Positions 1 through 40,031 of a stretch of 40,031 nucleotides of DNA are shown in pieces; position 1 is the stretch's first letter; every line of letters starts with the position of its first letter. The position numbers and the translations under genes were made by a program. Below the pieces are notes generated by a model. That model did not search any database and was not told the origin of the DNA. It saw only the letters and a list, made by a program, of their open reading frames with translations. This DNA is from Rhodospirillales bacterium. GTDB taxonomy: Bacteria; Pseudomonadota; Alphaproteobacteria; Rhodospirillales; Magnetovibrionaceae. The stretch is from the NCBI GenBank assembly GCA_024653965.1, contig JANLGW010000063.1, positions 1 to 40,031 on the forward strand, in the 5' to 3' direction.

Positions 1-87
1 GGATCAGGCCGAAGGCGAAGGTTGACCTTGTGGGGGGCGGCTGCATGGGCTAAAAGCCGGGGAAATCTTTAAAAAAGCGGGCATTTC

Positions 88-1380
88 ATGGATAAAATCG
101 TCATTCGGGGCGGCACCCCTCTCAACGGCGCAATTCCCATCGGCGGGGCGAAAAACGCGGCCCTGCCGTTGATGGCGGCGGCGCTGCTCAGCGAACAGCC
201 GCTGCGCCTTTCCAATCTGCCGCATTTGGCCGACATTTCCACCATGGCGCACCTGCTGGGCGAAATGGGTGTTTCCATCGCCATGGAAGGCGACGCCCCC
301 GGCGGCGGCAACATGGGCCGGGTGTTTGCGCTCAACGCTTCGGGCCTGTCTTCGACCGAAGCCCCCTATGAACTGGTGCGGCGCATGCGCGCCTCGGTGT
401 TGGTGCTCGGGCCCCTGGTGGCGCGTGAAGGCCATGCGCGGGTGTCGCTGCCCGGCGGTTGCGCCATCGGCACCCGCCCGGTGGATTTGCACCTCAAAGC
501 GCTGCAGGCCATGGGCGCAGAAATCGAACTGACCGAAGGCTATATCGAGGCCCGCGCGCCAAACGGGTTAAAGGGCGGCCATGTGCTGTTCCCCAACGTC
601 ACCGTGGGCGGCACCGAAAACATCCTCATGGCGGCGTGCCTAGCGAAGGGCGACACCGTTATCAGCAACGCCGCGCGGGAGCCGGAAGTCACCGATTTAG
701 CCCATTGCCTGGTCGCCATGGGCGCCAAGATCGAAGGCATCGGCACCGATACGTTAAAGGTGCAGGGCGTGACCACACTGCACGGCGCCGAACATTCCGT
801 GGTGCCGGATCGCATCGAAATGGGGTCGTATGCCGTGGCCGCCGCCGTCACCGGGGGCGACGTGGTGCTGAAAGGCGGGCGCTTGGAATTGATGGAAGCC
901 GTCGCCAACGTGCTGAAAAGCGCGGGTGTTGCGGTAAGCCAAGAAACCGACGGTGTGCGCATCACCCGCAACAACGGCGCGTTGAAGGGCTTCGATGTGA
1001 TGACTGAGCCTTACCCCGGTTTCCCCACCGACATGCAGGCGCAGATGATGGTGCTGGCGTCGGTGGCCGACGGGGCGTCGATGATTACCGAGACGATCTT
1101 TGAAAACCGCTACATGCATGTGCCGGAACTGGTGCGCATGGGGGCCAACATCAACGTGCATGGGTCTTCGGCCATCGTGCGCGGGGTGAAAAAGCTGTCG
1201 GGCGCGCAAGTCATGGCGACGGATCTGCGGGCGTCCAGCTCATTGGTGCTGGCGGGGCTGGTGGCCGAGGGTGAAACCGTGATCAACCGCGTTTATCATC
1301 TGGATCGCGGTTACGAACGGCTGGAAGAAAAACTGGCCGCGTGTGGCGCCGATATCCTGCGGGTGCGCGAAAACGGCTAA
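88..1380 (+). CDS. murA: UDP-N-acetylglucosamine 1-carboxyvinyltransferase
   Basis: Transfers enolpyruvate from PEP to UDP-GlcNAc, the first committed step of peptidoglycan synthesis, in the cytoplasm. The 430-residue product has normal length for the EPSP-synthase-like family and shows the N-terminal substrate stretch [20 protein letters not shown]. The PEP/fosfomycin-reactive cysteine lies in [15 protein letters not shown] at about Cys125; E. coli has it at 115. The C-terminal half carries the conserved [13 protein letters not shown] and [10 protein letters not shown] segments. The ATG at 88 is preceded by only a weak purine-rich stretch. It is followed after 77 bases by hisG on the same strand, an order common in Rhodospirillales. 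Identification is very secure. Confidence 0.97.
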
Positions 1381-1457
1381 GTTTCTGGAAGTTTCGGCGA
1401 AAAACCTTTATATATGCGCCCTTTACCGGGCAAAACTCCCGGCGGTGGAGAAGTGAA

Positions 1458-2132
1458 GTGGACACGACGCAAAACGATAAACTGGTGCTGGCGCTGCCCA
1501 AGGGACGCATCCTTGAGGAAGTGATGCCCATCGTGCGCCGCGCGGGCATCGAACCCGAAGCCGATTTCGACAATCCCAAATCGCGCAAGCTCGCTTTTTC
1601 CACCAACCACGCCAACATCGACATCATCCGTGTGCGCAGCTTCGACGTGGCGACTTTCGTCGCGTTCGGCGCGGCCCATTTAGGCATCGCGGGCGCCGAC
1701 GTTTTGATGGAATTCGACAATCCCGAAATCTATGCCCCGGTCGATTTGAAGATCGGTTATTGCCGCATGAGCGTGGCGGAATCCAAGGAACTGGGTGATG
1801 AAGACGACCCCAGCACCTGGAGCCATGTTCGGGTCGCCACCAAATACCCGGAAATCACCAAAAAACACTTCGCCAGCCGGGGTGTGCAGGCCGAATGCAT
1901 CAAGCTCAACGGCGCGATGGAGCTTGCCCCGCTGTTGGGCCTGAGCAAACGCATCGTCGATCTGGTATCCACGGGTGCGACGCTTAAAGCCAACGGTCTG
2001 GTCGAGGTTGAGGTGATCGCCGAGATCACCTCGCGCCTGGCGGTGAACCGCACCGCCTGGAAAACGCGCCCCGACGAAATCGGCCACTGGATCGAGCGGT
2101 TCCGGGAGGCGGTCGATGCCAAAGCGTCTTGA
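1458..2132 (+). CDS. hisG: ATP phosphoribosyltransferase catalytic subunit, short form
   Basis: Condenses ATP and PRPP to phosphoribosyl-ATP, the first step of histidine synthesis. The product is 224 residues and contains [13 protein letters not shown] near the N terminus and the PRPP-binding loop [14 protein letters not shown] at about residues 165-178. It ends without the C-terminal regulatory domain, so it is the short HisG that needs HisZ; no hisZ lies in this window. I chose the GTG at 1458 because GGAG at 1447-1450 sits 7 bases upstream. A longer reading back to 1341 would overlap murA and adds residues unlike the family. Its last 17 bases overlap hisD, suggesting translational coupling. 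Confidence 0.95.
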
Positions 2133-3414
2133 TCTGGGTGACAAAGATTTTGAAGCCAACTTCGCCCAGGTGCTGAGCGCCAAGCGGGAAAGCAACGTCG
2201 ACGTCAACCAAGTGGTGGCCAACATTTTAGCCGATGTCGCCCAACGCGGTGATGCGGCGCTGGTGGAATACACCAATCAATTCGACCGCCAGACGTTAAC
2301 CGTCGCCGATCTGGCCATCACGGCGGAAGAAATCGACGCTGCAATGGCCAAGGTGGAGCCGGAGTTGTTGGCCGCACTTCGACTGGCCGCCGAACGCATC
2401 GAAGTGTTCCACGAACGCCAGTTGCCTGATTACGAAGACTATGTCGACGATGCGGGCGTGCGCTTAGGCTATCGCTGGACCCCAGTGGCGGCGGCGGGGC
2501 TGTATGTACCGGGCGGTACAGCGGCGTATCCTTCATCGGTGCTGATGAACGCCATCCCGGCCCATGTGGCGGGGGTACAGCGTTTGGTGATGGTGGTGCC
2601 GACCCCCGACGGTGTGATCAATCCGTTGGTGCTGGCGGCGGCCAAGATCGCGGGCGTGACCGAGATTTACCGCATCGGCGGTGCGCAGGCGGTGGGCGCG
2701 TTGGCCTATGGCACGACCACGATTAAACCGGTGGATAAAATCGTCGGCCCCGGCAACGCTTATGTAGCGGCGGCCAAGCGCCAGGTGTTCGGCACCGTGG
2801 GCATCGACATGATCGCCGGGCCGAGCGAGATTTTGGTGGTGGCCGATGGTCAGAATAATCCCGACTGGATCGCCGCCGATCTGCTCAGCCAGGCCGAACA
2901 CGACGCCAATGCGCAGTCGATCTTGATCACCGACGATGCGGCCTTTGCCGACCGGGTGGCGCAAGCGGTGGAAAGCCAGCTTAAAACCTTGAGCCGCGAA
3001 ACCATCGCGCGCGCAAGCTGGGAAAACTATGGCGTCATCATTACCGTGGCTGACGTGATGCAAGATGCGGTGGCGCTGATCGATCGCATTGCGCCCGAAC
3101 ACCTGGAACTGGCGATCGACGACCCCGACGCGCTGGGCAACGAAGTTTCCCACGCGGGTGCGATCTTCTTGGGCCGCTATACCCCCGAAGCCATCGGTGA
3201 TTATGTGGCCGGGCCCAATCACGTTTTGCCCACCTCACGCACGGCGCGGTTTTCTTCCGGGTTGGGCGTATTGGATTTCATGAAACGCACCACCTTTGTT
3301 TCCTGTGATGCCGACAGTTTAAACGAGATTGGCGCGGCGGCGGTGAAACTGGCCGATGCCGAGGGGTTGCAAGCCCATGGCCGGTCGGTTTCCATACGGC
3401 TGAACCGGGTTTGA
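2116..3414 (+). CDS. hisD: Histidinol dehydrogenase
   Basis: Zinc-dependent, NAD-linked four-electron oxidation of L-histidinol to L-histidine, the last step of the pathway. The 432-residue length is typical. The catalytic Glu-His pair is seen in PEHLEL (about E328/H329) and the conserved GPNHVLPT follows at about 366-373. The NAD-binding and substrate core includes [16 protein letters not shown] and the [14 protein letters not shown] segment. The ATG lies inside the 3' end of hisG in another frame. The next gene (UPF0262) starts 18 bases after its stop, so murA-hisG-hisD-UPF0262-phosphatase probably share transcription. Confidence 0.97.
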
Positions 3415-3432
3415 CCGGCGGCGGGGGCTTCC

Positions 3433-3918
3433 ATGACTGACACGTCAACGGATACGGCCCGCATCGAACAGTTGTTCCTCGACGAACGCACGGTGGTGAA
3501 CCGCACGCCGCAGGTGGAACACGAACGCAAAGTCGCGATTTACGATCTGTTGGAAGATAATTTTTTTCGCCTGATCGATGGCCCGGATGGGCCGTATGTG
3601 CTGCGCCTGTCCATCGAAGACAATCGTTTGGCATTCGACGTGCGCGACGTGAACCATACGCCGTTGAAAAGTTTTATCCTGGCGCTGTCGCCGTTTCGCT
3701 CCATCGTGCGGGAATACCTGATGGTGTGCGAAAGTTATTACACGGCCATCAAAACCGCCAGCCCGTCGCAGATCGAAGCCATCGACATGGGGCGGCGCGG
3801 GCTGCACAACGATGGCTCCGATCTGTTGTCGCAGCGCCTTGTTGATAAGGTCGAACTGGATTGCAACACCTCGCGTCGGCTGTTTACCTTGGTGTGCGTT
3901 TTGCACATCAAAGGGTAA
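3433..3918 (+). CDS. UPF0262 family protein
   Basis: A 161-residue soluble protein with no signal peptide or membrane segment. It matches the alphaproteobacterial UPF0262 family in length and in segments such as QVEHERKVAIYDL, the LSPFR stretch and the basic GRRGLHNDG motif with the trailing LxxRL. Its biochemical role is unknown. The family is habitually encoded right after hisD and before a low-molecular-weight phosphatase-like gene, as here, so a housekeeping role linked to that cluster is plausible. It is separated from hisD by 18 bases and from the next gene by 12. Confidence 0.9.
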   Translation: MTDTSTDTARIEQLFLDERTVVNRTPQVEHERKVAIYDLLEDNFFRLIDGPDGPYVLRLSIEDNRLAFDVRDVNHTPLKSFILALSPFRSIVREYLMVCESYYTAIKTASPSQIEAIDMGRRGLHNDGSDLLSQRLVDKVELDCNTSRRLFTLVCVLHIKG

Positions 3919-3930
3919 GGAGCGACGGTC

Positions 3931-4407
3931 ATGACCTTACCCAAAGCCTTTCCCGGTACGGCGTTCGTCGCCAAACCCGGCGCGGTGCTGTTTGCCTGCA
4001 CCATGAACTCGATCCGTTCGCCCATGGCTGAAGCACTCATGAAACACTTTCATGGCCGCGAGGTGTTTGTGGACTCGGTGGGCGTGCGCGCTAAGCCCTT
4101 GGACGGTTTCGCCATCGAGGTGATGGCGGAAATCGGCATCGACATTTCCAAACACAAAGCCAAGACCTTTGATGATCTGGAAGACAGCTCGTTCGATCTG
4201 GTCATTTCACTTTCGCCCGAAGCCCAGCACAAGGCCGTGGATTTGACGCGGTGCATGGCGTGCGAGGTGGAATTTTGGAACACCTTCGACCCCAGCGTGG
4301 CCGAAGGTTCACGCGACATGCGCTTAAACGCCTTTCGCCAGGTGCGCGACGAACTGATCCGCCGCATCAAAGACCGCTTCCCGCTGGCGGCTGCGCAGGG
4401 GGTGTGA
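3931..4407 (+). CDS. Low-molecular-weight protein-tyrosine-phosphatase / arsenate-reductase-like protein
   Basis: A 158-residue LMW-PTP fold protein. The phosphate-binding loop CX5R(S/T) appears as CTMNSIRS starting at Cys23, and the general-acid Asp-Pro is seen in the TFDPS segment at about Asp120. The core VISLSPEAQH also fits the family. Whether it dephosphorylates proteins or reduces arsenate cannot be told; no ars genes are nearby, so a phosphatase role is favoured. AAGGAG at 3917-3922 lies 8 bases before the ATG. In related genomes infA follows directly; here about 2.9 kb of accessory DNA intervenes. Confidence 0.9.
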   Translation: MTLPKAFPGTAFVAKPGAVLFACTMNSIRSPMAEALMKHFHGREVFVDSVGVRAKPLDGFAIEVMAEIGIDISKHKAKTFDDLEDSSFDLVISLSPEAQHKAVDLTRCMACEVEFWNTFDPSVAEGSRDMRLNAFRQVRDELIRRIKDRFPLAAAQGV

Positions 4408-4424
4408 GCGTTAAGCCTTACTCA

Positions 4425-4465
4425 ATGCCCGTCATTCTCGGACTTGATCCGGGCATCCACGGTTT
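4425..4465. repeat. Short palindromic intergenic repeat, copy 1
   Basis: This element carries TGATCCGGGCAT preceded by TCTCGGACT. It is the reverse complement of the repeat at 7104-7131, sharing 22 bases exactly (4439-4460 against 7104-7125). Read as protein it gives the familiar spurious peptide VILGLDPGIH, seen in many alphaproteobacterial genomes as an intergenic repeat and not as a gene. It marks the left edge of the accessory insert. Confidence 0.75.
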
Positions 4466-4604
4466 CTTAAGTAAATTGCCACTGTAATTTCCACAACTTA
4501 AAGATAACTAATCGTGTCGTTGACGCGATGAATGGTTGCGTGCAATTCTTTTTCAAACGGAAACGGAGTAACCGGTCGCCGTCATACTGGAAAGTGATTG
4601 AGTT

Positions 4605-5336
4605 ATGAGTTTAAGGCACATGATCAAAAAAACATGGGCGGTGGTTTTGATCATGCTCGTTGTTTTGTCCGCACCACATTTGTTGCGTGCTGAAGATAAC
4701 GATTTGGCTGAATACTATAATGATTTTTTACACAGAGGTGATGCCGCGGACGTTAATGCACCTGTCATTGCCAAGATGGACCGCAAGCTAACTTTTGTGG
4801 CGGTCAATGCCTCGACTAAGGCTGATGAGGAGATAATTTCGACGCTCGGCGGCTTGACGAGGTTAACGGGTATGCCGTTAAGGTACGGAAGTGTTCGCGA
4901 GAAGTTCAATGCATTTATTATGTATTCAGACAATATATCTGAAACATACAAAGGTGTTGGAAGCGCATTCATAAAGTCATTTTTAAAAGATGAGGCTCTT
5001 TACAATAAAATAGGTTCGGAGTTGTCCGGCGACGAACTGTGCTATCGGTTTGTGTTCTATCGCGGAGGTTATATTGCGGGTGGAATTCTTTTTGTGAACA
5101 ATCGTGCATTGAATACGGACATGCACGCAAGGTGCCTCTTGATGTGGGGGCTCGGATTGTATGGGTTTGAACCAAACAGAACGTCAAGCCTAAATTCCAT
5201 ATTGGCTCAAGACCATCACTCGAAGTTGACTGCGCTGGATGAAGCGGCTGTCAAAGATTTTTATTCTCGGGACGTGCCTTTAGGTCTTCCAATATCAGAA
5301 TTTCTAGAGTTGCTCGCAAGTAATTCTGGGATGTGA
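4605..5336 (+). CDS. Exported protein of unknown function, possibly DUF2927-like
   Basis: A 243-residue protein with an N-terminal signal peptide: MIKK followed by a hydrophobic stretch and LLRAED at about residue 30, so probably periplasmic. The C-terminal part (a Cys followed by MWGLGLYGFEPN, then LTALDEAAVKDFY) resembles the end of DUF2927 proteins, in which a Cys-led helix precedes a GL.N...S.....LT..D...+..LY pattern. This is a weak motif-level match made from memory. An alternative ATG at 4620 would give the cleaner signal peptide MIKKTWAVV. The gene is clearly more AT-rich than the flanking core genes, which suggests acquisition. No function is assigned. Confidence 0.7.
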   Translation: MSLRHMIKKTWAVVLIMLVVLSAPHLLRAEDNDLAEYYNDFLHRGDAADVNAPVIAKMDRKLTFVAVNASTKADEEIISTLGGLTRLTGMPLRYGSVREKFNAFIMYSDNISETYKGVGSAFIKSFLKDEALYNKIGSELSGDELCYRFVFYRGGYIAGGILFVNNRALNTDMHARCLLMWGLGLYGFEPNRTSSLNSILAQDHHSKLTALDEAAVKDFYSRDVPLGLPISEFLELLASNSGM

Positions 5337-5349
5337 TGGCGGAGGGGCG

Positions 5350-5469
5350 ATGCTGATGAAGAGGCCGAAGCAACCGGATTACGGTGCGGATTACGGTGAC
5401 AGTTTACTAAATACCCAACCAGTGTATTTCAATATCGATGCAGACGACTTCGCGCAGTTCATGGGCTGA
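5350..5469 (+). CDS. Possible 39-residue small ORF
   Basis: The reading frame starts at ATG 5350 (or ATG 5356) right behind a strong GGAGGGG at 5341-5347 and ends with TGA at 5467-5469. It encodes a small acidic peptide containing DYGADYGDSLL and ending DDFAQFMG. It sits between two unknown genes on the same strand with close spacing. Against it, the middle overlaps a short repeated DNA motif (5389-5411) and a 12-base tandem duplication, so the coding look may be coincidental. No known family is recognised. Confidence 0.3.
   Translation: MLMKRPKQPDYGADYGDSLLNTQPVYFNIDADDFAQFMG
5375..5398. repeat. 12-base perfect tandem duplication
   Basis: CGGATTACGGTG occurs twice head to tail (5375-5386 and 5387-5398), immediately overlapping the start of the 23-base motif at 5389-5411. 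This looks like a slipped-strand duplication of the front of that motif. Confidence 0.8.
5389..5411 (+). repeat. Dispersed motif GATTACGGYGACAGYTTACT, copy 1
   Basis: The motif GATTACGGTGACAGTTTACT plus AAA here recurs with two substitutions and one extra base at 6247-6270 in the same orientation. The two copies bracket the gene at 5487-6239. I recall very similar motifs being scattered through many proteobacterial genomes near Y1-type (REP-associated) transposase genes; that link is from memory and no transposase is present here. Confidence 0.6.
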
Positions 5470-5486
5470 GGGGATTGGGTAACGCT

Positions 5487-6239
5487 ATGCTTCTGGGCTG
5501 GCTTCAGATTATCTGGACTTCATTGCTCGTCTTACTGGCTGGGGGCGCAGTGTTGGCATGGCGGAAGCGAAAGCCGCGGTTGTTTTTTGCTGCCTCTATT
5601 TTGGTGGGGTTGGGCATTTGGGCCGGTTTTCGCGTGCCTATTCCTATTCCTTCTCATCCCGTCGGCAGTACGGGTGACATGACCAAGGTTCGCTTCGTCG
5701 TCTCCGGTCACGAATTCCGCATTCCCAAGGCGTATCTTTATTACATGCCGCAATGGAGAGGTATGGCCGAGGGGGATGAACCAATACTTATGCGGGCATC
5801 TGCCATTGATTTGATTCCGATAAGCAAAAGCGATGAGAACTTATTTAAAGGCCTGAAGTATTCTTATAACACTGTATTATTTGATTTAAACTACACACCA
5901 AAAAACAGCCTGTATAGTGATAGATACTTACGCCCGGAGGCGTTGGCTACGTGTAAAATGGAACTTGAAAATTTTTTGACGTGTGCGTCCGATTCTTATC
6001 AAAGCGTCGTATTTATATATAAAATTGACAATAATAATATCATTTTTGAATGTTCTGATGATATCGCTGTAAGTGAAATAAGCGCTAATTTATGTAGTGT
6101 TGAAGTATTTTTATTTCCACATGTTTATGTTGATTTTAAATTTGATAGACGGCGTCTTAATGAAGGGCCGGAGTATGTCGAACGTATTAGGCAGTTGCTG
6201 ATGGGTTTTTATGTGGGTCCGGTGTCGGCGGCCAGATAG
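5487..6239 (+). CDS. Membrane-anchored protein of unknown function
   Basis: A protein of about 250 residues. Two hydrophobic segments near the N terminus (about residues 4-24 and 33-50) are separated by a basic KRKPR turn and followed by a soluble domain of some 190 residues. That domain contains paired cysteines (ATCK, LTCAS, FECSDD, LCSVEV) and a probable periplasmic orientation. The ATG at 5487 is preferred; a TTG at 5475 would extend it by four residues but abuts the purine-rich GAGGGG. Base composition is markedly AT-rich in the second half, unlike the core genes. I recognise no family. Position and composition suggest it travelled with the neighbouring unknown gene at 4605. Confidence 0.65.
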   Translation: MLLGWLQIIWTSLLVLLAGGAVLAWRKRKPRLFFAASILVGLGIWAGFRVPIPIPSHPVGSTGDMTKVRFVVSGHEFRIPKAYLYYMPQWRGMAEGDEPILMRASAIDLIPISKSDENLFKGLKYSYNTVLFDLNYTPKNSLYSDRYLRPEALATCKMELENFLTCASDSYQSVVFIYKIDNNNIIFECSDDIAVSEISANLCSVEVFLFPHVYVDFKFDRRRLNEGPEYVERIRQLLMGFYVGPVSAAR

Positions 6240-6246
6240 AAAGCGA

Positions 6247-6270
6247 GATTACGGCGACAGCTTACTTAAA
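6247..6270 (+). repeat. Dispersed motif GATTACGGYGACAGYTTACT, copy 2
   Basis: Second copy of the motif at 5389-5411, here GATTACGGCGACAGCTTACT followed by TAAA. It begins 7 bases after the stop of the unknown membrane gene. The same orientation and the flanking arrangement suggest that both copies belong to one inserted unit. Confidence 0.6.
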
Positions 6271-6323
6271 AGGCTTATCCCTTTTTTCAGGGTGCCGTAA
6301 AATGTAGCCTACCCATCACGCGG

Positions 6324-6361
6324 TTGACAAAATACGTAAAATCAGTAATATACGTATATTA
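6324..6361 (+). promoter_or_regulatory. Antitoxin promoter with 16-base palindromic operator
   Basis: TTGACA at 6324-6329 and TAATAT at 6346-6351 are separated by 16 bases, a near-consensus sigma-70 promoter. A perfect 16-base palindrome, TAATATACGTATATTA, covers 6346-6361 and so overlaps the -10 box and probable start site. This is the expected place for autorepression by a Phd/YefM antitoxin, whose gene starts 32 bases downstream. A further ATACGTA lies at 6332-6338. Confidence 0.75.
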
Positions 6362-6392
6362 TGGATGCCAATTCCCCAGAAAGGAAATCGTC

Positions 6393-6650
6393 ATGGCACG
6401 GGTGACATCAACCGATTTTCAGAAGAATCCCGGCCTTTACCAAGACATGGCTCAACGCGAGCCGGTGTCGGTAACGAATCACGGCAGGGAGCGGACGGTT
6501 CTGCTCTCGGCGGAAGAATACCATCGCCTCAAGCGCCGTGACCGGATTGCGTTGGCGATCGAGGAGCTTTCCGACGAAGATATGGCGGCCATCTCGGCGG
6601 CGGAAGTCCCTGCTGAATACGCTCACCTGAACGACGAACTGGACGACTGA
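6393..6650 (+). CDS. Phd/YefM-family antitoxin, orphan
   Basis: An 85-residue type II antitoxin. The N-terminal DNA-binding half shows the family pattern FQKNPGLYQDMA, then PVSVTNHGRERTVLLSAEEY, and LKRRDR. The acidic C-terminal half (EELSDEDMAAI, PAEYAHLNDELDD) is the usual toxin-binding tail. The ATG at 6393 follows AAGGAA at 6381-6386 by 6 bases. It probably represses its own promoter through the palindrome at 6346-6361. The cognate toxin frame begins at the overlapping TGATG but stops after 13 codons, so this is an antitoxin without a partner. It could persist as a repressor, as an anti-addiction factor, or simply as decaying DNA. Confidence 0.88.
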   Translation: MARVTSTDFQKNPGLYQDMAQREPVSVTNHGRERTVLLSAEEYHRLKRRDRIALAIEELSDEDMAAISAAEVPAEYAHLNDELDD

Positions 6651-6691
6651 TGCCCATCGCCGCCCCGTTTGCGGGTTTAGTCATCGGTTAA
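6650..6691 (+). pseudogene. Truncated PemK/MazF-like toxin remnant
   Basis: Starting at the ATG overlapping the antitoxin stop codon (TGATG), 13 codons read MPIAAPFAGLVIG and then TAA. This matches the start of PemK-like growth inhibitors normally paired with this antitoxin type, which as I recall begin like MPxPxPxPGLVIxYxYLW. Nothing downstream continues the toxin. Instead a palindromic intergenic repeat begins 8 bases later, so insertion or deletion at that repeat probably removed the toxin body. Confidence 0.6.
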
Positions 6692-6698
6692 CGCCGCA

Positions 6699-6726
6699 TG
6701 GACCCCCGCCTTCGCGGGGGTGACGA
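6699..6726. repeat. Palindromic intergenic repeat (ACCCCCGC hairpin)
   Basis: ACCCCCGC at 6702-6709 and GCGGGGGT at 6714-6721 form an 8-base-pair stem with a CTTC loop, flanked by TGG and GACGAT. This is a widespread alphaproteobacterial intergenic hairpin (spurious peptide PAFAGVT). It abuts the broken toxin. Confidence 0.75.
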
Positions 6727-6795
6727 TGGGGGCGCGGGGGTGCAATGTGGGGTGTGGGTTTACTTACGCAGCCGCAAACTCGCCTGTTTATTTTT

Positions 6796-6862
6796 AACCA
6801 CAGAGCACACCGAGATCACAGAGAGGCTTTTCCTCTGTGTCCTCTGTGTCCTCCGTGGTGAA
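6796..6862. repeat. Large imperfect inverted repeat (ACCACAGAG element)
   Basis: The left arm, starting AACCACAGAG and ending ATCACAGAG, and the right arm, starting CTCTGTGTCC and ending CCGTGGTGAA, can fold into a long imperfect stem with a short GCTTTTC-type loop. Elements built from ACACAGAG units with this outer ACCAC/GTGGT pair are familiar as bacterial intergenic repeats. No coding role is seen. Confidence 0.7.
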
Positions 6863-7103
6863 CACTTCAACTAAATCCATTGTTCCGAACGGTTACGCTT
6901 GCTTTTTTCGGCAAGCTATGGTATATTTTCCTATTCGTTCGACACGGCGAAAACCGTTGGCTTTTCGAAACAAAAAAATGCCGTTCTTTGAAAACAAAAG
7001 ATAATTTGGCTTCGTTTCGTCACTTTTTTATTGTTCGCGCCGTTTGGCGGTGGCGGACGGGTAAAAAAGAGGAAATGAGGACCAAAGGAAGCCTTTTAAA
7101 GAC

Positions 7104-7131
7104 GTGGATGCCCGGATCAAGTCCGGGCATG
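7104..7131. repeat. Short palindromic intergenic repeat, copy 2
   Basis: ATGCCCGGA (7108-7116), loop TCAAG and TCCGGGCAT (7122-7130) form a perfect 9-base-pair hairpin. It is the inverted counterpart of the repeat at 4425-4465. It marks the right part of the accessory insert, about 160 bases before infA. Confidence 0.8.
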
Positions 7132-7228
7132 ACGATAAAAGGGCGGTGCGGGCATGACGTAAAAAAAGACGCAGGGATGTCTAATAAGGCAAACGGTTGC
7201 TGAAAAAGCCGAAAAAGGCGGAAAGAAC

Positions 7229-7258
7229 TTGACCTTTGCGGCGCAACAGGTCACTTAT
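7229..7258 (+). promoter_or_regulatory. Possible infA promoter
   Basis: TTGACC at 7229-7234 and ACTTAT at 7253-7258 are 18 bases apart, upstream of infA. TGACC and GGTCA arms (7230-7234, 7248-7252) form a small dyad across the spacer. The rest of 6863-7228 holds only the hairpin at 7104 and no convincing gene. Because the insert has separated infA from its usual upstream cluster, it needs its own promoter, and this is the best candidate. Confidence 0.4.
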
Positions 7259-7292
7259 TTGCCGCCTCAGCATTGAAAAAATAGAGAGATTG

Positions 7293-7511
7293 ATGGCCAA
7301 AGAAGAAGTACTTGAATTTTCCGGGGTTGTGACCGAATTGCTGCCGAACGCCATGTTCCGCGTGCAGTTGGAAAACGGGCATGAAATCCTGGCGCATACG
7401 GCGGGCAAAATGCGCAAGCATCGCATTCGTGTGCTTGCCGGGGATAAGGTCACGGTGGAAATGACCCCCTATGATCTGACCAAGGGCCGGATTACATTCC
7501 GCTTTAAGTAA
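7293..7511 (+). CDS. infA: Translation initiation factor IF-1
   Basis: A 72-residue OB-fold protein that occupies the 30S A site during initiation. The sequence is canonical: [13 protein letters not shown], [19 protein letters not shown], [19 protein letters not shown] and [10 protein letters not shown]. The ATG at 7293 gives the exact family length; an upstream in-frame start at 7236 would add 19 unrelated residues. The Shine-Dalgarno (AGAGAG) is weak. It is followed by maf, rng and yacG as in relatives. Confidence 0.97.
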
Positions 7512-7572
7512 GAGTGGCCGCTTTAAATAAGCAGACTCCACACCATTTAAAACTTGAACACGGGGGATCGGT

Positions 7573-8178
7573 TTGTCTGACGTTCAGAACGCCCATATTC
7601 CCTTGATTTTAGCCTCCGCTTCGCCGCGGCGGGTGGAGCTGCTGGCGCAGATCGGCGTGACACCGACGCTCATTATCCCCGCGCATGTGGACGAAACGCC
7701 CCTAAAAGACGAAAGCCCGCGTGAAGCGGCCAAACGTCTGGCGCACTTAAAAGCGCTGGAAATTCAAAAATCCCACCCGCAAGCCTGCATCCTCGCCGCC
7801 GATACGGTGGTGGCGGTGGGGCAGCGTATCCTGGGCAAGGCCGACGATGAAGCCCACGCCCGGCGTTATCTGGAGCTGCTGTCGGGGCGCAGTCACCGGG
7901 TGATCGGGGGCTTGAGTTTGTTGGCGCCAAACGGGCGCGAGGTGCTCAAAGCCGTCACCACCATGGTCACCTTCAAACGCTTAAGCCCTGCCGAGATCGA
8001 GGGGTACATCGCGTCCGGCGAATGGCGCGACAAAGCGGGTGCCTATGCCATTCAGGGCCGCGCCGGGGCGTTTGTCAAAAGTCTTAACGGTTCGTACTCC
8101 AACGTGGTGGGTTTGCCTCTGTTTGAAACGGCGGGCGCGTTGAAGGGTCTCGGTTTTGCTCCATCGGGTCTGATTTAG
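7573..8178 (+). CDS. maf: Maf-like nucleotide pyrophosphatase
   Basis: A 201-residue Maf/HAM1-like house-cleaning enzyme that hydrolyses non-canonical or pyrimidine nucleoside triphosphates. The family motifs are present: LASASPRRxELL at the N terminus, the VDETPL segment, LAADTVVAVG in the middle, and GAYAIQGRAGAFVxxLNGSYSNVVGLPL near the end. The start is TTG at 7573, preceded by GGGGGA about 6 bases upstream; no better start exists without losing the first motif. It lies 61 bases after infA and 16 before the ribonuclease gene, in a conserved housekeeping set. Confidence 0.94.
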   Translation: MSDVQNAHIPLILASASPRRVELLAQIGVTPTLIIPAHVDETPLKDESPREAAKRLAHLKALEIQKSHPQACILAADTVVAVGQRILGKADDEAHARRYLELLSGRSHRVIGGLSLLAPNGREVLKAVTTMVTFKRLSPAEIEGYIASGEWRDKAGAYAIQGRAGAFVKSLNGSYSNVVGLPLFETAGALKGLGFAPSGLI

Positions 8179-8194
8179 GGCCGGGGGAGCAACC

Positions 8195-9667
8195 ATGCCG
8201 ACGGATACCCTGATCGTTCGTAAACGTCCCGGTGAAATCCGCCTCGCTTTGCTGGATACCAAAAAAAATCAACTCAAAGATTTTGCCTTATACCGCGACC
8301 CAGCGGGCGGGCAAATGGCCCAGGTGGGCGAGGTGTATCTGGGCCGGGTGAAAAAAGTGCTGCCCGCCATGGAAGCGGCGTTTGTCGATATCGGCCAGGC
8401 GCGCGAGGGTTTTCTGGGCCTGTCGGATGCCCGCCCGTTACAGCAGATGGGTACCTCGGCGGTGCGTGACCGCATTTCCGATTATGTGCGTGAAGGCGAG
8501 GCCATTTGGGTGCAGGTGCTTGCCGAAGCCCGCGATGATAAAGGCGCTAAACTCAGCCGCCGCATTTCTGTCACCGGATCGTTGTGTGTGCTGACGCCGG
8601 GTGATCCGGGGGTGCGGGTTTCCAAGCGGGTGGGCGACGAAGTGGAGCGTAATCGTTTGCGCGCGGCCATTGTCGGCGCGCTGAAAGGTGGCGACGGCTG
8701 TGTGATGCGCTCGGGTGCTCAGGGTGCGCCTGAAACTGCGTTGCGGGGCGAGATCGAATTGCTGCGCGCCCGCTGGGCGGAACTGCAAGAGCGCGCCACC
8801 ACCGTCACGCCGCCGGCGCGGCTCAGCGCCGATGATCTGGCGCCGGTGCAGTTCCTCACCGAAACCGGGGTGGCGGGGCTGGGCAAGATCGTCGTTGATG
8901 ATTCAAGCCTAGCGGCGGCGCTGGCGGCGGAACTGGAAAAACTCGGTGTCGCCGTGCCGGGCGGGATCGAGCGTCATGTGGGCAATACCGATGTGTTCCA
9001 AGCGCTGGGCATCGCCGATGAAGTTGAGGCTCTGTTGCACCCGGGGGTGAAGCTGAAATCGGGCGGTTCGCTGATTATCGAAGAAACGGCGGCGCTCACC
9101 ACCATCGACGTCAACGCGGGCGCAAGCGCCGAGGGGCGCGGCGGGCGCGGTACGGATTTGGCCTTTGCCACCAATTTAGAAGCGGTGGTCGAGGCCGCGC
9201 GGCAGATGCGGCTGCGTAACTTGGGCGGCTTGATCGTCATCGATCTGATGGCGATGCAAGACGGTGTCGCCACGGGGCGGATCGTGACCGCGATGAAAGA
9301 AGCCGTGGCCCATGATCCGGCGGGGCCGAACGTGCTGGGCACCACCAAGGCGGGGCTGCTGGAGATCACCCGCCCGCGCCGCAGGCCGCCGCTGTCACAT
9401 CAGGTGCTGGGGCCGTGTCCGGTGTGTGGTTCGCACTTGGCCGAAGCGCCGCTGACGGTGGGCCTGCGCGCGCTCGATCAGGTGCTGGCCGAGGTGTGGG
9501 CGTCACCCGCCTTGATTCCGGTGTTGTTTGCGCCGACGGCGGTGGTTTTGGCGCTTAAACACGAAGCGCCTGACGCGCTGGATGAAATTGAAGCCCGCTT
9601 GGGCCAGGCATTGGATATGGTCTTGGATGATACACTGCCGCCCGGCACGTTTCGTATAAAGGGGTAA
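8195..9667 (+). CDS. rng: Ribonuclease E/G family endoribonuclease
   Basis: A 490-residue Rne/Rng-family single-strand-specific endoribonuclease for rRNA maturation and mRNA turnover. An S1-like domain is interrupted near residues 45-130 (GEVYLGRVKKVLPAMEAAFVDIG). Mg-binding Asp305 lies in TTIDVNAG and Asp350 in LIVIDLMAM; the usual second Asp of the IDFIDM motif is replaced here. The zinc-link CPVC is at Cys408-Cys411. There is no long C-terminal scaffold, so it is RNase G-like in size. The maf-rng-yacG spacing is tight (16 and 5 bases), indicating one operon. Confidence 0.93.
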   Translation: MPTDTLIVRKRPGEIRLALLDTKKNQLKDFALYRDPAGGQMAQVGEVYLGRVKKVLPAMEAAFVDIGQAREGFLGLSDARPLQQMGTSAVRDRISDYVREGEAIWVQVLAEARDDKGAKLSRRISVTGSLCVLTPGDPGVRVSKRVGDEVERNRLRAAIVGALKGGDGCVMRSGAQGAPETALRGEIELLRARWAELQERATTVTPPARLSADDLAPVQFLTETGVAGLGKIVVDDSSLAAALAAELEKLGVAVPGGIERHVGNTDVFQALGIADEVEALLHPGVKLKSGGSLIIEETAALTTIDVNAGASAEGRGGRGTDLAFATNLEAVVEAARQMRLRNLGGLIVIDLMAMQDGVATGRIVTAMKEAVAHDPAGPNVLGTTKAGLLEITRPRRRPPLSHQVLGPCPVCGSHLAEAPLTVGLRALDQVLAEVWASPALIPVLFAPTAVVLALKHEAPDALDEIEARLGQALDMVLDDTLPPGTFRIKG

Positions 9668-9672
9668 GACAC

Positions 9673-9903
9673 ATGAGCGACGAACGGGCAGCATCGGCCA
9701 AGGTGGTGGAGTTGAGCGCCGTAAAACAGGGCAAAAAGCAGCCCAAATGCCCCATTTGCGCCAAGCCCAGCGCGGCGGCGTTTCGCCCGTTTTGCTCAAA
9801 ACGCTGCGCCGATGTTGATCTCGGCAAGTGGCTGGACGAGGGCTATCGCATTCCGACGAATGAAATCCCCGGCCAGGATGGCGGTTTTGACGAAGAGGAT
9901 TGA
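9673..9903 (+). CDS. yacG: DNA gyrase inhibitor / zinc protein YacG
   Basis: A 76-residue zinc-ribbon protein. The four cysteines appear as CPICAKP and FCSKRC, followed by the family signature DLGKWLDEGYRIP. The acidic tail is typical. In E. coli the homologue binds GyrB and inhibits gyrase. It starts 5 bases after the ribonuclease stop, so it is the last gene of the infA-maf-rng-yacG set, with tRNA-Phe following. Confidence 0.93.
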   Translation: MSDERAASAKVVELSAVKQGKKQPKCPICAKPSAAAFRPFCSKRCADVDLGKWLDEGYRIPTNEIPGQDGGFDEED

Positions 9904-9911
9904 AAAAGGCA

Positions 9912-9941
9912 TTGGACAGGGGGGCCGGAATTTCCTATAAA
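9912..9941 (+). promoter_or_regulatory. tRNA-Phe promoter
   Basis: TTGGAC at 9912-9917 and CTATAA at 9935-9940 are 17 bases apart, ending about 32 bases before the mature tRNA. GC-rich bases between the -10 box and the start are common in stable-RNA promoters. Confidence 0.55.
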
Positions 9942-9972
9942 CCGGGCCGCAACCCAAGTTTTGTGCATCAAT

Positions 9973-10048
9973 GCCCGGGTAGCTCAGTTGGTAGAGCAGC
10001 GGATTGAAAATCCGCGTGTCGGTGGTTCAAATCCGCCCCCGGGCACCA
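9973..10048 (+). tRNA. tRNA-Phe (GAA)
   Basis: A complete 76-base cloverleaf. The acceptor GCCCGGG pairs with CCCGGGC. The D-arm is GCTC/GAGC, and the anticodon stem GCGGA/TCCGC encloses the loop TTGAAAA with anticodon GAA. The T-arm GGTGG/CCGCC carries TTCAAAT, and the CCA end is encoded. Its 3' part is repeated at 13442 and 17301, making this gene the apparent integration target of the two downstream modules. Confidence 0.97.
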
Positions 10049-10089
10049 TCATTCCAAACCCCTGGAACCTTTTGGTTTCGGGGGTTTTG
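10033..10089 (+). repeat. Direct repeat A: tRNA-Phe 3' end plus terminator (att-like)
   Basis: These 57 bases run from CCGCCCCCGGGCACC at the tRNA 3' end through the terminator to GGGGGTTTTG. They are identical to 13442-13498 over the full length. The overlapping 25 bases 10023-10047 are identical to 17301-17325. A perfect direct repeat that begins inside a tRNA and ends beyond it is the footprint left by site-specific integration at a tRNA gene. Confidence 0.85.
10056..10089 (+). terminator. Terminator behind tRNA-Phe
   Basis: AAACCCC (10056-10062) pairs with GGGGGTTT and the inner GAACC with GGTTTC around a TTTT loop. A short T-run follows. An identical copy sits at 13465-13498. Confidence 0.7.
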
Positions 10090-10210
10090 GTTTGGGTGTG
10101 TGGGTTCACACCATTTGTACCAGTAAAAGCAGGGAAATGGCCGTTTATGGTGGGAAAGCAGAACGCCGTTACGGTCGCCTGCGCGCCTGCTTTTAGCCAG
10201 GAGCGGACAA

Positions 10211-11761
10211 CTAGTCCCAACCCTTATTTGAACAGGTGCTACCCTTATTTAGATAGCAAACGGAAACGCACTTGCCGGAGCATAACGCTTTGTCGCCAAC
10301 ATAAATGGCGAGATTGAGGTCGTTCAAAACATTATGGGGGCGTATTGGGTAGATCATTTCTAGGTCTTCTGCCTTGTCCACCAATATCGAGGCGCCGCCG
10401 GAGACGGGGGTCCGCATCTTTAAAATGGGAAAAGGCTTGGCTACCCGATACAAGGGCGCGTTGGGTGCTGGAACCTGAATGACCATGTTTTTTAGGCCAG
10501 TCGTGTGCTTGGCCCGTTCACGGTGGACTTCAAGCGCAGGCGTTCTGTAACCCGATTCAAACTCTTCCATTTTCGCGGGGCGCAAATAACCCAGCCGCAC
10601 CAGTTCCTCGATGCTGGCTGTTCTCAGGAAGCGCTCGAAGTCAAGTTGTTGGGCGGCGGGCATTTCAAAAGCCCATTGAGAGATGACATCATCAGGCTTT
10701 ACCCGCGGTGCTTCCCAGCGTTCGGTAATGTTTACTTCCCCTTCTTGGGGTAGGGTGACTTCCAGCGCATTGGGGCGGTCGTAGTTGCGTGCGAGACGGA
10801 TTTGCCCCACCTCTTTGTGAGCGTCTACTCGATCTAGGGACCGACCCGTCACGCCTTTGAAAAAAGCATCGAAGTCCATCAGGTCAGGTCCTGCATCGTG
10901 CACGTAAGAATCATAGCCGCATGGCGTGTTGCCGTCTTTAGTTGAGAACATATGCACCGGCACGCCCCGCGGGACATTCGCGGCTACCTGGCGAGCAAAC
11001 CCCCACAGCAAAATGCCGTCTAACTTCGCGCCATCATCGAGCGCTATGTTCCAAACAGTGGGCTCGCGCGCCATTAGCACCAAGAAGATCGGCTTATTTC
11101 CCCTCGGGATGCCAACGTCAACCTGTGACACTTGGTAGGGGTAATCTTTGAATTTTAAAGCGGATGATTCGGCGGGATTGCGCAGCGCGAGACCATAGAC
11201 GAAAGCGTCCGATCCAACCCAATCTTGCTTGCATGATTTTTTAGGACGGAGGAGCTTTTCATACTTGGCTAAACGCTCGGAAACCATCTTGTGAATGCCT
11301 TCCGGGGTTTGTCCGTGCAATAGGGATGCCACCGATTCGAATAGGCGATGCTCCGAGGCACCGTAGAAGCGGACATCGGTGGGCTTGTATTCGACGTGGG
11401 GCGTTTGGCCAGACTTTTTTTCTCTGGTCCGCAGTTCCTCCTGCATTGCTAGCTCCATTTGATATTCTCTGGAAAAGTAATTGTATTCACGAGGTTGCAA
11501 GAGGTTCTTGGCTCGCTCTGCCTCCGACATACCGCCTTGTTGCAGTTGTGCTTCGAGATCCAAAAAATCCAAATCCTCGCTGAGGCGTGCCGCGTCCGCC
11601 AAAGATATCGTTTTTAAGACCTTTTGTGCGCTGGTCTTAATCGCTTCGGGTGAGCTGGCGTCGAATACTACAGCGCTGCTCTGCGCGGACGAGGGCAGTG
11701 GCAAAAGCGCAAGCCAGCAGCCGAGCATCATAGGCGCAAACGCAAGGATGGAATGTTTCAT
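10211..11761 (-). CDS. Secreted protein of unknown function, paralogue of its upstream neighbour
   Basis: A 516-residue protein with an N-terminal signal sequence (hydrophobic stretch to PSSAQS at about residue 28), so exported. The middle carries PIFLVLMAREPTVWNIAL, then a D.AKL pattern and ARQVAANVPRGVPVHMF. This is clearly homologous to PIILVLRGISPNIWNLEI and SQAVANLPSGVPIEFM in the adjacent gene. The N-terminal half is rich in charged helices (SEAERAKNLLQPRE). The C terminus is cysteine-rich (CSGKCVSVCY, then STC), possibly disulfide-bonded. Its start codon overlaps the upstream stop by 4 bases (ATGA), so the pair is translationally coupled. No family is recognised and no enzyme motif was found. 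Confidence 0.75.
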   Translation of the reverse strand: MKHSILAFAPMMLGCWLALLPLPSSAQSSAVVFDASSPEAIKTSAQKVLKTISLADAARLSEDLDFLDLEAQLQQGGMSEAERAKNLLQPREYNYFSREYQMELAMQEELRTREKKSGQTPHVEYKPTDVRFYGASEHRLFESVASLLHGQTPEGIHKMVSERLAKYEKLLRPKKSCKQDWVGSDAFVYGLALRNPAESSALKFKDYPYQVSQVDVGIPRGNKPIFLVLMAREPTVWNIALDDGAKLDGILLWGFARQVAANVPRGVPVHMFSTKDGNTPCGYDSYVHDAGPDLMDFDAFFKGVTGRSLDRVDAHKEVGQIRLARNYDRPNALEVTLPQEGEVNITERWEAPRVKPDDVISQWAFEMPAAQQLDFERFLRTASIEELVRLGYLRPAKMEEFESGYRTPALEVHRERAKHTTGLKNMVIQVPAPNAPLYRVAKPFPILKMRTPVSGGASILVDKAEDLEMIYPIRPHNVLNDLNLAIYVGDKALCSGKCVSVCYLNKGSTCSNKGWD

Positions 11762-13209
11762 AAGTTGCTCCCGTCCTTGATGAAGTAATAGCTGTTTGCG
11801 CTTCCGTCATCGTCCGGGATGGGAACGCCTTCGGGCACAATGATTCTGACACCAAATCCGGAAAATGCTTGTATATAGGGAGATGGCATGGCCATGGCCG
11901 TTGGTAATTTTATCGGCTCCAGCACAGTAAAGGCTTCGCCGGGCTTCAGGTGATGCGAGGGCGGCTTGGTGGAGACCAAATCCTTGTAAGCGGCCTCGGC
12001 TTTCATTTCCCAGGCACGGATATCTTCTGCCGTGGTATGACGCGCCTTACCCTGTTGCACCAACACCTCAAACCCTGCCGTCATGCCTTCGACCAGTGGA
12101 GCCTCGGAGAGATGGGCCAGCTCGCCCATCACCAGCATCTGGTCGCGGACAATGGGGGGAGGCGTCCAATCTTCCGAGGAAGCACTTGCACCATTCGGTG
12201 CAACGATGAAGCGATTTGGCGTAGGGAGAGCATTCTTGTCCCTATTGAAATAAATGGGGACCCCTCTCAAATCCTCCACCGGCCACGGCATTTCGGGTGC
12301 GGGCTGGCCACTGACATTGAGGGTCGCGCGGGTCAGATTTTCAGTAAAGGGGCGGCAGCTTTCACGGTACCCTTGACGATCAACCATGAATTCGATGGGA
12401 ACTCCACTGGGTAAGTTCGCGACGGCCTGAGACATGTAGGAGATAACGAAAACGGCTGCCAACTCAGCGTCGTCCTCGATTTCCAAATTCCAGATGTTCG
12501 GCGATATGCCCCGTAACACCAAGATAATGGGATAGGGGTGCCGTTTCACCAAAACGTCGATGCGCGTTGTTGCCTGAGGTTCTTTAGGAAAATGGTATTG
12601 CGGTTGTATGCCGCCTCTACCCGTGCCGAGCAGAGGGACGATCCGTGCGTTGGGTGCAATGTGTTCAAAGGAGCATGTTTTCTCGCCGAGCCTAAGAAGT
12701 GGATTGTTTCGCCTGGCTTCAGCCTGGTTGCGAAGGCGTGCCAACGCTTGCGCGGTGTGCTGGCGGGCTTCATCGAGCGTCAGGTTGTGCAGAACCCCAC
12801 CATACTTGCGGAATATGCTGGTGGCATCACGGCTCATGACAGCTTTGTCGCAAGGCGTCGGATGAGGAAGAAACAGCGAAACGGTGTTGTAAAAGGCAGG
12901 GCCGACCAGTTCCTTCAAGACCTTTTCAGTAAGGGATGGGGTAGACAGGGCCGATCGAACTTTGCCTAATATTTCCAAGTCTTGCGACAGCGCACGGATT
13001 TCCGCGTACGTGTGGCTTTCTCCCATAGCCTGCGTGCTCTTCAAAAAGTCACACAGACTTTCCCCGTTAAAGCGTGGGGTGTCCGCGCGTGCCGATGCGT
13101 ACGGTGCAATGGACACCACAACACAGGTTATCAGCATTATGCGGCTGGCCCATCGTCTGGACTTACAAGGCAGTCCAATTGCTCCTAATGCGATCATATC
13201 AAACACCAT
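11758..13209 (-). CDS. Exported protein of unknown function, first gene of paralogous pair
   Basis: About 483 residues from the ATG at 13209; ATGs at 13197 and 13137, or a TTG at 13266, are alternatives. A basic region (CKSRRWASR) followed by a hydrophobic stretch and YASARAD looks like a signal peptide cleaved after ARA. The central segment PIILVLRGISPNIWNLEI through VANLPSGVPIEF matches the neighbouring gene, showing duplication and divergence. GAGAGG immediately precedes ATG 13209, spacing too short to decide the start. It is transcribed first and overlaps the next gene by 4 bases. It lies entirely inside the tRNA-bounded module, and no function is recognised. Confidence 0.72.
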   Translation of the reverse strand: MVFDMIALGAIGLPCKSRRWASRIMLITCVVVSIAPYASARADTPRFNGESLCDFLKSTQAMGESHTYAEIRALSQDLEILGKVRSALSTPSLTEKVLKELVGPAFYNTVSLFLPHPTPCDKAVMSRDATSIFRKYGGVLHNLTLDEARQHTAQALARLRNQAEARRNNPLLRLGEKTCSFEHIAPNARIVPLLGTGRGGIQPQYHFPKEPQATTRIDVLVKRHPYPIILVLRGISPNIWNLEIEDDAELAAVFVISYMSQAVANLPSGVPIEFMVDRQGYRESCRPFTENLTRATLNVSGQPAPEMPWPVEDLRGVPIYFNRDKNALPTPNRFIVAPNGASASSEDWTPPPIVRDQMLVMGELAHLSEAPLVEGMTAGFEVLVQQGKARHTTAEDIRAWEMKAEAAYKDLVSTKPPSHHLKPGEAFTVLEPIKLPTAMAMPSPYIQAFSGFGVRIIVPEGVPIPDDDGSANSYYFIKDGSNL

Positions 13210-13248
13210 CCTCTCGCGAATGATAGCATGACGCAAACGCGAAGCAAT

Positions 13249-13327
13249 CCTAAGGCAGATGTGCAAACCGTCTGTTTTCGGTCAGAAGCAGACATTGGCG
13301 ATAATTCTCTCTGACGTCTGCCTTAGG
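13249..13327. repeat. Inverted repeat in control region of the paralogous pair
   Basis: CCTAAGGCAGA (13249-13259) and TCTGCCTTAGG (13317-13327) are perfect 11-base inverted arms 57 bases apart. The loop contains a second partial dyad, TCTGTTTTCGGTCAGAAGCAGA. The element lies just upstream of the minus-strand pair and inside the right end of the first module. The remaining stretch 13328-13583 contains direct repeat B and the GH3 leader, with no other gene. Confidence 0.6.
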
Positions 13328-13441
13328 TCTAATAGCGGTCAATAGGGTTTGGGGAAGTGCTGTGCAACCCCCTGCGCTCTGGTGCGTGGTTTATTTCCCA
13401 AACCTTTTCATAACGCGTTGAAAACGCAGAATTGTTATAGG

Positions 13442-13498
13442 CCGCCCCCGGGCACCATCATTCCAAACCCCTGGAACCTTTTGGTTTCGGGGGTTTTG
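13442..13498 (+). repeat. Direct repeat B: tRNA-Phe 3' fragment plus terminator
   Basis: A 57-base exact copy of 10033-10089. Only the last 15 bases of the tRNA body (CCGCCCCCGGGCACC) remain in front of the shared terminator, so it is a remnant and not a functional tRNA. The preceding bases (TTATAGG) differ from the intact gene. It separates the first module from the glycoside hydrolase module. Confidence 0.85.
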
Positions 13499-13583
13499 TC
13501 TGACCGTTGGCTGTTGCCGCCCTTGACTCTTGATGAAACATCTAGAGGATTTGACAGAGGATGGCCCTGAACGCAGGAATATG

Positions 13584-15857
13584 ATGTCGACACACAAACA
13601 GGAAACGATGAAAACGGCTATCGACGCGCTGATGGCGAAGATGACGCTGGGCGAAAAGCTGGGTCAGCTCAATCTGGTGACGTCGAACGTTCCCATCGAC
13701 CCCGAACGGGCAGACGACGTTCGGGCGGGGCGAGTGGGCGGCATGCTGGGCGGGCTGTTTCCCTGCACCTTCGGCGTCGATGGGCCTTCTGGTTTACGCC
13801 AAATTCAGGAGATTGCCGTTCACGAATCCCGGCTTGGCATTCCCTTGTTGCTGGGCTTTGACGTGATCCATGGTCATCAGACCGTGTTTCCCATACCCTT
13901 GGCTCAATCGTGTTCCTGGGATTTGGATCACATTCAAGCCGGTGCCCGTATCGCCGCGCGCGAAGCCAGCGCCAGCGGTCTCAATTGGGCGTTTTCGCCG
14001 ATGGTCGACATCGCGCGCGACCCGCGCTGGGGACGCGTGGCCGAGGGCGCGGGCGAAGATCCCTATCTGGGGTCCCGGGTCGCAGAGGCCATGGTGCGCG
14101 GTCTGCAAGGCGAAGATCTTGCGGCTGCCGACAGCATTATGGCCTGCGTTAAGCATTTCGTTGGTTACGGCGCGGTCGAGGGGGGGCGCGATTATAACAA
14201 CGCCGACATGAGCCCAGCCAGACTCCACGACATCTATCTGCCGCCGTTTCTCGCCGCGGTCGAGGCTGGGGCGGGATCGGCGATGCTGTCTTTTTCCGCG
14301 CTCAACGGACTGCCTTCCCACGCGGACCGGAACCTTATGGAGCAATGTTTGTCCGGGGTTCTTAAAGTATCAGACTTCGACGCCATTCCGGAGATGATCG
14401 CGCACGGCTTGGGCGATGAAAACGGCCAAATCGACGAAGATGATCCGCTGCAGACCCTGACCGAGCGCGCGCTTCGCGCCGGGGTTCAGATGGACATGAT
14501 GGGGCATGGTTACACCACGCGTTTGGAAAAGGCGCTGGCCGCCGGCAGGGTTACGGAGGCCGAAATCGATAGCGCCTGCCGCGCTGTTTTAGAAGCCAAG
14601 TGGAAATTGGGTTTGTTCGCTGAACCGTTTGCCCGCTTTGATCCAGAACGGGAGACCCGTGACATTCTGACAACGGGCCATCGCACCGTGGCGAGAGACG
14701 TTGCCGCGGATTGCTGTGTGCTGCTGAAGAACGACGGCGATTTGCTTCCCCTGAAAAGGTCCGGCCTGAACCTGGCCGTGGTCGGACCATTGGCGGACGA
14801 CCGGTGGAATATTCTCGGACCGTGGAGTTTCCAGGGAAATCCAGACCACGCCGTGTCGATCCTCGACGGGATACGGAACGTTGGCGGTGACGACGTCCGA
14901 ATTCAATGCGCCAAAGGGGCAAATGTGACGGAGGATCGGCGCATGGTTGAGTTGCTCAACTTTGCGGGTCCAAAGGTTTCCATCGATCCGAGGTCGCCCG
15001 CAGATCTCATCGCGGAGGCGGTCAGCGCGGCGCAAGACGCCGACGTCGTCGTGGCGGTGTTGGGCGAAGCCGCGGAAATGTCCGGCGAAGCCGCGTCACG
15101 CCTTGACATCGGCATTCCCGAAAATCAACGCGACTTGCTGATGGCTTTGCACCGGACGGGCAAACCGATTGTGTTGGTGACCCTCAACGGTCGCCCTCTG
15201 ACCCTTCCGTGGGAGGCCCAGAACATCCCTGCCATTTTGGTGTCGTGGTTTGGCGGCAGCGAGAGCGGAAATGCCGTTGCCGAGTTGCTGTTCGGAATCC
15301 GAGCGCCGTCCGGCAAGCTGACCACCACGTGGCCACGGCATGTCGGTCAGGTTCCGCTGTCATACGACCGCCCGACCACCGGCCGTCCCGGCGATCCGGG
15401 ACAAGACCCGGGCAAATACAGTACCCGTTGTTATCTGGATGGCCCGTCGACGCCCTTGTTCCCGTTCGGTTTTGGCTTGAGCTATACGACCTTCGCTTAT
15501 GGACCGGTGACGGTTGACAAGGCGGAACCCTGCGATGACGAGATCCTGACCGTTTGCGTCGATGTGACCAACACCGGGGGTAGGGCAGGGCGTGAAGTCG
15601 TGCAGATGTATGTCACAGACCCGGTGGCCAGCATGGTCCGTCCCGGCAAAATGCTAAAAGGGTTCCAAAAAATAAGCCTGGAAGCAGGGGAGACAAAAAC
15701 CGTCACGTTCACCCTGAGCCGCCAGGATTTGCAATTTCACAACCAGAACCTTGATCTGGTTTGGGAGCCGGGGCGATTTGTGATCGGTGTTGGCCCCCAT
15801 GCGCAAGACGTGCGGACCGTGACGGTTCGTTGGCGCGCTCGCGGTTTTACGGCGTGA
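13584..15857 (+). CDS. Glycoside hydrolase family 3 beta-glucosidase, BglX-like
   Basis: About 757 residues that hydrolyse terminal beta-D-glucosides. Domains in order: GH3 barrel to about residue 370 (KHFVGYGAVEGGRDYN; nucleophile Asp264 in VSDFDAI), GH3 C-terminal domain (VGPLADD; GEAAEMSGEAASR with the acid/base region), and a fibronectin-like domain (NTGGRAGREVVQMYV). ATG 13584 has AGGA 5 bases upstream; 13581 and 13530 are alternatives. No signal peptide is seen although E. coli BglX is periplasmic, so a cytoplasmic site is likely. Compared with BglX, about five residues including the conserved WGF just before the nucleophile strand seem missing. It converges on a GH1 gene 33 bases away. 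Confidence 0.92.
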   Translation: MSTHKQETMKTAIDALMAKMTLGEKLGQLNLVTSNVPIDPERADDVRAGRVGGMLGGLFPCTFGVDGPSGLRQIQEIAVHESRLGIPLLLGFDVIHGHQTVFPIPLAQSCSWDLDHIQAGARIAAREASASGLNWAFSPMVDIARDPRWGRVAEGAGEDPYLGSRVAEAMVRGLQGEDLAAADSIMACVKHFVGYGAVEGGRDYNNADMSPARLHDIYLPPFLAAVEAGAGSAMLSFSALNGLPSHADRNLMEQCLSGVLKVSDFDAIPEMIAHGLGDENGQIDEDDPLQTLTERALRAGVQMDMMGHGYTTRLEKALAAGRVTEAEIDSACRAVLEAKWKLGLFAEPFARFDPERETRDILTTGHRTVARDVAADCCVLLKNDGDLLPLKRSGLNLAVVGPLADDRWNILGPWSFQGNPDHAVSILDGIRNVGGDDVRIQCAKGANVTEDRRMVELLNFAGPKVSIDPRSPADLIAEAVSAAQDADVVVAVLGEAAEMSGEAASRLDIGIPENQRDLLMALHRTGKPIVLVTLNGRPLTLPWEAQNIPAILVSWFGGSESGNAVAELLFGIRAPSGKLTTTWPRHVGQVPLSYDRPTTGRPGDPGQDPGKYSTRCYLDGPSTPLFPFGFGLSYTTFAYGPVTVDKAEPCDDEILTVCVDVTNTGGRAGREVVQMYVTDPVASMVRPGKMLKGFQKISLEAGETKTVTFTLSRQDLQFHNQNLDLVWEPGRFVIGVGPHAQDVRTVTVRWRARGFTA

Positions 15858-15890
15858 TGCTGTTCGGCAGCTTCACGCAGACGTTGGTGA

Positions 15891-17228
15891 TCAGGCGCGG
15901 CTTTTACGGATCAAATCCGCATACCACCTTGCCGATGTCTTTGGCGTGCGTTTGAGCGTTTTAAAATCGACATGGATCAGGCCAAATGGGTTGGCGTAGC
16001 CGGAACCCCATTCAAATGCGTCGAGCAACGACCATGCGAAGTAGCCGCGCACGTCGGCGCCCTCATTCATCGCTTGGTGCATGGCCGTGATGTAGGCGCG
16101 AAGATACTTGACGCGCCGGGGGTCATCGATAATGCCGTGTTCGTCAATCTTGTCGTCTCCGCCGCACCCGTTTTCGGTAATATAGATGGGCAAACCATAG
16201 CGGTGATGCAGCGTGAGCAGCTCCTCGCGGAACATGTCGGGAAAGATCGGCCAGCCAATCTCTTCCCTGGGGGCGTCTTCAGGCGCCGAACCCCAGCCGA
16301 ATTCCCACAGGAAGTTTGGCTCGTGCTTGGCAAAGATGGGGCCATAGTGGTTGAGGCCAAACCAATCCAGCGGGCGACAGATTTTCGCCATATCGCCGGG
16401 TTGGACGTAAGGTTCGATGTCTCGCGCGATGCGCGGCGGGTATTGCGCCAAGATTTGCGGATCGGGGAAGGCCAGGTTCCAGTGTTCGTTAAGAAGTTCG
16501 GCCGCGGCCCGGTCCTCGGGTGTGTCTTTTTCCGGCAAGACGGGCTGGCAGTTGTGCACGGCCCCAATCGAAGCTCCGGGAACGGTGGAACGAATGACGT
16601 CGACGCCCAAGCCATGGGCTAGGTTGACATGGTGAATGGCCTGCAGGTGGGACGAACGATCCGTAATTCCCGGCGCGCCCCAATCGATGGCGTAGCCAAA
16701 CATTGTGAACACCGAAAATTCGTTGAAGGTTACCCAATGTTTGACTCGATCCTTGAAGCGGTGTGCGACGATGGCGGCGTAGTCGGCATACCGATAAGCC
16801 GTATCGCGGTTAATCCATCCCCCTTGATCCATGAGGGCCTGAGGAAGATCCCAATGATACAGGCACAGCCACGGCTCTATGCCGACTTCGAGCACGGCGT
16901 CAACCACGCGATCATAGAAATCCAGGCCTAACGGGTTGATGGCTCCACGTCCACGCGGCAAAATTCTTGGCCACGCCACAGAGAAGCGGTAGGCATCAAG
17001 GCCCATGTCCTTCATCAAGGCGATGTCTTCGGGGTAGCGATGATAGTGATCACAGGCCACGTCACCCGTGTCGCCGTTGGTGATCTTGCCCTTGGTGAGG
17101 CAGCGCGTGTCCCAAATGCTGGGGCCGCGGCCATCTTCCTTTACGGCACCTTCAATCTGGTAACTCGAGGTGGAAGCACCCCATACAAAATTTTTGGGCC
17201 ATTTTAAAGTCGACGGTTCAACGCTCAT
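15891..17228 (-). CDS. Glycoside hydrolase family 1 beta-glucosidase
   Basis: A 445-residue GH1 barrel enzyme that cleaves beta-glucosides by retention. The N-terminal signature FVWGASTSSYQIEGA is present, and the acid/base Glu170 lies in TFNEF, where the family usually has TFNEP. The nucleophile Glu352 is in YITENG, and the aglycone-site W..LDAFEW segment is near the C terminus. ATG 17228 has GGAG 9 bases upstream; a GTG at 17246 is less likely. No signal peptide, so cytoplasmic. Together with the GH3 gene it suggests use of cellobiose-like sugars, but no sugar transporter is in the module. Confidence 0.95.
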   Translation of the reverse strand: MSVEPSTLKWPKNFVWGASTSSYQIEGAVKEDGRGPSIWDTRCLTKGKITNGDTGDVACDHYHRYPEDIALMKDMGLDAYRFSVAWPRILPRGRGAINPLGLDFYDRVVDAVLEVGIEPWLCLYHWDLPQALMDQGGWINRDTAYRYADYAAIVAHRFKDRVKHWVTFNEFSVFTMFGYAIDWGAPGITDRSSHLQAIHHVNLAHGLGVDVIRSTVPGASIGAVHNCQPVLPEKDTPEDRAAAELLNEHWNLAFPDPQILAQYPPRIARDIEPYVQPGDMAKICRPLDWFGLNHYGPIFAKHEPNFLWEFGWGSAPEDAPREEIGWPIFPDMFREELLTLHHRYGLPIYITENGCGGDDKIDEHGIIDDPRRVKYLRAYITAMHQAMNEGADVRGYFAWSLLDAFEWGSGYANPFGLIHVDFKTLKRTPKTSARWYADLIRKSRA

Positions 17229-17300
17229 GGGTCGCTTCTCCAGCACGGGGTAACGAGGTGTCGTTCATCAAATCTTGCGCTGGCTCGGGACGAATGACAA

Positions 17301-17325
17301 TGGTTCAAATCCGCCCCCGGGCACC
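17301..17325 (+). repeat. Direct repeat C: third tRNA-Phe 3' fragment
   Basis: These 25 bases, from TGGTTCAAAT to CCGGGCACC, are identical to 10023-10047 of the intact tRNA-Phe. The flanks differ on both sides; after ACC the copy continues CTTATTTC, so the CCA end is not complete. It lies just before a different terminator. It closes the glycoside hydrolase module and is best read as the displaced original 3' end of the tRNA gene. Confidence 0.8.
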
Positions 17326-17333
17326 CTTATTTC

Positions 17334-17366
17334 AAAAGGCCTCGGTAGAGATGCCGGGGCTTTTTT
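17334..17366 (+). terminator. Terminator behind tRNA fragment C
   Basis: AAAAGGCCTCGG (17334-17345) can pair with CCGGGGCTTTTTT (17354-17366) across a short loop, followed by the T-run. With no upstream gene left on this strand apart from the tRNA fragment, it looks like the orphaned terminator of the ancestral tRNA-Phe gene. Nothing else is seen in 17367-17526 apart from a short duplication of TTTGGAGATT. Confidence 0.7.
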
Positions 17367-17526
17367 GTGCCTGAGCGGGTGGAGACGATAAATCTTGGTG
17401 AAACGGTGTGATGTTGTACAATTGCGCCGATTTTGGAGATTGCTTGCTTTGGAGATTCCTTGGGAACGCTCGGTTTAAGCGAACGGACACAAACGCTCCA
17501 CCCCCCACAACTTGAAAAGGTGTGTC

Positions 17527-18129
17527 ATGACGAACATTCCCACGGAGCAGAATATCCGCTTGATCGACACCACCGCCAACCCGGCCCCCCTTGGCCTGTG
17601 CGCCTTCGGCATCACCACCGTATTGCTCAACTTGGCCAACGTGGGCGCGTATCCGCTGGACGCCATGATCTTAGGCATGGGGGTTTTTTATGGCGGACTG
17701 GCCCAAGTCATGGCCGGTATGATGGAGTGGAAAAAGAACAACACCTTCGGCACCACGGCTTTTACCTCCTACGGCTTTTTCTGGCTCAGCCTAGCGGGCA
17801 TCGTCATGCTTCCCAAAGCGGGTCTGGGTGTGGCACCCGGCCCGGAAGCGATGGCGGCTTATTTGGCGGCCTGGGGTATCTTTACGGCAGTGTTGTTTAT
17901 CGCCACGCTCAAACTCAACCAAGCCCTTCAAGCCGTGTTTCTGACCCTGACCGTGCTGTTTTTCCTCCTCGCCATCGGTGATCTCACCGGCAATGTTTTG
18001 ATTAAAACCATCGCCGGTTTTGAAGGTCTGCTGTGCGGCGCATTGGCCGTCTACACCGGACTTGCGCAGGTCTTAAATGAGGTTTACGGACGGGTGGTGG
18101 CACCGCTCAATTTTAAGGTGGGTAAATGA
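17527..18129 (+). CDS. satP: GPR1/FUN34/YaaH-family acetate uptake transporter
   Basis: A 200-residue inner-membrane protein with six hydrophobic segments. The family signature near the N terminus, [19 protein letters not shown], matches the NPAPLGLxxFxxTT pattern of acetate/succinate-proton symporters such as Sat[21 protein letters not shown] is also characteristic. AAGG at 17517-17520 precedes ATG 17527 by 6 bases. It stands alone downstream of the tRNA-linked modules and probably represents the first core gene after them. Likely substrates are acetate or other small monocarboxylates. Confidence 0.9.
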
Positions 18130-18184
18130 CGGTTTTCATCTTTACGGTCTTGCGCACAGAAAGACGGATTGCAGATTGGCTAAG

Positions 18185-19027
18185 ATGAAAAAACACCTTT
18201 TTGTTGTGTGCGCCGCCCTCGTGGTGTTGCTCTGTTTGTCCAGTGGTGCAAAAGCCGATTTGGGGCCAAAACCAACGGTCGATATCGATCTTGTTTATAA
18301 TCATCAAAAAATTGCCGATACCAGCTTCGGCGCAAAAATGCTGGGTTGTTATGATCAAGAGCTTGTACAGAACGAAATCGAGCAGGACCAAGATACTGTC
18401 GCGCAATTGAGAATCAGCAGATTTGACGCTGACGCTCAATGTTATTGGCAGCCTGCGCCCATGGCATGGGGTGGATCATGCAGCGAAAGTCATTGTCAGT
18501 TTAGTTATTTTCCGCCCAGTGAATTCAGGCTGGCGGTATACATTCCGAGTTTGGACAAGACCTTCGTTACCGACAAAATCACAAGAGAAAACTTTGCCAG
18601 CCGTTACCGGGTCGAATTATCGGCGGATGGTTCGGCCACAATAAACGAGACAACTTCTCTTTGGGCGTCAATCCGCATTCCAGATTTTGTTGGGGCATTT
18701 CTGCTCACGATATTCTTCGAGATGCTGGTCACTTGGATCTTCGTCACGGCGCAGAAGCTTCCCAGAAAAAAGATCCTGCTTTACGTGCTTGGGGCAAATG
18801 TCCTCTCTTTGCCAGCGGTTTGGTTTTTGTTTCCGCTGATCGACTTGCCGGAATTGATCGTCATCGCGATTTTTGAGCTCTTTGCGGTCCTCTTTGAAAC
18901 GTACTTCATTTATCATTTCTGCAAACAGATGCTTTCCTTCAAACAAACGCTTTTGTTAAGCGCATTGAATAATTTTGTGAGTTTGTTTGCCGGCGGAGCT
19001 GTCTTTGTGGGGGTGATGTTTTTTTAG
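18185..19027 (+). CDS. Membrane protein of unknown function with signal peptide and about four C-terminal helices
   Basis: A 280-residue protein. MKKHLFVVCAALVVLLCL with SSGAKAD at about residue 25 is a clear signal peptide. An exported domain of some 140 residues follows, carrying several cysteines (LGCYDQ, AQCYWQ, GSCSESHC). Four hydrophobic helices then fill residues about 165-280 (FVGAFLLTIFFEMLV; LLYVLGANVLSL; ELIVIAIFELFAVLF; LLLSALNNFVSLFAGG). ATG 18185 is chosen because upstream frame extension overlaps satP. No family name is offered; the exported-domain-plus-membrane-domain layout is like small sensor or transport accessory proteins. Confidence 0.7.
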   Translation: MKKHLFVVCAALVVLLCLSSGAKADLGPKPTVDIDLVYNHQKIADTSFGAKMLGCYDQELVQNEIEQDQDTVAQLRISRFDADAQCYWQPAPMAWGGSCSESHCQFSYFPPSEFRLAVYIPSLDKTFVTDKITRENFASRYRVELSADGSATINETTSLWASIRIPDFVGAFLLTIFFEMLVTWIFVTAQKLPRKKILLYVLGANVLSLPAVWFLFPLIDLPELIVIAIFELFAVLFETYFIYHFCKQMLSFKQTLLLSALNNFVSLFAGGAVFVGVMFF

Positions 19028-19052
19028 CGATTAAACCGATGTTTAGAAAATT

Positions 19053-19094
19053 CAAAGCCCCCGCAGGCGTTGAGCTTGTGGAGGCTTTGTTTTG
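19053..19094. terminator. Probably bidirectional terminator
   Basis: CAAAGCCCCCGCA (19053-19065) pairs with TGTGGAGGCTTTG (19077-19089) with two mismatches, followed by TTTTG. It lies between the convergent membrane protein and aminotransferase genes and could serve both. Confidence 0.65.
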
Positions 19095-19150
19095 TCGAGC
19101 GTGCTGGGGAGGTCCGCTCTGGGCGGGGAGGCCCGAATTTTAGAGTTGAG

Positions 19151-20479
19151 TTACGGTGTGTCTTTGAGGACGTCGCGAAGGATCGAGAACAGCTCGTCAA
19201 TCTGCGCCTTAGAAATAATCAGCGGCGGGCTGAGCGCGATGACTTCGCCGGTGGTGCGCACTAACAATCCCTTGGCATACGCCTTGACGAAGGCGTCATA
19301 AGCGCGGGTACCCGGTTTGCCGGGGCGCGGTTCCAATTCGATGCCGCCGACCAAGCCAGTGTTGCGGATATCGACCACGTGCGGCGCGTCTTTGAAGCTG
19401 TGGATGGCTTCTTGCCAATAGGGCGCCAAATCGGCGGCGCGTTTGAACAGGTCTTCGTCTTTGTACAGTTTGAGCGCCGCCAGCCCCGCCGCCACCGCAA
19501 GCGGGTGGGCGGTATAGGTGTAACCGTGGAACAGTTCGATCGAGTTTTCCGGCGCGCCGTTGACGATGGCATCGTGGATGCGGTCATGGGCGAACACCGC
19601 GCCCATCGGCACCGTGCCCGAGTTTAAGCCCTTGGCGGTGGTGATCAGGTCGGGCTGCACGCCGTAGTGGGTGGCGGCGAAGGCGGAGCCTAAGCGGCCA
19701 AAACCGGTGATGACTTCGTCGAAAATCAGCAAGATGCCGTGTTTGTCGCAAATCTCGCGCAGCCGCTTCAAATAGCCCTTAGGCGTGACGTAGACACCCG
19801 CCGAGCCGACCATCGGTTCGACGATGACGGCGGCGATGGTGGAGGCATCGTGCAGCGTCACCAGGCTTTCCAGCGCGTCCGCCGCTTCGGCCCCGGTTTG
19901 CGGTTCGCCCTTGGAAAAGCCCATGGTCGCGCGGTTATAAAAAAACGGCAGATGATCCGCCCCCGGCAACTGCGAGGCGAATTGTTTGCGAACGGTGCCT
20001 AAGCCGCCCACCGAAATGCCGCCGAAACCGACGCCGTGATAGCCCTTTTCGCGGCCGATGAACTTGGTGCGTGAACCTTCGCCTTTGGCCTTGTGATAGG
20101 CCAGCGCGATTTTCAACGCGGTATCCACGCTTTCCGAGCCGGAATTGGTGAAGAACACGTGGTTCAAGTCGGCGGGCGAAAGTTCAACCAAGCGGTTGGC
20201 CAGCTCGAACGGGCCGGGATGGCCCATTTGGAAGGATGGCGCGTAGTCCATCTCGGCGGCTTGTTTTTGGATCGCCTCGACGATGGGGCGGCGGCCATGG
20301 CCTGCGTTGCAGCACCACAGCCCCGCCGTACCGTCCAACACCTGGCGGCCGTCGTGGGTGGTGTAGTGCATGTCTTTTGCCGCCACGAACAGACGAGGTG
20401 CTGCTTTGAACTGACGGTTGGCCGTAAACGGCATCCAATAGGCTTCAAGATCGTTGGGCGTAGGCGTCGGGTTCGACAT
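19151..20479 (-). CDS. Class III omega-amino acid:pyruvate aminotransferase
   Basis: A 442-residue PLP-dependent fold-type I transaminase. The PLP lysine is Lys283 in TTAKGLNSG and the cofactor Asp is in LIFDEVITGFGRLG. The N terminus YWMPFTANRQFK is typical of beta-alanine/omega-amino acid:pyruvate aminotransferases, and TNSGSESVDTALK and FHGYTYTAHP also fit. Likely substrates are beta-alanine, GABA or similar omega-amines, giving alanine. It is divergent from a PuuR-like regulator across 150 AT-rich bases and so is probably its target. The exact amine substrate cannot be decided from sequence. Confidence 0.9.
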   Translation of the reverse strand: MSNPTPTPNDLEAYWMPFTANRQFKAAPRLFVAAKDMHYTTHDGRQVLDGTAGLWCCNAGHGRRPIVEAIQKQAAEMDYAPSFQMGHPGPFELANRLVELSPADLNHVFFTNSGSESVDTALKIALAYHKAKGEGSRTKFIGREKGYHGVGFGGISVGGLGTVRKQFASQLPGADHLPFFYNRATMGFSKGEPQTGAEAADALESLVTLHDASTIAAVIVEPMVGSAGVYVTPKGYLKRLREICDKHGILLIFDEVITGFGRLGSAFAATHYGVQPDLITTAKGLNSGTVPMGAVFAHDRIHDAIVNGAPENSIELFHGYTYTAHPLAVAAGLAALKLYKDEDLFKRAADLAPYWQEAIHSFKDAPHVVDIRNTGLVGGIELEPRPGKPGTRAYDAFVKAYAKGLLVRTTGEVIALSPPLIISKAQIDELFSILRDVLKDTP

Positions 20480-20629
20480 GGCAGGCTCCGGGCAGATTCC
20501 GTGAAGGATTTGAGGCTCACGGTAACATGATTAATATTTTTGCGAATATGGTTTCTTATAAAATAGTAACTTATTGAAACTGCGTAATTTATAAGTCATA
20601 AAATACAATATATTTAACGGGAGGTGGGC
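20480..20629. promoter_or_regulatory. Divergent AT-rich control region with possible PuuR-type sites
   Basis: This gap separates the omega-aminotransferase (minus) from the XRE-cupin regulator (plus) and is very AT-rich compared with its surroundings. CTTATAAA and TTTATAAG form inverted arms. On the minus strand, GTTAAATATATTGTA matches GTAAAATATATTAGA of the operator near 36189 at 12 of 15 positions. GGGAGG at 20619-20624 is the regulator's ribosome site. The regulator probably binds here and controls both genes. Confidence 0.45.
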
Positions 20630-21196
20630 ATGGCGCAAAACAATGCACAACCGGTTGAAATCGGCGCGCGGCTGCGCCGCTTGCGCAAGGCGGCAGGCCT
20701 GTCGCAGCGTGAACTGGCGGTGAAAAGCGGCGTCACCAACGCCATGATTTCGCTGATCGAAAGCAACCGCACCAATCCTTCGGTGGGGACCTTGAAGGGT
20801 GTGTTGGATGGTTTAGGGGTGTCGTTGGCGGATTTTTTTGCCATGACGGCAGAAGCGGAGCAGAAGGTGTTTTTTATCGCCGACGAACTGGTGGAAATTG
20901 GTGGCGGGCGCATTTCATACCGTCAGGTCGGCGCGGATTTGCGGGGCCGCACGTTGCAAATTCTTCACGAACGCATGAAACCTGGGGCCGATACCGGCAA
21001 GGCCATGCTGCGCCATGACGCTCAGGAGGGCGGCGTGGTGCTTAAGGGCCGGGTGGAACTGACCGTGGGCACACAAAAGCGTGTGCTTCGTGCGGGGGAT
21101 GCGTACAGTTTCGATTCCCGTATTCCCCACCGTTTTCGCAACGTCGGTGAGGATGAATGCGAAATAGTTTCCGCCTGCACGCCGCCCAGTTTCTAG
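20630..21196 (+). CDS. XRE-family regulator with C-terminal cupin domain, PuuR-like (1)
   Basis: A 188-residue repressor-type regulator. The helix-turn-helix is at about residues 10-65 (LRRLRKAAGLSQRELA, then TNAMISLIESNRTNPS). A single cupin follows at about 115-185 (GGVVLKGRVELTVG, and HRFRNVGEDECEIVSACTPPSF). The layout matches E. coli PuuR, which represses putrescine utilisation and is relieved by putrescine. GGGAGG lies 5 bases before ATG 20630. It resembles the regulator at 35544-36092 throughout, including the TPPSF end, so the two are paralogues guarding both flanks of the polyamine region. Confidence 0.9.
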   Translation: MAQNNAQPVEIGARLRRLRKAAGLSQRELAVKSGVTNAMISLIESNRTNPSVGTLKGVLDGLGVSLADFFAMTAEAEQKVFFIADELVEIGGGRISYRQVGADLRGRTLQILHERMKPGADTGKAMLRHDAQEGGVVLKGRVELTVGTQKRVLRAGDAYSFDSRIPHRFRNVGEDECEIVSACTPPSF

Positions 21197-21205
21197 GGCC
21201 AATTT

Positions 21206-22075
21206 TTAGCTCGACAGCATCGTCAACGAACTTGCGCCGCCGATGACGATGGCGAACCCCAGCCATTGCAGCGGTTTTACTGGTTCTTTTAAGACCAGTC
21301 GCGCCAGTCCCACCGTGACCACCCCGTAGGCCGAACTGGCGATGGCGGCGATGGTCGTATCGCCGGTGCCGTGGGCGGAAAACAGGGCGAGGAAACCGAT
21401 GGTATCGACCACCCCCATGACGATCAGCAAGGCCCACATGCGCCCAGATACGCCCTTAAATTGGCGGCGCAGGGTGATGGCGAAGGCGAGGACCAGCAGT
21501 TCCACCACGCGCGTCAGCCAGATGACCTCGACTTCTCCGGCGCGGCTGACGGCGGCTTCGGTGATTAAGATGGCGAAGGCTAAGATCACCGCCGCCGAGC
21601 CGGCCAGCATCATGCTGTGGCCGATGGAGCCTTGGGCATGGTCGGCGTGATAGTTCGCCCGGTGTCCGCTACGCGCCACGATCCACACGCCGCCTAAGGT
21701 GGCGGCCATGGCGGCGGCGAGCGGCACCGTCAGGGTCAATTCGCCCATGGCCATGACCACTAAAACCAACGGCAGCGGATAACTCGACGTCATCGGCACG
21801 ACCACGCCCATCGGCCCGCGTTCCAAAGATTTATACAGCAACACCGCGCCCGCCGCCGTGCTGAGCCCCGCCAGCACGGTGAGCATCAGGGTTGTCGGGT
21901 TCCACAGCGCAGAAAGGTCGCGGCTCATCACCTCGGGCGCCAAACCGATGGCGGCGACGGCGGAAATGATCATTAAGGTTTGCGCCGCACCAATGGCGCG
22001 GGTCATGAAACGGGCGGCGAAATCCCCCGTTCCCCAGCACAGCGCCGCGATCAGTCCGAGCAGTCCTGGGTTCAA
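21206..22075 (-). CDS. EamA/DMT-family permease
   Basis: A 289-residue inner-membrane protein with about ten hydrophobic helices and the two-fold EamA repeat (first half beginning GLIAALCWGTGDFAARF; second half ending EPVKPLQWLGFAIVIGG). DMT permeases export or import small metabolites; the substrate cannot be read. Its start overlaps the agmatinase stop by 4 bases, so it is co-translated with speB and may move agmatine, putrescine or an amino acid. It converges with regulator 1, with 9 bases between stops. Confidence 0.85.
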   Translation of the reverse strand: MNPGLLGLIAALCWGTGDFAARFMTRAIGAAQTLMIISAVAAIGLAPEVMSRDLSALWNPTTLMLTVLAGLSTAAGAVLLYKSLERGPMGVVVPMTSSYPLPLVLVVMAMGELTLTVPLAAAMAATLGGVWIVARSGHRANYHADHAQGSIGHSMMLAGSAAVILAFAILITEAAVSRAGEVEVIWLTRVVELLVLAFAITLRRQFKGVSGRMWALLIVMGVVDTIGFLALFSAHGTGDTTIAAIASSAYGVVTVGLARLVLKEPVKPLQWLGFAIVIGGASSLTMLSS

Positions 22076-23049
22076 CGCAGCCGTCCGACGGGTTTGCGTT
22101 TAGCCCCCTTCTTTTCGGCGAGCAGGCAGAGATAATCGTGCGCCAAGGTGGCGGCGGCGATGGCGGTGATTTCGGACACGTCGTAAGCGGGCGCCACTTC
22201 GACCACGTCCATGCCGACGAAGTTCAAAGCCCCCAGCCCGCGCACGATATCCAGCGCCTGGGCCGAGCTTAAGCCGCCAGCCACCGGTGTGCCGGTGCCG
22301 GGTGCGAAGGCCGGATCGAGGCAGTCGATGTCGAACGTCAGATAGACTTTTGCGTCGCCGACCCGCTTCACAATGGCGTCGATGGCCGCATCCACGCCGT
22401 TACGGTGTACCCACGGCGCGGTGAGGATATCGAAACCAAAGTCGGAATCGTTGTACGTGCGGATGCCCACCTGCATGGAATGTTCGACCTTGAGCAGCCC
22501 TTCATTCTTGGCGCGCAAAAACATCGAGCCATGATCTAGGCGTTTGCCGTCGTCGGGCCAAGTATCGGGATGGGCGTCGAAATGCAGCAACGCCACCGGG
22601 CCGTGGTGTTTGGCCATGGCGCGCAAAATCGGATAGGTGACGAAGTGATCCCCGCCCAGCGACAGCGGCGAGGCCCCGGCGGCAAGAATCTTCGCAATGT
22701 GCGCCTCGATGGTGGGGATGACGACTTCGGGGTAGTGCGGATCGACGAAACAATCGCCCATATCCGCCACCGCTAAGGTCGCAAACGGATCAAAACCGAA
22801 GGGAAAGGCCTTCAGTTCGGCCAACTGCACCGATGCCGCGCGAATGGCGCGTGGACCCAGCCGCGCGCCGGAGCGGTAGGTTACCGCGCCGTCATAGGGG
22901 ATGCCGCTGACGGCGACGTCGATGCCTTTAAGATCGCGGCTGTACTTGCGTCTAAGGAAGCTCAGCGCGCCCGCGTGGGTGAGCTCCGGCCAACGGCCCA
23001 GGGGGTCGTTTTTCAAAAATGCCTGATCTCCGGTGTCTTCGTTTGACAT
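22072..23049 (-). CDS. speB: Agmatinase (ureohydrolase family)
   Basis: A 325-residue ureohydrolase predicted to split agmatine into putrescine and urea. The manganese-binding motifs are intact: LGGDHF, LLHFDAHPDT and TFDIDCLDPAFAPGTGTP; GMDVVEVAPAYD near the end also fits. The GIPYDGAVTYRSGARLGPRAIR segment is typical of agmatinases and guanidinobutyrase-like enzymes, so a related guanidino substrate is possible. It lies between an FAD oxidase (61 bases upstream) and a DMT permease (4-base overlap), all on the minus strand. This feeds putrescine into the catabolic genes around it. Confidence 0.92.
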   Translation of the reverse strand: MSNEDTGDQAFLKNDPLGRWPELTHAGALSFLRRKYSRDLKGIDVAVSGIPYDGAVTYRSGARLGPRAIRAASVQLAELKAFPFGFDPFATLAVADMGDCFVDPHYPEVVIPTIEAHIAKILAAGASPLSLGGDHFVTYPILRAMAKHHGPVALLHFDAHPDTWPDDGKRLDHGSMFLRAKNEGLLKVEHSMQVGIRTYNDSDFGFDILTAPWVHRNGVDAAIDAIVKRVGDAKVYLTFDIDCLDPAFAPGTGTPVAGGLSSAQALDIVRGLGALNFVGMDVVEVAPAYDVSEITAIAAATLAHDYLCLLAEKKGAKRKPVGRLR

Positions 23050-23110
23050 GGCGCCGTCTCTGTTATTTGAACTTGCAAAAGAGTGGCCGAGTTTTCGCCC
23101 AATGAAAAGC

Positions 23111-24400
23111 CTAAAGAAGGTCGCGCAGCTTGAAGTAGGCCATTGCCAGCACCAGCGCGGGTTTGCGCATCAGCGCGCCGCCGGGGAACGACATATGCGG
23201 AATGCGCGCAAACACGTCGAAGCGCTCCGCCGTGCCTTGCACCGCTTCGGCGATCAATTTGCCCGCCAGCCCGGTGTGCAAAATGCCGTGGCCAGAATAA
23301 CCGTGGGCGAAATAGACGTTTTTGCCCAAACGTCCAAAATGCGGCAGGCGGTTGACTGTGATCGCCACGTTGCCGCCCCAGGCATAGTCGATTTTAGTGT
23401 CGCCCAACTGCGGGTAGACGTCCCGCATGGTGCGCCCCATGGTTTGTTTGAGATCGAACGGCACCAAGCCGGAATAACTCACGCGCCCGCCAAACAGCAT
23501 GCGTTTATCGGCGGAAAGTCGCCAATAATTGAGCACGAAATTGATGTCCACCACCGCGTCGTCGTCGCGGATGACGCTGCGCGCCAGATCGTCGCTTAAG
23601 GGTTCGGTGGCGACGATGAAGGTGCCGACGGGCATGATTTTGGACGCGAGGGGTGGCTCTAACTGGCCCACATAGGCGTTGACGCATAAAATCAGGTGCT
23701 TGCACGTCACCCGGCCCTTAGGCGTGGTGATGACGGGGCTTTCGTCTTGGGCGATGTGCGTGGCGGGGGTGTGTTCAAAAATCTTGACGCCCGCGCGCAC
23801 CGCCGCTTCCGCTAGCCCTAAGGTGTAGTTCAGCGGATGCAGGTGGCCGCTGCCCGAATCGTAAAGCGCGCCGATGTATTTTTCACTGCCGACACGCTGG
23901 TGCGCTTCGTTTTTGCCCAGCAGTTGCAAGCCGGGGTAGGCGACTTCGTCTTCCAGTTCTTCCTTCATTTCGACCAAATCGCGCATGTGACGCGGTTTGA
24001 TGGCCATATGCAGGTGGCCCCATTTTAAGTCGCACTGGATGTTGTGCCGGGCCACGGTATCTTTCAATAAATCGCGTGCTTCGACGTTCATATCCCAAAG
24101 TTTGCGTGTGTCTTCACGGCCCATCAGGTTTTGTAGGTAGCGAATACCCTTGTTGAAACCGACGATGGCCTGGCCGCCGCTGCGCCCCGAAGCGCCCCAG
24201 CCCACCTGATGGGCTTCAAGCACCACGACGTTGTAACCGCGTTCCGCCAGATGCAGCGCCGCCGAAAGCCCGGTAATGCCCGCGCCGACGATGCAGACGT
24301 CACAGGTGACCGCCTCTTGCAGCGGCGCGTGTTCAGGCGCGCCATGGGCCGAAGCGGCGTAGTAAGAATCGGCGTGGTGGGCGTTGTGGATGGTGCTCAA
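23111..24400 (-). CDS. puuB: FAD-dependent gamma-glutamylputrescine oxidoreductase (PuuB/OrdL-like)
   Basis: A 429-residue DAO-family flavoenzyme. The Rossmann dinucleotide site CIVGAGITGLSAALHLAERG is at about residues 35-54, followed by GWGASGRSGGQ. The C-terminal FAD-contacting segment is WGGNVAITVNRLPHFGRLG with YFAHGYSGHG. It would oxidise gamma-glutamylputrescine to the aldehyde, releasing ammonia and peroxide. It is the first gene of a minus-strand operon with speB and the permease, divergent from puuD-puuA-spuC. The substrate assignment rests mainly on neighbours, since the family also includes other amine oxidases. Confidence 0.88.
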   Translation of the reverse strand: MSTIHNAHHADSYYAASAHGAPEHAPLQEAVTCDVCIVGAGITGLSAALHLAERGYNVVVLEAHQVGWGASGRSGGQAIVGFNKGIRYLQNLMGREDTRKLWDMNVEARDLLKDTVARHNIQCDLKWGHLHMAIKPRHMRDLVEMKEELEDEVAYPGLQLLGKNEAHQRVGSEKYIGALYDSGSGHLHPLNYTLGLAEAAVRAGVKIFEHTPATHIAQDESPVITTPKGRVTCKHLILCVNAYVGQLEPPLASKIMPVGTFIVATEPLSDDLARSVIRDDDAVVDINFVLNYWRLSADKRMLFGGRVSYSGLVPFDLKQTMGRTMRDVYPQLGDTKIDYAWGGNVAITVNRLPHFGRLGKNVYFAHGYSGHGILHTGLAGKLIAEAVQGTAERFDVFARIPHMSFPGGALMRKPALVLAMAYFKLRDLL

Positions 24401-24700
24401 GGGGTAACCTGTATGGTAAAATCGTTTCTTATCACGGAGACTATGCCCCCGTGAGTGCGTCGACTGTCAAGGGCATTGTCCATTATATTCGTAATAACCG
24501 AGTTTCGCAAAATTTCACGGAACAACGCGAGAAAAAGCAAAATTTTGTCGATACCCTTTATTTTGCAAGGCATAATAACAAGATTATGAGGGTCTTTCGG
24601 CTTTCTTTAGCCCCCTTGTCGGGTCGGATACACCGTGTTAGTGTTGAAAATAATCATCACCCAGGGCTTTAACGGCCTGAGCTGAGACAAGAGCTGTATC
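24401..24700. promoter_or_regulatory. Divergent control region between puuB and puuD operons
   Basis: Three hundred bases without a gene. On the minus strand, 24477-24491 reads CGAATATAATGGACA, matching the E. coli PuuR site as I recall it (AAAATATAATGAACA) at 12 of 15 positions. CATAAT and ATTATG (24571-24576, 24583-24588) form a perfect short palindrome. GCAAAATTT occurs twice (from 24508 and 24538) with TTTTGC nearby in the opposite sense. These are candidate operators for the PuuR-like regulators; exact promoters are not clear. Confidence 0.4.
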
Positions 24701-25459
24701 ATGCGCTCCAAGCCCATCGTTGCCGTCTCCACCTGCGTCAAGGACATTGGCGGCTTCGACTATTATTGTGTGAACGACAAATACGTCGACGGCCTGGTTA
24801 GGGCCTGCGGCGTAATGCCGGTGCTGTTGCCCGCGTTGGGCGATGCTCTGGGGGCCGAAGACGTGCTGGAAATGTGCGATGGATTGTACCTGACGGGCAG
24901 CGTTTCCAATGTCGAGCCCCGTCATTATGGCGGTTCACCCAGTGAAATGGGCACCTTGCATGATCCGAAGCGTGATGCGACGACGCTGCCGTTGATCCGC
25001 GCCGCGATCGAACATGGTGTGCCTTTGTTCGCCATCTGCCGGGGCTATCAGGAAATGAACGTGGCGTTGGGCGGCACCTTGCACCAAAAGGTCCATCAGG
25101 TTCCCGGTCTTATGGATCACCGCGAAGATCGGACCAAAACACCCGATGTTTATTATGGCCCCGTTCATCCGGTGAATCTGACACCCGGCGGCAGGCTCGC
25201 GGCGATTGCAGGCACGACCCAGGTTATGGTCAACTCGTTGCACGGCCAGGGGGTCGAGCGGCTGGCGGATACGCTGGAAATCGAAGCGGTAGCGCCGGAC
25301 GGATTGATCGAGGCTTTTCATGTCAAGGGGGCCAAGACTTTCGCTTTAGGGGTGCAGTGGCATCCCGAATGGAAGGTTATGGAAAATGAATTTTCACGCG
25401 CCATTTTTGCCAAGTTCGCCGAAGCTTGCCGAGAACGCGCCAACAAACGAAACGTGTGA
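24701..25459 (+). CDS. puuD: Gamma-glutamyl-gamma-aminobutyrate hydrolase
   Basis: A 252-residue class I glutamine-amidotransferase-like hydrolase that releases GABA from gamma-glutamyl-GABA, the last step of the Puu route. The nucleophile Cys113 lies in FAICRGYQEMNVALGG, the catalytic His in LGVQWHPEW, and MVNSLHGQG is the usual substrate segment. The length matches E. coli PuuD (254). It begins a plus-strand series with puuA (8 bases on) and spuC, divergent from puuB. Confidence 0.93.
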   Translation: MRSKPIVAVSTCVKDIGGFDYYCVNDKYVDGLVRACGVMPVLLPALGDALGAEDVLEMCDGLYLTGSVSNVEPRHYGGSPSEMGTLHDPKRDATTLPLIRAAIEHGVPLFAICRGYQEMNVALGGTLHQKVHQVPGLMDHREDRTKTPDVYYGPVHPVNLTPGGRLAAIAGTTQVMVNSLHGQGVERLADTLEIEAVAPDGLIEAFHVKGAKTFALGVQWHPEWKVMENEFSRAIFAKFAEACRERANKRNV

Positions 25460-25467
25460 AGTGTGTT

Positions 25468-26838
25468 ATGAGCGACAACGAACCTACCGTTAACATCAAC
25501 ATGGCCGAGTGGTGCGCCGAGCACCGTATTACCGAGGTCGAGTGTCTGGTACCTGATTTGTCGGGCATTGCGCGTGGCAAGATTCTGCCCACCGAGAAAT
25601 TTCTCAAGGGCATTGAATCCGATTCCCATCGTATGCCGGAAAGCATGTTCACCCAGACCGTAACCGGGGATTTCCCCGATGACGATGCCGACGATCTGGT
25701 GTCGGTGATCGATATCGACGTGACCATGCGCCCCGACGCCAATACGATGCGTCCCGTGCCGTGGTATACCGAGCCGACGGCTCAGGTGATCTGCGACTGT
25801 ACCTATCACAACGACAAACCGGTGGAAATTTCCGCCCGCCATGTGCTGCGCCGGGTGCTGAATTTGTTTGACGAACAAGACTGGCGCCCCGTGGTTGCTC
25901 CGGAAGTCGAGATGTATCTGGTGAAGACCAACGTCGACCCGGATTATCCGCTGGAACCGCCGGTCGGGCGTTCGGGGCGCGCGGAAACGGGCCGTCAGGC
26001 TTTTGGCATTGATGCCGCCAACGAATTTGACGCCATTTTTGAAGACGTCTACGACTATTGCGAAGCCGAACGGCTGGACATCGATACGCTCAATCACGAA
26101 GGCGGCGTCGCGCAGATGGAAGTAAACTTCCTGCATGGCGATGCGTTGGAACTGGCCGATCAGGTGTTTTTGTTCAAACGCACCGTGCGCCAGACCGCCA
26201 TCAACCATGGTGTATTCGCGACCTTTATGGCCAAGCCCATGCAGAACGAGCCGGGCAGCGCGCTGCACATTCATCAAAGTATTTATGACACCAAGACGGG
26301 CACCAATATCTTTGCCGATGGTGATGGTGAAAACAGCGAAATGTTTTTGTCGTTCCTCGCCGGGCTGCAAAAATATGCGTCGGCGATGATGCCGTTGTTT
26401 GCGCCCAACGTGAATTCGTATCGTCGGTTTACTTACGAAGAGTCGCCGATCAATACCTACTGGGGTATCGATAACCGCAGTTGCGGATTGCGCGTTCCGC
26501 GCTCCGGTGCGGCGGAACGGCGGGTGGAAAACCGTATCCCCGGCGCCGATGTGAACCCCTATCTGGCGATTGCCGGCACGCTGGCTTGCGGTTATTTGGG
26601 CATGATTGAAGAATTGAAGCCGACCGCGCCGAAAAAAGGTAACGCTTACGTGCTGCCGAAACGACTGCCGCAGCACCTCATGGATGCGCTCAATCGCTTT
26701 GAAGAAAATGAAAAAATCCGCGCCATTTTGGGTGAACGGTTTGTGGATTTGGTCTGTGTCGTCAAACGCCATGAACTCAAAACTTATGACCGCGTGATCA
26801 GTTCGTGGGAACGCGAACACTTGTTGTTGAATGTCTAA
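25468..26838 (+). CDS. puuA: Glutamine synthetase family protein, probable gamma-glutamylputrescine synthetase (1)
   Basis: A 456-residue GS-fold ligase that would join glutamate to putrescine with ATP. The N-terminal beta-grasp domain (VECLVPDLSGIARGKILP) and the catalytic core are clear: VVAPEVEMYLV, QMEVNF and GSALHIHQS, then NSYRRF and the ENRIPGADVNPYLA end motif. ATG 25468 is preferred over the in-frame 25426, which overlaps puuD. The start lies 8 bases after puuD and 18 bases separate its stop from spuC. It is less like E. coli PuuA than the paralogue at 32597, so a different amine substrate (spermidine, ethanolamine or another) is possible. Confidence 0.85.
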   Translation: MSDNEPTVNINMAEWCAEHRITEVECLVPDLSGIARGKILPTEKFLKGIESDSHRMPESMFTQTVTGDFPDDDADDLVSVIDIDVTMRPDANTMRPVPWYTEPTAQVICDCTYHNDKPVEISARHVLRRVLNLFDEQDWRPVVAPEVEMYLVKTNVDPDYPLEPPVGRSGRAETGRQAFGIDAANEFDAIFEDVYDYCEAERLDIDTLNHEGGVAQMEVNFLHGDALELADQVFLFKRTVRQTAINHGVFATFMAKPMQNEPGSALHIHQSIYDTKTGTNIFADGDGENSEMFLSFLAGLQKYASAMMPLFAPNVNSYRRFTYEESPINTYWGIDNRSCGLRVPRSGAAERRVENRIPGADVNPYLAIAGTLACGYLGMIEELKPTAPKKGNAYVLPKRLPQHLMDALNRFEENEKIRAILGERFVDLVCVVKRHELKTYDRVISSWEREHLLLNV

Positions 26839-26856
26839 CCGTTAAGGAAACTAAGA

Positions 26857-28227
26857 ATGAACCTCGTTTTCAACAGCACCAGTGAATGGCAGCGCGAAGA
26901 TCGCGACCATCACCTGCACCCGTTCACCGACATTGCTCAGTTGAACGCCAAGGGCGTGCGCGTGATCACCCATGGCGAGGGCGTCTATATCTGGGACAGC
27001 GAAGGCAATAAGATCATCGACGGTATGGCGGGTCTGTGGTGCGTGAACTTAGGTTATGGCCGCAAGGAATTGATCGAGGTGGCCACCAAGCAGATGAGCG
27101 AGTTGGCGTTCTATAACACCTTTTTTATGACCACCACCACGCCCGCCACGGCGCTGGCCAGCTTGCTGGCCGAAGTTACGCCCGAGGGCATGAACCATGT
27201 GTTTTACGGCTGCTCCGGTTCGGAATCGAACGATACCGTGGTGCGTCTGGTGTGGCGCTATTGGGATGTCAAAGGCGAACCTAAACGTAAAACCATCATC
27301 GGTCGGAACAACGGTTACCACGGCAGCACCGTCATCGGCGCGTGTTTGGGCGGCATGGGCGGAATGCACAAACAAGGCCCCCTGCCATATCCGGGCTTTG
27401 CGCATATCGATCAGCCGCACTGGTACATTAATGCTGGCGACATGGACCCGGACGAATACGGTCTGCTGGCGGCGCGTCAGTTGGAAGACAAAATCTTAGA
27501 GCTGGGCCCCGACACCGTGGCGGCATTTATCGGCGAGCCGATCCAGGGCGCCGGTGGTGTGGTTGTGCCGCCCGACAGTTATTGGCCGGAAATCCAGCGC
27601 ATTTGCCGTAAATACGGCATCTTGCTCATTTCCGACGAAGTCATTTGCGGATTTGGCCGCACCGGCGAATGGTTCGGCTGTCAGTCGTTCGGCTTCGAGC
27701 CGGATATGATGACCATGGCCAAGGGTATGTCGTCGGGTTATCAGCCCATTTCCGGCGTGATGGTGCGTCAACACATCGTGGATGCCATTGCGCCGACGGG
27801 CGAGTTTTATCATGGTTACACCTATTCCGGTCACCCGGTTGCAACGGCGGTGGCGCATGCCAATATTTCAATCTTGCGCGACGAAGGCGTGATCGAACGG
27901 GTAAAAAAGGACATCGGCCCGTATTTTCAGGCGAAAGTGCGCGAGTTGGGCGATCACCCCTTGGTCGGCAACGTGCGCGGTCGCGGCCTGATTGCGGGCA
28001 TGGAATTGATGAAAAACAAAAAAACCCGGGAGCGTTTCGACCCCGTCGGCAAAACCGGCCTAATTTGTCGAAACCATTGTTTTGAAAACAATATCATCAT
28101 GCGCGCCACGGGCGATGCGATGCTGCTTTCGCCGCCTTTGGTCATTTCGCGAGATGAGGTAGACGAATTGTTCGAGAAGGCTAAAATGTGTCTAGATATG
28201 ACTGCCCGGGATGTGGGCGTCATATAG
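26857..28227 (+). CDS. spuC: Class III putrescine--pyruvate aminotransferase (SpuC-like)
   Basis: A 456-residue PLP transaminase. Lys289 in MTMAKGMSSGYQP is the Schiff-base lysine and LLISDEVICGFGRTG holds the cofactor Asp. The N-terminal HLHPFTDIAQLNAKG and MAGLWCVNLGYGRKEL are characteristic of SpuC-type polyamine:pyruvate aminotransferases. It would convert putrescine and pyruvate to 4-aminobutanal and alanine, bypassing glutamylation. It is co-directional with puuD-puuA and followed by potFGHI. A GABA or other diamine substrate cannot be excluded. Confidence 0.9.
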   Translation: MNLVFNSTSEWQREDRDHHLHPFTDIAQLNAKGVRVITHGEGVYIWDSEGNKIIDGMAGLWCVNLGYGRKELIEVATKQMSELAFYNTFFMTTTTPATALASLLAEVTPEGMNHVFYGCSGSESNDTVVRLVWRYWDVKGEPKRKTIIGRNNGYHGSTVIGACLGGMGGMHKQGPLPYPGFAHIDQPHWYINAGDMDPDEYGLLAARQLEDKILELGPDTVAAFIGEPIQGAGGVVVPPDSYWPEIQRICRKYGILLISDEVICGFGRTGEWFGCQSFGFEPDMMTMAKGMSSGYQPISGVMVRQHIVDAIAPTGEFYHGYTYSGHPVATAVAHANISILRDEGVIERVKKDIGPYFQAKVRELGDHPLVGNVRGRGLIAGMELMKNKKTRERFDPVGKTGLICRNHCFENNIIMRATGDAMLLSPPLVISRDEVDELFEKAKMCLDMTARDVGVI

Positions 28228-28309
28228 GCTTGAATTTAGGGCTTTATTTGGGGAAGCTACGGTTCGCATTCGTTGAATTTCAGTTTCAGTTCCAGTTGGA
28301 GGGATAAGG

Positions 28310-29494
28310 ATGAGCACGTTAGGTAAAATTTTGGTCGCTGCCGTCGCGGCGATCGCCGTCGCGGCTTTGGCTTTCTTTATGATGGGCAAACCCGCAGAAG
28401 AACAAGTTGAAGCTAAACCCGAAGTCAAAACCGAAGCCAAAGTCGAAGCTCCTGCCGAGGTTAAGGTCGAAGACAAGGTTGTGAACGTTTACAACTGGTC
28501 CGATTACATCGACGACCAGGTGTTGAAGGATTTTGAGGCCGAAACCGGCATTAAGGTCGTTTACGACGTGTTCGATTCCAACGACGTTTTGGAAACCAAG
28601 TTGCTGGCCGGTGGTTCGGGTTATGACGTGGTGGTGCCTTCTGCACAGTTTTTGGCTCGCCAGATTCAGGCCGGCGTGTTTGGCAAGCTAGACAAAGCCA
28701 AACTCACCAACTGGGGCAATCTGTGGGACGTGGTGCTAGATCGCACCAGCACCTACGATCCGAACCATGAACATGCCGTCAATTACATGTGGGGTACCAC
28801 CGGTATCGGTTATAACGTGAAGATGGTGACTGAGCGCATGGCTGACGCGCCCGTCAACTCATGGGAGTTGGTGTTTAAGCCGGAAGTGGCGGCCAAGTTT
28901 GCCGATTGCGGCATCTATATGCTGGACGCCGCCGAGGAAATTCTTCCCTCCGTTCTCGCGTATCTTGGCGAAAATCCCGATACCAAAGATCCCGCAGTCA
29001 TCGCCAAGGCTGAAGCGGCGTTGATGGCAGTGCGTCCGTACGTTCGTAAATTCCATTCGTCGGAATACATCGACGCGTTGGCCAACGGCGACATCTGTAT
29101 CGCTGTGGGCTGGTCGGGTGACGTGTTCCAGGCAGCGGCCCGCGCGGCTGAGGCTAACAATGGCGTTGAAGTCAGTTACTCTGCTCCGAAGGAAGGTGCG
29201 TTCATGTGGTTCGACATGATGGCCATTCCTGCCGATGCGCCGCACGCGGATAATGCGCATACCTTCATCAACTACATGATGCGCGCCGACGTGATCGCCA
29301 AGGCATCCAACTATGTTCAGTACGCCAACGGCAACAAGGCGTCTCAGGCGTTGCTGGATAAGGCGGTGATCGACAATCCCAGCATCTATCCGACGGATGA
29401 GACGATGAAAAAACTGTTCACCATTACGCCCTACGACGCGGATGCGCAGCGTGCGCTTACGCGCAGTTGGACCCGCGTGAAAAGTGGCCAGTAA
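28310..29494 (+). CDS. potF: Polyamine ABC transporter substrate-binding protein, N-terminally anchored
   Basis: A 394-residue PotD/PotF-family binding protein for putrescine or spermidine in the periplasm. The family start VNVYNWSDYIDDQVLKDFE begins only at about residue 58, and GSGYDVVVPSAQFL, YMWGTTGIGYN and AVGWSGDVFQA are typical. Before it come a hydrophobic helix (about residues 7-24, ending AFFMMG) and a repetitive Glu/Lys/Ala/Val linker (EAKPEVKTEAKVEAPAEVKV). A normal signal peptide with a good cleavage site is not obvious, so the protein may stay tethered to the membrane. GGAGG lies just upstream of the ATG. A strong terminator follows the gene. Confidence 0.92.
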   Translation: MSTLGKILVAAVAAIAVAALAFFMMGKPAEEQVEAKPEVKTEAKVEAPAEVKVEDKVVNVYNWSDYIDDQVLKDFEAETGIKVVYDVFDSNDVLETKLLAGGSGYDVVVPSAQFLARQIQAGVFGKLDKAKLTNWGNLWDVVLDRTSTYDPNHEHAVNYMWGTTGIGYNVKMVTERMADAPVNSWELVFKPEVAAKFADCGIYMLDAAEEILPSVLAYLGENPDTKDPAVIAKAEAALMAVRPYVRKFHSSEYIDALANGDICIAVGWSGDVFQAAARAAEANNGVEVSYSAPKEGAFMWFDMMAIPADAPHADNAHTFINYMMRADVIAKASNYVQYANGNKASQALLDKAVIDNPSIYPTDETMKKLFTITPYDADAQRALTRSWTRVKSGQ

Positions 29495-29505
29495 GACTTT
29501 TTAGG

Positions 29506-29543
29506 AAAGACCGTCCCACCTGATCGTGGGACGGTCTTTTCAC
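29506..29543 (+). terminator. Terminator/attenuator between potF and potG
   Basis: AAAGACCGTCCCAC (29506-29519), loop CTGATC and GTGGGACGGTCTTT (29526-29539) form a perfect 14-base-pair hairpin ending in a T-run. It lies within the potFGHI operon, so partial readthrough would keep the binding protein more abundant than the membrane and ATPase subunits. Confidence 0.85.
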
Positions 29544-29568
29544 TTCTGCTTTTGAAAGGTCTAGATTT

Positions 29569-30717
29569 ATGGCTGAGGCGAGTTCACAAGCACGAAAAGT
29601 GTGGGCGCCGTGGAATGAACCGGGCGCCAAGCCGTTCGTTCGTATCGAGGGGGTCACCAAGAAATTCGGCAGTTTTGTCGCTGTAGACAACATCTCTCTC
29701 GATATCTACGAGCGGGAATTTTATTCCCTATTAGGGCCGTCGGGCTGTGGCAAGACCACGCTGTTGCGTATGTTGGCGGGATTTGAGATGCCGTCCACGG
29801 GCCGCATCATCATCGATGGCGAAGACATGTCGACCGTGCCACCGCACAAACGCCCGGTGAACATGATGTTTCAGTCTTACGCGTTGTTTCCGCATATGAC
29901 CGTGGAACAAAACATCGCCTTCGGCCTTAAACAAGATCATCTGCCCAAAGCCGACATCGCCGAGCGCGTAGAGCGCATGATCAATCTGGTGCAGTTGAAC
30001 AAGTTCGCCAAGCGCAAACCCGAGCAATTGTCCGGCGGACAAAAGCAGCGTGTGGCGCTGGCGCGTTCCTTGGCGAAGAAACCTAAGATTTTGCTGCTCG
30101 ACGAACCGTTGGGCGCGTTGGATAAAAAACTGCGCGAAGAAACTCAGTTCGAACTGATGAACATTCAAGAAAAGTTGGGTGTGACCTTCATTATCGTTAC
30201 CCACGACCAGGAAGAAGCGATGACCGTGTCGTCGCGTATCGCGGTGATGAACCACGGTTGCGTAGAACAGGTGGCGACACCCAGCGAAATTTACGAATAT
30301 CCCAATTCCCGTTTGGTGGCTCAATTCATCGGCGACGTCAACATTATGGAAAGCCGCATCGCTGAGGTTCTGCCCGATAGGGCGCGTTTGAATGTGGTAG
30401 GAATTGATGCGCCAGTACAAACGGGACGCAGCGTCAATGCCGCGCCGGGTGAAATCGCGTGGGTCGCCATCCGGCCTGAAAAAATGGTGGTCAGTCTGAC
30501 TCCACCCGCCGATACCTCGGTCAACTGTTTAAGCGGCGTGGTATGGGATATCGGCTATCTGGGAAAATTGTCGGTATTTCATGTCCGCCTCGAAGACAAA
30601 AGCATTGTTACCGTGGCGCAAACCAACCGCAAGCGCGAAACCGAACGCACCATCACGTGGGAAGACAAGGTCTATGTCACCTGGTCCCCCGACGCGGCGG
30701 TGGTGCTGTTGGCCTGA
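29569..30717 (+). CDS. potG: Polyamine ABC transporter ATP-binding protein
   Basis: A 382-residue ABC ATPase powering polyamine import. Walker A GPSGCGKTT is at residues 56-64, signature LSGGQKQR at about 154-161, Walker B ILLLDEP at about 174-180, and the switch His is in IIVTHDQEEAMT. A C-terminal TOBE domain (about 290-380) fits the PotA/PotG type. Its start lies 74 bases after potF, beyond the hairpin, and potH follows 14 bases after its stop. Confidence 0.95.
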   Translation: MAEASSQARKVWAPWNEPGAKPFVRIEGVTKKFGSFVAVDNISLDIYEREFYSLLGPSGCGKTTLLRMLAGFEMPSTGRIIIDGEDMSTVPPHKRPVNMMFQSYALFPHMTVEQNIAFGLKQDHLPKADIAERVERMINLVQLNKFAKRKPEQLSGGQKQRVALARSLAKKPKILLLDEPLGALDKKLREETQFELMNIQEKLGVTFIIVTHDQEEAMTVSSRIAVMNHGCVEQVATPSEIYEYPNSRLVAQFIGDVNIMESRIAEVLPDRARLNVVGIDAPVQTGRSVNAAPGEIAWVAIRPEKMVVSLTPPADTSVNCLSGVVWDIGYLGKLSVFHVRLEDKSIVTVAQTNRKRETERTITWEDKVYVTWSPDAAVVLLA

Positions 30718-30731
30718 GTGGGGGCGAGACC

Positions 30732-31736
30732 ATGCTGCCGGATCAATTGGATGTGAAAGTGACGAGCCAACCCCTCCATGGTAGTGGTGTATTGCGTTTT
30801 GTGCGCGAATGCCCGCCATACCGCTGGGCGGCGGGGCTGTGCAGCGTTTTTGGCATTCAGAGCCGTTCATTGACCGTTGCTGTGCCTTATTTGTGGTTGC
30901 TGGCGTTTTTTCTGGCGCCGTTTCTGATTGTCTTCAAACTTAGTTTCTCGGAAATCCTTATCGCGATGCCGCCCTATGCGCCGCTCTATGAGATGGCGGA
31001 GGACGGGTATCTTCAGATTACGCTGCACTTGGAAAATTACAGCCTCTTGTTTCAAGACGATCTGTACTGGAAGTCTTACGTCAGCAGTTTGGAGATCGCC
31101 ATCGTTTCGACCATGCTGACGCTCATGGTCGGTTTCCCCATTGCTTATGGTATGGCGCGCGCGCCTCGGCCATGGCGGTTGCCGTTGATGATGATGGTGA
31201 TCTTGCCGTTTTGGACGTCGTTCTTGATCCGCGTCTACGCCTGGATCGGCATCTTGAAACCCGAAGGGTTTCTCAATATGTTTTTGACGTGGTTGGGGGT
31301 GATCGACGAGCCGTTGATCATTTTGCATACCAACATCGCGGTCTATATCGGCATCGTGTATTCGTACCTGCCGTTCATGATTTTACCGCTCTACGCCAAT
31401 TTGGAAAAAATGGATATCTCGTTGCTGGAAGCGGCAGCGGACCTTGGCTGCACGCCTTTTAAGGCGTTTTGGAAAATTACCTTTCCGTTGGCGATGCCCG
31501 GCATCATCGCGGGATGTTTTTTGGTGTTCATTCCGGCGGTGGGTGAATTTGTGATCCCCGATCTGTTGGGCGGGTCGAGCACCTTGATGATTGGCAAGAC
31601 GCTGTGGGCGGAATTTTTCAACAACCGCGATTGGCCGTTGTCTTCGGCGGTGGCGGTGGTCTTGCTGTTGCTGCTGGTGGTGCCGATCGTGTGGTTTCAG
31701 CGCCTTCAAGCCAAGCGCGAAGCGCAGTTGAATTAG
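30732..31736 (+). CDS. potH: Polyamine ABC transporter permease
   Basis: A 334-residue inner-membrane permease with about six transmembrane helices. The cytoplasmic EAA loop that docks with PotG is EAAADLGCTPFKAFWKITFP, near residue 236. An N-terminal extension of some 50 residues precedes the first helix (VAVPYLWLLAFFLAPFLIV). ATG 30732 is chosen because the longer frame would overlap potG. It is followed by potI after 6 bases. Confidence 0.95.
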   Translation: MLPDQLDVKVTSQPLHGSGVLRFVRECPPYRWAAGLCSVFGIQSRSLTVAVPYLWLLAFFLAPFLIVFKLSFSEILIAMPPYAPLYEMAEDGYLQITLHLENYSLLFQDDLYWKSYVSSLEIAIVSTMLTLMVGFPIAYGMARAPRPWRLPLMMMVILPFWTSFLIRVYAWIGILKPEGFLNMFLTWLGVIDEPLIILHTNIAVYIGIVYSYLPFMILPLYANLEKMDISLLEAAADLGCTPFKAFWKITFPLAMPGIIAGCFLVFIPAVGEFVIPDLLGGSSTLMIGKTLWAEFFNNRDWPLSSAVAVVLLLLLVVPIVWFQRLQAKREAQLN

Positions 31737-31742
31737 GGGACG

Positions 31743-32567
31743 ATGATGATTAGCAAATGGTCCTGGTTCAACAAAACCTCTATCATCGTCGGGTTTTCGT
31801 TTCTCTACATTCCGATTTTGTTGTTGGTTCTCTATAGCTTCAATGAATCGCGTCTAGTTACCGTGTGGGGGGGATTCTCTACCAAGTGGTACGGTTCGCT
31901 GTTGCAAAACGAAGGTATTCTTGGCGCTGCTACCGTGACGTTGAAGGTGGCGGCCATGGCGTCCACCATGGCCACGATTTTGGGCACCATGGCGGGTTTT
32001 TCCATGTCGCGGTTTGGGCGCTTTCGCGGTCGCACGCTGTTTAACGGCATGATCTATGCGCCTTTGGTGATGCCTGAAGTCATCACCGGGTTGTCGTTGT
32101 TGTTGATGTTCGTGGCCATTTCGCTTGATCGCGGCATGTGGACCATCACGCTGGCGCATACCACCTTCGCCATGTGTTACGTGGCGGTGGTGGTGCAATC
32201 GCGCTTGACCTCGTTCGATCGTTCTATCGAAGAAGCGGCGATGGATTTAGGCTGTACGCCGCTTAAGACGTTTTTTGTGATTACCTTGCCTGTCATCATG
32301 CCTGCCGTGGCATCAGGATGGTTGTTGTCGTTCACTCTGTCGCTGGACGATCTGGTGATCGCCAGCTTTACCACCGGGCCTGGCGCGACGACGCTGCCGA
32401 TGAAAATCTATTCCATGGTGCGTTTGGGCGTGACGCCTGAAATCAACGCCATTTCAACCATTCTCATCGGTATCGTCGCCGTGGGCGTGGTGATTACGTC
32501 GGTGTTGCATAAGCGCCGTGAAGCACAACGCGCCAAGGATGAAATGCTCGCCTCTTCGGCGCCATAA
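31743..32567 (+). CDS. potI: Polyamine ABC transporter permease
   Basis: A 274-residue permease that pairs with PotH. It has six hydrophobic helices beginning SIIVGFSFLYIPILLLVLY, and the EAA motif EEAAMDLGCTPLKTFFVITL lies near residue 166. AGGGGA precedes the ATG. It is the fourth gene of potFGHI; the second puuA begins 29 bases later, probably on the same transcript. Confidence 0.95.
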   Translation: MMISKWSWFNKTSIIVGFSFLYIPILLLVLYSFNESRLVTVWGGFSTKWYGSLLQNEGILGAATVTLKVAAMASTMATILGTMAGFSMSRFGRFRGRTLFNGMIYAPLVMPEVITGLSLLLMFVAISLDRGMWTITLAHTTFAMCYVAVVVQSRLTSFDRSIEEAAMDLGCTPLKTFFVITLPVIMPAVASGWLLSFTLSLDDLVIASFTTGPGATTLPMKIYSMVRLGVTPEINAISTILIGIVAVGVVITSVLHKRREAQRAKDEMLASSAP

Positions 32568-32596
32568 TTTAAGACCAACCCAACTGGAGTACCTCC

Positions 32597-33967
32597 ATGA
32601 CCTCCCCAAAACGCGCCGACGCGCGCAAGGAAGCGGAAGCTTTCCTGAAGTCCCATCCCAAGATCGAGCATCTCGACGCTCTGTTTCAAGACATCAACGG
32701 CATCATGCGCGGCAAGCGTTATCCGCGTGCGGAAATAGTACACCTATACGAAAAGGGCATGTTGATGCCCTATTCAGCGATGGTGGTGGACATTACCGGC
32801 AACACCTCGAATGCAGGCGGCGTGGGTTTTGATGACGGAGATCCGGACGGCATGATGTTTCCCGTGCCAAATACCTTGGTGCCGGTGCCGTGGGCGCACG
32901 AACCCACCGCGCAGTGTCTGGTGTCGTTCGACGACAGCAACGGCGGCAAAGAAATGCTGGAGCCGCGCAACATCCTTGAAAAGGTGGACAACATCCTGCG
33001 CGCCGATGGGTTGCATGCGGTGTGTGCGATGGAATTGGAATTTTACCTGATCGACCCCGTGCGCACGCCGGACGGCAGACCCCAGGCGCCGATTTCGCCC
33101 GCTACCGGCGAGCGGGAAATCTCCACCCAGGTCTATGGCATGGAAGAACTTGAAGATTATTCCGCCGTGCTGAGCGACATTGAAAAAACCTGCCACGCTC
33201 AGGGCGTGCCCGCTTATACCGCCAGCGCCGAATACGCCGCCGGCCAATTCGAGGTGAACTTGAAACATACGGCCTCCGCCGTGGTGGCGGCGGATCACGC
33301 GGCGCTGCTGTGCCGGGTGGTGCGCAACGTCGCATTGGAGCACGGGTTTCGCGCAACGTTCATGGCTAAGCCATTTTTGAACCAAGCGGGCAACGGCTTG
33401 CACATGCACATGAGCCTGGTCGACGGGAAGGGTGAAAATCTGTTCGCGGGCGATGATACGGATGCCAATCCGCTATTGCGCCATGCCATCGGCGGATTGC
33501 AAGCAGCGTTGTTTGAATCCATGGCGGTGTTTGCGCCATGCATCAATGCGTATCGCCGTTATATGCTCAACATCTATGTGCCGATGGGGCCGACCTGGGG
33601 CGTGAACAACCGATCCTTGGCGTTTCGCATTCCGTTGGGCGAACAGGCCAATACACGCATTGAACACCGCGTCGCGGGCGCAGACGCCAATCCGTATTTG
33701 GCGCTGGCGGCGGTATTGGCCGGGGCGCATTACGGCATCACCCATAAGATCGATCCCGGCGAATCGCAAAGCGGAAATGCTGGGGCAGAACCCGACGAGC
33801 GTTTTCCGCGCACCATCGAAGAAGCGTTGGCGGCGTTTACGGAAGCTGAAATTCTGCCCAAGTATTTTGGTGAGTGGTATTCGGAAATTTATCACCTCAC
33901 CAAAATTGCCGAAGTCACCAGCTTTCGCGATTATATCTCTAAGCGCGAGTATGATTGGTATCTTTGA
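32597..33967 (+). CDS. puuA: Glutamine synthetase family protein, gamma-glutamylputrescine synthetase (2)
   Basis: A 456-residue GS-like ligase, the closer of the two to E. coli PuuA. IEHLDALFQDINGIMRGKRYP, AMELEFYLID, QFEVNLKHT, GNGLHMHMSL and HRVAGADANPYLALAAV all follow that enzyme's pattern. It would catalyse ATP-dependent ligation of glutamate to putrescine. GGAGTACCTCC precedes the ATG at 32597. It ends the potFGHI-puuA unit, and a strong terminator follows 18 bases after its stop. Having a second GS-like gene in the same region suggests distinct amine preferences. Confidence 0.9.
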   Translation: MTSPKRADARKEAEAFLKSHPKIEHLDALFQDINGIMRGKRYPRAEIVHLYEKGMLMPYSAMVVDITGNTSNAGGVGFDDGDPDGMMFPVPNTLVPVPWAHEPTAQCLVSFDDSNGGKEMLEPRNILEKVDNILRADGLHAVCAMELEFYLIDPVRTPDGRPQAPISPATGEREISTQVYGMEELEDYSAVLSDIEKTCHAQGVPAYTASAEYAAGQFEVNLKHTASAVVAADHAALLCRVVRNVALEHGFRATFMAKPFLNQAGNGLHMHMSLVDGKGENLFAGDDTDANPLLRHAIGGLQAALFESMAVFAPCINAYRRYMLNIYVPMGPTWGVNNRSLAFRIPLGEQANTRIEHRVAGADANPYLALAAVLAGAHYGITHKIDPGESQSGNAGAEPDERFPRTIEEALAAFTEAEILPKYFGEWYSEIYHLTKIAEVTSFRDYISKREYDWYL

Positions 33968-33985
33968 GCCGCACTGCGCCGATAC

Positions 33986-34016
33986 AAAAACGCCCCCGCG
34001 AACGGGGGCGTTTTTT
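33986..34016. terminator. Strong hairpin terminator
   Basis: AAAAACGCCCCCG and CGGGGGCGTTTTT form a 13-base-pair stem with a CGAA loop and a T-run. It lies between convergent puuA and the aldehyde dehydrogenase gene. The A-tract on the other side allows it to work in both directions. Confidence 0.92.
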
Positions 34017-34031
34017 GTGGGGAGAAGGGGG

Positions 34032-35516
34032 TTAGGACAGCTCGATCCACGTTGCCTTCAGCTCGGTATATTTGTCGAGCGCGTGCAGGGATTTGTCGCG
34101 GCCATTGCCCGATTGTTTGTAACCGCCGAACGGCATGGTCATGTCGCCGCCGTCCCAGCAGTTGACCCACATGTTGCCCGCGCGGATGCGCCGCGACAGG
34201 GTGATGGCCTTGTTGAGATCATTGGTCCACAGGCAGGCGGCCAGGCCGTAATCGGTATCGTTGGCGATGGCCACCGCCTCGTCAGCGTCCTTGAACGTGA
34301 GGGTCGAGAGCACCGGGCCGAAGATTTCTTCCTTCGCGATGCGCATCGAACTTTTCACGCCGTCGAACACCGTGGGCGCGATGTAATAACCGCCTTGATT
34401 CAGCAACACGCGTTCGCCGCCGCATAGCAGCTTGGCGCCCTCGGCTTTGCCCACATCAATGTAATCGAGCACGCGGTTCATGTGTTTTTCTTCGATTAAA
34501 GCACCCATGCGCGTCTCGGGATCGAGCGGATCACCCGGCTGCAGCGTGGCGGCGACCTTGAGCAGTTCATCCAAAAATTCGTCTTTGATGGTGTCTTGTA
34601 CGATCAGGCGCGATGCGGCGGTGCATACTTCGCCTTGGTTATAAAAGATGCCGATGGCGGCGCTTTCGGCTGCTTTTTTCAGATCCTTGCAATCGTCGAA
34701 TACGATGTTGGGCGTTTTGCCGCCGCATTCCAGCCATACACGTTTCATGTTGGACTGGCCGGAATACTGCAAGAACAGCTTGCCGACTTCGCCTGAGCCG
34801 GTGAAGGCTAGGCAGTCTACATCCTTGTGCAGGCCCAGTGCGCGCCCCGCTGTAGGGCCGAAGCCGGACACCACATTGAGCACGCCGTCGGGCAGCCCCG
34901 CTTCAGAGGCCAGTTCGGCCAGACGTAGCGCAGTGAGCGGAGATTGTTCGGCGGGTTTGAGCACGACCGAATTGCCTGCCGCCAATGCGGGGCCGAGTTT
35001 CCAGCACGCCATTAACAGCGGAAAATTCCATGGTACTACGGCAGCAACCACGCCGATGGCTTCGCGGGTGATGGTGCCGAACGCGTTCGGCCCGGTGGGG
35101 GCGACTTCGTCGTATACCTTGTCGCACGCTTCGCCGTACCAGCGCATGCAGCTGGCCGACGATGGCACGTCGACGCTCAAACTGTCGCTGATGGGCTTGC
35201 CGACATCCAGAGTCTCCAGCAAGGCGAGTTCTTCTCGGTGTTCCATCATCAAATCGGCCAAGCGGATGAGGACTTTTTTGCGCACCTTAGGGGGTAAGTT
35301 CGACCATGCGCCGCTTTCAAACGCTTGGCGTGCCGAAGCAACCGCGCGGTTAATGTCTTCCGCGTCGCCTTCGGCGATGTGGGCGAGGGTCTCTCCGGTA
35401 CCGGGATTGATGCACTCAAACGTTTTGCCGTTGGCGGCGTCGACCGTTTTGCCGTGGATGAACAGCTTGCTGGGCAGGGCCAATTGCCGGGCGCGTTCAG
35501 TGTAGGAAAGGGACAT
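34032..35516 (-). CDS. puuC: Aldehyde dehydrogenase, PuuC-like
   Basis: A 494-residue NAD(P)-dependent aldehyde dehydrogenase. The catalytic Cys is at about 298 in NQGEVCTAASR, the general-base Glu at about 263 in WLECGGK, and VVPWNFPL and FTGSGEVGK mark the cofactor site. It fits PuuC, which oxidises gamma-glutamyl-gamma-aminobutyraldehyde, and could also use 4-aminobutanal from the SpuC route. ATG 35516 is chosen over a GTG at 35525; neither has a clear Shine-Dalgarno. It lies 27 bases downstream of the PuuR-like regulator on the same strand, so both share the promoter near 36100. Confidence 0.92.
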   Translation of the reverse strand: MSLSYTERARQLALPSKLFIHGKTVDAANGKTFECINPGTGETLAHIAEGDAEDINRAVASARQAFESGAWSNLPPKVRKKVLIRLADLMMEHREELALLETLDVGKPISDSLSVDVPSSASCMRWYGEACDKVYDEVAPTGPNAFGTITREAIGVVAAVVPWNFPLLMACWKLGPALAAGNSVVLKPAEQSPLTALRLAELASEAGLPDGVLNVVSGFGPTAGRALGLHKDVDCLAFTGSGEVGKLFLQYSGQSNMKRVWLECGGKTPNIVFDDCKDLKKAAESAAIGIFYNQGEVCTAASRLIVQDTIKDEFLDELLKVAATLQPGDPLDPETRMGALIEEKHMNRVLDYIDVGKAEGAKLLCGGERVLLNQGGYYIAPTVFDGVKSSMRIAKEEIFGPVLSTLTFKDADEAVAIANDTDYGLAACLWTNDLNKAITLSRRIRAGNMWVNCWDGGDMTMPFGGYKQSGNGRDKSLHALDKYTELKATWIELS

Positions 35517-35543
35517 GAGGATCACCGAAAATGAAAGGGGTGG

Positions 35544-36092
35544 TTAAAAGCTGGGCGGGGTGGCAGCGCTGACGACGATGCACTCGCCCTTGCCGATGTT
35601 CTTGAAGCGATGGGGGATGGAGTTGTGGATGTAATAGGAATCGCCGGCTTTCAAAATGCTGGTGCGCTGGCCCACCGTCAGTTCAAGTTCGCCCTTGATG
35701 ACGATGCCCGCTTCTTCACTGTTGTGGGTGAGCATTTCTTTGCCTGAATGTGCGCCGACTTCATAGCGTTCATGCAAAAATCGCAGCTTGCGGTCTTTGC
35801 GGTTCGCGCCGACCAGTTTGAGGTGCGCGCCGTTTTCAAAAAACTCGATCAGTTCGTCATTTGAAAAAAAGATTTTGTCGTCCGATTCCATGTCCATGGT
35901 GAGAAAATCGATCAGCGAGATCGAAAAACTATCCAAGACTTTTTTTAACGAATCGATGGATGGGCTGACGCGGTTTTGTTCAATCAGCGAGATGGTGCTG
36001 TTGGTCACGCCAGCGCGTTTGGCAACCTCGCGCTGCGATAGGCCGTACATGGTTCTTAAGGCCTTCAGCCGCGTGCCGATGTCGTTTTCCAT
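35544..36092 (-). CDS. puuR: XRE-family regulator with C-terminal cupin domain, PuuR-like (2)
   Basis: A 182-residue regulator. The helix-turn-helix is at residues about 7-60 (LKALRTMYGLSQREVAKRAG, TNSTISLIEQNRVSPS) and the cupin at about 105-182 (GIVIKGELELTVGQRT, HRFKNIGKGECIVVSAATPPSF). It is the likely putrescine-responsive repressor of its own operon with the aldehyde dehydrogenase and of the divergent alanine dehydrogenase gene. Three operator-like direct repeats lie immediately upstream. It is closely similar in plan to the regulator at 20630. Confidence 0.92.
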   Translation of the reverse strand: MENDIGTRLKALRTMYGLSQREVAKRAGVTNSTISLIEQNRVSPSIDSLKKVLDSFSISLIDFLTMDMESDDKIFFSNDELIEFFENGAHLKLVGANRKDRKLRFLHERYEVGAHSGKEMLTHNSEEAGIVIKGELELTVGQRTSILKAGDSYYIHNSIPHRFKNIGKGECIVVSAATPPSF

Positions 36093-36115
36093 GAATTCCC
36101 GCCTCCTCGTTAAGC

Positions 36116-36206
36116 GTAAAACATATTATACATAAATAAAGGCAAAAAGCCCAAAAACAACAAAATAGAATACATCTTGCGAGCATCCGTAAAATATATT
36201 AGACAT
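36116..36206. promoter_or_regulatory. Three direct operator-like repeats between puuR and ald
   Basis: Site 1 (36116-36133) reads GTAAAACATATTATACAT and site 3 (36189-36206) reads GTAAAATATATTAGACAT, identical at 16 of 18 positions. A weaker middle copy, CAAAATAGAATACAT, is at 36161-36175. Equivalent bases are spaced 42 and 31 bases apart, close to 4 and 3 helical turns. Site 3 matches the E. coli PuuR recognition sequence as I recall it at 12 of 15 positions. They probably bind the cupin regulator encoded alongside. Confidence 0.65.
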
Positions 36207-36307
36207 TCTGAAGGCAAGATGACATCCCGTTGTCTCGCATTTGTAGGCGCCATTCGCGGCCACGCCGGGTTTATTCTTCGGCGGGTAACCGCTTCGGGGA
36301 ACGTAAA

Positions 36308-37426
36308 ATGCTTATTGGTGTACCCAAAGAAATTAAAAATTTTGAGAGCCGCGTTGGCATGACCCCCGCTAATGTACGCGAGTTGGTCAGCCGCGGCCAT
36401 TCCGTATTGGTGGAAACTAACGCCGGTGTTGGCATCGGTCGCGACGACGCGGCTTATGTGGCGGCGGGCGCGAAGATTGTGGCTACCGCTGCAGAGGTAT
36501 TTGCCCAGGCCGAGATGGTCGTCAAGGTGAAAGAGCCGCAGCCCCAGGAATGCAAAATGCTGCGCAAGGGGCAAGTTTTGTTCACCTACCTGCATTTGGC
36601 CCCCGATCCCGAACAAGCCCGTCTGCTGAAAGAATCGGGGTGTATCGCCATTGCCTATGAAACCGTGACGGATGCCCATGGCGGGTTGCCGTTGTTGGCC
36701 CCGATGAGCGAAGTTGCCGGGCGTATGGCCATACAGGCAGGCGCGCGGTGCCTGGAAAACGTCATGGGCGGTTCCGGCATGTTGCTGGGCGGCGTGCCTG
36801 GCGTGCGTCCGGCCAAGGTGGTGGTAATCGGCGGTGGCGTGGTCGGCGCCAATGCGGCGCGCATGGCTTTAGGGATGCATGCCGACGTCACCATTTTGGA
36901 TCGTTCCATCGACCGTCTGCGCGAGCTTGATGCGCTTTATGGTGATCGTCTGCGTACCGTCTATTCCAACAAAGAAAACCTGGAAGAGCATGTGCTTAAT
37001 GCCGATTTGGTCATCGGTGCGGTGCTGATCCCCGGCGCCGCAGCGCCTAAGCTGATCACCAAAGCCATGTTGGCAAAAATGAAAAAAGGCTCCGTGCTGG
37101 TGGACGTCGCCATCGATCAGGGCGGTTGTTTCGAGACCTCGAAAGCGACCACCCATGCCGAGCCTACGTATATCGTCGATGGCATTGTGCATTATTGCGT
37201 GGCCAACATGCCGGGCGCGGTGGCGCATACGTCAGCCTACGCGCTGAACAATGCAACGCTGCCGTTTGTGGTGCAGTTGGCGGATAAGGGGTGGAAAGCC
37301 GCGCTGAGCGATAATCCGCATTTATTGGCGGGATTGAACATCATTCACGGCAAGATTACCTATGAAGCCGTCGCTACGGCGCTGAAGGAACCTTACGTTC
37401 CCGCTAGCGAAGCTCTTAAAGGCTAA
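36308..37426 (+). CDS. ald: Alanine dehydrogenase
   Basis: A 372-residue NAD-dependent enzyme that interconverts L-alanine and pyruvate plus ammonium. It opens with MLIGVPKEIKNFESRVGMTP; catalytic Lys75 (VKVKEPQ) and His96 (YLHLAPD) fall at the canonical family positions. The NAD fold is VVVIGGGVVGANAARMA. ATG 36308 gives the normal length; the upstream frame from 36230 is non-family sequence. It is divergent from puuR and downstream of the operator triplet. In this setting it would recycle the alanine made by the pyruvate-dependent transaminases. Confidence 0.96.
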   Translation: MLIGVPKEIKNFESRVGMTPANVRELVSRGHSVLVETNAGVGIGRDDAAYVAAGAKIVATAAEVFAQAEMVVKVKEPQPQECKMLRKGQVLFTYLHLAPDPEQARLLKESGCIAIAYETVTDAHGGLPLLAPMSEVAGRMAIQAGARCLENVMGGSGMLLGGVPGVRPAKVVVIGGGVVGANAARMALGMHADVTILDRSIDRLRELDALYGDRLRTVYSNKENLEEHVLNADLVIGAVLIPGAAAPKLITKAMLAKMKKGSVLVDVAIDQGGCFETSKATTHAEPTYIVDGIVHYCVANMPGAVAHTSAYALNNATLPFVVQLADKGWKAALSDNPHLLAGLNIIHGKITYEAVATALKEPYVPASEALKG

Positions 37427-37472
37427 GACAACTTTATTCCTCGCATCTATTCCTTGGGCCTCCCCGCTCATT

Positions 37473-37505
37473 CCCCGCAAGCGTGTTGCTTGCGGGGATT
37501 TTTTT
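37473..37505 (+). terminator. Terminator of ald
   Basis: CCCCGCAAGC (37473-37482) and GCTTGCGGGG (37488-37497) form a perfect 10-base-pair stem with loop GTGTT, followed by ATTTTTTT. Confidence 0.92.
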
Positions 37506-37531
37506 GACGGCAGTTTGGGGAGATGCAGATT

Positions 37532-38407
37532 TTAGATGAACTTGCGAAACATCTTGGTTTGATCGAATAAATCTTCGAGCTTTTTCATGCGGCCCTTGGT
37601 TTCATCCCAGGTCAGGGTTTCCACCGCCGAAATGATCGTTTCGATGATGAACAGCGTCACCACCGACGAATCCCATGCGGATGGGGCTTCAATGCGTGAA
37701 TGGAAACTGTACTTGGCGTATTTTGCGGCGGGTGATCCCCATTGGTCGGTAAACAGCACCAGCGTTACTCCCTGTGCGGCAGCCATTTCGGCTAGGCGCA
37801 AGATGTCGTGTTCGTAACGGCGGATGTCGAAGGCGACCAGCACGTCGCCTGCGTTCATGTTCAATACATAATGTGGCCACGTGTTGGCGTTTGACGCCAC
37901 CAAGGTCACGCCGCTGCGGATGACCTGCATGTGGGTGAATAGATAATCCGCCAGCGATCGGGTGATGCGTCCGCCGACCACGTGGATCTGGCGATTGCGA
38001 TCCGATAGCAATTGCGCTACCGCGTTGAAGACTTCCGGGTCGATTTGGCGCAGGGTTTGGCGCATGTTGTCCATTACCGCATCGGCGAAGCGGTTAAGGA
38101 TATGGGTATCCGGCGCATTTTCCGCCCACAGGTTGTGCTTGGTGATGGGGTTGGAAAGCGTCGCTTCCAACTCGTCGCGCAATGCCGCCTGCAGTTGCGG
38201 GAATCCTTTGAAGCCTAGTTTTTTGGCCATGCGCACCACGGTCGGCGTGGATACGCTGGAAACTTCGGCAACGGTCGTGATGCTTCCCAGCCCCGATACC
38301 GGGTAGTTTTCCAAGATCGCATTGGCGAGTTGTCGTTCGGCGCGGGTTAGGCGTTCGAATTTGCTACGGATGCGTTCCGCGACCGTGAGATTTTGCGCCT
38401 TAGCCAT
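37532..38407 (-). CDS. MurR/RpiR-family transcriptional regulator
   Basis: A 291-residue regulator with an N-terminal RpiR helix-turn-helix (residues about 10-85: LTRAERQLANAILENYP, then TVAEVSSVSTPTVVRMAKKLGFKGFPQL) and a C-terminal SIS sugar-isomerase-like ligand domain (about 130-260: IHVVGGRITRSLADYLF, NAGDVLVAFDIRRYEHDIL). The SIS ligand is usually a phosphosugar, but relatives control amino acid and TRAP uptake operons. It is divergent from an N-formylglutamate amidohydrolase-like gene and a TRAP transporter, which are its likely targets. Confidence 0.9.
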   Translation of the reverse strand: MAKAQNLTVAERIRSKFERLTRAERQLANAILENYPVSGLGSITTVAEVSSVSTPTVVRMAKKLGFKGFPQLQAALRDELEATLSNPITKHNLWAENAPDTHILNRFADAVMDNMRQTLRQIDPEVFNAVAQLLSDRNRQIHVVGGRITRSLADYLFTHMQVIRSGVTLVASNANTWPHYVLNMNAGDVLVAFDIRRYEHDILRLAEMAAAQGVTLVLFTDQWGSPAAKYAKYSFHSRIEAPSAWDSSVVTLFIIETIISAVETLTWDETKGRMKKLEDLFDQTKMFRKFI

Positions 38408-38612
38408 ATGCGATCCTTCGGGCTGTTTGCGGGGTTGATGCCGATTTTAAAAATTTCCGAGGTCTTGTAGCAGAAATCCCCCGTTGTCGCTTGTCTGAAA
38501 ATGTTACGCCAAATAAAATAAAAATGAAAATAATGTTTCAGAATTTGGCTTGACTCTCTTCTAACATGTGAAAGGATATGTTCAAAATAACGGACCAGGG
38601 GGGTCCTAAAGG
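38408..38612. promoter_or_regulatory. Divergent control region with nested inverted repeats
   Basis: CTGAAA (38495-38500) and TTTCAG (38536-38541), and separately GCCAAAT (38508-38514) and ATTTGGC (38543-38549), form two interleaved inverted pairs around an A-rich core. These are probable sites for the RpiR-type regulator. TTGACT at 38550-38555 could be a -35 box for the plus-strand operon, though no good -10 follows. GGACC and GGTCC (38592-38596, 38602-38606) make a small hairpin just before the AAAGG ribosome site. Confidence 0.45.
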
Positions 38613-39401
38613 ATGAATGAGCAAGCTTTAAAAGACGAGCCAGCGCTCGGTGATGTCGTGGCGGTAATCAATCCGGCGGGCGCGGGTCGGGTCGTTTTGG
38701 TCTGTGAGCATGCGGCGAATGCCATTCCGTCAGAACTTAATGGGCTGGGCTTAAACGAGCATGCTTTGCAGAGTCATATTGCCTGGGATCTTGGTGCTTT
38801 GGCCGTGGCTGAGGCGATGTCGGCTAAGCTGGACGCGCCTTTGGTTGCGCATCGTGTGTCGCGCTTGGTTTATGACTGCAACCGTGCCCCGAATGCGCTC
38901 GATGCCATTCCGGACATTAGCGAATATCAAAAAATTCCCGGCAATGTGGGCTTGAGCGCGGCGGACCGACAGGCCCGCACGGTGCGTTATTATGCGCCGT
39001 TTTGCGATACGCTGAGCGCGTGTCTGAAAAAGCGTGTTTTGCCTGTGTTGATCACCGTTCATTCCTTTACGCCCGTTTACAAGGGACAGCGCCGCGACGT
39101 TGAAATCGGCATCCTCCATGATCGCGATTCTCGTCTGGCCGATGAAATTCTCAAATGTGCGGGACGAAACAGTGATCGCAAAGTGATGCGAAATTTGCCC
39201 TATGGGCCGGAAGACGGCGTGACCTTCACGCTGGTTCGCCATGCTTTGCCCTATGGCCTGTTGAACGTGATGATCGAGATTCGCAACGATTTGATCGCAG
39301 ATGTAAGCAGCCAACAAGCCATGGCCATAAGACTGTCAGAGTATGTGACCAACGCCCTATCAGCGTTGGAAAACAATGCCGACTTAGCCCAGGTTTCGTG
39401 A
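38613..39401 (+). CDS. N-formylglutamate amidohydrolase family protein
   Basis: A 262-residue FGase-family metallohydrolase. Conserved points are VVLVCEHAANAIPSEL at the N terminus, HIAWDLGALAVAEAMS, VSRLVYDCNRAP, LITVHSFTPVYKGQRRDVEIGIL and the late VMIEIRNDLI. Classic members release formate from N-formylglutamate in histidine breakdown, but no hut genes are here. With an RpiR regulator and a TRAP transporter alongside, a role on an imported N-acylated amino acid is a reasonable inference. AAAGG precedes the ATG very closely. Confidence 0.85.
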   Translation: MNEQALKDEPALGDVVAVINPAGAGRVVLVCEHAANAIPSELNGLGLNEHALQSHIAWDLGALAVAEAMSAKLDAPLVAHRVSRLVYDCNRAPNALDAIPDISEYQKIPGNVGLSAADRQARTVRYYAPFCDTLSACLKKRVLPVLITVHSFTPVYKGQRRDVEIGILHDRDSRLADEILKCAGRNSDRKVMRNLPYGPEDGVTFTLVRHALPYGLLNVMIEIRNDLIADVSSQQAMAIRLSEYVTNALSALENNADLAQVS

Positions 39402-39412
39402 GGAAAAGAACC

Positions 39413-39466
39413 ATGGAATGCAAAATGGCTTTTAAAGATATAAGGCGGAGTTCGCGGTATGCCTAA
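39413..39466 (+). CDS. Possible 17-residue leader peptide
   Basis: ATG 39413 follows GGAAAAG (39402-39408) closely and the frame encodes MECKMAFKDIRRSSRYA before TAA at 39464-39466. It fills the gap between the amidohydrolase and the TRAP small permease, and its end overlaps the permease start by 8 bases. It could couple translation of the two genes, or be chance. There is no database support available here. Confidence 0.25.
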   Translation: MECKMAFKDIRRSSRYA

Positions 39467-40025
39467 GGCCATCGTACTTTTTGTGCGTTATGTCGAAGCG
39501 GTCAACTGGGTGGTTGGCCGGTTTGCGATGTATATGATTTTCGCCATGCTGGGTGTGTTGCTGTATTCCTCTTTCGCCAAGACCTTTTTGCAGCCCGCGT
39601 TATGGACCCTGGAAATGGCGCAATTTTTGATGGCGGCCTATTACATTTTGGGCGGGCCGTATTCCATGCAATTGGGCGACCATGTGCGCATGGATTTGTT
39701 GTACGGCAATTTGTCGCCCCGGCGCATGGCGTTCGCCGATACGCTTACCTCGGTGTTTTTGATTACCTATTTGGTGTTGCTGCTGTATGGCGGTTATTCG
39801 AGCACCCTGTACGCCATTCAGTATAACGAGACGAGTTATTCGTCTTGGTCGCCTTACATGGCACCAATCAAAATCATTATGACCGGGGGCATATTTTTGA
39901 TGCTCCTGCAGACGATTGCGTTCTTTTTTAAAGACATTGCGCGGGCGCGTGGCATGACGATCGATGGCCTTCCGCTGACGGAAACGGCTCCACTGGGTGA
40001 TGTGAGTGGGGAGACGGGGCTGTGA
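39459..40025 (+). CDS. TRAP transporter small permease (DctQ-like)
   Basis: A 188-residue DctQ-family subunit with four hydrophobic helices (YMIFAMLGVLLYSSFA; MAQFLMAAYYILGGPY; TSVFLITYLVLLLYGGY; IIMTGGIFLMLLQTIAFFF). The characteristic LGDHVRMDLLYGNLSPR between helices two and three is the family hallmark. AAGGCGGAG lies 8 bases before ATG 39459. It works with a large DctM permease and a periplasmic binding protein in sodium-driven uptake of organic or amino acids. The large-subunit gene starts at its stop codon. Confidence 0.92.
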   Translation: MPKAIVLFVRYVEAVNWVVGRFAMYMIFAMLGVLLYSSFAKTFLQPALWTLEMAQFLMAAYYILGGPYSMQLGDHVRMDLLYGNLSPRRMAFADTLTSVFLITYLVLLLYGGYSSTLYAIQYNETSYSSWSPYMAPIKIIMTGGIFLMLLQTIAFFFKDIARARGMTIDGLPLTETAPLGDVSGETGL

Positions 40026-40031
40026 GTTATG
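40022..40031 (+). CDS. Start of TRAP transporter large permease (DctM-like), truncated by window end
   Basis: GTG at 40022 overlaps the TGA of the small permease by 4 bases (GTGA) and opens the frame (M)SY. This is the expected beginning of a DctM large permease, which normally follows DctQ. Only three codons and one base are visible, so the call rests on context; an ATG at 40029 is an alternative start. Confidence 0.5.

Follow-up and report, generated by a model that had tools for sequence, protein, structure and literature searches.

Behind an intact tRNA-Phe (GAA) gene, located by ARAGORN at 9973..10048 (+ strand) and serving as the integration site, the window (the whole 40,031-nucleotide stretch of DNA analysed) holds further copies of the 3' end of this gene with two short gene modules between them. 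The question raised by this locus is how the modules came to be there and whether they can still move. With a probability of about 0.8, they are two accreted, integrase-less, CIME-like genomic islands at a tRNA-Phe hot spot; most likely they entered in succession at this one tRNA through phage-type integrases whose genes the locus no longer carries. What is observed is the copies, the arms, a match to phage attP, no integrase found, and a different filling of the site in relatives.

Copy 1 (10033..10089, +) consists of the final 16 nt of tRNA-Phe plus a terminator and forms the left boundary of module 1. Copy 2 (13442..13498, +) consists of the same 16-nt end and an identical terminator; the two copies agree at 57 of 57 positions in the same orientation. 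Copy 3 (17301..17325, +) equals tRNA-Phe positions 51–75 (25 of 25 positions identical, same orientation). The start-to-start distances are 3409 and 3869 nt. A stable terminator-like hairpin follows each of the three copies, and the terminator region after copy 3 (17326..17372, +) is of the genus type, resembling the left ends of the modules in the relatives G001 and G002. The comparison confirms the original prediction of a 57-base and a 25-base duplicate of the tRNA-Phe 3' end. Across the 2,990,654 bases of the genome, the 15-mer CCGCCCCCGGGCACC, common to the copies, is matched exactly three times, each time within the window and in one orientation; one mismatch adds two places, and the reversed-pattern control has no match in the genome. 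On this count a chance origin of the copies is rejected. Repeats at many unrelated loci had been named as evidence against insertion, and the 15-mer has no exact copy in the genome outside the window. The identity of copies 1 and 2 extends 41 nt beyond the tRNA, which exceeds the need of a simple core exchange.

Module 1 (10049..13441, 3.39 kb, no integrase found) contains two genes on the minus strand, encoding a 516-aa protein of no assigned family (10211..11761) and its paralog of about 481–502 aa, whose start codon is uncertain (11758..13266). The two proteins are about 24% identical, have signal-peptide-like N termini (judged by eye), and match no Pfam family above the cut-off and no NCBIfam family. 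The predicted structure of the 516-aa protein, with a pLDDT of 33, is unusable. Searches with one of the proteins against plasmids and with one against phages gave no match, and a genome_contigs search, for which one cargo protein was used, returned 19 pattern hits, none of them a relative. This cargo is present in one of 317 genomes of the order, the source genome itself. Close relatives all carrying the same genes, the other finding that would have spoken against insertion, are therefore not seen for the module 1 cargo.

The right end of module 1 (13334..13441, +), here called class B, is an attR arm with an inverted repeat (13346–13356/13394–13404) and the box TAACGCGTTG of the TAAC...TTG type (13411–13420), followed by a 22-nt spacer. 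Judged from the order in 13334–13457 (inverted-repeat arm, box, spacer and 16 nt of tRNA-Phe), this end is half of a phage-type attachment site. The module is thus bounded by attL, the tRNA-Phe end at 10033, and attR, the full class B arm with core. Its right end has the 16–17 nt repeat of the tRNA-Phe 3' end and the attP-type arm that mark autonomous tRNA-Phe islands and phages.

Module 2 (13458..17300, 3.84 kb, no integrase found) carries a BglX-like GH3 beta-glucosidase gene with an uncertain start codon (13530..15857, +) and a GH1 beta-glucosidase (BGL) gene (15891..17246, -), and the family searches agree with the GH3 and GH1 assignments made earlier. Copies of the tRNA-Phe end stand on both sides, with no recognisable right arm; model R1 of the right ends gives copy 3 a score of 12.1 bits, compared with 11.5 at the intact tRNA-Phe. 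Because copy 3 lacks a recognisable arm, the case for module 2 as an independent element is drawn solely from the copies. The acetate uptake transporter gene adjoining copy 3 (17512..18129, +) may be native flank or the start of a third module; models R1 and R2 give no right end closing such a module past copy 3 in the window.

No PF00589 match is found on the contig of the window, and a tblastn search of the window at E 0.01 with a query set of 43 recombinase entries (of which 42 are distinct and one, the 472-aa L155 frame, is unconfirmed as an integrase) gives no match and no integrase remnant. No serine-recombinase Pfam domain is seen in the module proteins, and neither conjugation nor mobilisation genes are found in the modules. 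The searches agree with the original prediction that an integrase and a visible remnant of one are absent; neither module shows an integrase of its own beside the tRNA or core, as an autonomous tRNA-Phe element would. The source genome encodes five PF00589 proteins (tyrosine recombinases): a XerD above the NCBIfam cut-off, a XerC-like protein adjoining housekeeping genes, one directly at tRNA-Lys, one inside a tRNA-Thr island, and a Xer-like protein of 302 aa on contig C111. A search for a recombinase using the tRNA-Phe end as its att site had been proposed; none of these five is at tRNA-Phe, so that PF00589 reveals no resident helper there, and the C111 protein has no known site. The latter may be a helper, because it is below both the XerC and XerD cut-offs and lacks a known site.

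The attachment-site signature is found well beyond the source genome. Model R1 picks out related ends in elements at tRNA-Met (G007:C31) and tRNA-Glu (G002:C36), in each case at the distal side; both elements have an integrase that lies about 80 bp away from the tRNA. The box-spacer-core pattern has 58 matches on 57 contigs in genome_contigs; 56 of the 57 titles name taxa that we take, from the names, to be alphaproteobacterial, and the remaining one is a Dehalococcoidia MAG. The pattern also occurs in 24 viral contigs, in 20 of which the near end of a tyrosine-integrase frame lies 3' of the core at a distance of at most about 0.4 kb; an exact search of the viral contigs with a 24-mer from the left end in the window gave no match. 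The arm of module 1 matches phages as well as islands. The matches listed for model R2 fall in 280 of the 317 genomes, and most are tRNA-Phe genes, because the model spans tRNA bases.

The locus was compared with other genomes of the family (probably Magnetovibrionaceae) and order, which include no empty allele of the source species and are mostly draft assemblies, with several tRNA-Phe contigs stopping soon after the tRNA. In several family genomes the same tRNA-Phe has further 3'-end copies with other cargo; the differently filled sites that had been proposed as a check are thus found. In three genomes of the same genus (G001, G002 and G003), homology to the uninterrupted locus of G017 starts at tRNA base 29 and extends into the next genes. 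G017 also carries, on a different contig, a further tRNA-Phe 3' end, and its uninterrupted locus may therefore be not fully native. These alignments indicate site-specific insertion at tRNA-Phe, in support of the repeated insertion originally proposed.

A second type of right end, class A (query L041:8039–8272), has five matches in 18 family genomes including the query, all beside tRNA-Phe 3'-end copies. Within one genus it occurs at three non-orthologous places (before a YcaO gene, before a 143-aa gene, and at G002 copy 1), and it is found in another family (G075; 118 bits, tRNA part included). No integrase is found in the stretches of class A modules examined, those of G003 and G004 extending past the contig end. 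Next to other genes, G009 and G017:C408 also have the class B end seen in module 1. On these alignments, the right ends are conserved independently of cargo. The YcaO module of G001, G002 and G004 shows fourfold-site divergence about equal to that of neighbouring genes, and therefore looks resident and vertical. The arms of G002 copy 1, as of module 2, are gapped or missing. G001 copy 2, as we read the alignment, resembles a class A end that has lost roughly 95 bp, with short similar words on either side of the gap. The 143-aa gene was considered as a native neighbour and rejected; it lies within a bounded module in G015 and is therefore merely a common neighbour of copies.

The original prediction also held such arrays to be unusual, which is not borne out. 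More than one tRNA-Phe 3' end is present in seven of 17 matching family genomes (18 searched), on one contig in five of the seven, and more than one tRNA-Thr 3' end, taken as a control, in four of 10 (18 searched). Since multiple copies occur at tRNA-Thr too, and CIMEs and ssrA islands are published, the stack is not unusual here. No integrase is seen in 21 of the 24 bounded tRNA-Phe modules examined, including all 10 in this family, a set that favours short modules because both ends had to be found on stretches of ≤ 20 kb (the 26.4 kb island of G033 entered as two neighbouring stretches). The cargo commonly amounts to one or a few complete genes. At tRNA-Thr, a PF00589 match adjoins a copy in G000, G004 and G017, and G007 has two modules without integrase. 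On these small numbers, tRNA-Phe modules of this family as a rule lack an integrase, which holds less at tRNA-Thr.

Under the preferred reading, a phage or island entering the cell would bring a tyrosine integrase that recombines the 3' end of the tRNA with its counterpart on the element. The element would restore the tRNA and provide a terminator, and the former 3' end, now displaced, would become the distal boundary. A later insertion would again occur beside tRNA-Phe, and module 1 would therefore be younger than module 2. The integrase gene, which stands beside the same site in phages, would have been lost from module 1. The two modules are probably immobile in the source genome as long as no element bringing a tRNA-Phe integrase arrives.

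An assembly artefact or chance is scarcely credible: the source assembly is a draft of 153 contigs, but a single contig spans all three copies, and the same architecture is present in independent assemblies of several families. It is rather improbable that a first insertion of phage type was followed by RecA-mediated swapping of modules across the tRNA, the terminator and the genes alongside, leaving the copies as hybrid relics. The shared terminators, the 57-nt identity past the core and the shortened class A end in G001 would fit such replacement, but the homology start at tRNA base 29 in G001, G002 and G003, together with the occurrence of the arms next to phage integrases, suggests that the insertions as such arose by site-specific recombination.

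A stronger rival, though still unlikely, is that the modules are non-autonomous cassettes, satellites with selected att arms that are moved in trans by passing tRNA-Phe integrases and are still mobile. It agrees with the preferred reading on the entry route and differs on present mobility. The conservation of arms whose cargo is unrelated and where no integrase is seen (the class A ends in one genus and G075), the intact arm of module 1, the small complete cargo sets, and phages with matching attP and integrase are consistent with it. However, the YcaO module looks vertical, the arms of module 2 and G002 copy 1 are absent or gapped, the family's tRNA-Phe modules show no integrase, and there is no sign that a module has recently moved from one genome to another. 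The choice left by the original prediction between trans-moved satellites and fixed remnants is thus only partly settled: the two are not fully separated, and the vertical-looking older module favours fixed remnants for old modules. We hold it to be doubtful, to the same degree, that Rhodospirillales maintain a pool of integrase-free cassettes with conserved tRNA-Phe att ends moved in trans by phage or island integrases; if they do, tRNA-Phe acts like a slow cassette array with a non-resident helper.

The locus gives a detailed view of how small gene sets accumulate behind one tRNA and persist after the integrase is gone. The signature of box, 22-nt spacer and tRNA-Phe end can be used to find orphan islands in draft genomes, which searches based on integrase genes would miss, and module 1 with its intact arm is a direct test object for dead versus borrowed-integrase mobility.

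Among known systems, the tRNA-Phe phages and islands, mostly of Alphaproteobacteria, share with module 1 the right-side arm, box, fixed 22-nt spacer and core, but where whole they have an integrase beside the core. ICEMlSym-R7A of Mesorhizobium loti is described as integrating at phe-tRNA with a 17-bp repeat of the tRNA 3' end at its right end, by that description like the 16 nt of module 1; in contrast to the modules, it is a conjugative element of 502 kb with a P4-type intS 198 bp from the tRNA (PMC4334631). Tycheposons, as described in a Methylophilaceae paper, are also tRNA-bordered cargo islands, but with a tyrosine recombinase in the island (PMC10872708); none is found in the modules. 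No replication, capsid or regulatory gene of phage satellites (PICI, P4) is recognised among the four cargo proteins, two of which have no assigned family. The ssrA islands of Dehalococcoides likewise stand in tandem, with an RNA gene's 3' end at their borders; the published account counts 15 without and 16 with an integration module, and its authors suggest that the former may be CIMEs. They involve a serine recombinase and the tmRNA gene (PMC3146451), whereas the locus has tRNA-Phe and att arms of the tyrosine-integrase type. The CIMEs of Streptococcus salivarius, in the account given, are cargo of 1.2–13 kb between att sites without recombination or mobility genes, in tandem with ICEs or IMEs, and some carry carbohydrate-metabolism genes (PMC7563491). 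The modules resemble them in being tandem with no integrase, conjugation or mobilisation genes found, and module 1 also in being bounded by att sites; of a derivation from an ICE or IME, tblastn found no remnant, and the arm of module 1 matches phages and islands alike. The streptococcal elements, from a Firmicute, are described as sitting at the 3' ends of protein-coding genes and were detected there only next to ICEs or IMEs (PMC7563491), whereas here the site is tRNA-Phe of an alphaproteobacterium and no autonomous element is left in the array. Because several relatives have the same type of stack with other genes, the locus is a well-marked case of a known gene-collecting route.

The intact tRNA-Phe (GAA) gene of the window (9973-10048, forward strand) is followed by two further copies of its 3' end in the same orientation. 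Copy 1 consists of the last 16 nt of the gene together with the terminator (10033-10089), copy 2 (13442-13498) repeats this 57-nt stretch without a mismatch, and copy 3 (17301-17325) corresponds to positions 51-75 of the tRNA. The copies bound two modules, as the original prediction had it. The 15-mer core is found at exactly three places in the whole genome (2,990,654 bases in 153 contigs), all of them the window copies, and at two more places when one mismatch is allowed. A stable, terminator-like hairpin lies 3' of each copy (z = -4.9, -4.6, and -3.9 for copies 1, 2, and 3, respectively). Module 1 (3.39 kb) carries two divergent paralogs (about 24% mutual identity) that match no Pfam family above the cut-off and no NCBIfam family, and module 2 (3.84 kb) carries a GH3 (BglX-like) beta-glucosidase and a GH1 beta-glucosidase. 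The module 1 cargo is absent from all other genomes in the search of 317 genomes of the order, so that, within the order, it has been gained or retained in the window lineage only. Elsewhere in the window, a low-GC stretch (4500-7500, down to 0.445) lies between an ArsC-like gene and maf; this interval is short in three other genomes (G004, G012, and G017).

Copies 1 and 2 remain identical for 41 nt past the tRNA (10049-10089 and 13458-13498) and diverge immediately after, and their terminator differs from the genus type present at copy 3. This identity is more than a simple core exchange requires, and may reflect either the same kind of left end in both modules or gene conversion.

When 18 genomes of the family were searched with the 24-nt 3' end of tRNA-Phe, allowing two mismatches at most, 17 were matched, seven of them with more than one copy, and in five of the seven the copies lie on a single contig. 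The sites are filled with other cargo in four relatives, with at least two modules in G001, two in G009, and one in G015. G002 has three, of 1.7 kb (an F5/8-type galactose-binding protein), 5.1 kb (cytochrome c, a solute-binding protein, and a PAS histidine kinase), and 11.4 kb (YcaO with ABC and efflux genes). When G001, G002, and G003, which belong to the genus of the window, are compared with the uninterrupted locus of G017, from another genus of the family, homology begins at tRNA position 29 of the distal copy and continues through the next genes. Such a starting point is the footprint of site-specific insertion, and the predicted repeated insertion is supported.

Integrases are rare in these modules. 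Among 24 bounded tRNA-Phe modules, a set that requires both ends on retrieved stretches and so favours short modules, 21 (1.0-12.3 kb) have no integrase and three (26.4, 7.0, and 15.3 kb) have one. Two of the three positive integrases are themselves part of the custom profile used; PF00589 matches the 203-aa frame of G259, which is outside the profile, and the integrase of G254 above its cut-off, and that of G033 weakly, below it. Within the family of the window, none of the ten modules has an integrase, and the PF00589 searches agree. Outside the count of 24, modules of Reyranella soli, an Afifellaceae MAG, and Methyloceanibacter methanicus have no integrase by the first profile. In both G249 and G254, a copy that bounds integrase-bearing DNA also adjoins a module of one or two genes. 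Cargo elsewhere includes a tannase with an FAA hydrolase, GNAT acetyltransferases, a glycosyltransferase family 25 protein, a TonB receptor, an amidohydrolase, an AbiU2-like protein, and a HigBA-like pair. The last two, in modules of 1.0 and 1.5 kb (L142, 735-1418, and L148, 5032-5735), are possibly defence or stability genes.

The right ends fall into two classes, independent of cargo. In class A the copy starts near the anticodon (tRNA 29-76), and about 200 bp preceding it are common to G001, G002, and G003. The G002 stretch matches five places in the 18 family genomes, itself counted, all adjoining tRNA-Phe copies. A further class A end scores strongly in G075, from another family (118 bits with the tRNA part counted). 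The adjoining module of 7 kb encodes a nucleotidyltransferase, a glycosyltransferase, and a phosphoglucose isomerase, and gives no integrase match. In class B the copy comprises the last 16 nt; such ends are found at window module 1, at copy 3 of G009, and on a G017 contig (C408), where a Cas9 gene and a Cas1 frame truncated by the contig end lie nearby (L103). At the window end, two 11-nt arms (13346-13356 and 13394-13404, 91%) form an inverted repeat, and the box TAACGCGTTG (13411-13420) is followed by a 22-nt spacer to the core.

The class B model R1 matches 24 of the 317 genomes at E 0.01, some weak matches resembling chance. Two matches are the far ends of full elements at tRNA-Met (G007, contig C31) and tRNA-Glu (G002, contig C36), each encoding a tyrosine integrase some 80 bp away from the tRNA; the two integrases share 60% identity. 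The box-N22-core pattern has 58 matches on 57 stretches of the genome collection, about one being expected by chance from simple arithmetic. Of the 57 titles, 56 name taxa that we take, by their names, to be alphaproteobacterial, and one is a Dehalococcoidia MAG. In Roseovarius sp. SP300 (L191), two such patterns are separated by 2.2 kb, within which a short integrase frame lies. The pattern is also present on 24 viral contigs, in 20 of which an integrase frame faces the core from the 3' side, its nearer end at most about 0.4 kb away (in L255 the frame overlaps the core); in one (L254) the integrase is at the opposite end, and in three none is visible within the available stretch. These integrases were called by the custom profile, and the one checked by Pfam matches PF00589 above the cut-off. 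For the longer core, from the anticodon loop, there are seven viral stretches, distributed over six contigs; in four of the seven an integrase lies no more than about 0.35 kb away. With these neighbouring integrases in view, the right end of module 1 is half of a phage-type attP from which the usual adjoining gene is missing.

A third module may once have followed. The sequence beyond copy 3 (17326-19027) is more like the left ends preceding the G001 and G002 modules than like the usual flank; the likeness covers about 50 nt, most of it also common to that flank. The 143-aa gene that G001, G002, and G003 have beyond their last copy is missing from the window genome. Taken together, these features suggest that a third module may begin on the acetate transporter side and have lost its far end; the right-end models detect no further right end closing it within the window.

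The window modules might be active satellites, or accreted remnants that are presently immobile and have the properties of cis-mobilizable elements (CIMEs). The YcaO module that adjoins the distal copy was compared among G001, G002, and G004. Its divergence at fourfold sites is 22-35%, comparable with the 10-54% (28-42 sites each) of two small flanking genes in the same three pairs, and the module therefore looks inherited rather than recently moved. The arm is gapped at copy 1 of G002 and not recognisable at copy 3 of the window. None of the five PF00589 proteins in the window genome is sited at tRNA-Phe, and the search proposed in the original prediction thus gives no recombinase with this tRNA as its recognised site; they are XerD, an XerC-like protein beside housekeeping genes, a Xer-like protein, and one each at tRNA-Lys and in a tRNA-Thr island. 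These points, together with the lineage-restricted module 1 cargo, lead us to favour immobile, CIME-like remnants over active satellites. The Xer-like recombinase (302 aa, below the NCBIfam XerC and XerD cut-offs, some 16 kb from the integrase at tRNA-Lys) could conceivably be a helper.

The 3' end of tRNA-Thr served as a control: it is matched in 10 of the 18 family genomes, with more than one copy in four of the ten. In the window genome it bounds an island of 15.8 kb whose 445-aa tyrosine integrase is encoded close to the right copy, and in G007 three copies form two tandem modules with regulatory and sensor-like genes (by eye) and no integrase match. Among the matches listed, from literature that leaves most subscription journals outside its coverage, no publication describes tRNA-Phe arrays or CIMEs from this group of bacteria, or takes tRNA islands lacking an integrase as its subject. 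The view that tandem arrays behind a tRNA are unusual is not supported, given the tRNA-Thr copies and the tandem islands without integration genes reported for Streptococcus (PMC7563491) and Dehalococcoides (PMC3146451). An insertion at a phe-tRNA gene leaving a 17-bp repeat is likewise described for Mesorhizobium (PMC4334631).
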